The position numbers and the translations under genes are program-made. Shown one piece after another: positions 1 through 64,000 of a stretch of DNA of 64,000 bases (within the stretch, counting starts at the first letter, position 1; each line of letters begins with the position of its first letter). The stretch is from contig NZ_BNEM01000001.1 of assembly GCF_018327705.1 (NCBI RefSeq), positions 4,216,001-4,280,000 of the forward strand. Direction: 5' to 3'. The notes under the pieces were generated by a model, which was given only the letters and a program-made list of their open reading frames with translations, was not told where the DNA came from and did no database searches. Origin of the DNA: Catellatospora sp. TT07R-123 (lineage in GTDB: Bacteria; Actinomycetota; Actinomycetes; Mycobacteriales; Micromonosporaceae).

Positions 1-1634
1 CGGCGCGATTGGACGGTGCGGAACCGGGACGCCACGAACGCGCCGTCGGTCAGCGCCGCGTTGGCCGCCGCGTTCGCCCCCGACGCGTGGAAGTCGGAGA
101 ACGCCGCCGACTGGTTCACGAAGACGCCGCCGGTGAGGTTCGCCGACAGGTGCACGCCGACCTCCAGGGACGCCTGCTCGACCGCGTCGAGCACGGCCTC
201 GTCGGTGCTGTACACCGCCGCGGTCAGCGCGCCCTTGGCGCCGACGGTCTGCCGGAACACCTCGATGCTCGCGCGCGTGCTCGCGGTCGGCACCGCGAAG
301 GTCACCGGGCCGAAGCACTCCGCGGCATAGCCGTCGGTCGCCGTCACGATCATGGGGGTACGGCACACCGCCCCCGGGTACGCCGGGTGGGCCAGCTCGG
401 TCGAGTCGAGCACCACGTCACCCAGCTTGCGGGCGCCGTCCATCCGCTCCAGCACCGCGTCGTTGACGATCGCGCCGGTCAGCTCGACCGCCTTGGCCGC
501 GTCGCCGGTGATCGCCCGCACCGCGTCGGCCACCCCGGCCACGACCTCGTCGAAGCTCTTGTGCCCGGCCTCGGTCTCGATCCCGGCCGCCGGGATGAGC
601 AGGTTCTGCGGGGTGGTGCACATCTGGCCGCTGTACAGCGTCAGCGAGAAGGCCAGGTTGCGGCACATGCCCGCGAAGTCGCCGGTCGAGTCGACGATGA
701 CCGTGTTGACCCCGGCCTTCTCGGTGTACACCTGCGCCTGGCGGGCGTTGTCCTCCAGCCAGTCGCCGAACGCGGTTGACCCGGTGAAGTCGATGATGCG
801 CACCTCCGGCCGCAGCGCCAGCTCGGCCGCGACCGGGTTGTCCCGCGTGTCGACGGCCAGCTGCACCGTGTTCGGGTCGAGCCCGGCCTCGGCCAGCACC
901 TCGCGCGCCACCTGCACCGTGATCGCCAGCGGCAGCACCGCGCCCGGGTGCGGCTTGACCAGCACCGGGTTGCCGGTGACCAGCGAGGCGAACAGGCCCG
1001 GCCACGAGTTCCAGGTCGGGAACGTGTTGCACCCGATCACGAGCCCGATGCCGCGCGGCACCACGTGGTACGTCTTGGCCAGCGTGTCGGCCTTCTTCGT
1101 CCAGACCACCGACGACACCTGCCGGGTCTGCTCCGCGTAGCCGTAGGCGACCGCCTCCAGGGCGCGGTCCAGCGCGTGCGGGCCGCCGGCCTGGAAGGCC
1201 ATCACGTACGGCTGGCCGGTGGTCGCGTGCACCGCGTTGGCCAGCTCGAACACGCGCTTGTGCAGCCGCGCCAGAATCTCCAGGCACACCCCGGCGCGCA
1301 CGCGCGGACCGGCGTCCCGCCACGAGGGCAGCGCCGCGGTGGCGGCGGCGATCAGAGCATCGACGCCCGTACGCGGGTAGCGCACGCCCAGCGCGACGCC
1401 GAACGGCGACTGCTCCGGCGCGACCCGGTCCTGTGCGGGCTGGTCCAGCGGGAAGTCCTTGCCCAGCAGCGCCTCGAAGGCGGCCTTGCCGTCGGCGGCG
1501 GCGGTCTCGCCGTACACCTTCGGGCTGGGCGACTCGGGGTAGGCCGACCAGTAGCCGCGCTCGGTGATCGCCCGCAGCGCGCCGGTCAGCAGCTCCTCGT
1601 GGGTGGCGAAGAGGTCGGTGACGGTAGCAGTCAT
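1..1634 (-). CDS. paaN: PaaN, phenylacetate-degradation aldehyde dehydrogenase (3' end cut by window)
   Basis: Aldehyde-dehydrogenase superfamily protein of the phenylacetate pathway, expected to oxidise the semialdehyde produced on ring opening (role known from the family). About 544 codons are visible and the stop lies beyond position 1. The N-terminus reads MTATVTDLFATHEELLTG, followed by a GYWSAYPESPSP segment that I recognise as typical of actinobacterial PaaN. The catalytic cysteine sits in YSGQMCTTPQ, near residue 339. No MaoC-type hydratase domain, as in E. coli PaaZ, is visible in this part. An in-frame ATG ATG pair at 1646-1641 gives a slightly longer alternative start; neither start has a convincing ribosome binding site. 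No other paa gene is in the window. The opposite strand carries a shadow frame only. Confidence 0.85.
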   Translation of the reverse strand, partial: MTATVTDLFATHEELLTGALRAITERGYWSAYPESPSPKVYGETAAADGKAAFEALLGKDFPLDQPAQDRVAPEQSPFGVALGVRYPRTGVDALIAAATAALPSWRDAGPRVRAGVCLEILARLHKRVFELANAVHATTGQPYVMAFQAGGPHALDRALEAVAYGYAEQTRQVSSVVWTKKADTLAKTYHVVPRGIGLVIGCNTFPTWNSWPGLFASLVTGNPVLVKPHPGAVLPLAITVQVAREVLAEAGLDPNTVQLAVDTRDNPVAAELALRPEVRIIDFTGSTAFGDWLEDNARQAQVYTEKAGVNTVIVDSTGDFAGMCRNLAFSLTLYSGQMCTTPQNLLIPAAGIETEAGHKSFDEVVAGVADAVRAITGDAAKAVELTGAIVNDAVLERMDGARKLGDVVLDSTELAHPAYPGAVCRTPMIVTATDGYAAECFGPVTFAVPTASTRASIEVFRQTVGAKGALTAAVYSTDEAVLDAVEQASLEVGVHLSANLTGGVFVNQSAAFSDFHASGANAAANAALTDGAFVASRFRTVQSR

Positions 1635-1678
1635 GTCTGCCATCATGCCCGACGGCGTGACCGCGGCCACCATCCGCG

Positions 1679-2482
1679 TCAGCATTCGCGCACCTTGAAG
1701 TCGTCGTCGACCTCGATGTACGCGTGCGACACATAGATGCCCTCACCCACCCTGTCCCACAGGTCGGTGCTGCGCACCGTGCCGTCGACCTTGTCGCCGC
1801 GCACCTGGCACCGGATCGGCACCTGCGCGTGCTCGGCCGCCCCGCCGCGCACCGCGGCCCCCAGCCGCGGCCCCGACCGCACCCGCAACGGCTCGCCCTT
1901 GGGCGTGTCCACCGTCCCCCGGTCGCCGTCCCCCGTCCACAGGAAGGTGACGTCCACCCAGTCGTTGCGGTCCAGCCCCAGCCCGTCCCAGAACGCCCCG
2001 TCGGCGAGGTCGATCCCGGCCGGATTGCTCACCTTCCGGCCGCTCTCGTCCTTGCCCCGGTGGTAGCCGTCCTCGTACGCCGCCTGCGCCTCCGGCTTGC
2101 CCCGGGGCAGGTCGTCCCACGAGTGCCGGTTCTCGGCCCAGTAGTCGTCCATGGTGTTCCACGGGCCGACGTCCCACACCGGCAGGAAGACGCAGCGGTC
2201 GTTGCCCTCGTGGCAGACCCGTACGCTGCGGTCGCCCTCGCCCTGGTCGGACAGGCCGCGCCAGGACGGCAGCGCCGCGAACCAGTCCCGGTTGGTGATG
2301 GTGTGCCCGTTGGCGGTACGCCAGCCGACCAGGCCCTCGCGGGTGGCGAACACCCGGGCGGTCAGGGTGCCGCCGGCCTGCGGGGAACGGGCCTGCGCGA
2401 CGGCGGTGGTGACGGCGGCGATCGTCAGCGCCGGAACCACCGCGACCACGGCGAGCAGGGAGTAGAGCAGTCGCGGCCTCAT
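1679..2482 (-). CDS. secreted SH3-like domain protein
   Basis: 267-residue exported protein of unknown function. The chosen start, MRPRLLYSLL, opens a classic signal peptide: basic residues, a hydrophobic core of about 20 residues, then a TAVAQA cleavage region. An upstream in-frame start would add 15 residues ahead of the signal and is less likely. The middle part (about residues 30-110) has the feel of a double-psi/RlpA-like or cell-wall hydrolase accessory module: GLVGWRTANG near the start and, later, FLPVWDVGPWN. The C-terminal 70 residues resemble a bacterial SH3 repeat (GEPLRVRSGP). Paired cysteines suggest disulfides outside the cell. A role at the cell wall is inference. It stands alone, with the next gene about 190 bp upstream beyond a palindromic repeat. 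Confidence 0.75.
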   Translation of the reverse strand: MRPRLLYSLLAVVAVVPALTIAAVTTAVAQARSPQAGGTLTARVFATREGLVGWRTANGHTITNRDWFAALPSWRGLSDQGEGDRSVRVCHEGNDRCVFLPVWDVGPWNTMDDYWAENRHSWDDLPRGKPEAQAAYEDGYHRGKDESGRKVSNPAGIDLADGAFWDGLGLDRNDWVDVTFLWTGDGDRGTVDTPKGEPLRVRSGPRLGAAVRGGAAEHAQVPIRCQVRGDKVDGTVRSTDLWDRVGEGIYVSHAYIEVDDDFKVREC

Positions 2483-2596
2483 ACCCCCGCAACGATCATG
2501 CCCCTTTCCCCGACATCCCCCATTCATCCCCTTTTACCCGATTAATCCGGCCACTGACCTGCGCCGACGCCCGTCCCACCCCGCCCTTCAGGCGCC

Positions 2597-2655
2597 GAGT
2601 TGCCGGGCAATCGGGGTAATGGGCGGTCAAGATACGCCCGATTGCCCGGCAACTC
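2597..2655. repeat. palindromic repeat family A, copy 1
   Basis: Inverted repeat with arms built on GTTGCCGGGCAATCGGG and its complement CCCGATTGCCCGGCAAC, separated by about 20 nt that include a stray GGGCGG. A further GATCTTGA lies just outside on the right. The same arms occur at 17841-17895, 41796-41880 and 43048-43101, always outside genes. The left arm of this copy is slightly decayed (GGGG instead of GGGCGTAT). Confidence 0.85.
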
Positions 2656-2671
2656 AGCCGATCTTGAGGGG

Positions 2672-3691
2672 TCAGAGTTCGCGCTGCCAGTTCTGGGCGC
2701 CGTGGACCGGGCGGTAGCCCATCTCGTCGTTGATGGCGATCATGTACGAGTTCTCCGCGGCGTTGAACGTGTCGATCACCTCGACCAGGGGCGCCTCCGC
2801 GCGGAACCGGCGCAGGTTCTCCAGCTTGACCAGGGTGCCCAGCCGGTGGCCGCGGTGGTCCGGGTCCACGATCGTGATCTGCTGCCACGCGTGCCACGGC
2901 ACGTCCTCGATCGTGGTGATCGCGGTGAACGCCGCGAGCTGCCCCGTCGCCTCGTGCACGGCGCCGACGCGCCACGCCTGCCGGCCCCGGGCGCGGTCCA
3001 CCTGCTCGCTCTGGCGCATCCGGGCGGTGTCGATCTGCTCGGGCTCCAGTTGCAGGTCGCCCATGGGCGCGTCGGAGATCAGCCGCGAATCGAGGTACGC
3101 CACCCCGGCGACCAGGTCGTCCGGGGTGTCCTCGCGCCAGTGCACCAGGCGGTAGCCCTCCGCCTTCGCCTGCGCGTGCGCATACAGCCCGGCCAGCACC
3201 GCCTCGTCGAGCGAGGCCAGCTCCAGCCGCCGCTGCACCTCCGGCAGCGTGCTGCCGAACCCCATCGCCGCGCCGAACGCCGCGCCGGCCCCGTCGTGCG
3301 CGGGCAGGTCCGGCAGCGACAGCGAGCTGTGCGACATCAGCACGGTACGGCCGTTGTCCGCCGCCACCGACAGCACGAAGTCCAGCAGCTGCCGCCCGAT
3401 CCCCTGCCTGCGGAACCGCGGGTCCACCTCGATGGTGAAGCTCAGGTTCCGCAGGTTCTCCTCGGTGGGCAGCGAGATGTCGACCCGGCCGACCGGCTCG
3501 CCGTCGCGCAGCGCCACGTGGAACAGGTTGCGCCGCCCCGGATACTCGTGCGTCAGCAGCAGCCGCACCAGCCGGGGTGGCATCGGGGGAAAGTGCGGCA
3601 CCTCATGTCGCCGTACCTGTTCGGTCGCGTGGCACCATTGGTCGATCGCGGTCGCGTCGTCAGGGCTCAGCCTGGTGATGGTGAGGGTCAT
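2672..3691 (-). CDS. tandem GNAT N-acetyltransferase
   Basis: 339-residue protein with two GNAT-like halves. The N-terminal half (about residues 1-150) carries the acetyl-CoA loop motif RRQGIGRQLLDFV, matching the Q/RxxGxG/A signature. The C-terminal half (about 175-339) has the related HRGHRLGTLVKLENL. Two-domain GNATs are common in actinobacteria, and mycothiol synthase has this architecture, but I see no specific MshD signature and assign no substrate. The start is an ATG at 3691 opening MTLTITRLSPDD, directly with the first beta strand. It is transcribed alone: the gap to thrC downstream is 63 bp without a clear terminator, so read-through into thrC would run away from the thrC riboswitch. 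Confidence 0.85.
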   Translation of the reverse strand: MTLTITRLSPDDATAIDQWCHATEQVRRHEVPHFPPMPPRLVRLLLTHEYPGRRNLFHVALRDGEPVGRVDISLPTEENLRNLSFTIEVDPRFRRQGIGRQLLDFVLSVAADNGRTVLMSHSSLSLPDLPAHDGAGAAFGAAMGFGSTLPEVQRRLELASLDEAVLAGLYAHAQAKAEGYRLVHWREDTPDDLVAGVAYLDSRLISDAPMGDLQLEPEQIDTARMRQSEQVDRARGRQAWRVGAVHEATGQLAAFTAITTIEDVPWHAWQQITIVDPDHRGHRLGTLVKLENLRRFRAEAPLVEVIDTFNAAENSYMIAINDEMGYRPVHGAQNWQREL

Positions 3692-3754
3692 GCCGCACAG
3701 GGTGCCCGCGGCCCGTCCGCCACCGCATCCGGTTTTCCCCCGGAAGTGGCGGGC

Positions 3755-5050
3755 TCAGCCCAGCAGGCCCGCCTCACGGGCGGCCTTGAGCGACGGCTTC
3801 ACCCGGTACGTCGGCCCGACCAGCTCCGCCACCGCGTCGATGGTCTTGAGGCCCTCGCCGGTGTTGTAGATGACCGTCTCCAGGGTCGGGTCGAGCTTGC
3901 CCGAGGCGACCAGCTTCGCGGCGACCGCGGTGGTCACGCCGCCCGCCGTCTCGGCGAAGACGCCGGTGGTGCGGGCCAGCAGCCGGATCGCGTCGCGGAT
4001 CTCGTCGTCGTTCGCGTAGTCCATCCAGCCGCCGGTGCGGCGCACGGCCTCCAGCGCGTACAGCCCGGCCGCCGGGTCGCCGATGTTCAGCGACTTCGCG
4101 ATGCCGGTCGGCTTCACGGGGGTGATCACGTCGGTGTCAGCGTGCAGCGCGGTCGCGATCGGGTTGCACCCGGCCGACTGGGCGCCGAAGACCTTCCAGC
4201 CGCGCCGACCATCCGGAAGCTCCGGGGCGACGGCCAGCCCGGCGGAGACCAGCTCCTCGAACGCCTTGTCCACCTTGGTCAGCAGCTCGCCGGAGGCCAT
4301 CGGGATGACCACCTGCGCCGGGATGCGCCAGCCGAGCTGCTCGGCCACCTCGTAGCCCAGCGTCTTGGAGCCCTCGGCGTAGAACGGGCGCACGTTCACG
4401 TTGACGAACGCGGTGTCCTCGAACTCGTCGGTCTCGACCAGCTCCGAGCACAGCCGGTTGACGTCGTCGTACGACCCCTCGATGGCGACCAGGTCGCCGC
4501 CGTACACGGCGGTCGTGATGATCTTGCCCTGCTCCAGGTCGTGCGGGATGAAGACGATCGAGGGGACCCCGGCGCGGGCCGCGTGCGCGGCGACCGAGTT
4601 GGCCAGGTTGCCGGTCGAGGCGCAGGCGTAGCGGGTGAAGCCGAGCGCCTTGGCGGCGGTCAGCGCCACCGACACCACGCGGTCCTTGAACGAGTGCGTC
4701 GGGTTGGCCGAGTCGTCCTTCACCCACAGCGGCGCGCGCAGGCCGATCTCGGCGGCCAGGGCGTCGGCCCGGACCAGCGGGGTCAGGCCCGGGTCGAGGG
4801 TGACCCGGTCGGCCGCGTGCTGCCCGACGGGCAGCAGCCCGGCGTAGCGCCAGATGTTCTGCGGACCGGCCAGGATCTGGGCGCGGGTCACCTTGGCCAG
4901 CGCGTCCGCGTCGTACCACACCTCAAGCGGGCCGAAGCACTCGTAACAGGCGTGCTGGGCGGCGAGGGGGAAGCGGGCACCGCAGCCGCGACACTCGAGA
5001 CCGCGCGCGGGAGAGTCGACGCCAAGGGGCGAGATGACGGAAGTCGTCAC
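3755..5050 (-). CDS. thrC: threonine synthase (PLP-dependent)
   Basis: Converts O-phosphohomoserine to threonine in the aspartate-family pathway. The 431 residues begin with a small zinc-ribbon-like segment (Cys20, Cys23, Cys35, Cys38), common in long threonine synthases. The fold-type II PLP core follows, with the lysine in PTHSFKDR (Lys122) and a phosphate-binding SGELLT region later. Length is normal. The start is GTG at 5050, preceded by GAGAGGA, which is the end of the SAM-I riboswitch lying at 5060-5172. The Shine-Dalgarno element therefore abuts or overlaps the closing P1 helix, pointing to translational control by S-adenosylmethionine. No hom or thrB is adjacent. A paralogue working in sulfur amino-acid metabolism cannot be excluded from sequence alone. 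Confidence 0.93.
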   Translation of the reverse strand: MTTSVISPLGVDSPARGLECRGCGARFPLAAQHACYECFGPLEVWYDADALAKVTRAQILAGPQNIWRYAGLLPVGQHAADRVTLDPGLTPLVRADALAAEIGLRAPLWVKDDSANPTHSFKDRVVSVALTAAKALGFTRYACASTGNLANSVAAHAARAGVPSIVFIPHDLEQGKIITTAVYGGDLVAIEGSYDDVNRLCSELVETDEFEDTAFVNVNVRPFYAEGSKTLGYEVAEQLGWRIPAQVVIPMASGELLTKVDKAFEELVSAGLAVAPELPDGRRGWKVFGAQSAGCNPIATALHADTDVITPVKPTGIAKSLNIGDPAAGLYALEAVRRTGGWMDYANDDEIRDAIRLLARTTGVFAETAGGVTTAVAAKLVASGKLDPTLETVIYNTGEGLKTIDAVAELVGPTYRVKPSLKAAREAGLLG

Positions 5051-5059
5051 GATGATGTC

Positions 5060-5172
5060 CTCTCATCTTCCCGACGTCACCACCGTGGCGCGTCGGACGG
5101 AGTTGGCACCTGCCATCGATGGTGGTTGCCGGAGCGTCGTCGGGCCGTGTCCCTCAGCTCCTCTGGATGAGG
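5060..5172 (-). promoter_or_regulatory. SAM-I (S-box) riboswitch upstream of thrC
   Basis: Read on the minus strand, the leader contains the SAM-I landmarks in order: CCTCATCCAGAGGAGCTGAG, GGGACACGGCCC, CTCCGGCAACC, AGGTGCCAACTCCG, and GGGAAGATGAGAGGA at the 3' end. CTCATC at the 5' end pairs with GATGAG at the 3' end to form P1. The kink-turn GGGA side and the pseudoknot GGCCC/GGCAACC regions are recognisable. The element ends 10 nt before the GTG of thrC and no U-tract terminator follows it. The AGAGGA ribosome binding site touches the P1 3' strand, so ligand-stabilised P1 would hide it. Confidence 0.93.
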
Positions 5173-5265
5173 TATTCAGTTGTGATTCGTAGTTAAGCAG
5201 AACTCGATCTGACCGGGCCAGCGTTCCCAGGGGATGAGACCTACGCCTCACCCCCTGGGTGGAGC

Positions 5266-6030
5266 TCACTTCTTCTTCTTGCCGACCAGGTCCTTGATCG
5301 CCTTGGCGTCGGCGATGGCGGCCTTCAGAGCCGTACGCGCGGCGTGGACCTTCTCCCGGGCGGCCTGGGTCTTGGCCTTGATCGCGTCGGCGTCAGGCCC
5401 CGGCTGCACCGCGAGCAGCGCGTCGGCGACCCCGCCGACGGCCGACTCGGCCGCGTCGAGCTGCGACTTCAGGTCGGCCAGCTTCGCCTCGGCGGCGCTG
5501 GTGTCGGTGCCGCCGGCCTTGGCCGCCTCGATCGCCTTGGCCAGCTTGTCGTACGCCCCGCGCAGCCGCGCCACCGCGGCGGTCTCCACGTCGGCCGCGA
5601 CCGTCAGGTGCACCTGCTTCTGCACCAGGATGTACACCCGGTAGTCCTCGACCATGCTGCGCGCGTCAGCCCTGATCGCCTCCAGCGTGGTCTCGCCCGC
5701 GACCTTGGTCTTCAGCTCGGTCAGCCCGGCGATGTCCTTGTCGAGGATCGCCTGCAGGGCCGACTGGTGGCCGTCGGCCAGGCGGGCGGCGTTGCGGATC
5801 GCCACGCCGTTGGCGCGCAGCACGGCCAGCCGGCCGTCGATCCGCGCCGTGGTCAGCTTCTTGGCCGCGTCCAGGGTGGTCGCCTTGTCGGCCAGCACCA
5901 CGCCGGCGGGCGCGGCGGCCTGCGCGGGCAGCGCGGCGGTCAGGCCGAGCGTGGCCGCGATCAGGCCCGCTGCGGCGAGGCGGCCCGCCAGGACCAGGCG
6001 GCCGGTGCCGGTGTGCTTGTCAGTCCGCAT
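5266..6030 (-). CDS. secreted coiled-coil protein of unknown function
   Basis: 254 residues. An N-terminal signal peptide (hydrophobic LVLAGRLAAAGLIAATLGLT, then PAQAAAP cleavage region) is followed by about 210 residues rich in Ala, Lys, Asp and Leu with heptad-like spacing, predicted to be long alpha-helical coiled coil. It ends in a short basic tail, GKKKK. No catalytic motif is visible. Its start overlaps the end of the upstream lipoprotein gene by 11 bp, so the two are almost certainly co-translated. Similar secreted helical proteins occur in actinobacteria; function unknown. Confidence 0.75.
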   Translation of the reverse strand: MRTDKHTGTGRLVLAGRLAAAGLIAATLGLTAALPAQAAAPAGVVLADKATTLDAAKKLTTARIDGRLAVLRANGVAIRNAARLADGHQSALQAILDKDIAGLTELKTKVAGETTLEAIRADARSMVEDYRVYILVQKQVHLTVAADVETAAVARLRGAYDKLAKAIEAAKAGGTDTSAAEAKLADLKSQLDAAESAVGGVADALLAVQPGPDADAIKAKTQAAREKVHAARTALKAAIADAKAIKDLVGKKKK

Positions 6031-6289
6031 CGGTGGGGCTCTCCTCTGCCTTCTTCAGCTGCCCGTCCAGCTCGTCGAGCATCTTGTCGATCTCGCCGAG
6101 GTCGGTGTCTGCCTGCGCGGCGGCGGCCGCGGGGTCGGCGGCGGTCTTCGCCGGGGCGGGGGTGGTCACGGTCGTGCCGCCGTTGCGGGCCGGGGCTCCG
6201 GCGCCGTCCCGGGCGCCGCCACCGCGGCACCCGGTCAGCGCCACGCCGACCATCACGGCTAGCGCCGTCATTGCGAGCACTCGTTTCAT
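6020..6289 (-). CDS. small lipoprotein
   Basis: 89-residue protein with a lipobox: MKRVLAMTALAVMVGVALTGC, where LTGC gives lipidation at Cys21. A Gly/Ala/Pro-rich low-complexity linker comes next, then an acidic helix (LGEIDKMLDELDGQLKKAEE) that could pair with the coiled coil of the protein encoded just downstream. The stop overlaps the downstream gene by 11 bp. An envelope-anchored partner for the secreted coiled-coil protein is a reasonable inference; no homologue function is known to me. Confidence 0.75.
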   Translation of the reverse strand: MKRVLAMTALAVMVGVALTGCRGGGARDGAGAPARNGGTTVTTPAPAKTAADPAAAAAQADTDLGEIDKMLDELDGQLKKAEESPTDAD

Positions 6290-6367
6290 GCCCCAGAGCC
6301 TGGCAACCCACCATCAGAACCGGGCACCCGCAATGTAAGCGTCACGTCAGGGACCCCGCTTCGGCGG

Positions 6368-7252
6368 TCAGCTGACCACGTCCTTGCGGGAGAAGCGCCA
6401 GAAGGCGAGGGCGCAGAAGATCGCGGCGTACGAGATGGCCGAGATCGCGCCCTTGATCACGTCGTCGAACTGCATCGGTGTCGTCAGCAGCCCCAGGTAC
6501 GCCTGGGCGAAGTGGGTCGGCAGCAGGTTGCGCAGCGTCCCCAGCGCGGTGATCTGGTCGAGGATGCTCGACACGATGTACAGCAGCACCGCCCCGCCGA
6601 CCGCCCCGAGCGGCGCGTCGGTGAGCACCGACAACAGGAACGCCAGCCCCGCCACGACCAGCAGTGTCAGCCCGAGGTAACCGGCGATCGCCAGCAGCCG
6701 CAGCACGCCCTCCCCGGCGGGCACCTCGGCCGCGATGCCCGACTGGAGCGGGTGCCAGCCGTAGCGCAGCGTGCCCAGCGCCAGCGCCGTCCCGAGCAGC
6801 AGCAGGATCGCCAGTGCGGAGTAGCTGAGGGCCACGGCGAGCTTGATGCCGAGCAGGCGGGCGCGGGGCACCGGGACGGCGAGCAGGTAGCGCAGGCTGC
6901 CCCAGCTCGCCTCGGAGGCGACGGTGTCGCCGTGGAACAGCGCCACGACGACGACCAGCAGGAAACTCGCCGAGACGAAGACGGTGAACAGAGCGAAGTT
7001 GAGCCCACCGGCGACGGCCACATCCACCAGCTGCGAGAACTGGCCGCGGCCGTTGCGGCCGTCGTCGGCGCCGCTGCCGAGCTCGAACGCGATCAGCAGG
7101 ATCACCGGCAGCAGCACCATGAACCCGAGCGCGAGCTGGGTGCGCCTGCGGCGCCACTGGCGCTGGAACTCGGCGGCGTACGTCAGCGTCCGGCTCGGCC
7201 GGTATCCGGCGGCGGCGCCGTCGGCGTGCACCACGTCAGCGGTCGTGCTCAT
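6368..7252 (-). CDS. ABC-2-type transporter permease
   Basis: 294-residue membrane protein with about six transmembrane segments: one near residues 42-62 (LALGFMVLLPVILLIAFELG), others through the middle, the last near 270-290. A large extracytoplasmic loop follows TM1, as in ABC-2/NatB-type exporters. The ATG at 7252 overlaps the stop of the upstream ATPase-hydrolase fusion by 4 bp (ATGA), so the two form one transporter. The transported substrate is unknown. The gene is the last of its operon; 79 bp separate it from the lipoprotein gene. Confidence 0.85.
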   Translation of the reverse strand: MSTTADVVHADGAAAGYRPSRTLTYAAEFQRQWRRRRTQLALGFMVLLPVILLIAFELGSGADDGRNGRGQFSQLVDVAVAGGLNFALFTVFVSASFLLVVVVALFHGDTVASEASWGSLRYLLAVPVPRARLLGIKLAVALSYSALAILLLLGTALALGTLRYGWHPLQSGIAAEVPAGEGVLRLLAIAGYLGLTLLVVAGLAFLLSVLTDAPLGAVGGAVLLYIVSSILDQITALGTLRNLLPTHFAQAYLGLLTTPMQFDDVIKGAISAISYAAIFCALAFWRFSRKDVVS

Positions 7253-10125
7253 CGGTCTCCACTCCCTGCCGTCGACTCGCCCACCAGGGCCAGGAACGCG
7301 TCCTCCAGGCGCCGCCGCGGCGTCACCCGGTCGATGCCGACCCCGGCCTTGACCAGTGCCGTCACCGCGTCGGCGCGGCTCAGGTCGCCGAGGTCGACGA
7401 CCAGCGTCCGCTCCCCGTCGACCGCGTACCCGGCGACGCCGTCGAGGCGGTCCAGGGTGCGGCTGGCCAGGTCGACGTCGGTGACGTCGAGCAGCGTGGT
7501 CGGGCTGTCCCCGACGATCTCCTCGACCCGCCCGGAGGCGACGACCTTGCCCTTGTTCACCACGACCGCGTGGGTGCAGGTCTGCTCGACCTCGGCCAGC
7601 AGATGGCTGGAGACCAGCACCGCCCGCCCGTCCTGGGCGTAGCGCTGGAGCACCCGGCGCATCTCGGCGATCTGCGGCGGGTCGAGCCCGTCCGTCGGCT
7701 CGTCGAGCACCAGCAGCTCCGGCAGGCCGAGCATGGCCTGGGCGACGGCCAGGCGCTGCTTCATACCGTGGCTGTATGTCTTGACCTTGCGGTTGATCGC
7801 GTCGCCGAGCCCGGCGATCTCCAGCGCCTCGCCGAAGCGCGCCTGCTCCCAGGGGCGGCCGGTGGCCTTCCAGTACGCGCGGAGGTTCTGCTCGCCGGTG
7901 AGGTGGGGCAGGAAGCCCGGCCCCTCGACCAGAGCGCCGATGCGCGACAGGACCGGGGCGCCGGGCGCCAGCCGATGCCCGAAGATCAGCACGTCGCCCC
8001 TGGTGGCCTGGGTGAGGCCCATCAGCACCCGCAGGCTGGTGGTCTTGCCCGCGCCGTTGGGCCCGAGCAGGCCCACGACCTGGCCGCGCTCGACGGTGAA
8101 GTCGATGTGGTCGACGGCCACGAAGTCGCCGTACGTCTTGCGCAGGCCGCGCACCCGCAGCGGGGTGTCGGCGTGCTCGGCCACCACCGAGCGGTCCAGC
8201 CGCCGGTTGCGGCGGCGGGCGACCGCGACCGCCGCGAGCAGGCCGACGGCCAGCAGCGCCACCAGGCCGATCAGCACGTACAGCCACAGCGCGTCGGCGG
8301 TGGCGATCGGCGTGGCGGCCACCGTGGGCAACGTCAGGTCGGCGCTGCTGCCCGCGCCGATCCCCACCGTGTACACCGCGGGGGCGACCGGGCCCAGGTA
8401 GGACTGGTCGGCGGTGGCGACAGTCAGGCGCAACCGGTGGCCCGCCTCGATCTCGCGCACGATCGCGGGCAGGACCACCCGCACCGGCTGCGCCTCGGCG
8501 ATGGTGGTGGGCAGGCCGGTGAGCCGGACCGGGGCGATCAGGCCGTTGCTGAGGGTCGCCGAGCCGGCGGGGTCGACGTCGTACAGCTTCACGAACAGCA
8601 CCGCCTCGCCGGTCGGCGACGCGGCCCGGATGCTGACCGTCGGCGAGCCGACGATGGTCAGGTTCTCGTCCAGCGGCGCCGACTCCCAGCGCGCGTGCTG
8701 GCCGGGCAGGTCGGTCACGGCACCGCTCACGAAGCTCGCCAGGGCACCGGCGCTGGGCAGCGACGACAGCGCGGCCGGGGTGCCGTTGGGCGGGTTGGCG
8801 ATGCTGCGCGGCGGCCCGGACAGGCGCACCCGGACCGAGCCGGCGCCGTCCACGCCCGGGTAGTCGGTCACCTGGTAGCCGGTGGCCATGGTGCCCCGGT
8901 CGACGGCGTCGAGGCCGGTGATCCGCGAGTAGGTGAACGTGTCGGCCGGGGCCGCGCCGTCGCCCTTCAAGCCGTCGTTCTTCAGATACCGGTCGAACCA
9001 CTGCGCGGTCAGGTACTTGAGCCGGTCCTGGTCCGACTGCGGGCCTTCGCCGCCGTCGTGGCCACCGGTGAACCAGGCCACCCGGACCGGGGTGCCCTTC
9101 GCGGCGATGCCGCGCGCGTTGGCGTCGGCCTCCGACAGCGGGAACAGCGAGTCGGCGGCGCCCTGGATCAGCAGCGTGGGCGCCTTGATCCGGTCGAGCA
9201 CCGAGGCCGGGCTGCTGGCGGTCAGCAGCTCGCGGGCCGGGGCGTCCAGGCGCCCGGTGGTGGCGATGCGCAGGTACGTCTGGCAGACGTCCTCGGCCCA
9301 GCGGCCGCACTGCGGGTTCCCGGCGGCGCTCGGCGCGCCGCCCTCCGCGCCGCTCAGCGCCGTGGCGTCGGTGCCGCCGCCGAGGCTGAGGCCGCCGCGG
9401 CCGCCGCCGGTGCCCGAGCCGAAGAAGATGCCGGCCCAGGACTGCTTGAAGACGCCGTCGTAGCTGATCGCCTCGTCGGCCGCCGGGTCGCCGGTGGCGG
9501 GCTGGACCGACTGCGCGAACAGCGAGCGGCCCAGGTCGTTCCAGGTGATCATGGGGACGATCGCGTCGACCCGGTGGTCGTACGCGGCCAGCAGCAGCGA
9601 CAGCGCGCCGCCGTACGAGCCGCCGAGCACGCCCACGCGCGGGTCGCCCGAGCCGTCGAGCCTGATCTCGGGGCGTTCGGCGAGGTGGTCCAGCAGGCGG
9701 CTGGCGTCGCGGACCTCATAGTCGGGGGCGTCGAGGTGGATCTGGCCGGTGCTGGCGCCGAAGCCGCGCGCGGTCCAGGTGAGCACGGCGTACCCGAGCC
9801 CGGCCAGGTCCTCGGCGTCGGCCGTGACGCTCTCCTTCGTCCCGCCGAACCCGTGCGCGAGCAGCAGCGCGGGCACCCGGTGCCCTGCCGAGGCGTCCTT
9901 GGGCAGGTAGAGGCGGGTGTCGAGGGTGACCGACTCGGTGCCGTCAGGGCCCGAGCGCACGGTCACCCGCTCGTCGACGGTCCGGTACGCCGTCGGGGTC
10001 GGCCAGGCCGCCCAGACGGCCGCGGCCGCGAGCAGCACCACCGCCGTGCCGAGGCCGATCCACCGTCTCCGGCTCCACCGGCCGGCACCTGTCCGAGCCC
10101 ACCACCGGGCCGCGAGCGCGCGCAT
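7249..10125 (-). CDS. CocE/S15-type hydrolase fused to ABC exporter ATPase
   Basis: 958-residue fusion, counted from the ATG at 10125 (MRALAARWW). Order: N-terminal membrane anchor (about residues 22-42); alpha/beta-hydrolase of the X-Pro dipeptidyl-peptidase/CocE group with nucleophile motif GGSYGG (Ser near 170) and a following HDGGEGP stretch that may supply the His; a C-terminal jelly-roll; a transmembrane helix near 612-635; then a full ABC ATPase with Walker A LLGPNGAGKTT (about 680-690), signature YSHGMKQR in place of LSGGQ, and Walker B ELLVLDEPTDGLDPP. The hydrolase is predicted outside the membrane and the ATPase inside, joined by the second helix. The permease follows with a 4-bp overlap. 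The hydrolase may process what the transporter moves, or may trim peptides or esters; this is inference. Confidence 0.88.
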   Translation of the reverse strand: MRALAARWWARTGAGRWSRRRWIGLGTAVVLLAAAAVWAAWPTPTAYRTVDERVTVRSGPDGTESVTLDTRLYLPKDASAGHRVPALLLAHGFGGTKESVTADAEDLAGLGYAVLTWTARGFGASTGQIHLDAPDYEVRDASRLLDHLAERPEIRLDGSGDPRVGVLGGSYGGALSLLLAAYDHRVDAIVPMITWNDLGRSLFAQSVQPATGDPAADEAISYDGVFKQSWAGIFFGSGTGGGRGGLSLGGGTDATALSGAEGGAPSAAGNPQCGRWAEDVCQTYLRIATTGRLDAPARELLTASSPASVLDRIKAPTLLIQGAADSLFPLSEADANARGIAAKGTPVRVAWFTGGHDGGEGPQSDQDRLKYLTAQWFDRYLKNDGLKGDGAAPADTFTYSRITGLDAVDRGTMATGYQVTDYPGVDGAGSVRVRLSGPPRSIANPPNGTPAALSSLPSAGALASFVSGAVTDLPGQHARWESAPLDENLTIVGSPTVSIRAASPTGEAVLFVKLYDVDPAGSATLSNGLIAPVRLTGLPTTIAEAQPVRVVLPAIVREIEAGHRLRLTVATADQSYLGPVAPAVYTVGIGAGSSADLTLPTVAATPIATADALWLYVLIGLVALLAVGLLAAVAVARRRNRRLDRSVVAEHADTPLRVRGLRKTYGDFVAVDHIDFTVERGQVVGLLGPNGAGKTTSLRVLMGLTQATRGDVLIFGHRLAPGAPVLSRIGALVEGPGFLPHLTGEQNLRAYWKATGRPWEQARFGEALEIAGLGDAINRKVKTYSHGMKQRLAVAQAMLGLPELLVLDEPTDGLDPPQIAEMRRVLQRYAQDGRAVLVSSHLLAEVEQTCTHAVVVNKGKVVASGRVEEIVGDSPTTLLDVTDVDLASRTLDRLDGVAGYAVDGERTLVVDLGDLSRADAVTALVKAGVGIDRVTPRRRLEDAFLALVGESTAGSGDR

Positions 10126-10243
10126 GACCGCCACAGTACGGCGGCACCCCCGCCCACCCATCGGGGAGAACCCGGACGGTTGCTGAGAGTTCTTTCAGCC
10201 CCCTTCCGGCCACCTTTCACACACCCTGATCGGGCCGGTTGAG

Positions 10244-10308
10244 AAGATCACCGGTTTCGGTCAGAACGCGCGCTCAGCGCGCAGGCTTCGACCGCAAACA
10301 GCGATCTT
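10244..10308. repeat. palindromic repeat family B, copy 1
   Basis: Imperfect inverted repeat running from AAGATC to GATCTT, with inner arms like TTTCGGTCAGAA and TTCGACCGCAAACAG and a GCGCGCTCAGCGCGC inner hairpin. Related copies lie at 18883-18946 and 35196-35258. All three are intergenic and share AAGATC-N-CG-GGTC and GACCG-AAA-CG-GATC blocks. Confidence 0.7.
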
Positions 10309-10333
10309 GTCCACCCCCCGCACGCGCGGAAGG

Positions 10334-10735
10334 TCAGCGGGCGCGGGTGCGGGAGCCGCGGAGGCGGCGGAGGCGGCCGACCAGGACCGGGTCGTGCTCC
10401 AGCGCGGCGGGGTTGTCCAGCAGCGCGTTGAGGACCTGGTAGTAGCGGGTCGAGGAGAGCTCGAACCGGTCGCGGATGGCCTGCTCCTTGGCGCCCGCGT
10501 GGCGCCACCACTGCCGCTCGAAGTCGAGGATGCCGCGCTCCCGCTCGGTCAGCCCCTCCTCGGGGACGACGACCGCGGCGACCCCGGCGGGCCGGTCGGA
10601 GTCGATCTCGTCGTCGAGCTCGACCGAGGGCGCGACGTCGTGCGGCGCGGGTTCTCGGCGGGTGGTCTCGGGCAGGAGCGGGAGTTCCTCCAGGGCCGCG
10701 CCGTCGGTACGTGAGCGCTGCCTGATCTGCTCCAT
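10334..10735 (-). CDS. DUF3263 domain protein
   Basis: 133-residue actinobacterial protein. The C-terminal half carries the DUF3263 signature: ERGILDFERQWW, then AGAKEQAIRDRF, then STRYYQVLNALLDNPAAL. This is a predicted helix-turn-helix-like small domain seen in many actinobacteria, often near developmental or regulatory loci; its biochemical role is not established. The N-terminal 60 residues are acidic and proline-rich. Monocistronic: a strong terminator hairpin stands upstream at 10830-10878 and a family B repeat downstream. Confidence 0.85.
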   Translation of the reverse strand: MEQIRQRSRTDGAALEELPLLPETTRREPAPHDVAPSVELDDEIDSDRPAGVAAVVVPEEGLTERERGILDFERQWWRHAGAKEQAIRDRFELSSTRYYQVLNALLDNPAALEHDPVLVGRLRRLRGSRTRAR

Positions 10736-10829
10736 TTTGTCCCCTCCCGCGAGCCGCGCCCAACGAGTCTAGGTGCGCTGCCGAGATCAACGAAAGACCC
10801 GTGAGCAGGCTTGTTACGTCACAAAAGCG

Positions 10830-10878
10830 CCCGGCGACCCGGGGCTCCAGCCAAGTGCTGGATACCCGGGTCGCCGGG
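10830..10878 (-). terminator. rho-independent-like hairpin after ABC operon
   Basis: Perfect 14-bp inverted repeat (CCCGGCGACCCGGG and CCCGGGTCGCCGGG) with a nested CCAGC/GCTGG pair in the loop. It lies 37 bp past the stop of the minus-strand permease gene that ends at 10915 and before DUF3263. There is only a short T-rich stretch (GCTTTTGTGA) after it, so it is a GC-rich actinobacterial-type terminator rather than a classical one. Confidence 0.75.
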
Positions 10879-10914
10879 GATCATGCGTACCCGAAAGTGA
10901 GCAATATCGCTCGG

Positions 10915-11910
10915 TCAGGCGATGTCGCGGCGCTTGATCTGCCAGAAGGCGACCACCGCAAGCACCAGGGCGGCGGCCAGCGCGATCGAGCCGGTGCCCT
11001 CCCAGGTCAGCGTCCTGGTCTCCGGCAGACACGGGCCGGGACCGGTGCAGTCGACGCTCCAGTTCTGGACGATGTACTGCTTGTCCATCCAGGCCATCAG
11101 GTGCGACGGCAGCAGGTATGCCTCCAGGAACGGCACCTGGAGCAGCCCCAGCACGATGCCCAGGCCGACCTGCCCCACGATGATCACGCCCAGCGCCACG
11201 CCGAGTGCCACGCCGGTGTGCCGCCCGAGCGTGGCCAGCAGGAAGCCGACGATCCCGACGGCCAGCACCAGGCCGAGCCCGCGCAGCCCGGTCAGCCCGA
11301 GCGACTGCCAGGTGCCGGATGTCATCCCGTCGGTGCTGCCGCGCAGCTGCGCGGTCAGCCAGAACGCGCCCGTCCACAGCGCGAGGCTGACCGCGCTGAT
11401 GGCGGTCAGCCAGCCCGCCAACACCGCGAGCTTGGTGCTGAGCACCTGGATGCGGCGCGGCCGCCAGGTGAGCAGGGTCATCATGGAGCCGGTGCTCCAC
11501 TCCGCCCCGACGAACGACGCACCGATCACGAACGCGATCACGGCGAGCAGGGCCGCCCACACCGTGATCAGCGGGGAGAAGTCCTTCTTGAAGATGAACG
11601 TGCTCGGCAGGTCGGGCGTGAACCACTCGCGCTGCGGCTCCATGTCCTGGGCGCACATGTCCGCCTCGGGGGTGCCCTCGGTGACCGACTTGCAGCGCAG
11701 GTCGTGCTCGGTGTGCCACTGCACGACCGAGTCCTCGTAGTTGCGCTGCGCCTGGGCCTCGGCGGCGGCGATCCGCTGCGGCGAGACCTTCTCGTTGTTG
11801 AGGAAGATCGCCGCGGCGATGATCGCGAACAGGGCGACCGCGATCACCAGCAGCCATTTGATGAGGCGGCGCTTGAGGAAGCGGCGCCGCTCCGCGCGGA
11901 CGAGACTCAT
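10915..11910 (-). CDS. ABC-2-type transporter permease
   Basis: 331-residue integral membrane protein. A basic N-terminus (MSLVRAERRRFLKRR) precedes TM1 at about 18-38. A large extracytoplasmic domain (about 40-125) contains two cysteines, and five further membrane segments follow. It ends in RRDIA, resembling other ABC-2 permeases. Its start overlaps the stop of the ATPase gene by 4 bp, so the two make one export system. A second extracytoplasmic loop with two cysteines (SVDCTGPGPCLPE) could be disulfide-linked. Substrate unknown. Confidence 0.85.
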   Translation of the reverse strand: MSLVRAERRRFLKRRLIKWLLVIAVALFAIIAAAIFLNNEKVSPQRIAAAEAQAQRNYEDSVVQWHTEHDLRCKSVTEGTPEADMCAQDMEPQREWFTPDLPSTFIFKKDFSPLITVWAALLAVIAFVIGASFVGAEWSTGSMMTLLTWRPRRIQVLSTKLAVLAGWLTAISAVSLALWTGAFWLTAQLRGSTDGMTSGTWQSLGLTGLRGLGLVLAVGIVGFLLATLGRHTGVALGVALGVIIVGQVGLGIVLGLLQVPFLEAYLLPSHLMAWMDKQYIVQNWSVDCTGPGPCLPETRTLTWEGTGSIALAAALVLAVVAFWQIKRRDIA

Positions 11911-12890
11911 GCGGCCACCCCGTTCTGCTCCGGCTTCACGCTGTTGTCGACCTGGCGGGCCTGGCCGGGCACCGGGGCGGTGCCGGTCAGCTCCAGGAAG
12001 ACGTCCTCGAGGTCGACCGCGATCGGCGCCAGCTCGCTGACGTATAGCTGGCGCTCGGCCAGCAGGCGCGACACCAGCGCGGGCTTGTCCACGTTCGACA
12101 GCATCAGGTGGTCGGGCTCGGTCTGCACGCTGATACCGGCGCCGGACAGCACCGCCGCGGCCGCGGCCAGGTCGGTGACGGCCTCCAGCCGGACCCGCAC
12201 CTGGTTGGTCGAGTGGGCCTGCAGCACCTCTGCGACCGGACCGGCCGCGACGCGGCGGCCCAGCGAGATGATGGTGACGCTGTCACAGATCAGCTGCACC
12301 TCGCCCAGGATGTGGCTGGACAGCATGACGGTCATGCCGCCCGCCGACAGCGCGGCCATCATGTCGCGCATCTCGCGGATGCCGCCCGGGTCGAGACCGT
12401 TGGCGGGCTCGTCGAGGATGAGCAGCTTCGGCTGCTTGAGCAGGGCCGAGGCGACGGCCAGGCGCTGCTTCATGCCGAGGGAGTAGGTCTTGACCCGCTC
12501 CTTGGCGCGGTCGCGCAGGCCGACCAGCTCCAGCGCCCAGTCGACCCGGGCCTGCGGCAGGTTGCCCGCGTCGGCCAGCAGCGACAGGGTGTCGTTCGCG
12601 CTGAAGTGCGGGAAGAACTGGGGGCTCTCCACGATCGCGCCGACCTCGCCGATGACCTCGGGCAGCGCCTGCGGCACCGGGCGGCCGAGCAGCCGCATGT
12701 CACCGCTGTCGGGCCGGATCAGGCCGAGCAGCGTGCGCAGCGTCGTGGTCTTGCCGGAGCCGTTCGGGCCGAGGAAGCCGTGCACCTGGCCGGCTTCGAC
12801 GTACATCTCGAAGCCGTCCAGCGCCCGTCGGGGGCCACCCCGGGCGCGGTACGTCTTGCGCAGGCCTTGGATCTCCAAGACAGCGGTCAC
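11907..12890 (-). CDS. ABC exporter ATP-binding protein
   Basis: 327 residues. Walker A FLGPNGSGKTTTLR lies near residue 40, the signature is YSLGMKQRLAVA, Walker B is KLLILDEPANGLDPGG, and the switch His is in LSSHILGEV. A C-terminal extension of about 90 residues is typical of drug/lantibiotic-type (DrrA/CcmA) exporters. It is translated together with the permease downstream (4-bp overlap). It resembles but is distinct from the ATPase domain of the hydrolase fusion at 7.2-10.1 kb, so the window has two exporters of one superfamily within 6 kb. Confidence 0.9.
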   Translation of the reverse strand: MTAVLEIQGLRKTYRARGGPRRALDGFEMYVEAGQVHGFLGPNGSGKTTTLRTLLGLIRPDSGDMRLLGRPVPQALPEVIGEVGAIVESPQFFPHFSANDTLSLLADAGNLPQARVDWALELVGLRDRAKERVKTYSLGMKQRLAVASALLKQPKLLILDEPANGLDPGGIREMRDMMAALSAGGMTVMLSSHILGEVQLICDSVTIISLGRRVAAGPVAEVLQAHSTNQVRVRLEAVTDLAAAAAVLSGAGISVQTEPDHLMLSNVDKPALVSRLLAERQLYVSELAPIAVDLEDVFLELTGTAPVPGQARQVDNSVKPEQNGVAA

Positions 12891-12965
12891 GGGGACCTCC
12901 TAGTCGACGGTGACCCCCGCACCCTACTGGGTATGCAGCATTGCCACAGCCCCGAATTCCCTGCG

Positions 12966-13751
12966 TCAGGCCACGATTACGTGCAGTCCCGCCGCGCGGA
13001 AGGACTCGACCAGTGCGGGGTCGGCGCCGGAGTCGGTGATCAGGGTCTCGATCCGCTCCACCGGGCAGATCCGGGCGAAGGCGTGGCTGCCCAGCTTGGA
13101 CGCGTCGGCGATGATGGCGACCCGCTTGGCCCGCGCGACCATCAGCGAGTTCATCGCGGCCTCGCCCTCGTGGTGGGCGGCCGCGCCCAGCGCCACGTCG
13201 ATGGCGTCGACCCCGAGCAGCGCCAGGTCGAGGGTCACCTCGCGCAGGATGCCGCCGCCCAGCGGCCCGACCAGCTCGAACGACTGCGGCCGGACCACGC
13301 CGCCGGTCACCACGATCTTCATCCGGGACCGGACCAGCAGCTCGTTGGCGATGTTGAGCGCGTTGGTGACCACGGTCAGCTGCGCGCCGTCGGAGACCGA
13401 GTTGAGCTCGGGGCGTACGGCGAGGGCGCGGGCGACCTCGGTGGTGGTGGTGCCGCCGTTGAGGCCGACCACCATCCCGGGCTGGACCAGCGACGCCGCG
13501 GCCGCGCCGATGCGCTGCTTCTCCGCGGAGTGCTTGGCCGTCTTGTAGCGCAGCGGCAGGTCGTAGGAGACCCCGCTGGCCACCGCACCACCCCGGGTAC
13601 GCGTGATCATCTGCTGCTGGGCGAGCTGGTCGAAGTCGCGGCGGATGGTCGCCTGCGAGACGTCGAGCCGCTCGGCGGCCTCCTCGACGCTTATCCGCCC
13701 GGAGTCGGTGAGCAGTTCCAGCAGCGCGTTCCAGCGGGCGTACCGGTCCAC
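12966..13751 (-). CDS. DeoR/GlpR-family transcriptional regulator
   Basis: Repressor-type regulator of about 261 residues. It has an N-terminal winged helix (residues 1-55; ISVEEAAERLDVSQATIRRD is the recognition region), then a sugar-phosphate sensor domain with GLNGGTTTTEVAR and VTNALNIANEL as phosphate-binding loops. The GTG at 13751 is chosen because GGAGGA precedes it; an upstream ATG at 13793 would add 14 residues. It is divergent from the amino-sugar operon starting at 13939, and an AgaR-like role as its regulator is the natural inference. The inducer is probably a phosphorylated amino sugar or ketose. Confidence 0.88.
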   Translation of the reverse strand: MDRYARWNALLELLTDSGRISVEEAAERLDVSQATIRRDFDQLAQQQMITRTRGGAVASGVSYDLPLRYKTAKHSAEKQRIGAAAASLVQPGMVVGLNGGTTTTEVARALAVRPELNSVSDGAQLTVVTNALNIANELLVRSRMKIVVTGGVVRPQSFELVGPLGGGILREVTLDLALLGVDAIDVALGAAAHHEGEAAMNSLMVARAKRVAIIADASKLGSHAFARICPVERIETLITDSGADPALVESFRAAGLHVIVA

Positions 13752-13938
13752 CGATCCTCCGTATGCGCATCCGATGAGCAGATGCGTGCACACTAGTGCG
13801 CGAAACCGGCCCGTGCAACGCCATGTGCTGCGCGTATGTGATGCTCAGGTTGCCATCCGGAGGCCTGTCGCGCAGAATAGCGCGCGAAAACCCTGACTTT
13901 CGAACTGATCTGCGCAGCAGAGCGCGTTGGGAGTGCCG
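13752..13938. promoter_or_regulatory. divergent control region, DeoR regulator / amino-sugar operon
   Basis: 187 bp between two divergent starts. A GCGCGAAAC-type word occurs at about 13798-13806 and again as GCGCGAAAACC at 13882-13892, and a further CGCGCAGAATAG lies close by. These direct repeats are candidate DeoR operators. No dasR-type TGGTCTAGACCA site is visible. The SD for the plus-strand gene is GGGAG at 13929-13933. Promoter hexamers were not assigned with confidence. Confidence 0.45.
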
Positions 13939-14814
13939 ATGTCGTACGTCGCCGAGGAGATTGTCAGCCAACCCGACCTGTGGCTACGCGCGGCAGACGC
14001 GGCAGGCGGCGTGACGGCGGCACTGCCCCGACCCGGCGAGCGCGTGGCCGTGGTCGGCTGCGGCACGTCCTGGTTCATGGCCATGGCGTACGCCGCCCTG
14101 CGCGAAGCCTCCGGCCAGGGCGAGACCGACGCCTTCGCCGGATCCGAGTTCCCCATCGCCCGGCCGTACGACCGGATCGTCGCGATCACGCGCTCCGGCA
14201 CCACCACCGAGGTCCTGGACATCCTCAAGGCGGCGGGTGCCCGCAGCACCGTGCTGGTCGGCGACGTCGACACCCCGGCCGTGACGCTGGCCCGCGACGT
14301 CGTCGCGCTGCCCTGGGCCGACGAGCGCTCGGTCGTGCAGACCCGCTTCGCCACCAGCGCGCTCGCCCTGCTGCGCGCCGGTCTCGGCGAGGACCTGAGC
14401 TCGGCCGCCGCCGACGCCCGGCGCGCGCTGGAGCTGCCGCTGCCGCTGGACCCGGCCGCGATCGAGCAGGTCACCTTCGTGGGCCGGGGCTGGACCAACG
14501 GCCTGGCCCAGGAGGCCGCGCTCAAGTGCCGCGAGGCGGCCGCGTTCTGGACCGAGGCCTACCCGGCGATGGACTACCGGCACGGTCCCATCTCGATCAG
14601 CACGACCGGGCGCGCGGTGTGGGCGTTCGGCGAGGTCCCGGCCGGGCTGCGCGGCGACGTCGAGGCGACCGGGGCGCGGTTCGTACACGAGCCGGGCCTG
14701 GACCCGATGGCCCACCTGATCGTCGCGCAGCGCTTCGCCGTCGCGCTGGCCGAGCACAAGGGCCTGAACCCCGACGCGCCGCGGCACCTCAGCCGCTCGG
14801 TGATCCTGCCGTGA
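13939..14814 (+). CDS. SIS-domain sugar isomerase/deaminase (AgaS/GlmS-like)
   Basis: 291 residues with two SIS halves. The first has GCGTSWFMA and TRSGTTTEVLD, the phosphosugar-binding serine/threonine loop. The second has the GlmS-type segment FWTEAYPAMDYRHGP, where the conserved E and H serve in ring opening and isomerisation. No glutaminase domain is present, so it uses no glutamine. Expected to deaminate/isomerise an amino-sugar 6-phosphate (glucosamine- or galactosamine-6-phosphate). The ATG at 13939 has GGGAG five bases upstream, better than the TTG at 13927. First gene of a four-gene operon, overlapping the kinase gene by 4 bp. Confidence 0.88.
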   Translation: MSYVAEEIVSQPDLWLRAADAAGGVTAALPRPGERVAVVGCGTSWFMAMAYAALREASGQGETDAFAGSEFPIARPYDRIVAITRSGTTTEVLDILKAAGARSTVLVGDVDTPAVTLARDVVALPWADERSVVQTRFATSALALLRAGLGEDLSSAAADARRALELPLPLDPAAIEQVTFVGRGWTNGLAQEAALKCREAAAFWTEAYPAMDYRHGPISISTTGRAVWAFGEVPAGLRGDVEATGARFVHEPGLDPMAHLIVAQRFAVALAEHKGLNPDAPRHLSRSVILP

Positions 14815-15818
14815 CCGCGCCGGGCCGCACGAGGAAGAAGGCCGCCACCGGCGGCACCGACGTCGTCGTCTCCATCGACGTCGGCGGCACCGGCATCAAG
14901 TGCGCCCTGGTCGACGCCCAGCACCGGGTGCGCCATACCGAACGGCACGCCACCGGCGCCGAGCGCGGCCCGCAGGCCGTGCTGGAGACCATCCTCGACA
15001 TCGCCGCCAGCCTGGCCGCCACCGCCCACGCACAGGGCTGGCGACCGATCGCGGCGGGCGTCGTGGTGCCCGGCATCGTGGACGAACAGGCGGGCGTGGC
15101 CCGCTGGTCGTCCAACATCGGCTTCCGCGACGTGCCGCTGCGCGACGCGGTGGTCGAGCGCACCGGCCTGCCCACGGCCGTGGGCCACGACGTGCGCGCC
15201 GGGGGTATGGCCGAAGCCCGCCTCGGCGCCGGCCGCGGCCGCCGCCACGTGCTCGTGGTGCCCATCGGCACCGGCATAGCCGCCGCCCACGTCGTCGACG
15301 GCACGGTCCTGTCCGGTGCGCACGGCGCCGCCGGGGAGATCGGCCACATCGTGGTCCGCCCGCAGGGCCCGGCCTGCCCCTGCGGCCTGCGCGGCTGCCT
15401 GGAGGCCGTCGCCTCGGCGCGGGCCGTGCAGCTGCGCTACACCGAGCTGACCGGCACCACCGCCACCGCAGCCGAGGTCGCCGCCCGCCTGGGCGCCGAC
15501 CCCCACGCCGACCAGGTATGGGCCGAGACCGTCGACGCGCTGGCCGACGGCCTGCTCACCGGCCAGGCCCTGTTCGACCCCGAGCTGGTCATCATCGGCG
15601 GCGGCCTGGCCGAGTCCGGCGAGGCCCTGCTCGCGCCGCTGCGCGAGTCCCTGGCCGCGAAGGTGACCTTCCACCGGCTGCCCGAGATCGTGCGCGCCCA
15701 GCTCGGCGACGAGGCGGGCAGCCTCGGCGCCGCCCTGATGGCGCTGGACCTGGTCGGCAGCGCCGGGCACAGCAAGGACCCCGACGCCGTCGACAAGCGA
15801 ATCGAGGAGAAGGCGTGA
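14811..15818 (+). CDS. ROK-family sugar kinase
   Basis: 335 residues from GTG 14811. N-terminal ATP-binding DVGGTGIK (about residue 22) is followed by the ROK signature with GEIGHIVV and the zinc knuckle CPCGLRGCLE. Catalytic Asp is expected in GHDVRAGGMAEARLGAG. There is no N-terminal winged helix, so this is a kinase and not a NagC-type repressor. In this operon it most likely phosphorylates N-acetyl-glucosamine or -galactosamine before deacetylation. It starts inside the stop of the SIS gene (GTGA) and ends inside the start of nagA (GTGA), so translation is coupled on both sides. Confidence 0.9.
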   Translation: MTAPGRTRKKAATGGTDVVVSIDVGGTGIKCALVDAQHRVRHTERHATGAERGPQAVLETILDIAASLAATAHAQGWRPIAAGVVVPGIVDEQAGVARWSSNIGFRDVPLRDAVVERTGLPTAVGHDVRAGGMAEARLGAGRGRRHVLVVPIGTGIAAAHVVDGTVLSGAHGAAGEIGHIVVRPQGPACPCGLRGCLEAVASARAVQLRYTELTGTTATAAEVAARLGADPHADQVWAETVDALADGLLTGQALFDPELVIIGGGLAESGEALLAPLRESLAAKVTFHRLPEIVRAQLGDEAGSLGAALMALDLVGSAGHSKDPDAVDKRIEEKA

Positions 15819-16906
15819 ACCTGTCCGGACGGATCGTCACCCCCGACGGCGTCGTCGAAGGCACCCTGGTCGTCGCGGGCGACACCATCGCCGCGATCGA
15901 GCCGGGACCGGCCGAGGACCGCTGGGTGCTGCCCGGCTTCGTGGACATCCACAACCACGGCGGCGGCGGGCACACCTTCACCACCGGCGACGCGGCGCAG
16001 GCCCGCGCCGGGGCCGCGTTCCACCTGGGTCACGGCACCACGACGCTGCTGGCCAGCCTGGTGTCGTCGCCGGTCGAGCTGATGCGCGACGCGCTCGCGG
16101 CGTACGCGCCGCTGGTGGCCGAGGGGGTGCTCGCCGGGGTCCACTTCGAGGGGCCGTGGCTGTCGCACGCCCGGTGCGGGGCGCAGAACCCCGAGTTCCT
16201 GCGCGACCCGGCCGCCGACGAAGTCGCCGAGCTGCTGAAGCTCGGCGCGGGCGTGCTGCGCATGGTCACCGTCGCGCCGGAGCGCGACGGGGCCCTGGCC
16301 GCTATCGAGCAGATGGCGGCGCACGGGGTGGTCGCGGCGGTCGGGCACACCGACGCGTCGTACGAGCAGGTCGTGGCCGCCGTCGCGGCGGGCGCGACCG
16401 TCGCCACGCACCTGTTCAACGGCATGCGCCCGGTGCACCACCGCGAGCCCGGCCCGATCGTGGCCCTGCTGGACTCCCCGACCGTGGTGTGCGAGCTCGT
16501 CGCCGACGGCATCCACCTGCACGACGGCACGCTGCGCCTGGTCGCGCACACCACCGGCCCGGACCGCGCCGCGCTGATCACCGACGCGATCTCGGCCACC
16601 GGCATGGCCGACGGCGAGTACGACCTCGGCGGCCAGGCCGTCGTGGTCGCCGACCGGGTCGCCCGGCTCGCCCACGGCGGCAGCATCGCGGGCAGCACGC
16701 TGACCATGGACGCGGCGCTGCGCCGCGCCGTCGGCGCCGGACTGCCGCTGGTCGACGCCGCCCGGATGGCCGCCACCACCCCGGCCCGCGCGATCGGCCT
16801 GGCCGACGAGGTCGGCGCGCTGCGCCCCGGCCTGCGCGCCGACGCGGTCCTGCTCGACGGCGACCTGGCCGTCACCCGGGTGCTGCGCGCGGGAGCGTGG
16901 GTCTGA
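15815..16906 (+). CDS. nagA: N-acetylglucosamine-6-phosphate deacetylase
   Basis: 363-residue amidohydrolase that removes acetate from an N-acetyl amino-sugar 6-phosphate. Metal and catalytic motifs are in place: GFVDIHNHGGGGH, HFEGPWLS (metal Glu), GHTDAS, THLFNGMRP, and the catalytic Asp in ALITDAISATGM. Start GTG 15815 overlaps the kinase stop by 4 bp, with a GGAG-like SD nearby. Slightly shorter than E. coli NagA (about 380). Given the SIS and aldolase partners, the substrate may be the GalNAc derivative (AgaA function) as easily as the GlcNAc one. Confidence 0.93.
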   Translation: MNLSGRIVTPDGVVEGTLVVAGDTIAAIEPGPAEDRWVLPGFVDIHNHGGGGHTFTTGDAAQARAGAAFHLGHGTTTLLASLVSSPVELMRDALAAYAPLVAEGVLAGVHFEGPWLSHARCGAQNPEFLRDPAADEVAELLKLGAGVLRMVTVAPERDGALAAIEQMAAHGVVAAVGHTDASYEQVVAAVAAGATVATHLFNGMRPVHHREPGPIVALLDSPTVVCELVADGIHLHDGTLRLVAHTTGPDRAALITDAISATGMADGEYDLGGQAVVVADRVARLAHGGSIAGSTLTMDAALRRAVGAGLPLVDAARMAATTPARAIGLADEVGALRPGLRADAVLLDGDLAVTRVLRAGAWV

Positions 16907-17751
16907 TGGCGCTGGTCCCCACCGGGAAGCTGGTCGCCGAGGCCGCCGCGCGCGGCGGCGGCGTGGCCGCGTTCAACGTGATCACCCTGGAGCACGCCGA
17001 GGCGATCACCGCCGGGGCCACGGCCGCCGGGCGTCCCGTCATCCTCCAGATCAGCGAGAACGCGGTGAAGTTCCACGGCGGCCGGCTCGGCCCGATCGCC
17101 GCGGCCGCCCGCGCGGTCGCCGAGGAGGCCGAGATCGACGTGGCCCTGCACCTCGACCACGTCGAGTCGGTCGAGCTGCTGCGCCAGGCGCCCCGGCACG
17201 GCTTCTCGTCGGTGATGTTCGACGCCTCGACGCTGCCGTACGCCGAGAACGTGGCCGCCACCCGGGCCGCCGCCGAGTTCGCGCACGAGCACGGGCTGTG
17301 GCTGGAGAGCGAGCTGGGCACGGTCGGCGGCAAGGACGGGGCGGCGCCGCTGGGCGCGCACGCGCCCGGGGCCCGGACCGACCCGGCCGAGGCGGTCGGC
17401 TACGTCGCGGCCACCGGCGTGGACGCCCTGGCCGTCGCGGTCGGCTCGTCACACGCGATGACCAGCCGCGACGCGGCCCTGGACCACGATCTGATCGCGG
17501 CGCTGCGCGCGGCCGTCGCGGTGCCGCTGGTGCTGCACGGCTCCTCCGGCGTCGGCGACGCCGAGCTGCGCCGTGCCGTCACGGGTGGCCTGGTGAAGGT
17601 CAACATCGGCACGGCGCTGAACATCGCGGCGACCGGCGCGGTCCGCGAGGTCCTCGCCGTCGACCCGAAACTCGTCGACCCCCGCAAGTACCTGGCCCCG
17701 GCCCGTACCGCCATGGCCGCCACCGTCCGCCACTTCCTCACCCTCCTCTGA
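16906..17751 (+). CDS. class II ketose-bisphosphate aldolase (KbaY/GatY/FbaA-like)
   Basis: 281-residue zinc aldolase. Motifs: HLDHVES with the zinc ligand His and catalytic Asp, LWLESELGTVGGKD (zinc ligand Glu), LHGSSGV (zinc His and K+ loop), and VNIGTALNIA (phosphate binding). Its length fits tagatose-1,6-bisphosphate aldolases. The ATG overlaps the nagA stop by one base (TGATG). With the SIS deaminase it suggests galactosamine to tagatose-6-phosphate to triose phosphates, but the needed tagatose-6-phosphate kinase is not encoded in the operon. Confidence 0.88.
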   Translation: MALVPTGKLVAEAAARGGGVAAFNVITLEHAEAITAGATAAGRPVILQISENAVKFHGGRLGPIAAAARAVAEEAEIDVALHLDHVESVELLRQAPRHGFSSVMFDASTLPYAENVAATRAAAEFAHEHGLWLESELGTVGGKDGAAPLGAHAPGARTDPAEAVGYVAATGVDALAVAVGSSHAMTSRDAALDHDLIAALRAAVAVPLVLHGSSGVGDAELRRAVTGGLVKVNIGTALNIAATGAVREVLAVDPKLVDPRKYLAPARTAMAATVRHFLTLL

Positions 17752-17840
17752 CCCGGACCCTGACCCTGCCCTGACCCGGACCCGGCCTGGCCCGCCTCCG
17801 GCCGCCGGGCCGAGCCGGGCCGAGCCCCAAGATCGCGCAA

Positions 17841-17895
17841 GTTGCCGGGCAATCGGGCGTATGGTGCCCTGTCATACGCCCGATTGCCCGGCAAC
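17841..17895. repeat. palindromic repeat family A, copy 2 (best copy)
   Basis: Perfect 23-bp arms: left 17841-17863 begins GTTGCCGGGCAATCGGG and ends CGTATG; right 17873-17895 is its exact complement. The loop is 9 nt. Outer flanks CCAAGATCG (from about 17827) and CTGATCTAGG (to about 17909) continue a weaker pairing. It lies 90 bp after the aldolase stop. Confidence 0.92.
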
Positions 17896-17965
17896 TCGGC
17901 TGATCTAGGGGTTCTCCGGTCGGCGGGCGGTCGGGGGGCGGGTTCGGGTGTGGCGGGGTGGTCGG

Positions 17966-18811
17966 GTGCGGGTGGTGGAGGTTCGCGACGAGCGGATCGA
18001 GGAGCGCGGGGTGCGGCTGTGGCTGTGCCGCGACGACCTGACCGATCCGGAGCTGCCCGGGAACAAGCTGCGGAAGCTGAAGTACAACCTGGTCGCGGCG
18101 CGGGAGCAGGGGCACTCGACGCTGCTGACGTTCGGCGGTGCCTACTCCAACCACCTGCGCGCGGTGGCGGCGGCGGGGCGGCGGCACGGGTTCGCGACCG
18201 TCGGCGTCGTACGCGGCGAGCCGCACGAGCCGCTCAACCCGAGCCTGGCCTACGCCGCGGCGCAGGGCATGCGGCTGACCTACCTGGACCGGGACGCCTA
18301 CCGCCGCAAGCACACCGAACCGGTCCTGGCCGGGCTGCGCGAGCGCTTCGGCGACTGCTACCTCCTGCCCGAGGGCGGCAGCAACGCCCTGGCCGTACGC
18401 GGCTGCGCCGAGCTGCCCGCCGAACTCGGCATCCCCTACGACCTGCTGTGCTGCCCCGTCGGCACCGGCGGCACCCTGGCCGGGCTCGCGGGCGGCCTGC
18501 CACCGGGCGCCACCGCCCTCGGCTTCGCGGTGCTCAAGGGCGCGGGCTTCCTCGCCGACGAGGTGACCCGCCTCCAGACCGAGACCTGGGGCGCCCCGAC
18601 CGGCAACTGGCGCCTCGACCTGGACCACCACTTCGGCGGGTACGCCAAGACCCCGCCCGACCTGCTCGCCTTCTGCACCGACTTCGCCACCCGGCACGGC
18701 TACCGCCCCGACCCGATCTACACCGGCAAGCTGCTGGCAGGCCTCTACTCCCACATAGCCGCAGGCCAGATCCCCACCGGCACCCGCATCGCCGTCATCA
18801 TCACCGGCTGA
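17966..18811 (+). CDS. PLP-dependent D-cysteine desulfhydrase / ACC deaminase family protein
   Basis: About 281 residues, fold-type II PLP enzyme. The lysine region GNKLRKLKYNL and the following FGGAYSNHLRAVAAAG match the D-cysteine desulfhydrase/ACC deaminase family, as do CPVGTGGTLAG (phosphate loop) and the C-terminal DPIYTGKLLAGL. It is shorter than typical members (about 325-340) because the internal sections are compact. Start uncertain: GTG 17966 opens close to the family N-terminus (VRVVEVRDERIEERGV), while GTG 17948 adds six residues; neither has a good SD. Substrate cannot be fixed by eye. Downstream lies a family B repeat. Confidence 0.85.
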   Translation: MRVVEVRDERIEERGVRLWLCRDDLTDPELPGNKLRKLKYNLVAAREQGHSTLLTFGGAYSNHLRAVAAAGRRHGFATVGVVRGEPHEPLNPSLAYAAAQGMRLTYLDRDAYRRKHTEPVLAGLRERFGDCYLLPEGGSNALAVRGCAELPAELGIPYDLLCCPVGTGGTLAGLAGGLPPGATALGFAVLKGAGFLADEVTRLQTETWGAPTGNWRLDLDHHFGGYAKTPPDLLAFCTDFATRHGYRPDPIYTGKLLAGLYSHIAAGQIPTGTRIAVIITG

Positions 18812-18882
18812 GCGCCGGGTCGACCCGCCGGGTCGGCGCACGGCTGGCCGGGCCGGGCCGGGCCGCGGTGGGTTGGCCTGTG

Positions 18883-18946
18883 AAGATCGGTGTCTGCGGT
18901 CAGAACCCACCGTCTACGGGCACCGTCTGACCGCAAACGCCGATCA
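18883..18946. repeat. palindromic repeat family B, copy 2
   Basis: AAGATCGGTGTCTGCGGTCAG on the left and CTGACCGCAAACGCCGATCA on the right form the outer arms, around a central CCACCGTCTACGGGCACCGT. It lies between the 3' ends of two convergent genes (stop at 18811 plus, stop at 19014 minus) and may also act as a bidirectional terminator. Confidence 0.75.
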
Positions 18947-19013
18947 TGACGGGCCGCCTGCGGCGGACCGCACGCCGCGGCCCCGCGTCGCAGTACCGCG
19001 CGGCCGGGCGCGG

Positions 19014-20225
19014 TCAGCGGCGGCGGGCGGCGTAGGCGATGGTGCCGAGGACGAGCATGCCCACTCCGGCGAGCACCGTGGGTTCGGGCAGGGTGGTGGC
19101 GAGCACGACGCAGCCGATCAGGCCCAGCGCCGCGACCGCGCGCAGCGTCTTCGGCCCGCCCAGCGTCCACGCGGCCGCGTTGGTGATCGCGTAGTAGGTC
19201 AGCACGGCCACGCTGGAGAAGCCGATCGCGCCGCGTACGTCGGCCAGCGACACCACCGCGACGACGATCGCCGCGACGGCCAGCTCGGCCAGCCACGGCG
19301 TCTGGAACCGGGGGTGCACGGCGGCCAGCCGGCTGGGCAGGTCGGACCGGCGGCCCATGGCCAGCACGGTGCGCCCGATCCCGGCGAGCAGGCTCAGCAG
19401 CACCCCGCACACCGCGATCGCGGCCCCGGCCCGTACGACGGGGACCAGGGCGGGCACCGAGTGGGCGGCGACGTCGGCCAGCGGGGCGGTCGACTGGGCC
19501 AGGCCCGGCAGGCCCAGCACGGTCAGGCAGGTCAGCGCCACGGCCGCGTAGATCACGAGCACCACGGTCAGCGCGATCCACACCGCGCGCGGGATGGTGC
19601 GGGCCGGGTCGCGCACCTCCTCGCCCAGCGTGGCGAGCCGGGCGTACCCGGCGAAGGCGAAGAAGAGCAGGCCCGCGGCGGCCAGCGGGTTGCCGGGGCC
19701 GACGGACCCGGCGTCGGCCGTACCTCCGCGGGTCAGGCCCGCGACCACGGCCGCGACCAGCACCGCCAGCGTGACCACGACCAGGATGCGGGTGGCCAGC
19801 GCGGTCTTGGCGATGCCGCGGACGTTGACCGAGACCAGCAGCACCACCGCCGCGGCGGCGGCCGGCCGGGCGTGGTCGGGCCACAGGTAGAAGCCGATGG
19901 TCAGCGCCATCGCCGCGCAGCTGGCGGTCTTGCCGATGACGAACGCCCACCCGGCCAGGAAGCCGGTGTACGCCCCGAGCTGCTCGCGCCCGTACACGTA
20001 CGTCCCGCCGGACTCGGGGTAGCGGGTGGCGAGCCGGGCCGACCCGGTCGCGTTGCACGCCGCCACCAGCGCCGCCAGTGCCAGCGCGCCGAGCAGCGCG
20101 GGCCCGGTCCCGGCGGCGGCCGCGGCCGGTCCCCACACCACGAACACGCCCGCGCCGAGCATCGAGCCGAGCCCGATGACGACGGCGTCCAGCGGCCCGA
20201 GCCGACGCGACAACCCAACGATCAC
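19014..20225 (-). CDS. APC-family amino acid permease
   Basis: 403 residues with about 12 hydrophobic segments. TM1 carries the unwound-helix motif GLGSMLGAGVFV, and the next loop has RYPESGGTYVYGRE, both typical of the amino acid-polyamine-organocation superfamily. The conserved loop GEEVRDPARTIPRAV also fits. Probable H+-coupled amino acid import; specificity unknown. No binding protein or enzyme is in the same operon. The convergent PLP desulfhydrase gene ends 202 bp away. Confidence 0.9.
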   Translation of the reverse strand: MIVGLSRRLGPLDAVVIGLGSMLGAGVFVVWGPAAAAAGTGPALLGALALAALVAACNATGSARLATRYPESGGTYVYGREQLGAYTGFLAGWAFVIGKTASCAAMALTIGFYLWPDHARPAAAAAVVLLVSVNVRGIAKTALATRILVVVTLAVLVAAVVAGLTRGGTADAGSVGPGNPLAAAGLLFFAFAGYARLATLGEEVRDPARTIPRAVWIALTVVLVIYAAVALTCLTVLGLPGLAQSTAPLADVAAHSVPALVPVVRAGAAIAVCGVLLSLLAGIGRTVLAMGRRSDLPSRLAAVHPRFQTPWLAELAVAAIVVAVVSLADVRGAIGFSSVAVLTYYAITNAAAWTLGGPKTLRAVAALGLIGCVVLATTLPEPTVLAGVGMLVLGTIAYAARRR

Positions 20226-20256
20226 CCGCGCAGGCTAGTCCCCCGAGGTTGAGCTA

Positions 20257-20303
20257 AGGAAGGGCGCCTTCTGAACGGAATGTGTACAGGAGGGGCGGCT
20301 TCT
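20257..20303. repeat. palindromic repeat family C, degenerate copy
   Basis: GGAAGGGCGCCTTC on the left and GGAGGGGCGGCTTC on the right, in the position where a complement would be expected; the right arm has drifted. The intact form of this family is at 49791-49834. It sits between the start of the APC gene and the end of the PAP2 gene. Confidence 0.5.
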
Positions 20304-21055
20304 CAGCCCTGTGGCTGCTCAACCCCGGTGCGGGCGGGGCGGAGATCGGGCAGGACGGCGTTCCAGTCGACGCGGTGGATCAGGCGGTCCAGCAGCAGGC
20401 CGAGCGCCAGGGCCGCGATCCCGTCGGTGATCCAGTGGTACGACAGGTACGTCGTCGTCAGCAGCACGACCACCGGCGGCGCCACCCGCACCCAGCGCAC
20501 CAGCACCGGCGGCAGCGCCCACATCCGCCCGGCGAGGATCACGATGATCCCCCACCACACGATCGCGTTGACCACGTGCCCGGACGGGTACGAGTTCGAG
20601 TAGCCCGTCGCGGCGGCGTTGAACATCTCCACCGCGTTGGGCAGCGCGCTGCTCGGCGCGTCCCGGTGCGTCCAGACCTTCAGCGGCCCGAGCGTGACGT
20701 AGGTCAGCAGGAAGCCGGTGACCGCGGGCAGCAGCGCCCGCCACGACCGGCTACGCGCCAGCAAGAGCACGGTCAGCCCGCCCGTGATGATCCACATGAC
20801 CAGCCAGCCCTGGCCGAGGTAGTTGAGCAGCCGGGCCGCCGCGTGCGCCCAGCCCGGCTGGTGGGTCTGCACCCAGTCGCGTACGCCCAGGTCCAGATCA
20901 GCCGTGGCCCCCCGCGCCACCAGCACGGTGACCAGCACGAACACCGCCACCAGCGCGACGTCCCACCACCAGCTAGCGAACCGGTCCAGCCTGCGCGTCC
21001 ACCTCACCACCCGCCCACTATGCAGGAACCGCGCGGCGGTCGCGGAATCCGTCAC
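20303..21055 (-). CDS. PAP2-family membrane phosphatase
   Basis: About 250 residues with six membrane helices. Acid-phosphatase motif 2, YPSGHVVN, carries the catalytic His, and motif 3 is represented by YLSYHWITDG with the nucleophile His and Asp. Motif 1 is altered: KVWTHRDAP instead of the usual K-x6-RP. Likely dephosphorylates a lipid phosphate such as phosphatidic acid or undecaprenyl diphosphate on the outer face. Start is uncertain: GTG 21055 has GGGGA upstream, while a GTG at 21112 would overlap the stop of the protease gene by 4 bp and add 19 polar residues. Either way it is probably co-transcribed with that gene. Confidence 0.88.
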   Translation of the reverse strand: MTDSATAARFLHSGRVVRWTRRLDRFASWWWDVALVAVFVLVTVLVARGATADLDLGVRDWVQTHQPGWAHAAARLLNYLGQGWLVMWIITGGLTVLLLARSRSWRALLPAVTGFLLTYVTLGPLKVWTHRDAPSSALPNAVEMFNAAATGYSNSYPSGHVVNAIVWWGIIVILAGRMWALPPVLVRWVRVAPPVVVLLTTTYLSYHWITDGIAALALGLLLDRLIHRVDWNAVLPDLRPARTGVEQPQG

Positions 21056-21108
21056 CGGATCCCCACGACTTCCGCGCGGTTCGCGCACGCCGGGTTCGGC
21101 GGCCTGGG

Positions 21109-22437
21109 TCACATCTTGGACTTGATCTTGTCGAAGATGAGCTCGATCCGTACGCCCGAGTTGGGGCAGCCGCCGAAGTGGTGCAGGGCGACCACCTTGT
21201 TCGTCTGGCGGGAGATCACCGGGGAGCCGGACGAGCCGCCCTCGGTGTCGCAGTAGTAGGAGACGTCGGTGTCCTCGGCGTACCCGGTGTAGGCGTTGTC
21301 CTGCACCGCGCAGTTGCCCGCGGCGTCCTTGTCGCTGGTCAGCGCCACCATCGCGGGCGCGCCCGCCGGGTGCTGCGGGATGTAGAGCTCCTCGCCCTCG
21401 GCGGGGCGGCGCAGGTCGAGGTCCAGGTAGCCGAACTTCTCCACCTGGTCGAAGTCGGTCACCGAGAACAGGCTGAAGTCGAGCACCTTGTCGGTGGTGA
21501 TGAGCTGGTCCAGCCACACCTTCGTCGGCCGGAACACGGCGTAGCCGCCGCACTCGGCGCACTGGTAGTTGAACCACACCTCGACGTCGGCGGCCTGCTT
21601 CTCGTCGGCCACGCAGTGGTTGTTGGTGATCATGCGGTTGGTCGGGCCGATCCGCCAGGCGGTGCACAGCTCCACCCCGTCGATCAGCATCCGGGCCACC
21701 GCCTTGGACCGCCGGTAGACGACGGGGTCGGTGGTGCGGTAGCAGACCGCGTCGGCCTTCTCGTCGTCGCCGCAGACGGTCTCCTCGCGGCCGGTGCGGG
21801 CCTGCCGCTTCTTCGCCAGCCGGTACGACTCCGACGCCCGGTCCCGCTCGGCCTCGGTGTACCCGTGCGTGACCCGGTCGACGACCACGCCGAGCCGGTC
21901 CACCGCCGCGCCCAGGCCCAGCAGGTCCAGCGCGCCGGTGTGCAGCTCGACCAGGGCGGTGTCGCCGGTGACCGACATCGCCCAGCGCCCGGCCGTGCCC
22001 AGCACCGAGCCGACCGCGTCGCCGTCGACGCGGTGCACCTCGGTGCGGCGCGGGTCGCTGACGGTCAGGTAGTCGCCGGGCAGCAGCACCAGCTGCGAGA
22101 AGTGGACCTTCACGAACTCCGCGCCGGGATAGCGCAGCGTGGCGCTCTTCTTCCCGTCCAGGTACCCGAGCACCGTGTGGGTCTGCTCCAGCTTCCCGGC
22201 CTCGGCGCGGCCGGTGGCGTACACGTTCGCCGGCGGGGTCTGCGGCTGCTCCGCCACCACGGCCGCGGCGGGGTCGGCCGCGGCGGCTGCCCGCTCGGCC
22301 GGCGCCTGCACGCCGCTGACCAGCGCGTGCTCGGCGGCCGGCGGCGCCGTCCGCTCGTGCAGCACCGACGCGCCCGCGGCGGTCGCCAGTGCCAGCACGG
22401 CAGAGATTCCCATCACCATCGCGACCGTACGCCGCAT
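21109..22437 (-). CDS. secreted trypsin-like serine protease
   Basis: 442-residue exported protease. A signal peptide (MRRTVAMVMGISAVLALATA) is followed by an Ala/Pro-rich linker and a pro-like region (about 75-200). The chymotrypsin-fold domain has the triad His in MITNNHCVAD, Asp probably in VLDFSLFS and Ser in GGSSGSPVIS. Several cysteines (CAECGG, GNCAVQ, YYCD) suggest disulfides. The fold resembles V8/glutamyl endopeptidase-type secreted enzymes, but S1 specificity cannot be read. The gene is divergent from the DUF4032 gene; the PAP2 gene follows. Confidence 0.9.
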   Translation of the reverse strand: MRRTVAMVMGISAVLALATAAGASVLHERTAPPAAEHALVSGVQAPAERAAAAADPAAAVVAEQPQTPPANVYATGRAEAGKLEQTHTVLGYLDGKKSATLRYPGAEFVKVHFSQLVLLPGDYLTVSDPRRTEVHRVDGDAVGSVLGTAGRWAMSVTGDTALVELHTGALDLLGLGAAVDRLGVVVDRVTHGYTEAERDRASESYRLAKKRQARTGREETVCGDDEKADAVCYRTTDPVVYRRSKAVARMLIDGVELCTAWRIGPTNRMITNNHCVADEKQAADVEVWFNYQCAECGGYAVFRPTKVWLDQLITTDKVLDFSLFSVTDFDQVEKFGYLDLDLRRPAEGEELYIPQHPAGAPAMVALTSDKDAAGNCAVQDNAYTGYAEDTDVSYYCDTEGGSSGSPVISRQTNKVVALHHFGGCPNSGVRIELIFDKIKSKM

Positions 22438-22574
22438 CCGACCCGCCTCCAGAACATCTGCGCTGATCTCCCGGGATGCACAACGACGCAGGCCACGGGC
22501 CGGACCCTCGGCCGAATAGGGGATGCGGCACAGGGGCGCTCCGCCCGTCGGCGCCCATCCGTAGTCTTAGGCGC

Positions 22575-23855
22575 GTGCGGATAACCTCTGCCCTCGTCGA
22601 CCCGGCCCTTCTCGACCTGCCCTGGTCCACTCCACTGGAGGAGTGGCCGGCCGACCATCTGGTCGCGCTGCCCCAGGGCATCTCCCGCCACGTCGTGCGC
22701 TTCGTGAAGCTGCAGGGCACCGTCTACGCCGTCAAGGAGACCCGCGAGAAGATCGCCGAGCGGGAGTACGACCTGCTGCGCGCCCTCGAACGCATCAGCG
22801 CCCCCGCGGTCGAGGCGATCGCCATCGTCGCCGACCGGGTCGCCCTGGACGGCGAGGTGCTCGAACCCGTGCTGGTCACCCGGCACCTTCAGTTCTCGCT
22901 GCCGTACCGGGCGCTGTTCTCGCACACCCTGCGGCCCGAGACGATGAACCGCCTGCTCGACGCGCTCGCCGCGCTGCTGGTGCGGATGCACCTGCTCGGC
23001 TTCTTCTGGGGCGACTGCTCGCTGTCCAACACCCTGTTCCGGCGCGACGCGGGCGCGTTCGCGGCGTACCTGGTCGACGCCGAGACCGGACAGCTGCACC
23101 TGCGGCTGTCGCCGGGGCAGCGCGGCGAGGACCTGGAGATCGCCCGGACCAACATCTTCGGCGAGGCGCTGGACCTCCAGGCCGCGGGACTGCTGCACGA
23201 GGGCATCGACCCGGAGCACGTCTCCGACGAGGTCGTCCGCCGGTACGAGACGCTGTGGCACGAGCTCACCTTCGAGCAGGCCGTCGAGGCCGACACCCGG
23301 CGCCAGATGGACAAGCGCATCCGCCGCCTCAACGAGCTCGGCTTCGACGTCGAAGAGGTGTCGATGTCGGTCGTCGAGGAGGGCGGCCACCGCACCGTCA
23401 TGCTGCGCCCGAAGGTCGTCGACGCCGGTCACCACACCCGCCGCCTGCTGCGCCTCACCGGCCTGGACGCCGAGGAGAACCAGGCCCGCGCCCTGCTCAA
23501 CGACCTCGACGCGTACCGGGCCGAGTCCGACGACCTGCCCGACGAGGCCCAGGCCGCGCACCGCTGGCTGACCGAGGTGTTCGAGCCGGTGATCCGCGCC
23601 GTGCCGCCGCACCTGCGCGGCAAGCTGGAGCCGCCGGAGCTGTTCGTGCAGATCATCGGGCACCGCTGGAAGCTGAGCGAGCAGGCCGGCCGCGACCTCG
23701 GCCTGGCCCCCGCGGTCCAGTCGTTCCTGGCCAACGTGCTGATCCACCACCCCGACGAGCAGGCCGTCCTCGGCTACGAGGTCGACGACGACATGCTGCT
23801 CCCCGAGGACGACGACGAGGACGAGGCACCGGAGGACGAGTCCCTGGTCGACTGA
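22575..23855 (+). CDS. DUF4032 protein with kinase-like N-terminal half
   Basis: 426 residues. The N-terminal half (about 30-210) resembles an RIO/lipopolysaccharide-kinase-like fold: YAVKETREKIAEREYDLL holds a candidate ATP-binding lysine and helix-C Glu, and FFWGDCSLSNTLF a candidate catalytic loop with Asp and Asn. The C-terminal half matches actinobacterial DUF4032. It ends in a very acidic tail (EDDDEDEAPEDE). Active kinase chemistry is inference. The start is GTG 22575; the 136-bp divergent gap to the protease gene holds both promoters. Confidence 0.85.
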   Translation: MRITSALVDPALLDLPWSTPLEEWPADHLVALPQGISRHVVRFVKLQGTVYAVKETREKIAEREYDLLRALERISAPAVEAIAIVADRVALDGEVLEPVLVTRHLQFSLPYRALFSHTLRPETMNRLLDALAALLVRMHLLGFFWGDCSLSNTLFRRDAGAFAAYLVDAETGQLHLRLSPGQRGEDLEIARTNIFGEALDLQAAGLLHEGIDPEHVSDEVVRRYETLWHELTFEQAVEADTRRQMDKRIRRLNELGFDVEEVSMSVVEEGGHRTVMLRPKVVDAGHHTRRLLRLTGLDAEENQARALLNDLDAYRAESDDLPDEAQAAHRWLTEVFEPVIRAVPPHLRGKLEPPELFVQIIGHRWKLSEQAGRDLGLAPAVQSFLANVLIHHPDEQAVLGYEVDDDMLLPEDDDEDEAPEDESLVD

Positions 23856-23983
23856 CCCGCGGAGTGTGCGCGACGCTGGGCGGGGCGTGTTTTCGCAGGT
23901 AGGGTGGGCCGCCGACCCGGACGTGACCGACTCCCCCGTCGGCGCGACCCCCGCCGGGACGCCCCTACCGAAGGGTCGCGACG

Positions 23984-24652
23984 ATGCGATCACGGCTGCG
24001 CCGTTCCCCCGGCGGTGCCCGCGCCGGTGTGCGCGGGTTGCTGCGCTCCCTGGTCGTGCTCGGCGCCGGCGTGGCCGCCGCGCTGACCCTGGCCGCCCCC
24101 GGCGACGCCCACGAACGGCACGACCCGGCCGCGACCCGTACCGTCCAGGCCCTGTCCAGCGGCGACCTCGCCGCCGTCCCGGCGGACTTCGCCAAGGTGA
24201 TGGGGTACGCCCCGGTCACGGCGACCCTGGCCGACGGCGAGACCCGCGTGATCAACCCGCAGGGCTCGTGCTCCGTACCCGGCGAGGGGCGGCCGTTCGA
24301 CTTCGCGGTGCCGTGCATGGCCCACGACTTCGGCTACGACCTGCTGCGCTACGCCCGCCGCCAGGGCGCGCCGCTGGCCGCCGACGCCCGCGAGCGCATC
24401 GACCTGCTGCTCGACCACGATCTGCGGGTGCAGTGCACCACCGACAGCACCCCGGCCAGCTGCGAGACGACGGTGGCCGTGTTCGCGGCCGGGGTCGGCT
24501 TCAACTCGTGGCGCCAGCTGTCCGGGCCGCCGTTCGACACCGCCGGGATGACCCGGACCGCCGGGCTGGTGCTGTTCGCGGCGGTCGGCGGGGGCGGCGG
24601 GTTCAGGATGTGGCGACGCCCGCGGCGGCGGCCTGCGCCATCAGGTCGCTGA
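23984..24652 (+). CDS. secreted prokaryotic phospholipase A2
   Basis: 222 residues. A basic N-terminus and hydrophobic segment (about 20-40) form a signal peptide. The catalytic PLA2 core contains CMAHDFGYDLLRY, with the His-Asp dyad of bacterial PLA2 (PF09056 type), preceded by a conserved Cys in NPQGSCSVPG and followed by VQCTT...SCET for the second disulfide. Hydrolyses the sn-2 ester of phospholipids outside the cell. A C-terminal hydrophobic stretch (LVLFAAVGGGGGF) and basic tail are unusual. Its last 50 bp overlap the convergent channel-like gene. Confidence 0.85.
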   Translation: MRSRLRRSPGGARAGVRGLLRSLVVLGAGVAAALTLAAPGDAHERHDPAATRTVQALSSGDLAAVPADFAKVMGYAPVTATLADGETRVINPQGSCSVPGEGRPFDFAVPCMAHDFGYDLLRYARRQGAPLAADARERIDLLLDHDLRVQCTTDSTPASCETTVAVFAAGVGFNSWRQLSGPPFDTAGMTRTAGLVLFAAVGGGGGFRMWRRPRRRPAPSGR

Positions 24653-26360
24653 GCCCGTCGCGGCTGGCCACCACGGTGAGCCGGTCGCGCGCGTGCAGCA
24701 CCCGGTTGTCGGCGGGGCGCCACAGCGGGCGGGGCTCGCCGAACTCGGCCAGCGCGATGACCCGTACCGCGCCGGGCTGGTCGGCCTCGCCGACGCGCGT
24801 GCCGTCCAGCGGCGACCCGGGGCCGACGACGACCTCGGCGATCAGCAGCACCCGGCGCTCGACCGAGATGGTGCCGATGACCTCGCGATCCATCAGCGCT
24901 TCGGCGAAGGCCGGGGCGGCCAGGTAGGAGACGCTGCGGGTGAAGCGGATGCTGAAGGTCTTGCGTACCCGGGCGGCCAGGTCGCCGTCGAACAGCCGGA
25001 CCAGCACCCGCAGCTGCGGTTGCAGGTTGCGGCCGTGCAGCGCGGCCTCCAGGTTGATGACGTCGTTGCTGGCCAGGGTCATCAGCGCGCGGCAGCGCTG
25101 CACGTTGGCCGAGCGCAGCGTGCTCTCGCGGCTGGCGTCGCCGATGATCAGCGGGATGCCCAGCTCGCGGGCCAGGGCCACGCCCCGGGCCTGCTCGTTG
25201 ATGTCGATGGCGATGACGGGCAGGCCGCGGTCGTACAGCATGCGCAGCGCGCGGGTGCCGACGTTGCCCAGCCCGACCAGCACGATGTGCCCGTCGGTGG
25301 GCAGCCGCAGCCGCCCCTGCGCGACCGCGAGCCGCGCGTTGACCAGGCCCTCGACCACCATCGCGGTGACCAGCGGCACCAGCGCCAGCCCGGCCAGCGC
25401 GATGACCAGTTGCAGCACCTGCTGGCGGCCGGGCAGGTCGGGGCTCAGCTCCGGGCCGCCGAACGCGTTGGCCGCGGTCAGGTAGATCCCGTCCCACAGG
25501 CTGCGCACGTGCTCGCCGCGGGCGAAGAAGAACCCGGCCACCGCGAGCACGACCAGCGCCGTGCTGACCGCGAACCGGAACTGCCGCGACACCAGGGACT
25601 TCATCGTGTCGACGACGGCGCGCAGCCGCCACCGCCGGGCGCGCCGGGTCATCCGCAGCGCGACCGCGTTGACCGTGTCGGCGACCGAGGTCGTCTCCCG
25701 GCTCTCGGCCAGCACCAGGTCGGCCGACGCGGCGTCGGCGGGCAGCAGGTCGACGGCGGCGCCGGTGCCGACGGTGTCCACCAGCCCGCAGACGACGTCG
25801 GCGGGCACGGCGGCGCCGCGCCGGGCGACCACGAGGGTACGGCCCGCGACCGGCACCGGCACCGCGCTGACCTCGTCGAGCGCGATGGCCACCAGCGCCG
25901 GAGCGGCGATCTCGGCGTCGGAGAGCACCTTGGCGTTGCCGAGCAGCTCCTCGATGCCGCGGCCGAGGTTGGAGTTGTACATCCGGACGACCAGTCGCAG
26001 GTCGGGCCGGATGTCACGGGCGCGCAGCGCGATGTGGATGTTGGCGACGTCGTCCTGCACGGCCAGGGCCAGGCCGAGCGAGTTCGTCAGGTCGGCCTGG
26101 TGCAGGGCGCGCTCGTCGACCCGGTCGACGACCAGCACCCGCACCCGGGGCAGCTCGCTGAAGTCGCGGGCGCCGCGTAGCTGCTCAGGCGTCATCAGCA
26201 GCACGACGTCGGCGCCGTATCGCTGCGTGAGCTGCTCGGCGAGGCGGTATGCCAGCCCGTCGGAACCGTTGACGACGAAGTGGCTCCCCGTGCCGCGGCG
26301 CTGGGCGGGGATGACCGAGGAGGGGCTCGACACGCCCGGATGGTATCGATCGCGCACCAC
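24603..26360 (-). CDS. channel-like membrane protein with two RCK/TrkA-N domains
   Basis: 585 residues: RCK-like NAD-binding domain 1 (about 25-230), a TM helix near 262-282, a re-entrant pore-like segment (SLWDGIYLTAANAFGGPEL), a TM helix near 315-340, then RCK domain 2 with the dinucleotide motif GLGNVGTRAL (about 355) and a TrkA-C-like end. The layout recalls CASTOR/POLLUX-type ion channels. The selectivity filter TVGYG of potassium channels is absent (TAANAFGG instead), so the ion is unknown. GTG 26360 is taken as start; GTG 26333 is possible. It converges on the phospholipase gene with a 50-bp overlap. Confidence 0.82.
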   Translation of the reverse strand: MVRDRYHPGVSSPSSVIPAQRRGTGSHFVVNGSDGLAYRLAEQLTQRYGADVVLLMTPEQLRGARDFSELPRVRVLVVDRVDERALHQADLTNSLGLALAVQDDVANIHIALRARDIRPDLRLVVRMYNSNLGRGIEELLGNAKVLSDAEIAAPALVAIALDEVSAVPVPVAGRTLVVARRGAAVPADVVCGLVDTVGTGAAVDLLPADAASADLVLAESRETTSVADTVNAVALRMTRRARRWRLRAVVDTMKSLVSRQFRFAVSTALVVLAVAGFFFARGEHVRSLWDGIYLTAANAFGGPELSPDLPGRQQVLQLVIALAGLALVPLVTAMVVEGLVNARLAVAQGRLRLPTDGHIVLVGLGNVGTRALRMLYDRGLPVIAIDINEQARGVALARELGIPLIIGDASRESTLRSANVQRCRALMTLASNDVINLEAALHGRNLQPQLRVLVRLFDGDLAARVRKTFSIRFTRSVSYLAAPAFAEALMDREVIGTISVERRVLLIAEVVVGPGSPLDGTRVGEADQPGAVRVIALAEFGEPRPLWRPADNRVLHARDRLTVVASRDGLSDLMAQAAAAGVATS

Positions 26361-26492
26361 CGCGGGCCACCCGCCAGCGATCGCCGCACATGCGTTTACC
26401 GCGACGATATGCCCCTTTTGGTCGTTGCTCCCTCAGACGAATGCACCTTTGCGCACCCCGCAGTTCGGGTGCACCGGTCAGCAATCGAATGG

Positions 26493-28283
26493 ATGGACAT
26501 GAACAAGTGGTTCTACCGAGCCGTCGGCGCCGTCGGCGTGGCGAGCGGCGTCATGCTTCTCGGCAGTGGCGTCGCGCACGCTGAAACGGCCACCGAGGCC
26601 AAGCCGACCGCAGATCTTCAGGCCATGCGCGGGTTGGTGGCCGATCTCCTCTCACCCACCGGTGGGCTGAGCAACCTGGGCCTGTCGCTGGACACGCCGG
26701 ACGCCCGGGTCGACGCCGGGCTGCTGCCCGACGGTCCCGTCGCGATCAAGCGCGGCTCCGGCGGCCTCGGCGTCACCGCGCACGCCCTCGGCGGCCAGGA
26801 CATCACGCTCGCGGGCAAGCTCCCGCGCCTGTCCGCCATGCTGCCCAGCTCCAACCTGCTCTCCGGCACCACCGGCCTGCTCGGCCAGACCGGCCTGCTC
26901 GGCGGCACCGAGGCCGCGCAGACCGAGGGCCTGCCGCTCGGGCCGCTCGGCGGCCTGCTCGGCGGTGAGGGCACCAGCCCGGTCAGCGGCCTGACCGGCG
27001 GGCTCACCGGCGGCCTGCTCGGCAAGGCGAGCCCCATCGGCGGGCTCACCGACGGCCCGCTGGGCAGCCTCACCGGCGGCCTGCTGGGCGGCGACGCCGC
27101 GGGCGGCGGAAGCGGCCCGCTCGACGGCCTCACCGGCGGCCTGCTCGGCGGGGACAGCGGCGGTCCGCTGGGCGGGCTGACCGACGGCCTCAGCGGCCTG
27201 ACCGGCGGGCTCAACACCGGCAAGCCCGACCGCGCGCCGTCGGCACCGGCCGCCGCCGCGCCGTCCGCCGGCGACATCAGCCAGGACCGCTTCGCCGACT
27301 GGCTGGACGAGCCCGACCCCATGTCCCGCCAGGCCGACATGCTGCTCGACGGCGGCATGCTCGACCCCAGCGACCAGCTGGGCCTCACGCTCGACCCGGT
27401 GCTGTCGCAGCAGGTCGCCGACGCCACCTCGCAGATCGTCCCGTCGCTGATCGCCGACGCGATGGGCCACGGCAGCGTCGACGACCTGCTCGACGCCCCG
27501 AACGGCCTGGCTCCCGGCGCCGACCTGCTCGCGGGCGGCCCGACCGAGGGCATCCCGTTCCTGGGCGGCATCCCGATCGTGGGCGACCTGCTCGGCGACG
27601 GCGGTCCGCTCGACGGCATCCTGGTCATGGGCGACATCGCCAAGCAGCTCCCCGTCGTCCGGGACGTCGTCAACGGCAAGCTCGGCCTCGACACCATCAA
27701 CCAGGTCCCGTTCGTGGGCGGCCTGCTGCGCAACGGCATCGTCCAGGGCGGCAAGCCGGGCGGCTCGCTGCCGATCGTCGGCTCGCTGCCGATCGTCGGC
27801 GACGCGCTGGGCAAGGTCACCGGCAACCTGAGCGGCGCCGGCCTGGGCCGCGGCGCGAACATGCTCGCGCCCCGGACGGCCCTGCCGCAGCCGGGCCTGG
27901 CTCCGGCGACGCAGCCGCAGCTGCTGCCCGCGCCGGCAGCCCACACGCTGGACGCCGCCCCGGCCAACCAGCACGTCGGCCGCCACCGCGCCACCGACCG
28001 CCCGATCGCGGGCGAGGACGCCGAGTACGCCGACCCGGCCGGTACGCCCGAGGAGCTGCCGCTGGTGGGCCAGCTGCCGCTCAGCGGCCTGCCGCTGCTG
28101 GGCTCGCTGACCGGCAGCGCCCCCGCGGGCGCCGGCGGCGCGATGCTCCCGGTCAGCGGCCTGGTCAGCCAGCTGCCGCTGGTCAACGACCTGCCGCTGC
28201 TGGGCAACATGGGCACTTCGATGGAGGTGCTGCGGTCGCTGCCGATCGTCGGCACCGCCGCGGGCCTGCTCCCGCTGGGCTGA
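26493..28283 (+). CDS. secreted Gly/Leu-rich repetitive protein
   Basis: 596-residue exported protein with a signal peptide (WFYRAVGAVGVASGVMLLG, then GVAHAETA). Residues about 120-260 are nearly all variants of GLTGGLLGG, some interrupted by GPLG or SPIG. Later parts repeat proline-marked versions such as LPIVGSLPIVGD, IPFLGGIPIVGD and LPLVGQLPLSG, between more ordinary acidic stretches. No enzymatic motif, LPxTG anchor or C-terminal transmembrane helix is seen. The strongly amphipathic GL repeats suggest self-assembly at a surface, as in chaplins or hydrophobins, but no homology to those is visible. Start ATG 26493 (or 26499). Divergent from the channel-like gene. Confidence 0.8.
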   Translation: MDMNKWFYRAVGAVGVASGVMLLGSGVAHAETATEAKPTADLQAMRGLVADLLSPTGGLSNLGLSLDTPDARVDAGLLPDGPVAIKRGSGGLGVTAHALGGQDITLAGKLPRLSAMLPSSNLLSGTTGLLGQTGLLGGTEAAQTEGLPLGPLGGLLGGEGTSPVSGLTGGLTGGLLGKASPIGGLTDGPLGSLTGGLLGGDAAGGGSGPLDGLTGGLLGGDSGGPLGGLTDGLSGLTGGLNTGKPDRAPSAPAAAAPSAGDISQDRFADWLDEPDPMSRQADMLLDGGMLDPSDQLGLTLDPVLSQQVADATSQIVPSLIADAMGHGSVDDLLDAPNGLAPGADLLAGGPTEGIPFLGGIPIVGDLLGDGGPLDGILVMGDIAKQLPVVRDVVNGKLGLDTINQVPFVGGLLRNGIVQGGKPGGSLPIVGSLPIVGDALGKVTGNLSGAGLGRGANMLAPRTALPQPGLAPATQPQLLPAPAAHTLDAAPANQHVGRHRATDRPIAGEDAEYADPAGTPEELPLVGQLPLSGLPLLGSLTGSAPAGAGGAMLPVSGLVSQLPLVNDLPLLGNMGTSMEVLRSLPIVGTAAGLLPLG

Positions 28284-28295
28284 GCCCGACCCGGC

Positions 28296-28329
28296 GCGCC
28301 CGCGTACGGCCCCGGCTGTACGCGGGCGC
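28296..28329 (+). terminator. GC-rich terminator hairpin
   Basis: Twelve-bp inverted repeat, GCGCCCGCGTAC and GTACGCGGGCGC, with a 10-nt loop, starting 13 bp after the stop of the Gly/Leu-rich gene. No U-tract follows. Typical of high-GC actinobacterial terminators. Confidence 0.7.
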
Positions 28330-28375
28330 GGCACCAGGACAGCGGCGCCGGCCGTACCCACGGCACAATGCGCCC

Positions 28376-28855
28376 ATGCCCTCGGTCCAGCCCGTCCGCA
28401 CCACCCGGCTCACCCCACGGCCCACCCTCGGCCTGCTCTACCTCGTCGGCACCGTCCTGTCCGCGCTGCTGCTGGCCGCCACCCTCGTCGACGGCCGGAT
28501 CGACCCGCCCGCCACCGTCGCGCTGCTGTGCCTGCTCGTCGGCTCGCAGTTGCTGTACCAGCGCGGCATCTACCTCGTCGGCGACCGGCTGCTGCTGCGC
28601 AACCCGCTGTCGCGCACCGTCGTCCCGCTGGACCGGCTGCGCGCCGTCTACATCCGGCCCCTGCCCGCCAGGCCCGGCAGCCGCCTGCTGCACCTGGAAC
28701 TGCACGACGGCACCGTGCTGCGCACCCACGTCGGCGTGACCCGCAGCCCGCTCTCGCCCGCCGTCAAGGTCTCGTTCGAGCAGCTCGTGGGGCTGGTCGG
28801 CACCATCGACAGCCACCGCCGCCAGGCCACGGGCGCCGACGCCGCCGCCTCCTGA
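28376..28855 (+). CDS. small membrane protein with PH-like domain
   Basis: 159 residues. Two closely spaced membrane segments (about 20-38 and 47-62) are followed by a short beta-rich domain (YLVGDRLLLRNPLSRTVVPL, then LDRLRAVYIRP, LHLELHDGTVLRTHVG) resembling the PH-like domains of actinobacterial DUF-type membrane proteins. No catalytic residues. Function unknown. It sits alone between a terminator hairpin and the 49-residue-repeat gene. Confidence 0.7.
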   Translation: MPSVQPVRTTRLTPRPTLGLLYLVGTVLSALLLAATLVDGRIDPPATVALLCLLVGSQLLYQRGIYLVGDRLLLRNPLSRTVVPLDRLRAVYIRPLPARPGSRLLHLELHDGTVLRTHVGVTRSPLSPAVKVSFEQLVGLVGTIDSHRRQATGADAAAS

Positions 28856-28963
28856 CCGGCGCCGCCTCAGCCGAACCGGTCGGCGCACCGGCCCATCGTC
28901 GGCTTTGCTCAGTCGACGGCAGATGAAAGGCTTTCCCCGTTTCGGGCTCGGGGAGGAGCGCAC

Positions 28964-31207
28964 GTGGACAGGAACGAGCTGGTCAACGAGGCCGAACGTG
29001 CCCTGTGGGACGCGTTCGCCACCGGCGGCCTGGTCGACCTCGGCTCGGGCGACCCGGCCGCGGCAGGGTTCGATCCGGACACGTGGGGCGCCGACCGGAC
29101 CGTGCGCGCCCAGTTGATCGCGCGGCTGCTGCTCGGCGTACGCGACGTCGAGCGGGGTTACATCGCCAAGGTGCGGCTGGCCGGGGCGCTGGTCACCGGC
29201 GACCTCGACCTCAACGGCGGCGACACCGCATACGAACTGCACCTCGACCGGTGCTGGCTGGACCGGGCGCCCGACCTGGCCGACGCGTTCACCAAGGGTG
29301 TCGCCTTCACCGGCTGCCGCCTGCCCGGCCTGACCGCGCACGGCCTGCAGACCTCCGGCCCCGCCCACCTGACCGGCAGCCGGGTCGAGGGCGAGCTCGA
29401 CCTCAACGGCGCCCGGATCGCCGGGCAGCTGTCCATGGCCGGAACCCGGCTGGTCAACCCCGGCGCCGACGCCCTCAACGGCTGGAACCTGGTCGTCGAC
29501 CAGGACCTGATCTGCAACGAGGGGTTCACCGCCGACGGCACCGTGGCGCTGTCCGGCGCGCACATCGGCGGGATGCTGCTGCTCATGGGCGCCGAGCTGC
29601 GCCGCCCCGGCGACTACGCGCTGAACGCCCAGAACCTGGCCGTCGACCGCGACATGCTCTGCCAGGACGGCTTCCGCGCCGAAGGCACGATCGAGCTCAG
29701 CGGCGCCAAGGTGGGCGGGCGGTTCTCCCTGATCGGCGCGGTGCTGGTCAACCCCGACGGGTACGCCCTCAACGCCCAGAACCTCGTCGTCGAACGGGAT
29801 GTCTACTTCAACAACGGGTTCGACGCCAGCGGCACCATCGACCTCAGCGGTGCCCGCGTCGGCGGGCAGCTGTCCATGCTCGACGCCACCCTCAGCCGCC
29901 CCGGCGGCCAGGCGCTCAACGCCCAGAACCTGTCCGTCGGCGAGAGCCTGCTCGCCTACCGGGGCTTCACCGCCACCGGCGCGATCGACCTGTACGGCTC
30001 CCGCGTCGACGGTCAGATCTCGCTGGTCGGCGCCACGCTCAACAACCCCGGCGGCCGCGCGCTGCACGCCCAGAGCATCACCGTCGGCCAGGCGTTCTAC
30101 GCCTACGACGGCTTCACCGCCAGCGGCCTGGTCGACCTGAGCGGCGCGAAGATCGGCGGGACCCTGTCCCTGGCCGGCGCGAAGCTCGACAACCCCGGAG
30201 CCGACGCGCTGGCCGCCGAGAACCTGCACGTCGACATGGACATGACCTGCCACGGCGGCTTCACCGCCACCGGCGGCGTCAACCTGTACGGCGCCACCGT
30301 CACCGGGCAGCTGTCGCTGGCCGGGGCGAAGCTGGCCAACCCCGGCGGGCTGGCGCTCAACGGGCGCAACCTGACCGTCGGCCGGATCCTGCAGTGCTCG
30401 TACGGCTTCTCCGCCGAGGGCACCGTGTCCCTGGCCAACGCCACCCTCAGCGGTGCCACGTTCGCCGGGGCCACCTTCACCGTGCCCGACGGCGGCGCCT
30501 CCACCACCCATCTCACGCTCGACTGCGAGTCGCTGAGCACCGGCTGGCTGACCCTGCCCGACGCGGTCCCCGGCGTCACCGACCTGCGCCAGGGCACCAT
30601 CGGGCGGCTCTGCGTGCCGGCCGGGGCGCTGCTCAACCCGATGCGGCTGAGCGGGCTGACGTACACCGATCTCGACCCCGACCCCGACCCGCCGGTGCAC
30701 CTGCGGCTGGGCTGGCTGCGGCGCGACCCCGACGGCTACCACCCGCAGCCGTACGAGCAGCTCGCCGCCTACTACCGCACCAACGGCCACGATCGGCAGG
30801 CCCGGATCATCCTGCTCGGCAAGCGGCGCACCCAGCGGCGGTACAGCAGCGGCCCGCTGAGCCTGGCCGGCCTGCTCCGCCGCATCCCCGGCCTGCTCAT
30901 CGACGCCCTCGCCGGGTACGGCTACGTCCCCGCGCGGGCGTTCGCCTGCCTGCTCACCGCCATCGCGGTCGGCACGTTCGTCTTCCGCCCGACCGGCGCG
31001 ACCCAGCCGACCGACGACCTGAACGTGAACGCGCTGCTGCTCGCCATCGACGCGATCATCCCGACGTCGCCGTTCGGGCTGGTCGGCGCCGCCGGGCTGT
31101 CCGGGGCGGCGTACCTGGCGGCCATGGTGCTGCAGGGGTTCGGCTTCGCCCTGTCCATCGCCGTCCTGCCCGCCCTCACCCGCACCCTGGCACGCGCCGA
31201 CAAGTAA
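28964..31207 (+). CDS. membrane protein with seven 49-residue beta-solenoid repeats
   Basis: 747 residues. N-terminal part (1-150) is mixed. Then come about seven tandem copies of a repeat exactly 49 residues (147 bp) long. Each begins like ALNAQNLVV and contains a GF-x-A-x-GTIDLSGA-x-VGG block followed by NPGG. Sheet-like alternation predicts a right-handed beta-solenoid, as in pentapeptide or bactofilin-type proteins. C-terminal residues about 600-660 are basic (GKRRTQRR), and two or three membrane helices follow (about 660-740). Homologues are often labelled oxidoreductase, but I see no cofactor motif. Start GTG 28964 has GGGAGGAG six bases upstream. Probably a cytoplasmic solenoid tethered to the membrane; function unknown. 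Confidence 0.82.
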   Translation: MDRNELVNEAERALWDAFATGGLVDLGSGDPAAAGFDPDTWGADRTVRAQLIARLLLGVRDVERGYIAKVRLAGALVTGDLDLNGGDTAYELHLDRCWLDRAPDLADAFTKGVAFTGCRLPGLTAHGLQTSGPAHLTGSRVEGELDLNGARIAGQLSMAGTRLVNPGADALNGWNLVVDQDLICNEGFTADGTVALSGAHIGGMLLLMGAELRRPGDYALNAQNLAVDRDMLCQDGFRAEGTIELSGAKVGGRFSLIGAVLVNPDGYALNAQNLVVERDVYFNNGFDASGTIDLSGARVGGQLSMLDATLSRPGGQALNAQNLSVGESLLAYRGFTATGAIDLYGSRVDGQISLVGATLNNPGGRALHAQSITVGQAFYAYDGFTASGLVDLSGAKIGGTLSLAGAKLDNPGADALAAENLHVDMDMTCHGGFTATGGVNLYGATVTGQLSLAGAKLANPGGLALNGRNLTVGRILQCSYGFSAEGTVSLANATLSGATFAGATFTVPDGGASTTHLTLDCESLSTGWLTLPDAVPGVTDLRQGTIGRLCVPAGALLNPMRLSGLTYTDLDPDPDPPVHLRLGWLRRDPDGYHPQPYEQLAAYYRTNGHDRQARIILLGKRRTQRRYSSGPLSLAGLLRRIPGLLIDALAGYGYVPARAFACLLTAIAVGTFVFRPTGATQPTDDLNVNALLLAIDAIIPTSPFGLVGAAGLSGAAYLAAMVLQGFGFALSIAVLPALTRTLARADK

Positions 31208-31396
31208 CCGGCGGAACTCGCCGGACCGACCCTGAACAGGCATTATTGCCCCCGGTCGGCATGGCGGAGGAGCAGGTTGGCAGCGGTACGGCGGCGAGTG
31301 CTGCGCAACGGACTCAACCGTCTCGCGGCGGCGGCCTGACCGGGGTGGTCCCTCGCCGCAGCGGCCGAGTGACGGTGCGGCGAGGTGCCCTGACGG

Positions 31397-32797
31397 CTAC
31401 GTGCGTGGCAAGAAGCCAGCGAGCTGCGCGTGTCGACGCAGCGTGGTCTTGATCGCATCGCGGATGCTAGAGGGCATCGTGTTCTCGGCGGAGAAGGCTT
31501 TCATCTCGACGATGACCTCCGACTGGAACGAATTGCCGCGGGACACCAAGATGTCGGCACGCACCGTGCTGTGAGGCGTGACGATGTCCTGCTCGTGCTT
31601 GGCCGAGATGCCGATCTCCCCCAGGCAGTAGGCAAGCCGCCTGCCCAAGCCGACCGGGTCTCGGGTCACGCCTGAGGTGTTGTACCAGTCCCGCGCTACC
31701 GCAGCCCGCTTCGACTCGCGCTCCTTCATCGGTGTGAAGGAGTCGAGGTTCCAGGTCTCTTTCAGAAGCGAAACGAAATGCGACTGCTCGAAGCGGTCCA
31801 GGTACGACTTGCCGATACTCGGCGCGCTATCGCTCAGGTCCCGGCACAGCGGGTAGATGTCCGCTGCGGCAATCGGCACCAGGCGCACGTCGAAGTACAG
31901 CCGGGCGCGGTTGTACGCCGCGAGCGGGAGCGTACGGCGATCGTCGGCACTCAGCTCCTGGTAGAAGGACCCCCAGTTGAGCCGGTAGCCCTCCCGCGCA
32001 TTCGTGAATGACTGGATGCGCTGGATGCGCAGGCCGTCGGTCACCGGCCACAACATGACGACCTGGTGCTTCGAGAGGTCTTGCAGGGCTCCCATCCGCT
32101 CCCCGAGCTGCCCGCCGACACGCTCGATGGCCGAACCGATGGTTCCCGTCGTCGCGGCGATCTCCTCCAGGTCGGTACGCAGCACCTCCTGGTCGGGCAG
32201 GTTCTGGCCGCCGTTGTGGAACTCGAAGGTCTCCTCGATGATGGCGGGCCACTCCGACTTGGCGGGCCCGACCAGCTCCATGCCCGCAGACGCCAGGATT
32301 CGCTCGTTGCGGGTGGTCGCCCCCGCAAGTTGGGCCTGGAACTCCCGGCTGGTGGTCAGCCAGACCACCAGCACGCAGCTGTCCTTCAGCACGCCACGGT
32401 CGAGCAGGCTCAGCCGCTCCACGAACTGGCTGGGCACCGCGTTCTGCTCGGCCACCACCTCCTCGTACTGGTCGACGACGGCCACGGTGATCTGGGGCGT
32501 GAGCTGCCCACGCCCGGGGTGTGACGTGACCGCCGCGACGAGTTCAACCTCGGACTGGATCTGGCTGCGGGTCAGCTCCACCACACGGCACTCGGGAAGG
32601 TGGGTCGCGAGCTCCCGGACCGCGCTGCTCTTGCCGGACCCGCTGCGCCCGTAGAGCGGCAGGAACCGGAGACCTCCCGAGATCTTCATCGAGCTGTAGC
32701 AGCGCTGGACGACCTGAATAAGATCCGGATTGGGCCGGAGTCGAGCGCGAAAGGCGACATCGAGATCTTCATAGCGCGACGGAAGTCTGACGCTCAA
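31397..32797 (-). CDS. STAND-like P-loop ATPase with C-terminal PD-(D/E)XK nuclease domain
   Basis: 466 residues from TTG 32797 (SD AGGAG eight bases upstream; a TTG at 32833 adds 12 residues). Walker A is LYGRSGSGKSS (Lys56). Walker B is VAVVDQYEEV (Asp109), the DQxEE form seen in nSTAND-type NTPases. The middle (about 180-380) has no motif I recognise. The C-terminal 90 residues look like a restriction-endonuclease fold: helix LGRRLAYCLGEIG, then RADILV (Asp415), fifteen residues on VEMKAF (Glu431, Lys433). ATP-dependent sensing plus DNA cleavage would fit anti-phage defence, but that is inference. Codon usage is less GC-extreme than its neighbours. It lies next to a phage tail fragment and a tRNA gene. 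Confidence 0.8.
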   Translation of the reverse strand: MSVRLPSRYEDLDVAFRARLRPNPDLIQVVQRCYSSMKISGGLRFLPLYGRSGSGKSSAVRELATHLPECRVVELTRSQIQSEVELVAAVTSHPGRGQLTPQITVAVVDQYEEVVAEQNAVPSQFVERLSLLDRGVLKDSCVLVVWLTTSREFQAQLAGATTRNERILASAGMELVGPAKSEWPAIIEETFEFHNGGQNLPDQEVLRTDLEEIAATTGTIGSAIERVGGQLGERMGALQDLSKHQVVMLWPVTDGLRIQRIQSFTNAREGYRLNWGSFYQELSADDRRTLPLAAYNRARLYFDVRLVPIAAADIYPLCRDLSDSAPSIGKSYLDRFEQSHFVSLLKETWNLDSFTPMKERESKRAAVARDWYNTSGVTRDPVGLGRRLAYCLGEIGISAKHEQDIVTPHSTVRADILVSRGNSFQSEVIVEMKAFSAENTMPSSIRDAIKTTLRRHAQLAGFLPRT

Positions 32798-32928
32798 CGC
32801 TGCTGCTCCTGTGGTCGTCTCAACGTGAAGCAACTACTCTACCGACCACGACCGACGGGCCGCTCGCATCTTTCGATCGGCTCCTCCGAGGCGCCGTCTT
32901 TACGTGTCGGCACCCCGTCCGAGCCCGG

Positions 32929-33531
32929 TCAGTTGGTCGCGATCAACGACGCCGTCAGCGCCCGGCTGGTGATGTTGGTCGGACCGCCTGTCCACGTCCA
33001 GCGACACTGCGCCTGCAACACGTCGCCGGGGCTGAGCTCCAGCAGCACCCGGGTCAGGGCGGCCACCCCGATCCCGCTGTCTCCCTGCTTCTGTCTGCGC
33101 CAGAGCAGGGTCGTCCCATTCAGCATCAGCGACACCGACAGGCTGGTGATGGTCGTGAACCCGAACAGCGTGGCCGCGCTCGCACCGCACAGGTACAGGC
33201 CGCCAGTCCGGATCGTCAGCCGGTCATTGTTCACGGCAAGGTTCGCCATGTTGTCGTTGTCCCACACCTCCTCGGTGTAGGTCATCGTCGTCGCGGTGTT
33301 CACGACCACCGACTGGTTCGGGGGCACCTGCGAGCGCACGTACGCCGACGGCCGGTTGGCCGCAGCCGCCGCGGCGGCATCCCCGGCGGCCAGCGCCGCC
33401 TCGATGTCCTGCGCGAACGTCTGGAAGACGGCCGGGTTGATGGTGTCGCCACCGCACGGGTAGCGGATGCCGAGCAGTGGTGTCGATTCGGATCGGCCAC
33501 CCGCCGACCGGGCCGCGCCTGCGGCAGTCAA
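32929..33531 (-). pseudogene. phage tail/fibre-like protein, 5' end missing or degenerate
   Basis: The frame encodes STPLLGIRYPCGGDTINPAV, then ALAAGDAAAAAAANRPSAYV and a beta-rich C-terminus (TEEVWDNDN, LYLCGASAATLF, GGPTNITSRAL) like the C1q/tail-fibre-type structural proteins of actinophages and phage-like islands. Family members usually begin just before TPLLGIRYP. Here there is no ATG or GTG near that point; only a distant TTG at 33531 without an SD. The upstream coding looks unrelated. I therefore take it as a truncated prophage remnant. It lies between the ATPase-nuclease gene and tRNA-Thr on the same strand. Confidence 0.5.
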
Positions 33532-33648
33532 TCTGGTTCGACCTGCTCGTGGTCGTGGCCTGTGACGCGCTGGGCGTGGCGGCATTCGCAGCACTGTTCC
33601 TGCTATCCATGCCGTAGCTCGCCTGGCAAGAAGCCTGGCAAGACAGAA

Positions 33649-33683
33649 GAGCCCCCGTCCGGGAGACAACCCGGCAGGGGCTC
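33649..33683 (-). terminator. terminator after tRNA-Thr
   Basis: GAGCCCC and GGGGCTC form the outer stem and CCGGG/CCCGG the inner stem, beginning 21 bp past the tRNA 3' end on the minus strand. A T-rich TTCTGTCTTG follows. Good candidate for the tRNA transcription terminator. Confidence 0.75.
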
Positions 33684-33703
33684 TGACTCGCGGCGGGATA
33701 GTG

Positions 33704-33776
33704 AGCCGACCGCGGGACTTGAACCCGCAACCTTCCGATTACAAGTCGGGTGCGCTACCAATTGCGCCAGGCCGGC
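33704..33776 (-). tRNA. tRNA-Thr (anticodon UGU)
   Basis: 73-nt cloverleaf on the minus strand. Acceptor arms are GCCGGCC and GGTCGGC, the D stem GCGC/GCGC, the anticodon loop CTTGTAA with anticodon TGT, and the T arm GCGGG-TTCAAGT-CCCGC. CCA is not encoded. The anticodon stem has one C-A mismatch at its outer pair. It reads ACA codons, rare in this GC-rich genome. Its 3' side faces the phage-like remnant, the usual geometry for tRNA-targeted integration. Confidence 0.95.
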
Positions 33777-34033
33777 ACGAACCGTGAAACGGTTCACAGC
33801 GATGGTACGCGCCGGAGCCGTGCGCCTCGCCACCGGATTCCCAGAAGTTTCGCCCCGTCTATGGCACTAAAGTACGTTTTGCCTGGCAGGGGCGTTCCAC
33901 CTGATGATCCAACGGCTTGTTAACAGCCCGTGACCGGGTTACTTTGGCGGACGCCGGACGTGGTGAACACGGACGGCACTCACTTTCACTCGGATCGTCC
34001 GGCACGTTCCTGCCGGTGGAAGGAAGCACCCCC

Positions 34034-35125
34034 ATGGCTACCGTCACGTACGCCAAGGCGTCCCGGATCTACCCGGGCACCGAGCGTCCCGCCGTCGACC
34101 AGCTCGACCTCCAGATCGGCGACGGCGAGTTCCTCGTCCTCGTCGGCCCCTCCGGTTGTGGCAAGTCCACCAGCCTGCGCATGCTCGCGGGCCTCGAGGA
34201 CGTCGACCAGGGCGCGATCTACATCAACGACAAGGACGTCACGAACCTCCCGCCGAAGTCGCGGGACATCGCGATGGTCTTCCAGAACTACGCCCTCTAC
34301 CCGCACATGACGGTGTACGAGAACATGGCGTTCGCGCTCAAGCTGCGCAAGACCCCGAAGTCGGAGATCGACACCCGGGTCAAGAAGGCCGCGCAGATGC
34401 TGCAGCTGGAGGAGTACCTGGGCCGCAAGCCCAAGGCGCTCTCCGGTGGCCAGCGCCAGCGTGTCGCCATGGGCCGCGCCATCGTGCGTGAGCCGCAGGT
34501 CTTCCTCATGGACGAGCCGCTGTCGAACCTCGACGCCAAGCTGCGCGTGCAGACCCGTTCGCAGATCGCCACGCTGCAGTCGCAGCTCGGCATCACCACG
34601 GTGTACGTCACGCACGACCAGGTCGAGGCCATGACCATGGGTCACCGCGTGGCCGTGCTGCTCGACGGTGTGCTCCAGCAGTGCGACACCCCGCGGACCC
34701 TGTACGACCGCCCGTCGAACGTCTTCGTCGCGGGCTTCATCGGCTCGCCGGCCATGAACATCAAGACCGTGCAGCTCACCGATGGTGGTGCCGTGTTCGG
34801 TCAGCTGGTGCTCCCGCTGACCCGCGAGCAGGTCGCCGCGGCTCAGGCCGAGGGCGGCAACGGCCAGGTCACCGTGGGCTTCCGCCCCGAGGACTCGGCG
34901 CTGGTCGGCGCGGGCGACGGCGGTCTGCCGATCGTCGTGGACCTGGTCGAGGACCTGGGCGCCAACGCCAACGTGTACGGCCACGCCGCGATCAACGGTG
35001 GCGAGGAGCGGTTCGTGGTCACCACGTCCCGCGCCGCGATGCCGAGCCTCGGCGAGACGGTGTACGTGAAGCCGGCCGCCGACCACCACCACGCGTTCCA
35101 CGCCGCCTCCGGCGTGCGCATCTGA
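34034..35125 (+). CDS. msiK: MsiK/UgpC-type sugar ABC transporter ATPase
   Basis: 363 residues. Walker A is [10 protein letters not shown], the signature [14 protein letters not shown], Walker [17 protein letters not shown], and the switch is [13 protein letters not shown]. The C-terminal TOBE/MalK regulatory domain (about 240-363) includes [10 protein letters not shown] and VGFRPED. This is the multi-sugar import ATPase that in actinobacteria energises many unlinked sugar uptake systems. No permease or binding protein accompanies it, in line with that shared role. The ATG has GGAAGGAAG upstream, and a near-palindrome CTTGTTAACAG at 33916-33926 could be a regulator site. A perfect terminator follows. 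Confidence 0.92.
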
Positions 35126-35140
35126 CGCAGTAGCCAGCCC

Positions 35141-35174
35141 AAAGGGGGCGGAGCCGGTCGGCTCCGCCCCCTTT
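35141..35174 (+). terminator. strong intrinsic terminator after msiK
   Basis: Perfect 15-bp stem (AAAGGGGGCGGAGCC with GGCTCCGCCCCCTTT), 4-nt loop, 15 bp past the msiK stop. The A-tract on one side and T-tract on the other allow bidirectional action. Confidence 0.92.
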
Positions 35175-35195
35175 GCTGTGCCCGCTGTGCGGTTT

Positions 35196-35258
35196 GATCA
35201 GCGTTCGCGGTCAAGAAGTGCTGCCCAGCGGCAGCCTCCGACCGAAAACGGCGATCTT
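35196..35258. repeat. palindromic repeat family B, copy 3
   Basis: GATCAGCGTTCGCGGTCAAGA on the left opposes CCGACCGAAAACGGCGATCTT on the right, with a nested GCTGCC-CAGC-GGCAGC hairpin. Located between msiK and fumC, both plus strand. Compare 10244-10308 and 18883-18946. Confidence 0.7.
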
Positions 35259-35320
35259 GCTGCCAACCCGGCGGCCTGGCGGTTCCTTATCCGCCTCGCG
35301 GGGCGGGTAAGGATGTAGGC

Positions 35321-36712
35321 ATGACCGAATATCGAGTCGAGCACGACACGATGGGCGAGGTCCGGGTGCCGTCCGACGCGCTGTGGGGCGCCCAGACGCA
35401 GCGGGCCGTGGAGAACTTCCCGATCTCCGGCACGCCGCTGCCGTACCCCCTGATCATCGCTCTTGCCCAGATCAAAGAGGCGGCCGCGCAGGCGAACGCG
35501 GACACCGGTGTGCTGGACCGCGCGACCGCCGAGGCGATCGCCGCGGCGGCCCGCCAGGTGATCGACGGTGACCTGGCCCGGCACTTCCCGGTGGACGTGT
35601 TCCAGACCGGCTCGGGCACCTCCACCAACATGAACCTCAACGAGGTGCTGGCCCGCCTGGCCGGGCAGGCGCTGGGCCGCCCGGTGCACCCGAACGACCA
35701 GGTCAACGCCTCGCAGTCGAGCAACGACGTGTTCCCCTCCGGCATCCACCTGGCCGCGCTGCGGCTGATCGCCGACGACCTGCGCCCGGCGCTGCTGGAA
35801 CTGCACGAGGCGCTGAAGCTGAAGGCGGCCCAGTTCGCGCACGTGGTCAAGTCCGGCCGCACCCACCTGATGGACGCCACCCCGGTGACCCTGGGCCAGG
35901 AGTTCTCCGGCTACGCCCAGCAGGTGCAGCGCGGGGCCGAGCGGGTCGCCTCGGCGCTGCCGCACGTGGCGGAGCTGCCGCTGGGCGGCACCGCGGTCGG
36001 CACCGGCGTCAACGCCAGCGCGGCGTTCCGGCGCGAGGTGTACGCCCACCTGGTCCGCAACACCGGCCTGCCGGTGCGGGAGGCCGAGAACCACTTCGAG
36101 GCGCACGGTTCACGTGACGCGCTGGTGGAGCTGTCGGGGCAGCTGCGCGCGGTGGCGGTCAGCCTGTACAAGATCGCCAACGACATCCGCTGGATGGGGT
36201 CCGGGCCGCGCGCCGGGCTGAGCGAGGTGCACCTGCCCGACCTGCAACCCGGCTCATCGATCATGCCCGGCAAGGTGAACCCGGTGCTGTGCGAGTCGGT
36301 GCGCCAGGTGTGCGCGCAGGTGATCGGGGCCGACGCGACGATCGCGTTCGCGGGATCGCAGGGCGACTTCGAGCTGAACACGATGCTGCCGGTGATCGCG
36401 CGCAACCTGCTGGAGTCGATCACGCTGCTGGCCGGCGTGTCCCGGGTGTTCGCGCAGCGCTGCGTCCTCGGGCTCACCGCCAACGAGGAGATCTGCCGCC
36501 TGTACGCCGAGGGCTCGCCCTCGATCGTGACCCCGCTCAACCGCCACATCGGGTACGAGGAGGCCGCCGCCATCGCCAAGCAGGCCCTGGCGGAGAACAA
36601 GACCATCCGCCAGGTGGTCGTGGAACGGGGCCACGTCGAGGCGGGCCGCCTGTCCGAGGCGGAACTCGACGCCGCCCTGGACGTCCTGGCCATGACCCGC
36701 ACCCCGGACTGA
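35321..36712 (+). CDS. fumC: fumarate hydratase, class II
   Basis: 463-residue oxygen-stable fumarase of the TCA cycle. The family signature [11 protein letters not shown] is intact (about residues 313-323), as are [23 protein letters not shown] and the catalytic His/Ser region [11 protein letters not shown]. Length is standard. Start ATG 35321 opens [14 protein letters not shown], directly with the family N-terminus. Monocistronic. A second, class I iron-sulfur fumarase lies 7 kb downstream at 43124-44794, and the tyrosine pathway genes at 61-64 kb feed fumarate into the same step. Confidence 0.96.
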
Positions 36713-36750
36713 ACCCGGCGCGCCGCCGCCCACCCCGACCCCGCTTTACA

Positions 36751-36813
36751 TAGACGTTGGCCTATCTCATCGAGTGACACGAGATCATTCTCGACGAGAT
36801 AGGCCAACGTCTA
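36751..36813. terminator. bidirectional terminator / long inverted repeat
   Basis: 24-bp arms starting TAGACGTTGGCCTATCTC, with one G-T mismatch, and a 15-nt spacer. It occupies the gap between convergent fumC (stop 36712) and rlmB (stop 36870). It has T/A-rich ends (TTTACA...TTGAAAA). It does not match families A, B or C, so it may be a dedicated terminator or a further dispersed repeat. Confidence 0.7.
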
Positions 36814-36869
36814 TTGAAAACACATCCTGCCCCGCCCCGCCACGTCAACGGTGGCAGGTCGGGAACAGG

Positions 36870-37991
36870 TCACGCCGCGCGGCGCCGGGCCACCTCGGCC
36901 AGCGCGACCGCAGCCGCCACCGACGCGTTCAGCGACTCGACCTCCGACACCATCGGGATGCTCACCCGCAGGTCACAGGTCTGTCCGACCAGCCGCCCGA
37001 GCCCGCGCCCCTCCGACCCGACCACCACGACCAGCGGCCCGATCGCAGCCTCCAGCTGGTAGAGGTCCGTCTCCCCGTCGGCGTCCAGCCCGACGACCGT
37101 GAACCCCTCCTGCTGGGCCTGCTTCAGCGCCCGGGTCAGGTTGGTGACCTGCGCGACCGGCAGCCGCGCGGCCGCACCGGCGCTGGTGCGCCACGCGGTC
37201 GCGGTGATCCCGGCGGCGCGGCGCTCCGGCACGAAGATGCCCTGCGCCCCGAACGCGGCCGCCGATCGGATGACCGCACCCAGGTTGCGCGGGTCGGTGA
37301 CCCCGTCGAGGGCCACCAGCAGCGGCTCCGGGTGTTCGGCCGAGGCGGCGAGCAGGTCCTCGAAGCTCTCGTACGCGAACGAGGGCACCTGCACGCCGAC
37401 GCCCTGGTGCAGCACGCCGCCGGTGAGGCGGTCGAGCTCGGCCCGGCTGATCTCCAGGATCGGGATGCCCCGGTCGCCCGAGGTGCGGACGATCTCGGTG
37501 ATCCGGTCGTCGATGTCGATGCCCTGCGCGAGGTAGAGCGCGGTCGCGGGGATGTGCGCGCGCAGCGCCTCGACGACCGGGTTGCGGCCGACGAGCAGCT
37601 CCGGCGCGTCCTTGGGCGTGAGCGACTTGCGGCCGGGCGCGACCCGCGGCCCGGCGGCGCGGGCGGCGGTGGCCCGGCCGGGCGCGGTGCGCCGCGTCGG
37701 CGCGCCCTTGCCCGTGCCGCCCCGGCCCCAGGTGGTGTCCTTGGAGCCAGGCTTGCCGATCTTGGGGCTGCGCCCCTCGACGGCGGCCGCCTTGCGCTCC
37801 TTGTCCTGCTTCCACGCGGTCTTCGACGGCACCTTCTCGGTGCCGGAGTAGCCCTTGTGCCAGGGTCGCTCGTCGGCGGGCAGGGTCTTGCCCCGCCCCT
37901 TCAGGGTGTCCTTGCCCTTGCCGCCAGTTCCCTTGCTCGCGGTCTTCTTGCTGACCTGGCGTACGTTACGGCGTTGCGAGTTGCCCGGCAT
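36870..37991 (-). CDS. rlmB: 23S rRNA 2'-O-methyltransferase RlmB-like (SpoU family)
   Basis: 373 residues. A basic, low-complexity N-terminal extension of about 125 residues (many Lys, Gly, Arg) is probably for RNA binding. An L30e-like substrate domain (ELLVGRNPVVEALRAH) and the SPOUT knot follow, with DGVTDPRNLGAVIRSAAAFG, VVVVGSEGRGL and IPMVSEVESLNASVAAA, the three SpoU motifs. Methylates a ribose in the peptidyl transferase region (family knowledge). It starts on the last base of the cysS stop (TAATG), a conserved actinobacterial pairing of cysS and rlmB. Confidence 0.92.
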   Translation of the reverse strand: MPGNSQRRNVRQVSKKTASKGTGGKGKDTLKGRGKTLPADERPWHKGYSGTEKVPSKTAWKQDKERKAAAVEGRSPKIGKPGSKDTTWGRGGTGKGAPTRRTAPGRATAARAAGPRVAPGRKSLTPKDAPELLVGRNPVVEALRAHIPATALYLAQGIDIDDRITEIVRTSGDRGIPILEISRAELDRLTGGVLHQGVGVQVPSFAYESFEDLLAASAEHPEPLLVALDGVTDPRNLGAVIRSAAAFGAQGIFVPERRAAGITATAWRTSAGAAARLPVAQVTNLTRALKQAQQEGFTVVGLDADGETDLYQLEAAIGPLVVVVGSEGRGLGRLVGQTCDLRVSIPMVSEVESLNASVAAAVALAEVARRRAA

Positions 37992-39406
37992 TACAGTTCA
38001 CTTCCGATCGTCCAGCGTGGACCGTGCGGGGTGTCCTCGACCACCACTCCGGCCTGTTTGAGCTGGTCGCGCACGGCATCCGCGGCGGCCCAGTCCTTGC
38101 GCGCGCGGGCGGCGGTCCGCTGCTCCAGCGCGAGTGCCACCAGGGCGTCCACGGTGCCGCGCAGCGAGTCGCCGGCCTTCGTGTCCGCCCAGGCGGGGTC
38201 CTGCGGGTCGAGCCCGAGGATGCCGAGCATGGCCCGCACACTGCTCAGCGCGCCCGCGGCGGCCTTGCTGTCGCCGCCGGCCAGCGCCGTGTTGCCCTCG
38301 CGCACCACCTCGTGCAGCGCGGCGAGCGCCGCGGAGGTGTTGAGGTCGTCGTCCATCGCCGCGGCGAAGTCGGCGCACAGCACCCCGGGCTGCGTCACGC
38401 CGACCAGCTCGGTCGCGCGCTGCACGAAGCCCTCGATCCGCCGGTACGCGGTCGCGGCCTCCTCCAGCGCCTGCCAGCTGAAGTCGATGCGCGCCCGGTA
38501 GTGCGGGGACAGCAGGTAGTAGCGCAGGTCGGCGGGGCGCAGGCCGCGCTCGGTGACCGCGTCGAGGTCGATCACGTTGCCCAGCGACTTGCTCATCTTC
38601 GCGTCACCGAGGTTGAGCAGGCCGTGGTGCACCCAGAACCGCGCGAACGGCAGCCCGGCCGCGCGCGACTGGGCCTGCTCGTTCTCGTGGTGCGGGAAGA
38701 CCAGGTCGAGCCCGCCGCCGTGGATGTCGAACTCGGCACCGAGGTAGCGCCGCGCCATCGCGGAGCACTCGATGTGCCAGCCCGGCCGGCCGCGGCCCCA
38801 CGGCGACGGCCACTCGGCGTCGTCCGGCTCCTCGGTCTTGGCGCCCTTCCACAGGGCGAAGTCGCGCGGGTCGCGCTTGGCCCGCTCGGGGCCGTCCGGC
38901 GCGGCCAGCATCTCGTCGGGGCGCTGGCCGGACAGGGCGCCGTAGTCGCCGAAGGAGGAGACGGAGAAGTACACGTCGCCGCTGCCGTCGGTGCTCGGGT
39001 ACGCATACCCGAGCGCGATCAGCTCCTGGATCAGCTCGTGCATCTCCGGCACGTGGCCGGTGGCGCGCGGCTCGTACGTCGGCGCCAGCACGTTGAGGCT
39101 GCGGTACGCGGCCGCGAGGATCACCTCGTTGGCGTACGCGATCGACCAGAACGGGCGACCCTGTTCCAGCGACTTCTGCAGCACCTTGTCGTCGATGTCG
39201 GTGATGTTGCGCACGAACGTGACCGACAGGCCCGAGTGCAGCAGCCAGCGGCGCAGCACGTCGTAGTTGACGCCGGAGCGCAGGTGGCCGATATGGGGAC
39301 CGGACTGGACGGTGAGGCCGCACAGGTACACGGAGGCCTGACCGGGAACGCGCGGCACGAAGTCGCGCACCTGTCTGGTCGCGGTGTCGAAGAGTCTCAA
39401 CGTCAC
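37991..39406 (-). CDS. cysS: cysteinyl-tRNA synthetase
   Basis: 471 residues from GTG 39406 (VTLRLFDTATRQVRDF). Class I synthetase. The HIGH motif is GPHIGHLRS, KMSKS is AKMSKSLGN, and zinc ligands include the Cys in YLCGLTVQ and the Cys/His pair in WHIECSAM and FPHHENE. Charges tRNA-Cys. MshC, the mycothiol ligase, is a close paralogue, but the full-length DALR-like C-terminal region and the neighbouring rlmB favour CysS. An upstream in-frame start would add 24 residues of unrelated sequence. Co-translated with rlmB. Confidence 0.93.
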   Translation of the reverse strand: MTLRLFDTATRQVRDFVPRVPGQASVYLCGLTVQSGPHIGHLRSGVNYDVLRRWLLHSGLSVTFVRNITDIDDKVLQKSLEQGRPFWSIAYANEVILAAAYRSLNVLAPTYEPRATGHVPEMHELIQELIALGYAYPSTDGSGDVYFSVSSFGDYGALSGQRPDEMLAAPDGPERAKRDPRDFALWKGAKTEEPDDAEWPSPWGRGRPGWHIECSAMARRYLGAEFDIHGGGLDLVFPHHENEQAQSRAAGLPFARFWVHHGLLNLGDAKMSKSLGNVIDLDAVTERGLRPADLRYYLLSPHYRARIDFSWQALEEAATAYRRIEGFVQRATELVGVTQPGVLCADFAAAMDDDLNTSAALAALHEVVREGNTALAGGDSKAAAGALSSVRAMLGILGLDPQDPAWADTKAGDSLRGTVDALVALALEQRTAARARKDWAAADAVRDQLKQAGVVVEDTPHGPRWTIGSEL

Positions 39407-39419
39407 CCGATAAGGATAG

Positions 39420-40244
39420 TCATCCTTCGCGACTCCATTGCGACTGCAGCCACCGCAGCGCGGGCAGGTACCGCTCATCGGCCGCGATGCGGTATCTCCG
39501 CCCGTCGTTGCCGGTGAAGCCGATCACCGTCCGGGAGCCGCCCGGCCCCTCCGGGTCGGCCTCGGCGGTGCCGCCCAGCACCGGGATGTTCCGCCGGGAC
39601 GCCCCGCCACCCTGCGACAGCTCCAGCGAGACCGCGTCGGCGCGCAGGGTGCCGTCGAGCCAGCCGCGGCGGGCGTAGCGGGAGTCGGTGCCGTACACCG
39701 AGCCGCCGAACCGCAGCGGGTCGCCCGCCTGCACCGAGGCGAGCAGCCGCTCCGGCGAGCCGGTGTTCGTGCCGCCCGCGGGCGCCTCGTCGAGCTGGAA
39801 CGCGCCGAGGCAGCGCGGCTCGCCGTACACCCGGATCTCCTCCAGCGCCCGGTCGATCAGCTCGCCCGAGGCCCGCCACCCGCCGGCCTGGGTGTAGTAG
39901 CGCCAGCGGCGCCCGTCCGTCGCGCGGCCGCGCGCCACCACCCGCCACGGCACCCCGAACAGGGTCCGCACGAGCACGAACAGCGGCAGCAGCAGGAGCG
40001 CGAGCAGCCATTCGGCGATGAAGAGGGCCAGCACGAGCAACAGCGGGAAGGCCACCACGAGCGCGAAGAAGACCAGCGCGATCGTGCAGCCGACCGGCTC
40101 GTCGCCGAGGTCGAGGCTGCCGAAGTCCACGAAACCGCCGCCGCTGCTGTTGCCGCGGAACCGGTGCGGCTTCGGCTTCCAGGGCAGCCAGCGACGGCCC
40201 ACCCACCACTCGCGGCCGTCCGCCCCGCTCGCCCTGCCTGACAT
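39420..40244 (-). CDS. hypothetical membrane protein
   Basis: About 274 residues from ATG 40244 (MSGRASGADG). One to two adjacent transmembrane helices near residues 53-95 (GCTIALVFFALVVAFPLLLV, then a long LLALLLLPLFVLV segment). A soluble, beta-rich C-terminal half follows, in which WRYYTQAGGW and GNDGRRYRI are the clearest segments. No known domain recognised. The stop lies 14 bp upstream of the cysS start, so it may be the first gene of the cysS-rlmB operon. Confidence 0.65.
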   Translation of the reverse strand: MSGRASGADGREWWVGRRWLPWKPKPHRFRGNSSGGGFVDFGSLDLGDEPVGCTIALVFFALVVAFPLLLVLALFIAEWLLALLLLPLFVLVRTLFGVPWRVVARGRATDGRRWRYYTQAGGWRASGELIDRALEEIRVYGEPRCLGAFQLDEAPAGGTNTGSPERLLASVQAGDPLRFGGSVYGTDSRYARRGWLDGTLRADAVSLELSQGGGASRRNIPVLGGTAEADPEGPGGSRTVIGFTGNDGRRYRIAADERYLPALRWLQSQWSREG

Positions 40245-40308
40245 GCCCGGCATCCTGGCACGCGGCCGCAAGCCGCGCACCTCGCTGTGACGCGGTTATC
40301 CGCGCAGG

Positions 40309-40974
40309 TCAGGAGGGCATTTTCGCGATCACTGCGGGCAGATCAGCCAGGTCGGCGACGATCGCGTCCGGGCGGACCGGGCCGGGCACGGGGGCACCCG
40401 CGCGGTTGAGCCACACGGTACGCAGACCGGCGCCCGCCGCGCCGACGACATCGTGGTCGTACGAGTCGCCGACGTAGACGACCTCCTCGGGCCGCGCGTC
40501 CGCCGCGTCCAGCAGCGCCTCGAAGAACGCGGGCGCGGGCTTCTTCGGCACACCGCCGCGCAGCGCGTACACCTCGAAGGCGAACCAGCCGCCGAGCCCG
40601 CACAGCGCCGCCTCGCTGTTGGCGTTGGTGCCGTAGCCGAGCTGGTACTCGCTGCGCAGCTTGGCCAGCACGTCGAGCACGCCGGGGAACGGCCGCGAGT
40701 TGGCGAACCGGACCTCGAAGAACAGGTCGAGCAGGCCGGGGGTCTGGTCGGCGAGGCCGACGCGGTCCAGCGTGATCCGCAGCGCGGTCTCCCGGATCAG
40801 CCGGGCGGGCTGGTCGGCCAGCTGCCGCCAGCACTCGTCGGCGTCGGCCCGGAACCCGGCGACGCTGAGCCGGGGATCACCGACCGTCGCCACCACCGCG
40901 GCGAGCCCGGCGTTCACTCCGGTCACGATGTCCACCAGCGTATCGTCGGCATCGAAGGCAACAGTGGTGATCAT
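40309..40974 (-). CDS. HAD-family hydrolase
   Basis: 221 residues. Motif I is VAFDADDTLVD (nucleophile Asp and acid Asp in the D-x-D position), motif II the Thr/Asn in YGTNANSE, motif III the Lys in PKKPAPAFF, and motif IV VVYVGDSYDHDVVGA. A small helical cap inserted between motifs I and II makes it a subfamily IA phosphatase/dehalogenase type. Substrate unknown. The start MITTVAFDADD begins at the first strand of the fold, so the start is secure. Confidence 0.9.
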   Translation of the reverse strand: MITTVAFDADDTLVDIVTGVNAGLAAVVATVGDPRLSVAGFRADADECWRQLADQPARLIRETALRITLDRVGLADQTPGLLDLFFEVRFANSRPFPGVLDVLAKLRSEYQLGYGTNANSEAALCGLGGWFAFEVYALRGGVPKKPAPAFFEALLDAADARPEEVVYVGDSYDHDVVGAAGAGLRTVWLNRAGAPVPGPVRPDAIVADLADLPAVIAKMPS

Positions 40975-41117
40975 CGGTATACGTTAGCCCATCCGGCCTG
41001 ATCAGCCCCGCAACCGCAGCCCCCACCGCGCGTACGCGCCGACACCTGCCGGGGAGGGTCCTCCTGCGCCGCGACGCGCCGAGAAGGCGCCCTTCCGCAC
41101 CCCGATAGGGTGGGAGG

Positions 41118-41735
41118 GTGGACACGGCGCAAACGCTGGATCGCGGCCTCCGCCTACTGACCCTCGTCGCCGACACCCCTGGCGGCCTCACCGTCACCGA
41201 GGCGGCCACCCGCCTCGGCGTGGGCCGCGCGGTCGTCTACCGGCTCGCCACGACGCTCACCGAGCACGCGCTGATCCGACGCGACTCCTCCGGTCGGCTG
41301 CGGCTGGGCCTCGGCCTGCTGCACCTGGCCCGCCGCGCGCAGCCGCTGCTGGCCGACGCGGCCCTGCCCGCGCTGCGCAAGCTGGCCGACCAGGTGCACG
41401 CCACGGCACACCTGACCGTCGCCGACGGGGACGAGGCGGTCGCCGTCGCGGTGGTGGAGCCGAGCTCGACGGTGTTCCATGTCGCGTACCGCACCGGGTC
41501 CCGCCACCCGCTCGCGGCAGGGGCGGCCGGGCGGGCCATCCTCGACGCCGACGAGGGCTGGACGGTCTCCTCCGGTGAACTCCAGCCGGGGGCGTACGGC
41601 ATCGCGGCACCCGTACGCGACGTCGAGGGCCTGCGCGCCAGCGTCGGCGTGGTCGCCCTGGCCCCCCTCGACCCCGCGATGGTCGGCCCCCTCGTCGTAG
41701 CCGCCGCCCACACCCTCACCACCGCCCTCGCCTAA
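41118..41735 (+). CDS. IclR-family transcriptional regulator (short)
   Basis: 205 residues: winged helix-turn-helix (LTVTEAATRLGVGRAVVYRLAT, about 25-50), then an IclR-type GAF-like effector domain that is shorter than usual (typical family 240-260 residues). The C-terminus retains the IAAPVRDVEGLRASVGVVAL signature. GTG 41118 begins MDTAQTLDRGLRLL, matching the family start. No obvious target next to it; IclR proteins often control aromatic catabolism genes, and the homogentisate genes lie 20 kb away. Downstream comes a family A repeat. Confidence 0.88.
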   Translation: MDTAQTLDRGLRLLTLVADTPGGLTVTEAATRLGVGRAVVYRLATTLTEHALIRRDSSGRLRLGLGLLHLARRAQPLLADAALPALRKLADQVHATAHLTVADGDEAVAVAVVEPSSTVFHVAYRTGSRHPLAAGAAGRAILDADEGWTVSSGELQPGAYGIAAPVRDVEGLRASVGVVALAPLDPAMVGPLVVAAAHTLTTALA

Positions 41736-41795
41736 CCTCCCCTCCTTCCCTTCCCCCACCCGCCGCGCCTCTCGGCACGTGCCGGGCGCCGGGCG

Positions 41796-41880
41796 CCCAA
41801 GATCAGCCAAGTTGCCGGGCAATCGGGCGTATCTTGGCCACTCTTTCGCCCAAGTGCCGGGCAACTTGCCCGATCTTGGG
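41796..41880. repeat. palindromic repeat family A, copy 3
   Basis: Outer arms CCCAAGATC and GATCTTGGG are exact complements. The inner left arm GTTGCCGGGCAATCGGGCG is intact at 41811-41829. The inner right side has rearranged into CGCCCAAGTGCCGGGCAACTT. The copy is longer and more decayed than copy 2 and lies 60 bp after the IclR gene. It fills part of a 409-bp stretch without a gene; the rest up to 42144 holds the DnaA-box cluster. Confidence 0.8.
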
Positions 41881-41992
41881 GCGCCCAACCTGGGCGGGCA
41901 CCCGTTCTGGGCGGGCATACGACCGGGACGAACACGACCAGGGCGGGCGTACGACCAGGCGGCGCGCTGCCCGGTCTGGCGGGCGGGAGCGT

Positions 41993-42114
41993 TGTCCACC
42001 GGGTTGTGGATAACCCCATGAACTGCGTATCCACATGTGGATAACCGCGATTTCCACAGCTTTCCCACACGTAATCCACAGCCTTGGGCCGGTTATCCAC
42101 AGCACGATCCACAT
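41993..42114. other. cluster of nine DnaA-box-like 9-mers
   Basis: Three perfect TTATCCACA boxes: 42006-42014 and 42037-42045 on the minus strand, 42094-42102 on the plus strand. One-mismatch boxes are TTGTCCACC (41993, relative to the actinobacterial TTGTCCACA), GTATCCACA (42028) and TAATCCACA (42073). Weaker ones are ATTTCCACA (42051), TTTCCCACA (42062) and CGATCCACA (42106). Two boxes face each other as TATCCACATGTGGATA. The surrounding DNA is slightly AT-richer than the genes. No dnaA, dnaN or parAB gene is nearby, so this is not the usual oriC. Confidence 0.7.
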
Positions 42115-42144
42115 GAACCGCAGATCTCCGGCACGCTGTCCGCC

Positions 42145-43047
42145 GTGCGACGAACTCGACGGCCACAGCAACTTGCCTGGCAGGTGTTCCGCGGCGCCGA
42201 TGCGCTCCGCGAAGGCCTGCTCACCCTCGAACAGCTGCGCGGCGCCAACTGGCAGCGCCTCGCGTACGGCGTCTACGCCGACTCCCGCCTCGACCGCGAC
42301 CACGGCCTGCGCTGCCACGCCCTGGCCCTGGACCTGCCCGAGCACGCCGGCATAGCGGGCCCCAGCGCGGCCTACCTGCACGGCGTCGAACACGCCGCCT
42401 CGTTCACCGACCCGGTCCACCTGATCGTCCCGGCCGGTACGCGCCTCAACCAGCGCAAGGAGGCAGCCGTGCACCGGATGGTGCTGGGGCCGGGCGAGAT
42501 GGCCCTCCAGCACGGCCTGCCGGTGACGACTCCGCTGCGTACCAGCTGGGACATCGTGCTCTGGCTGGACCTCGTCCCGGCGGTCGCCGTGCTCGACGCG
42601 CTCCTGCGGGACAAGCGGGTGACCGCCGAGCAGTTGGCAGAGCTCGCCGCGGACCGGGTCGGCCGTCATGGCGCCGCGCGTGCCGCTCAGGCATTCGCGC
42701 TGGCCGACGGGGGAGCGCAGTCACCGCAGGAGACGCGGCTACGGCTCGGGCTGATCCGCGCCGGGCTGCCCCGTCCCGAGCTCCAGCATCCGGTGCAGGT
42801 CGGCGGACGGTTGCTGCACCCCGACCTGTCCTGGCCGCGGTACCGGGTCGCGATCGAGTACGACGGCGAGTGGCACGACAGCCCCGACAGCTTCCACCTC
42901 GACCGCCGACGCCTCAACCTGCTGGTCGGCGCGGGCTGGACCGTCCTGCACGTGACGAGCCGCCGCATGCGTACCGACTTCGCGGGCGTCGTCGCCGAGG
43001 TCCGCGCCGCCCTCACCGCAGCGGACTGGTCCCCCATGACCGACTAA
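42145..43047 (+). CDS. AbiEi-like / DUF559 endonuclease-fold protein
   Basis: About 300 residues from GTG 42145. The N-terminal part (GADALREGLLTLEQLRGANW, then YGVYADSRL) resembles the AbiEi-type winged-helix domain of actinobacterial proteins. The C-terminal 90 residues have the Vsr/DUF559 endonuclease-like fold: GRLLHPDLSWPRYRVAIEYDG with D and E in metal-site positions, then RRRLNLLVGAGWTVLHVTSRRM. Common and mostly uncharacterised in actinobacteria. An ATG at 42037 would start inside a DnaA box and is not favoured. The stop codon touches a family A repeat. Confidence 0.75.
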   Translation: MRRTRRPQQLAWQVFRGADALREGLLTLEQLRGANWQRLAYGVYADSRLDRDHGLRCHALALDLPEHAGIAGPSAAYLHGVEHAASFTDPVHLIVPAGTRLNQRKEAAVHRMVLGPGEMALQHGLPVTTPLRTSWDIVLWLDLVPAVAVLDALLRDKRVTAEQLAELAADRVGRHGAARAAQAFALADGGAQSPQETRLRLGLIRAGLPRPELQHPVQVGGRLLHPDLSWPRYRVAIEYDGEWHDSPDSFHLDRRRLNLLVGAGWTVLHVTSRRMRTDFAGVVAEVRAALTAADWSPMTD

Positions 43048-43101
43048 ATTGCCGGGCAATCGGGCGTATGAGTGCTCAAGATACGCCCGATTGCCCGGCA
43101 A
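43048..43101. repeat. palindromic repeat family A, copy 4
   Basis: Left arm TTGCCGGGCAATCGGGCGTAT and right arm ATACGCCCGATTGCCCGGCAA are exact complements with an 11-nt loop. The copy begins directly at the stop codon of the DUF559 gene and lies between two convergent genes (next stop at 43124). Same consensus as copy 2. Confidence 0.9.
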
Positions 43102-43123
43102 CTCGGATGATCGAGGAATGCGG

Positions 43124-44794
<1,671 letters not shown>

Positions 44795-44843
44795 GCGCAA
44801 AAGCGTACTCACGGGTTGCCCCCGGGCTGAATTCGCGCTCTGC

Positions 44844-46154
44844 CTAATCGAACGCCAGGTAACCGAGATCACGCCGCTGACCCAGGAGCAGCCCGTTCGC
44901 GTCCGCGGCGACCACCTCGGCGTCGGTGTCGACCTGCCGGCGCACCTTGCCGGTGGTGGTGTCGAGCACGATCACCCGGTCCGGGCCCCGGTCGACCACG
45001 ATCACGACCTTGCCCCGGATCGCCGCGGACGCCTCGGCGTTGACCTTGCGGTTCCACAGCGCCTTCGGCTTGCCGCCCGACTCCAGGTCGAGGCTGTATC
45101 CGGTGAACTTCGCGCCGTCGGCCGAGCGGACCACCGCCCGGTTGCCGTCGACGGCGGCCACCCGCTCCCCCGGGGCGCACAGCAGCACCTGGCGCCCGAA
45201 CCCGGTGTCCAGCAGGGCCTGCCGCCCGTCCGGGGTGGTGGCCAGCACCAGGTCGCCCGAGCCGGTGGGCTGGTGGCGCTGGTCGCAGCCGCCGCCGGTG
45301 ATGGTGCCGAGCTGGTTGTCGCGCCAGCGCCACACCTCGTCGCCGGTCACGGCGTCGCGCCCGGTGACGGTGACGCCGCAGCCGCCGTCGCGCGGCACCG
45401 CCTCGCTGTGGATGACGCGGCCGCCGAGCACGATGATGCGCTCGCGGCGGCTCGGGCTGACCTCGGGCAGCACCGTGCCCTGCGCGGTGTCGACGACGTA
45501 CACGCGGCCGTCGATCGGGAAGCCGAGCAGCTGCGGCATCGGCTGCGGCTCGACCCGTTCGGCGATGCGGTCGGCGGTCGGGGGCGCGCTGCCGGTCAGC
45601 TCCGGGTTGTCGGCGAAGAGCACGAAACCCATGCCGGGCAGGCCGACGTGCCAGCGCTCGTCGCCACTGGCGGGTTCGCGCGCGGTCAGCTGGCAGTCCT
45701 TGGGCGTCCGGCACGCGACGTCCAGCAGGTAGTCGGCGAACGTCCACACCGCCGCGGCCCGCTCGTCGCGGCGCAGCACCGCCCCGGTCGCGGGGTCGAT
45801 CACCTGGTAGCCCTTGACCAGCAGCTTGCCCGCGACGACGACGGTGCGGGCGGGCGGCCCGGCGACGGCGGCCCAGTCGGCCGGGGTCTGCCAGATCTGG
45901 CGGCCGCTCAGGCGGCTGCGCACCTCGACCATGTCCCGGTGCTCGATCACGACGTGCTGCTCCAGCAGGGCCACGTGCTGCGGACTGCCGCCGAGGCGCT
46001 CCTGCCAGCGGGCGGGCGGGTCGGCGATCGGGCCGCTGGTGCTGATCCAGTTCCACAGGTCGGGGAAGGGGTTCCACACGTTGGTGCTGACCAGCACCGT
46101 CATCGCCACGGCCACCGCGACCAGCCACCCGGTGCCGGCCCTCCCCTTGGCCAT
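44844..46154 (-). CDS. membrane-anchored PQQ-like beta-propeller protein
   Basis: 436 residues. An N-terminal anchor ([20 protein letters not shown]) is followed by a predicted extracytoplasmic beta-propeller of the PQQ-binding-like type, with repeated DxxTG blocks: [37 protein letters not shown]. Several cysteines ([32 protein letters not shown]). No sign of a quinone dehydrogenase active site. Function unknown. A relative with the same architecture is at 52615-53892. Confidence 0.8.
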
Positions 46155-46201
46155 CCGCCCAGGATAGCCAGCTGACGATCGAACGTGAGTGAGTGTCCGA
46201 T

Positions 46202-46681
46202 CTATCCGTGTCGGGCGGCTTTACGCACCAGCGGCAGCGTCCGGTACGGCAACTGCTCGGCCAGGGCGATCAGCGTGGAGGCGCGCAGGATCGCGTCGTA
46301 CGCCACGATCTCGTCGATGACGCGCTGGAGGTCGGCATTGGACCGGGCCACGATCCGGCACAGCAGGTCCCCGCCGCCGGTGATCGTGTACGCCTCCAGC
46401 ACCTCCGGGATCGTGGCCAGGTGCGCGGCGACCGGATCGTGGCCGCCGCTCTGCCGGATCTCCAGGGTCACGAACGCGGTCACGCCGTACCCGATCGCCT
46501 CCGGGTCCAGTTCCGGCCCGAACCCGGTGATGACCCCTCGGGCCACCAGCCGGTCGAGGCGGGCCTGGACGGTGCCCCGCGCCACCCGCAGGCGGCGCGA
46601 GGCCTCCAGCACGCCGATCCGCGGCTCGGCGGCCAGCAGGTCGATCAGCCTCACGTCCAGCTCGTCCACGATGCCGGTCAC
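46202..46681 (-). CDS. Lrp/AsnC-family transcriptional regulator
   Basis: 159 residues: winged HTH (IGVLEASRRLRVARGTVQARLDRL, with recognition helix about 30-48), then the RAM/ACT-like ligand domain (AFVTLEIRQ, EVLEAYTITGGGDLLCRIVA). GTG start at 46681. It follows the membrane protein gene by 12 bp and closes a three-gene operon led by an ECF sigma factor. Regulators of this family often act on amino-acid genes. The divergent hppD gene 1.9 kb upstream, with a palindrome in its promoter, is a possible target. Confidence 0.9.
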   Translation of the reverse strand: MTGIVDELDVRLIDLLAAEPRIGVLEASRRLRVARGTVQARLDRLVARGVITGFGPELDPEAIGYGVTAFVTLEIRQSGGHDPVAAHLATIPEVLEAYTITGGGDLLCRIVARSNADLQRVIDEIVAYDAILRASTLIALAEQLPYRTLPLVRKAARHG

Positions 46682-46693
46682 GCGCCCATCATG

Positions 46694-47935
46694 TCACCGC
46701 GCCCGGTGCGTGACCTGTCCGTCCTCCACGGTCCACACCTGGGTCGCGGTGGTGATCTCGATGCGGACCGGCCGCTCGTCGACCACGCCCTCGGCCGAGT
46801 CCCACCAGGCCCCGAACCAGCCGCCGGACAGGCTCAACGTGACCTTCTTCCCGCTGCGCAGCTCGGCCCTGCCGCTGACCGCGCCCTCCGGCGCCAGCCC
46901 CAGCAGCCACCCGTGCCGGCTGTGGTCGGAGTCGATGAACTGCATGGCCTGCCAGACGCTGCTCGGGTCCCGCAGTGCCGCGACCGCCGTCACGGTGACC
47001 GGGCCGTCGGGCAGCCGGCGGCACACCACCATGAGGTTCTCGTCACCGTAGAGGAACGCGGCGTGGTCGCCGGTGTGCCACTTGAACCGCACCGGCGGCA
47101 GGCCGCCGAAGCCGACCTGCGCGAAGTCCGCGGCGGCGGTGCGGCGGCACGCCTCGGTCAGTGCCTGCTCCCGATAGGCGCCGTCGACGTGGCCGCCCTC
47201 GCCTTCGGTGATCATCCGGTCCGCGGTGAAGGCGCGCACGGCGGCGTGGCGCAGCCCGCCGTCCGGCGCCCAGAGCAGGTACAGGCTGCCGTCGATGAGC
47301 GCCTGGAACTGCTCACCGTTCTCGCCGTACGCCAGGATCTCGCGGGTGCCGACCGGCACCCGGCCGATGTAGTAGTCCGCGCCCTGCCGCACGCCGTTCT
47401 CGTCCGGCGGGGAGCCGGTGCCGAAGCGCGGCAGCTGCGTGCCCACATCGTTGAGCAGCGACCGGAACGGCGCCACGGGCGTGCTCCAGCTGACGCCGGT
47501 GTCATGGCTGTTGCGCTCGCACTCGACCATCAGGCTCGTGTCGCCGGTCGCGTAGACGCGCAGCCCCAGCTCGCCGTCGGCGACGTCGAACCGCAGCGTC
47601 GGCAGCGCGCCCCGCAACGACGGGTCCAGGCGGCTGCGGTCCTCCTCCAGCCACTTCTGGTCACACGCCTGCGCGAACCCGGCGCGCCACGCCGAGCTGC
47701 CCCTCGCGGTGGGCGAGGCGCTGGGCGAGGCCAGCGGCTCCACGATGCCCGCGCCGCCGGTGGGCCACACCAGGAAGGCGATCGCGACCAGCACGGCCAC
47801 GCCCGCCACCGCCCAGCCCGCCATCCTGCGGCGGGCACCGGTGCCCGCGCGCTGCTCGATCTCGGTCACCGTCATGGTGAAGCGCTCCTCCCCGTACTCC
47901 TCGGTGAGCCTGGTGCGCAGGTCGTCGACGGTCAT
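46694..47935 (-). CDS. membrane protein cotranscribed with ECF sigma factor (possible anti-sigma)
   Basis: 413 residues. A short cytoplasmic N-terminus of about 38 residues (MTVDDLRTRLTEEYGEERFT...) precedes one TM helix (MAGWAVAGVAVLVAIAFLVW) and a large extracytoplasmic part without a recognised domain. The start overlaps the stop of the sigma factor gene (TGATG), the typical arrangement for a sigma/anti-sigma pair. The N-terminus is too short to show a zinc-binding anti-sigma domain, and no HxxxCxxC motif is visible. The role is therefore inferred from gene order. Confidence 0.7.
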   Translation of the reverse strand: MTVDDLRTRLTEEYGEERFTMTVTEIEQRAGTGARRRMAGWAVAGVAVLVAIAFLVWPTGGAGIVEPLASPSASPTARGSSAWRAGFAQACDQKWLEEDRSRLDPSLRGALPTLRFDVADGELGLRVYATGDTSLMVECERNSHDTGVSWSTPVAPFRSLLNDVGTQLPRFGTGSPPDENGVRQGADYYIGRVPVGTREILAYGENGEQFQALIDGSLYLLWAPDGGLRHAAVRAFTADRMITEGEGGHVDGAYREQALTEACRRTAAADFAQVGFGGLPPVRFKWHTGDHAAFLYGDENLMVVCRRLPDGPVTVTAVAALRDPSSVWQAMQFIDSDHSRHGWLLGLAPEGAVSGRAELRSGKKVTLSLSGGWFGAWWDSAEGVVDERPVRIEITTATQVWTVEDGQVTHRAR

Positions 47936-48423
47936 CACGCCACCTCCGGGGTGCAGCGCAGCGCCGTCACTGCGGCGGGCTCGAGTTGGTGACGAAGAGA
48001 TCTCAGGGCGCGGTGCAGGTGCGCGGTCACGGTGCCCTCGGCGATGCCGAGCAGGTCGGCGGTCTCGGCGACGCTCAGGTCGGCCAGCAACCGCAGCGCC
48101 ACCACCTCGCGCTGGCGCCGGGGCAGGGTCGCGAGCAGCTTGCGCAGGTCGCCGTCCGGCTCGCGGACGGCGCTTCGCTCCGGGACGTCGCCCAGGACCT
48201 CCCGGCGCAGCCGGCGCCATACCGAACGCTGCACGTTCAGCGCGGTGACCAGCACCCAGCCGGTGGGGTTGGGGTGCTCGCGGACCGTCGCCCACCGGGC
48301 GCACGCCCGCGCGTACGCCTCGGCGACCGCGTCCTCGGCCGCTGCGCGGTTGCCACCGGCGGCGAGCACGGCGCGGAACACCGCGTCCTTGCCGCTGAGG
48401 TAGAACTCCGCGAAGTCGTTCAT
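47935..48423 (-). CDS. ECF RNA polymerase sigma factor
   Basis: 162 residues from ATG 48423 (MNDFAEFYLSG) with GGGAGACAGGG just upstream. Region 2 helix is in AEDAVAEAYARACARWATV, and region 4 in LPRRQREVVALRLLADLSVAETADLLGIAEGTVTAHLHRAL, with the HTH near 125-145. Promoter selectivity is unknown. First gene of an operon with the membrane protein and an Lrp regulator, divergent from hppD. An ATG six codons upstream is also possible. Confidence 0.9.
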   Translation of the reverse strand: MNDFAEFYLSGKDAVFRAVLAAGGNRAAAEDAVAEAYARACARWATVREHPNPTGWVLVTALNVQRSVWRRLRREVLGDVPERSAVREPDGDLRKLLATLPRRQREVVALRLLADLSVAETADLLGIAEGTVTAHLHRALRSLRHQLEPAAVTALRCTPEVA

Positions 48424-48475
48424 CCCTGTCTCCCTCGTCACCTGGGAGTACTCCCGGGAGCCCAGGAAGCATTAC

Positions 48476-48502
48476 CTAGTTCGATAACGAATTGATAACT
48501 AG
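48476..48502. promoter_or_regulatory. palindrome in the ECF sigma / hppD divergent promoter
   Basis: CTAGTT at 48476-48481 and AACTAG at 48497-48502 are inverted around an AT-rich core (CGATAACGAATTGAT). The 185-bp divergent region is clearly AT-richer than its surroundings. AT-rich 15-27 bp palindromes of this kind suit Lrp/AsnC-type or LysR-type regulators. The Lrp gene closing the adjacent operon is the obvious candidate, but this is inference. Confidence 0.55.
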
Positions 48503-48569
48503 TCAATCTGTACAGCGAATGCGGCAGACCACCGGTCGATCTGCGCATTCTGATCAGCGTCCGTACTGA

Positions 48570-49772
<1,203 letters not shown>

Positions 49773-49790
49773 CCCCGGACCGGCGGTGAG

Positions 49791-49834
49791 GAAGGGCACC
49801 TTCTTATCGGAATACGTGATGGAAGGTGCCCTTC
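49791..49834. repeat. palindromic repeat family C, intact copy
   Basis: GAAGGGCACCTTC and GAAGGTGCCCTTC form perfect 13-bp arms around an 18-nt spacer, 18 bp past the hppD stop, where it could also terminate transcription. Related sequences are at 20257-20303 (decayed right arm) and 41083-41095 (single arm GAAGGCGCCCTTC). Confidence 0.75.
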
Positions 49835-49952
49835 TCAACGTCACCGGACGCGAGCCGGCCCCTTTCCAGAGCTGGGGGGCCGGCTCGCTCCCCTCCCGCA
49901 GCGCACGACCGCCGGGACGCTCATGCGGCGTTGACGTGGAAGGATGTCTCGC

Positions 49953-50645
49953 ATGACCACCCCCGTGCCCCCCGGCCCGACCCCCGATCAGCAGGGCGTC
50001 GTCCGGCCCCCGATACCGGCCGGATATCCGCAGCCCGGCATCCCGCACCAGGCCCCACCGCCGTGGGGCGCGCAGCCCGGCGGCTGGACGCCGCCGCCCC
50101 CGCAGCCCGGCGCCTGGAGCCCGATGCTGGTGCCGCTCGCGCCCAACGGCGCCCCGCTGGCCAGCTTCGGCCAGCGCCTCGGTGCTCACCTGATCGACAC
50201 CCTGGTATACATGGCGATCTACTTCGTGCTCCTCATCCCGGTGATGATCATCTGGATCAGCTCGATCGTGAGCATGAGCCCGGACGCGAACGGGCAGGTG
50301 CCGTCGGACGAGGTCTTCACGCTGATGGCCACCATGTTCGGTGTGATGATCGCCATCGTCGGGGTGCTGCTGCTGTTCACGTACCTCTACTACGTGGAGT
50401 ACCAGCTGCGCACCAACGGGCGCACTCTTGGAAAGAAGCTGATGAAGCTCCAGGTGGTGCCGGTGGACCCCACCCAGCCGCTGACCCGGGGCGACCTGGC
50501 CAAGCGCTGGGGGATCCAGTACGTCGCCGCCGCGTTCGTCCCGTTCCTCAGCTACCTGGACGGGCTCTGGCAGCTGTGGGACAAGCCGCTGCAGCAGTGC
50601 CTGCACGACAAGGTGGCTAAGACCGTCGTGGTGAAGGTCGGTTAA
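49953..50645 (+). CDS. RDD-family membrane protein
   Basis: 230 residues. A Pro/Gly-rich cytoplasmic N-terminus of about 65 residues precedes an RDD domain with three TM helices. RDD-type residues include the Arg of FGQRLGAHLIDTLVY and the Asp of LHDKVAKTVV, and a conserved GRTLGKKLMKLQVVP follows TM2. RDD proteins are small membrane proteins of uncertain function, some linked to ion exchange. ATG 49953 is preferred because GGAAGGA lies 8 bases before it; an ATG at 49944 would sit on the SD. A second RDD gene follows after 9 bp. Confidence 0.85.
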   Translation: MTTPVPPGPTPDQQGVVRPPIPAGYPQPGIPHQAPPPWGAQPGGWTPPPPQPGAWSPMLVPLAPNGAPLASFGQRLGAHLIDTLVYMAIYFVLLIPVMIIWISSIVSMSPDANGQVPSDEVFTLMATMFGVMIAIVGVLLLFTYLYYVEYQLRTNGRTLGKKLMKLQVVPVDPTQPLTRGDLAKRWGIQYVAAAFVPFLSYLDGLWQLWDKPLQQCLHDKVAKTVVVKVG

Positions 50646-50654
50646 ATAGCAGTC

Positions 50655-51542
50655 ATGACGATCAGCCCCGGGTGGTACAAGGACCCTGCCGATCCCAGTA
50701 CGCAGCGCTACTGGGACGGTGAGGGCTGGATCGGTGCGGCCCTGCCCGCCGACACCACGCCGCCGGACGGTCCGCCGGAGCCCGAACCCGCCCCGCCGCC
50801 CCCGCCCCCGCCGATCACCGCCCCGCCCGCGGGCGGGGTCAGCGCGTCCCGCGACGGCGTCACGCCGCCGGTCTTCCCGCCGCCGCCGTTCGGCAGGCCG
50901 GGGCCTGGCGGTCCGGCCGGTCCGGGCAACCGGCCGCTGCCGCCCGGCTGGCCGCACCCCCTCCCGACCGCGCCGGTACGCCCGCACGGCATGCCGCTGG
51001 CCTCCCCCGGCGTACGCCTCGGCGCGCGGTTCATCGACTTCCTGGTCGTGCTCGGCCTCAACGTCCTGATCAACGGCTGGTTCGTGTACCTGTGGCTGCG
51101 CGACTTCGTGCCGCTCGTGCAGGCCACGTACCAGAAGATGCTCGACGGCGAGCAGCTCACCGACGTGAGCCGCCCGACCCAGGCCAACGGCCTGTTCCTC
51201 GTGATCATCTTCATCGCGCTGGGCCTGTGGTTCGCCTACGAGGTGCCCGCCACGGCGCACTCCGGGCAGACGTTCGGCAAGCGCATCATGCGTATCAAGG
51301 TCGTCCCGGTGGAGAGCCTGGAGCCGCTGCGCACCGGCCGCGCCTGGCGCCGCTGGACCCCGATGGCGCTGCCGCTGCTGCTCATCCCCTGCTGCGCGAT
51401 CCTCTTCGTGATCCCGCAGATCCTCGACGCCGTCCTGATCCTGATGGACCGGCGGCAGCGCATGGCCTGGCACGACCGCTCGGCCGGCACGTACGTGGTC
51501 CAGCTGCCCGACGCATCCCGTCCCCAGAAGAGAGGTGCCTGA
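50655..51542 (+). CDS. DUF2510-RDD membrane protein
   Basis: 295 residues. N-terminal DUF2510 tryptophan-rich motif (PGWYKDPADPSTQRYWDGEGW, split as PGWYKDP and RYWDGEGW), a Pro-rich linker, then an RDD domain from about 120 (RLGARFIDFLVVLGL), three TM helices, HSGQTFGKRIMRIKVVPV, and a terminal MAWHDRSAGTYVV. DUF2510 is a signature of actinobacterial membrane proteins. Overlaps the aminotransferase start by one base (TGATG), so the three genes 49953-52600 form an operon. Confidence 0.88.
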   Translation: MTISPGWYKDPADPSTQRYWDGEGWIGAALPADTTPPDGPPEPEPAPPPPPPPITAPPAGGVSASRDGVTPPVFPPPPFGRPGPGGPAGPGNRPLPPGWPHPLPTAPVRPHGMPLASPGVRLGARFIDFLVVLGLNVLINGWFVYLWLRDFVPLVQATYQKMLDGEQLTDVSRPTQANGLFLVIIFIALGLWFAYEVPATAHSGQTFGKRIMRIKVVPVESLEPLRTGRAWRRWTPMALPLLLIPCCAILFVIPQILDAVLILMDRRQRMAWHDRSAGTYVVQLPDASRPQKRGA

Positions 51543-52600
51543 TGACCAAGCGGAGCCTCACCCGCCCCGACCTCGCCGCCCTGCCCAACTACGTGCCCGG
51601 CAGGTCCGTGCCCGGCGCGATCAAGCTGGCCAGCAACGAGGTCCCGTACGGCCCGCTGCCCGGCGTCGCCGAGGCCGTGGCCGAGGCGGTCACCAACGTG
51701 CACCGCTACCCGGACATGGGCGTCGGCGCCCTGCGCGACAAGTTCGCCAAGCGCCTCGGCGTGCCCGCCGAGCGGGTCGTCACCGGCTGCGGCTCGGTCG
51801 CGCTGGCCGAGCACCTGGTCCGCGCCACCTGCCTGCCCGGCGACGAGCTGGTCTACGCGTGGCGCTCGTTCGAGGCATACCCGATCATCGCCGCGACCAC
51901 CGGCGCCACCTCGGTGAAGGTGCCCAACACGGCGGTGCACGGCCACGACCTCGACGCGATGGCCGCGGCGATCACCGACCGCACCCGCCTGATCCTCGTC
52001 TGCAACCCGAACAACCCGACCGGCACCAGCGTGCGCCGCGACGAGATCGACGCGTTCCTGGCCAAGGTGCCCGAGGACGTGCTGGTCGTGCTCGACGAGG
52101 CGTACAAGGAGTTCGTCACCGACCCGAACGTGCCCGACGGCGTCGAGGTGTACGGCGACCGGCCCAACGTCGCGGTGCTGCGCACCCTCAGCAAGGCGTG
52201 GGGCCTGGCCGGGCTGCGCATCGGCTACCTGGTGGCCCAGCCCGAGGTCGCCGACGCGGTCCGCAAGGTGGTCACCCCGTTCTCCACCAGCCTGCCCGCG
52301 CAGGCCGCGGCGTTGGCCGCCCTCGACGCCGAGGACGAGATGCGCCGCCGCTGCGACCTCGTCATCGCCGAGCGGGCCCGGGTCGCCAAGGCGCTGCACG
52401 AGCACCTGCCGAGCGTCCCCGAGAGCCAGGCCAACTTCGTGTGGCTGCCGCTGGGCGACCAGGCGGCGGCCTTCGCGCAGGTGTGCGAGGCGGAAGGGGT
52501 CATCGTGCGGCCGTTCGCCGGCGACGGCGTACGCGTCACCATCGGCACCGCCGAGGAGAACGACGCCCTGCTGCGTGCCGCCGAGAAGTACTTCGGCTGA
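51542..52600 (+). CDS. hisC: HisC-like aminotransferase (histidinol-phosphate or aromatic)
   Basis: 352-residue fold-type I PLP aminotransferase. Lysine in RTLSKAWGLAGLRIGYL, NPNNPTGT loop, and the phosphate-binding Arg region near the C-terminus (VRPFAGDGVRVTIGT). Family members include true HisC and the aromatic aminotransferase Pat of actinobacteria, which are difficult to tell apart by eye. No other his gene is nearby, while hppD lies 1.8 kb upstream on the same strand, so transamination of tyrosine to 4-hydroxyphenylpyruvate is a fair alternative. Starts on the stop of the RDD gene, with an SD GAGAGGTG. Confidence 0.88.
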   Translation: MTKRSLTRPDLAALPNYVPGRSVPGAIKLASNEVPYGPLPGVAEAVAEAVTNVHRYPDMGVGALRDKFAKRLGVPAERVVTGCGSVALAEHLVRATCLPGDELVYAWRSFEAYPIIAATTGATSVKVPNTAVHGHDLDAMAAAITDRTRLILVCNPNNPTGTSVRRDEIDAFLAKVPEDVLVVLDEAYKEFVTDPNVPDGVEVYGDRPNVAVLRTLSKAWGLAGLRIGYLVAQPEVADAVRKVVTPFSTSLPAQAAALAALDAEDEMRRRCDLVIAERARVAKALHEHLPSVPESQANFVWLPLGDQAAAFAQVCEAEGVIVRPFAGDGVRVTIGTAEENDALLRAAEKYFG

Positions 52601-52614
52601 GCGGCGGACGGGGG

Positions 52615-53892
52615 ATGGCGTGGCGGAACCTGCCGCGTAGGACACGTGTCGCGATCACCGGCGCCGTCTGCGCGGCGCTGGTGGCGGGCAGCGGGCTCGT
52701 GGTGTGGCGTGTCCTGCGCCCCACCGACACCGTCACCACGGCGACCCGGCCGATGCCCAAGCGCGTCATCCCCGGACCCGGCGCCCTCGGCGCGCTGATC
52801 TCGGCACCGCTCATCGTCGGCGACCGGATCCGCATCCACGCCGCGCCGCGCCAGGTCTGGGCCGACGGCCCGGCCGACTACAAGTACGAGACCAGCGCCC
52901 TGTGGTCACTGCGCCGCTGGCCGGCCGAACTCGTCGGCATCGTGACCGTGGGCGAGGAGCCGATCGTCGTCAGCGCGTGGAGCGACGGCATGCTCGTCGG
53001 CACCGACGCCCGCGACGGCAAGACCATCTGGTCGGTACGCGGGGACGTGCTCGGCGACGGCTACCAGGGGCGGCGCACCGGCGCCGCCACCGTCTACGAC
53101 CCGCCGGGCCTGTTCACCGCCGACGGGACCGTGCTGACCACGGGCGGCAACACCATCACCGCGTACGACCCGACGACCGGCGCCGTACGCTGGCGCCACG
53201 AGCTGCCCGCCTGCCACGGCACCGCATTCACCGGCGCGACCCAGTTCCTCGTGCTGGACACCTGCGCGCACACGCTGCTGCGCTACTCCGCCGACACCGG
53301 CGCACCGCTGCCGCCGCTGGGCACGTCGCCCACTGCGGCCGAGCCGGTGTCGTGCGCCGTCGGCGCCTCCGACTGCCTCGGCGTACGCGTCACCGCCGCC
53401 GACGGCACGCACGCGTGGCTGCTGCCCCCGGCCGCGTCCGGCACCGAGGCGCCGTCGATCCCGCTGGCCGCGCCGGGCGCCCTGATCACCGGTACGCCCC
53501 GCGCCCCCGTCGCCGTGGTGACCACTGTGAACCCTGCGGCGGTGACCGAGCTGACCAGCCACGATCCCGCCACCGGCGAGGTCCGCTGGACCTGGCGCCC
53601 GCAGCCGGGCGACCCCGCGCCGACGCTGCTGCCCACCGGCGCCCGGGACCGCATCCTGCTGGTCACTCCCGACCACACGCTGATCGCCGTGAACGCCGAA
53701 TCCGGGAAGGAGCTGTCTCGCTCCCCCCTGGACCTCTACTACGAGGACCCGGCCTTCCCGTACACCCTCGGCCACGTGTATGCCTCCGGCCACTACCTCG
53801 TCCTCGAACGCCTCCGCCCGGACACCCCCGCCGACGCCCCCGACACCCTCTACTACCCCTCCCCCCGCCCCGTCCTCCTAGCCGCCTCCTAA
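52615..53892 (+). CDS. membrane-anchored PQQ-like beta-propeller protein
   Basis: 425 residues. N-terminal anchor (TRVAITGAVCAALVAGSGLVVW), then a beta-propeller with repeated DPxTG-type blades: TDARDGKTIWSV, YDPTTGAVRWRHEL, HDPATGEVRWTW. Cysteines occur in pairs (ACHGTAF / DTCAHTL, SCAVGASDCLG). It shares architecture with 44844-46154; the two flank the hppD/sigma region. No catalytic residues of quinoproteins seen; function unknown. The start ATG has GGGGG just upstream, 14 bp after the aminotransferase stop. Confidence 0.78.
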   Translation: MAWRNLPRRTRVAITGAVCAALVAGSGLVVWRVLRPTDTVTTATRPMPKRVIPGPGALGALISAPLIVGDRIRIHAAPRQVWADGPADYKYETSALWSLRRWPAELVGIVTVGEEPIVVSAWSDGMLVGTDARDGKTIWSVRGDVLGDGYQGRRTGAATVYDPPGLFTADGTVLTTGGNTITAYDPTTGAVRWRHELPACHGTAFTGATQFLVLDTCAHTLLRYSADTGAPLPPLGTSPTAAEPVSCAVGASDCLGVRVTAADGTHAWLLPPAASGTEAPSIPLAAPGALITGTPRAPVAVVTTVNPAAVTELTSHDPATGEVRWTWRPQPGDPAPTLLPTGARDRILLVTPDHTLIAVNAESGKELSRSPLDLYYEDPAFPYTLGHVYASGHYLVLERLRPDTPADAPDTLYYPSPRPVLLAAS

Positions 53893-53943
53893 CCCACCCC
53901 CTCCCCTAACCCCGTGCCCCCGGCACCGGCCCCAGGCCCAACT

Positions 53944-54006
53944 CGTCGATCATGAACTTATGGCGCGGTTCGACGGTGTGTCGCGGGCACAACTTCATGA
54001 TCGTCG
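53944..54006. repeat. palindromic repeat family D (ATGATCG type)
   Basis: CGTCGATCATGAACTTATG on the left opposes CACAACTTCATGATCGTCG on the right, with two mismatches, around a 25-nt spacer. A related single arm, CACAAGTTCATGATCGACG, occurs at about 54863-54881. Intergenic in both places. Confidence 0.55.
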
Positions 54007-54022
54007 GCGCCGACCGACAGAG

Positions 54023-54433
54023 TCAGGACCATGGGAGCTCTTTGTCGTCCCAGGCGACCGCCACCATCACCGTCCTGCGGCCGAGTCGCCACGGCGGTGC
54101 GGGCCCCGAGGCGACGTTGCACAGATGGTCGACGGTCGGCGGTAGGGGTTCGCCGGCCAACGCTCGGTCCAGGGCAGCGCCCAGGTCTACGAACTCCGGG
54201 GCGCCCCATCGCGCGGTGAGCGCCTGGGTCAGCCGGTCGCGCATCTGCCCATAGACCAGGTATGTCGACCCCATTGCGGCCTGGGCGTCCTCATCCCAGA
54301 AGTCCCGGCTCTCCATCAGCCTCGCAACATGCAGCCCAGGCCGGGAGACGCCGTTGTCCCGGGCTTCTTGGTGAGCGGGAAGGGGCTCCTTCACCAGCAG
54401 CTCGGCTGTGCCGACCCAACTTTCAAGATCCAC
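54023..54433 (-). CDS. small hypothetical protein
   Basis: 136 residues counted from GTG 54433 (MDLESWVGTAELLVKE). It has an acidic helical middle (RDFWDEDAQAAMGSTYLVYG) and ends in VMVAVAWDDKELPWS. No domain is recognised and there is no signal peptide. An ATG further upstream would run through the perfect inverted repeat at 54498-54561 and is unlikely. Codon bias is consistent with coding. Function unknown. Confidence 0.5.
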   Translation of the reverse strand: MDLESWVGTAELLVKEPLPAHQEARDNGVSRPGLHVARLMESRDFWDEDAQAAMGSTYLVYGQMRDRLTQALTARWGAPEFVDLGAALDRALAGEPLPPTVDHLCNVASGPAPPWRLGRRTVMVAVAWDDKELPWS

Positions 54434-54497
54434 CCGGCGAACGGTAGCAGTCCCGTAAGCGTCCTGGGGAGTCCTGCCGCTGGAGGCCGGTTCGTTG

Positions 54498-54561
54498 GTG
54501 CAGTTTCGGGGAAAGTGCTGGAATCGGGCTTCGGATTCCAGCACTTTCCCCGAAACTGCAC
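54498..54561. repeat. perfect 28-bp inverted repeat
   Basis: The left arm (54498-54525) begins GTGCAGTTTCGGGGAAAGTG and ends CTGGAATC. The right arm (54534-54561) is its exact complement, and the loop is 8 nt (GGGCTTCG). No mismatch in 28 bp. It does not match families A-D. Most likely a recently copied dispersed hairpin element; it would fold into a very stable RNA or cruciform. Confidence 0.9.
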
Positions 54562-55116
54562 GCTGCCCGTGGGGAGGCACGCTTCCCGTTTGGGGAGGCA
54601 GGGTGCGGTGATTTGGTGCATCGTGGTTGTGCTGGCGGTGTCGCGGTGGTGTGTCGGCGGTCCTGGGCTCGTGATCGCTGGTTGCGGTCGGGATCTGGCC
54701 TGAGGCGTGAGATTGTGACCGAGGACGGCGATCACATCCCGGACTTCAGGTCCCCGTGACCCGCATCCACCGCAGCTGGTGCCGTGTCTGTGGTGTTGCG
54801 CTATCGGGTCGGTGGCCGGTGGTTGATCACGGTGGTGGGGTGGGGACACGCCGCCGAACACGTCCACAAGTTCATGATCGACGTGGAGGAGCGGGCCGAG
54901 CTGGCAGCAGACCCCGGCCCCCGGAGGGCGGCCGGTGCTGGTAGCAGGCCAGGACCCGGGGGCCGGCCAGTCGGCTGGTGCTGCCAGCAGGCCCAGGCCG
55001 AGGGGGCTGGGCCTGAGGGGGCTGGGCCTGAGCCGGCCCGGGGTCGGCCTGGTGCCGGGGCGGTGTGGGCGGGTGGTGGTGTTGTCCGGCGGTGGGGAAA
55101 GGTGGTGGGTAAACGC
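54562..55116. other. 555-bp stretch without a supported gene
   Basis: Open frames exist on both strands, but none shows a convincing start, domain or codon pattern. A short tandem duplication, GGGGGCTGGGCCTGA twice, lies at about 55004-55033. A single family D arm is at 54863-54881. The stretch separates the small hypothetical gene from the rRNA operon terminator. Confidence 0.5.
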
Positions 55117-55149
55117 GTCAAGGCCCACCCCTGGGGGGTGGGCCTTGAC
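55117..55149 (-). terminator. rRNA operon terminator
   Basis: Perfect 15-bp stem (GTCAAGGCCCACCCC with GGGGTGGGCCTTGAC), 3-nt loop, 12 bp beyond the 5S rRNA 3' end on the minus strand. Followed by GCGTTTACC on the minus strand. Confidence 0.88.
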
Positions 55150-55160
55150 AGCGATGTTTG

Positions 55161-55278
55161 TCCGGCGGTGTCCTACTCTCCCACAACGTCCCCGTTGCAG
55201 TACCATCGGCGCTGGAGGGCTTAGCTTCCGGGTTCGGAATGTTTCCGGGCGTTTCCCCTCCGCCATGACCGCCGTAAC
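55161..55278 (-). rRNA. rrf: 5S ribosomal RNA
   Basis: About 118 nt. The minus strand begins GTTACGGCGGTCATGGCGG and ends GGACACCGCCGGA. The internal CCGAACCCGGAAGCTAAGCC and GATGGTACTGC blocks are the 5S hallmarks. Ends are set by the terminal helix and may be off by a few bases. Separated from the 23S gene by about 117 bp with no tRNA. Confidence 0.95.
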
Positions 55279-55395
55279 ACTATCAACATATCAACCCTTG
55301 CCTACGACACCGAACGGTGGAGGCGGTTGCATGCCGTGATGTGCATGGTGGACGCGAGCGTTTCTTTGCGCAGCTTCTGACGTAAAGATAGTTAG

Positions 55396-60371
<4,976 letters not shown>

Positions 60372-60567
60372 AGAATTCAAAAACCCGGCAAAAAACAACC
60401 ACCGACATAAAAAATGTCCGAATGTTTGCTTAATACCAAAGGAATGACCACGACGAGGTGATCAATAAATTGGCACTGGCATATCTAGCACCCTGTTGAG
60501 TTCTCAAAGAACAAGCACACACCAACTTCGTCTCACATTGTGAGATCCCGTTTGGGGCAACTCATCC
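60372..60567 (-). other. rRNA operon leader
   Basis: About 200 bp between the promoter and the mature 16S 5' end. It contains the TGTTCTTTGAGAACTCAACA element (60494-60513) that pairs with the spacer to form the pre-16S processing stem, and AT-rich sequence close to the 16S start. No coding frame is supported. Confidence 0.8.
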
Positions 60568-60596
60568 AGCTTACTAGGTCTTCCGCTTCGTGTCAA
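60568..60596 (-). promoter_or_regulatory. probable rRNA operon promoter
   Basis: Minus strand TTGACA (60596-60591), a 17-nt spacer, then TAAGCT (60573-60568): a near-consensus sigma-70/HrdB promoter about 200 bp before the mature 16S 5' end. The sequence upstream to 60951 (355 bp) has no gene; it probably holds further rrn promoters, including a CAAGACTTTGTCTTG palindrome at about 60724-60738. Confidence 0.75.
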
Positions 60597-60951
60597 CCCG
60601 CAATTTCCTGAAAGTTCAGGATCTACGAGAATCGATTCGCAGCTTTCCCAGTTCCCCGCGCACAGTCATCACCAGGTGATGATCGTTCGTGGGGGGAACC
60701 TGCAACCCGGCCGGACATCCGCATCAAGACTTTGTCTTGGCGACTTCATCCGCCCGGCTCGTTGCCGGCTCGAAGTACGTTACCCGGTCGGTTTCGCGAG
60801 CGCAAGTCCCGCACCACCCGAATGTCCACCACTTTCCGGACTTCGACTTGAGCTTCTCGCTCGCGTGTTTTGTCCGTTCCGCGCTGGCAGAGAGAACATT
60901 ACGCGGACGCCGGATGACCTGGCAAATCGGGGTGGGGTGCCCGCCGTCACA

Positions 60952-62127
60952 CTAGCTCTGAGCTGGGAAAACAGTTCCCACGACGGCACCGAGTTCGATG
61001 TCTGCCACCCGGGCGCGCAGCACGACGACGTCTCCGTCGACGAGGAAGGTGCGCTCGGCGTCCCCGACGGCCACCGGTTCCTGGCCACCCCACGTCAGCT
61101 CCAGGAACGAGCCGACCTGCCCCCGCTCGGGTCCGGAGACGGTGCCCGAGCCGTAGAGGTCGCCGGTGCGCAGGCTCGCTCCGTTGACCGTCAGGTGTGC
61201 CAGCTGCTGCGCGGGCGTCCAGTACATGGTGCGGAAGGGCGGGCTGGCCACGGTGTGGCCGTTCCACTCCACCGTGATGGCCAGGTCGAGCGCGCGGCGG
61301 TCGTCGTCGAGGTACGGCTGCACCGCTGGGTCCTGCTCGGGCGCCTCCACCCAGGCGTCGGGGCCGAACGCCGCCAGCGGCGTGATCCAGGCCGACACCG
61401 AGGTCGCGAAGGACTTGCCCAGGAACGGGCCGAGCGGCTGATATTCCCACGCCTGGATGTCGCGCGCGGACCAGTCGTTCAGCAGCACGACTCCGAAGAC
61501 GTGGTCGGCGAATCGCGACCAGGGCACGGGACGGCCGAGCTCGGAGCCGACGCCGACGACGAAGCCGACCTCGGCCTCGATGTCCAGGCGCCGGGACGGG
61601 CCGAACACGCCCGCGGCGAGCTGACCGCTGGGGCGTACCACCGGAGTCTGGCTGACCACGACGGTGCCCGCGCGGCCGTGGTAGCCGATGGGCAGGTGCT
61701 TCCAGTTGGGCAGCAGCGGCGGCTGGCCCGGCCGGAAGATGTGCCCGACGTTCGCGGCGTGGTTCTCGGAGGAGTAGAAGTCCACGTAGTCGGCGACGGT
61801 CCAGGCCAGCACGTTGGTGACCTGGTCGAGCGGGACGAGCATCGGCTCGACGGCGGTGCGGTGCGCGGGGTCTGCGAGCAGTTCGGTCACCCGGTCCCGC
61901 ACGGCCGCCCAGTGGGCGGGGCCGAGCGCGAGGAAGGCGTCGAGGTTGGGCTCGCGCAGGCTGCCTGCGGCCAGCACCAGGTCGGCCGCCTCGGCCGCGT
62001 CGAGGTCGAAGGCCAGCTCCCCGATGCGCACCGCGCAGCGCGGTCGCCCGTCGGCGGCGACGATCACGCCGTACGGGAGGTGGTTCAGGTCGAATCCGCT
62101 GCCGGCGGCTCCGGGCACCCAGGTCAT
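60952..62127 (-). CDS. fahA: fumarylacetoacetase
   Basis: 391 residues from ATG 62127. Cleaves fumarylacetoacetate to fumarate and acetoacetate, the last step of tyrosine/homogentisate catabolism. The metal/catalytic region has DIEAEVGFVVGVG (Glu ligands), LLNDWSARDIQAWEYQPLG (Asp ligand), LGKSFATSVSAWITPL, and TYWTPAQ-like MYWTPAQQLAH. The N-terminal half holds the Asp/Ser of FYSSENHAANVG. The start overlaps the stop of the upstream unknown gene by 4 bp (ATGA). The rRNA operon begins about 355 bp downstream on the same strand. Confidence 0.96.
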   Translation of the reverse strand: MTWVPGAAGSGFDLNHLPYGVIVAADGRPRCAVRIGELAFDLDAAEAADLVLAAGSLREPNLDAFLALGPAHWAAVRDRVTELLADPAHRTAVEPMLVPLDQVTNVLAWTVADYVDFYSSENHAANVGHIFRPGQPPLLPNWKHLPIGYHGRAGTVVVSQTPVVRPSGQLAAGVFGPSRRLDIEAEVGFVVGVGSELGRPVPWSRFADHVFGVVLLNDWSARDIQAWEYQPLGPFLGKSFATSVSAWITPLAAFGPDAWVEAPEQDPAVQPYLDDDRRALDLAITVEWNGHTVASPPFRTMYWTPAQQLAHLTVNGASLRTGDLYGSGTVSGPERGQVGSFLELTWGGQEPVAVGDAERTFLVDGDVVVLRARVADIELGAVVGTVFPAQS

Positions 62128-62957
62128 GCGCTTCCGTCCAGTAGTCCGAGTTTTTGCAGGTCTGCGAGGGGTTCGGGGATGCTGCACGTGCCGAATCCGC
62201 ACCACAGCGGCCGCGGCTGGGACCGGCGGGTGCGCACGGCCTCGATCAGCGTCAGCGGCTGGGTGGTGGCGAGCAGCCCGGCGACCTCGGCGACCTCCGT
62301 GCCGTCCGCGGCGGCGCAGGTGGCCGCGAGCACGTTCAGGAAGCCGTGGTGGGTGAAGCCGGTCTCGGGATCGGTGTGGCGGATGGCGTGGTGCAGCCCG
62401 GCGGTGAGCTTGAAGGGCAGCTGCCGCTCGTGGCACGCGATGATCACCGCGGCGAGCTCCATCGGAGTGGGGAACAGCTCGGCGGCCAGGCCGCCGGTGC
62501 GGAACTTCGCCGAGACGTCCAGGCCGCCGGCGCGCGCCTGCGCGAGCTGGTCGAGCGCGGACAGCAGCCCCCAGGCGAGCGGGATCTCGGCGAAGCCGCG
62601 CAGCTCGTGTTCGCGCAGCAGGGTGGTGAAGGAGGAGAGGGCGGGCAGCGGGTCCTCGCCGCGCCGGGCCATCGCGGCCTCCACCTGTACGACGCGGACG
62701 CCGCGCGGGGGTGGGGCGAAGCTGTCGGCGAGCGGGCCGTCGCCGATGACGCCCACGGCGATGCTCTCGTCGGCGGCCACCAGCGAGGTGAGTTGGCCCA
62801 GCTGGGAGGCGGGTACGAGCAGCGGGCCGACCAGGCCCGCGTACCAGGCGGAGCGGTGGACGCGGTGGCCGGCGACCGCGTCGGGCAGCGTGGCGCTGCC
62901 GGGCGGGAAGACCGCGGCATCGTCTAGCAGCTGAGCCAGCAACGGTGGCGTTGACAT
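62124..62957 (-). CDS. unknown protein translationally coupled to fahA
   Basis: 277 residues. The N-terminus LLAQLLDDAAVFPPGSATLPDAVAGH and HRSAWYAGLVGPLLVPASQL looks like a conserved family I cannot name. The middle has charged helices alternating with hydrophobic strands (VVQVEAAMARR, GFAEIPLAW, VSAKFRTGGL, PFKLTAGLHHAIRH), suggesting a TIM-barrel-like alpha/beta fold with a conserved K-F-R-T-G and K-L-T-A-G-L-H-H. No cofactor motif or signal peptide. It starts 111 bp from hmgA and overlaps fahA, so it sits exactly where maleylacetoacetate isomerase would be expected. Confidence 0.8.
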   Translation of the reverse strand: MSTPPLLAQLLDDAAVFPPGSATLPDAVAGHRVHRSAWYAGLVGPLLVPASQLGQLTSLVAADESIAVGVIGDGPLADSFAPPPRGVRVVQVEAAMARRGEDPLPALSSFTTLLREHELRGFAEIPLAWGLLSALDQLAQARAGGLDVSAKFRTGGLAAELFPTPMELAAVIIACHERQLPFKLTAGLHHAIRHTDPETGFTHHGFLNVLAATCAAADGTEVAEVAGLLATTQPLTLIEAVRTRRSQPRPLWCGFGTCSIPEPLADLQKLGLLDGSA

Positions 62958-62998
62958 GATCAGTCAATCTAATGGACGCTACATAGAGCGGACAAGAG

Positions 62999-63015
62999 CG
63001 TCCGATTATCGGACG
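62999..63015. promoter_or_regulatory. 17-bp perfect palindrome between hmgA and the fahA operon
   Basis: CGTCCGAT-T-ATCGGACG, in the 111-bp divergent gap. An outer GGACGCT/AGCGTCC pair (62974-62980 and 62996-63002) shares its half-site. Arrangement and size fit an operator for a dimeric IclR-, GntR- or MarR-type regulator of homogentisate genes; the regulator is not in this window next to it. Confidence 0.65.
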
Positions 63016-63068
63016 GATCAATTCGTAAAGTGGACACACCGCTCCTAAATGCGACACAGGAGGTCGTC

Positions 63069-64000
63069 ATGCCGTACTACCGCAGCGTCGGGGAAGTACC
63101 GCGGAAACGGCACACGCAGTTCCGCACCCCGGAGGGTGGCCTCTACGCCGAGGAGCTGATGGGGCAGGAGGGCTTCTCGTCGGATTCCTCGCTGCTCTAC
63201 CACCGGTACGCGCCCACCGCGATCGTCGCCGCCGAGGAGTTCGACCCGCCCGCCTGGACCCGGCTGCCCAACCGGCCGCTCAAGCCGCGGCACCTTCAGC
63301 CGCACAAGCTCGACAGCGCCGGGGCCGACCCGGTGCTGGGGCGCCAGCACCTGCTCGCCAACGAGGACGTCCGCATCTCGTACGTGCTGGCCGACTCCCC
63401 GTCGCCGCTGTACCGCAACGCGGTCGGTGACGAGTGCCTCTACGTCGAGGAGGGCACGCTGCGGGTGGAGTCCGTGTTCGGGGTGCTCGACGCGGTCGCC
63501 GGCGACTACGTCGTCATCCCCACCTCGGTGGTGCACCGGCTGGTGCCGCAGGGCCCCGTCCGGCTGCTCGCCATCGAGGCGACCGGGCACATCGGACCGC
63601 CGAAGCGGTACCTGTCGGTGCGCGGGCAGTTCCTGGAGCACTCGCCCTACTGCGAGCGGGACCTGCGCGGGCCGGGCGGGCCGCTGCTGGTCGAGGGCAC
63701 CGACGTCGAGGTGCTGGTGCAGCACCGGCGCGGCTGGACCCGCCACGTGTACGCGCAGCACCCGTTCGACGTGGTCGGCTGGGACGGCTGCCTCTACCCG
63801 TGGGCGTTCTCGATCCACGACTTCGAGCCGATCACCGGGCGGCTGCACCAGCCGCCGCCGGTGCACCAGACGTTCCAGGGGCCGAACTTCGTGATCTGCT
63901 CGTTCGTGCCGCGAAAGGTGGATTACCACCCGTTGGCGATCCCGGTGCCGTACAACCACCACAACGTGGACTCGGACGAGGTGCTGTTCTACACCGGCGG
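63069..64000 (+). CDS. hmgA: homogentisate 1,2-dioxygenase (3' end cut by window)
   Basis: 310 residues visible of about 390-400 expected. Opens the homogentisate ring to maleylacetoacetate. Starts ATG 63069 with SD ACAGGAGG. The cupin-like core includes AVGDECLYVEEGTLRVE and IPTSVVHRLVP; the late region NHHNVDSDEVLFY contains iron-ligand His/Glu residues. The last metal His lies beyond the window. Divergent from the unknown/fahA operon across the operator-like palindrome. Confidence 0.95.
   Translation, partial: MPYYRSVGEVPRKRHTQFRTPEGGLYAEELMGQEGFSSDSSLLYHRYAPTAIVAAEEFDPPAWTRLPNRPLKPRHLQPHKLDSAGADPVLGRQHLLANEDVRISYVLADSPSPLYRNAVGDECLYVEEGTLRVESVFGVLDAVAGDYVVIPTSVVHRLVPQGPVRLLAIEATGHIGPPKRYLSVRGQFLEHSPYCERDLRGPGGPLLVEGTDVEVLVQHRRGWTRHVYAQHPFDVVGWDGCLYPWAFSIHDFEPITGRLHQPPPVHQTFQGPNFVICSFVPRKVDYHPLAIPVPYNHHNVDSDEVLFYTG

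Follow-up and report, generated by a model that had tools for sequence, protein, structure and literature searches.

A rare gene beside tRNA-Thr in Catellatospora, predicted to join an AAA+/STAND-like ATPase module to a PD-(D/E)XK-like nuclease domain

What would a lone ATPase gene with a nuclease-like C-terminus do beside a tRNA gene of a soil-type bacterium, and how did it come to be there? The gene lies in the stretch of Catellatospora sp. TT07R-123 DNA analysed here (64,000 nucleotides, positions 4,216,001-4,280,000 of contig 1; 'the window'), and we found a single copy of it in the 9.17 Mb genome (two contigs). The original prediction, made from the letters alone, read it as a STAND-like ATPase fused to a PD-(D/E)XK nuclease, acquired by horizontal transfer next to a phage remnant and perhaps acting in defence. 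The gene and its predicted protein have the following features, in window coordinates:

31397..32797, minus strand: ATPase-nuclease gene, 466 aa; TTG start, TAG stop; homologues found
32806..32810, minus strand: AGGAG ribosome-binding site, 8 nt upstream of the TTG, read from the sequence
32084..32794, minus strand: AAA+/STAND-like ATPase module, residues 2-238
32624..32650, minus strand: Walker A, GRSGSGKSS, residues 50-58; SGxGK invariant in 8/8 aligned
32459..32479, minus strand: Walker B, VVDQYEE, residues 107-113; D and first E invariant in 8/8 aligned
31763..32083, minus strand: middle domain, residues 239-345, conserved; possible helix-turn-helix
31400..31762, minus strand: putative PD-(D/E)XK (Mrr-like) nuclease domain, residues 346-466
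31553..31555, minus strand: Asp415 of the D...ExK motif; invariant in 11/11
31499..31507, minus strand: Glu431-x-Lys433 of the D...ExK motif; Glu in 11/11, Lys in 9/11

The reading frame is intact, and both Walker motifs, Asp415, Glu431 and Lys433 stand where they had been predicted. Its TTG start agrees with the relatives, as the motif LP(S/A)RYEDL follows 4 residues after the start here and the likely starts of the relatives lie 3-11 residues ahead of it. The frame is more than a chance one because it has a 59%-identical plasmid homologue and invariant ATPase- and nuclease-type residues. All of the aligned sequences (8/8) keep the Walker A and B residues, D415 and E431 unchanged, including three that share only 15-19% identity with the window protein. 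Lys433 is less constant, being Thr or His in two remote sequences of an 11-sequence alignment, which counts against the reading that we prefer below. The possible helix-turn-helix of the middle domain is suggested by a weak HTH_Tnp_Tc5 match in one relative (L003; 16.5 bits, cut-off 22.2).

The two Walker motifs, with SGxGK and the Walker B Asp invariant, place the protein among the AAA+/P-loop NTPases. A structure search with the predicted model assigned an AAA+ fold to the N-terminal half, in favour of our preferred reading. For the whole model, the list of structural matches (covering residues 1-237 only) was headed by Orc/Cdc6/RFC AAA+ ATPases. Clamp loaders and Orc/Cdc6 were the best among the matches listed for the ATPase, plant NLRs came lower, and no nuclease chain was among them. 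Nearly all named matches listed from a viral structure library were AAA+ proteins too, and a sequence search against solved structures gave no meaningful match. The predicted membership of the STAND class was not established. None of five family members reached the nSTAND1 (PF20703) cut-off of 27.1 bits (window, 23.2; L012, 26.9; L003, 26.2; L004, 26.5; L005, 17.9), NACHT gave 12.2 bits in the window protein (cut-off 26.7), and the Pfam matches of that protein up to E 1 included no family of STAND-type sensor repeats. At 466 aa there is no space for a long repeat array, and beyond residue 238 the model mixes helices and strands.

The original prediction was to fall if the modelled structure lacked a nuclease fold; the full-length model contains elements that would suit one. 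Residues 380-458 are modelled as a helix, five short strands and a helix, with pLDDT block means of 81-93 over residues 381-460 apart from one of 63. This arrangement could be that of a PD-(D/E)XK core, as described in the part of PMC1913061 consulted. The isolated domain was modelled at a pLDDT of 52.3, which speaks against our preferred reading, and it was therefore kept out of the fold search. Among sequence models, Mrr_cat (PF04471) scored 22.8 bits in the C-terminal fragment of L012 (cut-off 21) and 19.4 in the whole L012 protein, with no match in four of the five C-terminal fragments scanned, the window's among them. PDDEXK_9 (PF08011), which we take to be today's name of DUF1703, gave 13.7 bits in the L012 fragment (cut-off 25.5) and nothing in the window protein.

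In a profile comparison with 19 Mrr_cat domains (19 of 30 matches went into that profile), the Asp of both sides fell in one column and ExK lay opposite the equivalent xxK, in favour of our preferred reading. The C-terminal profile, tried in four versions, gave scores of 20.1, 21.0, 14.7 and 15.2, compared with 11.3-11.8 for three other protein segments and 7.5-9.7 for five column shuffles. Two of the four versions exceed the controls by only a little, and the reported probability was low (0.9-7.3%), again to the disadvantage of our preferred reading. We consider it quite probable that the C-terminal domain of the window protein is a PD-(D/E)XK nuclease. At the level of sequence, the predicted union of an ATPase and a C-terminal PD-(D/E)XK-like domain in one protein is supported.

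How the gene came to this place can be read from its surroundings:

31214..33692, no strand: strain-specific island, from the pentapeptide-repeat gene to tRNA-Thr; absent in G016; boundaries approximate
33703..33776, minus strand: tRNA-Thr(TGT); very likely integration site
32929..33669, minus strand: orphan ORF, same island; phage origin not confirmed

Genome G016 lacks the island: about 120 bp there lie between the end of this pentapeptide-repeat gene and this tRNA-Thr, compared with 2.48 kb in the window. Genome G133 holds about 1.4 kb of other DNA at that place, with one 52-bp stretch alike at 81%; there the tRNA-Thr(TGT) is followed by a tyrosine-integrase fragment and a bacterial PH-domain gene (L041, 1804-3260). 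In G125 the genes behind it include an integrase (PF00589), the replication initiator RepSA of pSAM2 type (481 bits) and one of FtsK type (L044, 2703-8851). By its gene set this is an actinomycete integrative element, as we take the class to be called. Since integrative-element genes at the same tRNA-Thr in G125 are joined by an integrase remnant in G133, we regard this tRNA as a very likely integration site and, for the genus, a probable integration hotspot. The window island may have arrived by an integrative element and then decayed.

The window gene has a GC3 of 0.87 and the other island ORF 0.82, whereas three neighbouring genes beyond the island reach 0.94-0.97. Position beside the tRNA, more relaxed base composition and horizontal transfer were all claimed by the original prediction and are upheld; it had also seen no partner gene in the island, and none is obvious. 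Attachment sites of the island were not found. We did not accept an att-type tRNA duplication at the far island end, as no copy of the tRNA end lies there; a 15-nt imperfect repeat pairs the gene end (31403) with 33621, outside the tRNA.

The phage tail fragment and phage remnant of the original prediction were not confirmed. Neither the 50,697 phage records nor PHROGs yielded a match to the orphan ORF at E 0.01, and Pfam, up to E 1, offered it just one family, of phage tail tubes, at 12.9 bits with a cut-off of 24.2. In the other 149 family genomes it had only weak matches, in two. A phage origin was rejected, neither it nor the window protein having a match in phages or PHROGs, with none in viral contigs either, and the elements at this tRNA in sister genomes are of integrative type, not phage. 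The neighbouring pentapeptide-type repeat protein (window 28964-31207) has seven matches in the genome, itself included, and is present in 3/11 genomes of the genus, this one included. A 1541-aa open frame at window 26618-31243 (minus strand), antisense to other long frames, is most likely an effect of high GC and not a gene.

Relatives of the window protein are few and scattered. Exact-peptide seeding in one genome per species (84,980 species) gave eight loci at 44-58% identity, a lower bound: in Pusillimonas, Rhizomicrobium, Kineococcus, Tateyamaria, Aeromonas, Methylobacterium, a Hyphomicrobiales bacterium and a Hyphomicrobiaceae bacterium. A plasmid search added one homologue (L012), which covers 97% of the protein at 59% identity and is carried by a 95-kb plasmid of Pseudarthrobacter; it pairs with the window protein in the tree (86/89, no fork starred). 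Only 1/300 family genomes carries the gene, two further matches being weak and partial. A class-wide draw of 394 genomes returned the window genome, a remote relative (G728, E 1.3e-14) and three weak matches. In two other classes, with 385 and 369 genomes drawn, only the already known genome of each class came back, along with three and six weak matches, respectively. Rarity of the gene family is suggested by these searches, in which each genome contributed only its few best candidates to the scoring. From the G728 protein (495 aa) we reached two Nostoc plasmid proteins (96% coverage, 23% identity), and the remote relatives have the same domain order.

Patchy presence over distant bacteria at 44-60% identity favours our preferred reading, as does a GC content lower than that of the surrounding locus at 7/7. 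Homologues were found neither in phages nor, with two queries, in viral contigs, and a search of E. coli genomes with Aeromonas DNA as query returned none; these results count against it. The family spread by horizontal transfer, probably as a single gene. A single-gene transposon was rejected as the vehicle, since the flanks at 10 loci (1,000 bp each side, 386 bp in one case) have no ends in common and agree only over short runs of up to 17 nt at unlike distances. No full-length model in the protein-family and defence libraries searched names the family, and no description of it was found in the literature covered (mostly open papers, main text without supplements).

Many copies are broken. 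Five of the nine close relatives are interrupted, while L003, L004, L005 and L012 are open from end to end. The Pusillimonas copy (L002) has an in-frame TGA, L007 a frame shift at a run of seven A, where a sequencing error is possible, and L009 has lost a stretch, with a shift. L008 is split across two contigs (L008 and L009 come from metagenome-assembled genomes). The Aeromonas copy (L006) is cut in two at the ends of contigs L066 and L067, which carry inverted repeats of about 20 nt (18/20) and a 9-bp duplication, like traces of an inserted element; the element itself is absent from the contigs examined. A programmed frameshift was rejected as the explanation because the frames break at different places. 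Breaks at different sites and by different causes indicate independent loss, pointing to a dispensable or costly gene, and scattered relatives that are often broken fit a costly defence gene.

Defence genes, for which the original prediction had proposed a neighbourhood survey, lay near a minority of the loci only. PADLOC matches at E 1e-20 or better lay near 4/12 relative loci, in favour of a defence role. They were ZorA3, ZorB3 and ZorG3 (type III Zorya) with a PDC-S37/Hhe-like protein in Pusillimonas (four of five neighbours scanned), and PDC-S19 adjacent, a TIR protein at 6 kb and REase_II at 11 kb on the Pseudarthrobacter plasmid (3/8). Nostoc commune (L070) has PDC-S33 adjacent and Nostoc UHCC 0926 (L071) an HmaA-like helicase 2.6 kb away (1/1 each). 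This is not a blind count, because only a small number of neighbours was scanned, some of them chosen for their annotation (5/9 called in L002, 8/38 other features in L012, 1/21 in L070, 1/17 in L071). Three of these four loci are plasmids, on which defence gene clusters are common. The PDC-S33 of the Nostoc plasmid is a RelA/SpoT-type protein (L070, 9470-10513, E 5e-128), and a weaker match of this type lies on the Pseudarthrobacter plasmid (L012, 13937-14812, E 1e-15).

The other eight loci are at control level, which counts against a defence role: their ORFs (90 of 110 called, after 20 short, doubtful or peripheral ones were dropped beforehand) gave at most two PADLOC matches at 1e-20, and four control stretches, from three genomes only, gave 1/67. 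The two matches, SspA and DndA, both of which we take to be cysteine desulfurases, are possibly one housekeeping gene. A simple script called the ORFs, and a few may be wrong. PADLOC assigned no family to the window protein at E 1, nor to three relatives at E 0.001. The Tateyamaria copy directly follows lepA; by eye, in the ORF lists, no two close loci have like neighbours. The fixed housekeeping context that would have helped to refute the original prediction is therefore missing, and contexts vary among loci.

Defence of the carrier remains the best single reading of these data, with about an even chance of being right; service to mobile elements comes second and is unlikely. On that account the protein would be an ATP-dependent nuclease of plasmids or integrative elements, excluding competitors or aiding transfer or maintenance, and the host as such would gain nothing. 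Three relatives are indeed on plasmids, in Rhizomicrobium a tyrosine integrase is only two genes away from the copy and a MobA/MobL gene about 7 kb off, and the tRNA beside the window copy precedes pSAM2-type element genes in a sister genome. The archaeal fusion arCOG03166, discussed below, is listed as 'likely involved in defense (or some plasmid gene)' in the part of PMC4158269 consulted. However, several chromosomal copies, such as that of Tateyamaria, have no recognised mobile element nearby (mostly from ORF lists), and flanking ends common to the loci were not found.

Repair genes are usually kept vertically, and the rarity of this one in the family genomes, its unrelated contexts, frequent breaks and foreign composition make a repair or recombination enzyme improbable. 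Such an enzyme, a structure-specific, resolvase-like nuclease driven by an Orc/Cdc6/RFC-like ATPase, would accord with the clamp loaders and Orc/Cdc6 that best match the ATPase and with the inclusion of Holliday-junction resolvases in the PD-(D/E)XK superfamily, as given in the consulted part of PMC1913061. Slightly less probable still is a decaying passenger that spread by chance and is now inactive in most copies, perhaps the window's too. The interrupted close relatives suggest as much, but the window copy is intact, as are four close relatives, and to keep catalytic-type residues at 15-19% identity takes selection over long times.

We therefore set out the defence reading as a mechanism. 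The protein would be a self-contained ATP-gated DNA nuclease, moving as a single gene and most likely protecting its carrier from foreign DNA, be it that of a phage, a plasmid or a competing integrative element. The AAA+/STAND-like module would keep it inactive until the conserved middle domain met its trigger; since no repeats were found, DNA or a DNA-bound intermediate is likelier in this role than a large phage protein. Contact would let ATP binding drive oligomerisation, and this in turn could unite the C-terminal PD-(D/E)XK domains on DNA for cleavage. A bolder version, which we regard as possible but doubtful, makes the family an unnamed minimal immune receptor, with an NLR-like ATPase switch, a C-terminal nuclease effector and a compact conserved middle domain as sensor in place of repeats. 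Having spread alone and for the most part outside defence islands, it would then have escaped neighbourhood-based surveys. If the defence reading is true, a compact one-protein ATP-gated nuclease joins bacterial immunity, and one that context-based surveys would miss because 8/12 loci have no excess of defence genes. Small size, a conserved middle domain and frequent breaks make trigger, gating and cost directly testable.

The original prediction knew of no named system with just this layout, yet the layout is not unprecedented: DUF1703 proteins, an Mrr-NACHT fusion and arCOG03166 precede it. Some types of Avs (AVAST) combine a STAND-like ATPase with a PD-(D/E)XK nuclease, the effector being N-terminal and the long sensor repeats C-terminal. 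The window protein differs in its 466 aa, its N-terminal ATPase, its C-terminal nuclease-like domain and its lack of a PADLOC match. With the Mrr_cat restriction endonucleases it shares the D...ExK core, the motif being in register in the low-probability profile comparison, and the L012 fragment, though not the whole L012 protein, scores above the cut-off; unlike them, it has its nuclease-like domain fused behind an ATPase, and the Mrr_cat model misses the window domain itself.

According to the part of PMC1913061 consulted, DUF1703 proteins comprise an AAA+ module, a helical linker and a C-terminal PD-(D/E)XK domain, an identical domain order in one chain. They differ in that PDDEXK_9 stays below its cut-off in the L012 fragment and has no match in the window protein, the ATPase of which looks nSTAND1-like. 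The same part mentions one fusion of an Mrr nuclease to a NACHT (STAND-type) ATPase; compared by this description only, it resembles the window protein in joining an Mrr-type nuclease and a STAND-type ATPase in one chain, whereas the NACHT score of the window protein is below the cut-off. arCOG03166, an archaeal AAA+ protein fused to a helix-turn-helix and a RecB-type nuclease in the part of PMC4158269 consulted, likewise unites AAA+, possible helix-turn-helix and PD-(D/E)XK-type nuclease. It is archaeal, whereas the window family was found here in bacteria. PF01637, an archaeal ATPase family presumably linked to arCOG03166, gave 12.5 bits in L012 (cut-off 33.2).

Comparable parts recur in other systems: restriction-endonuclease effectors, Mrr-like ones included, are reported from further NTP-dependent conflict systems (PMC7159879, in part), and among 31 further validated systems 13 have PD-(D/E)XK and 7 have P-loop NTPase domains (PMC13092281, in part). 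The window family is rare, and its layout, a single chain that carries both an ATPase module and a PD-(D/E)XK-type domain, is of a known kind.
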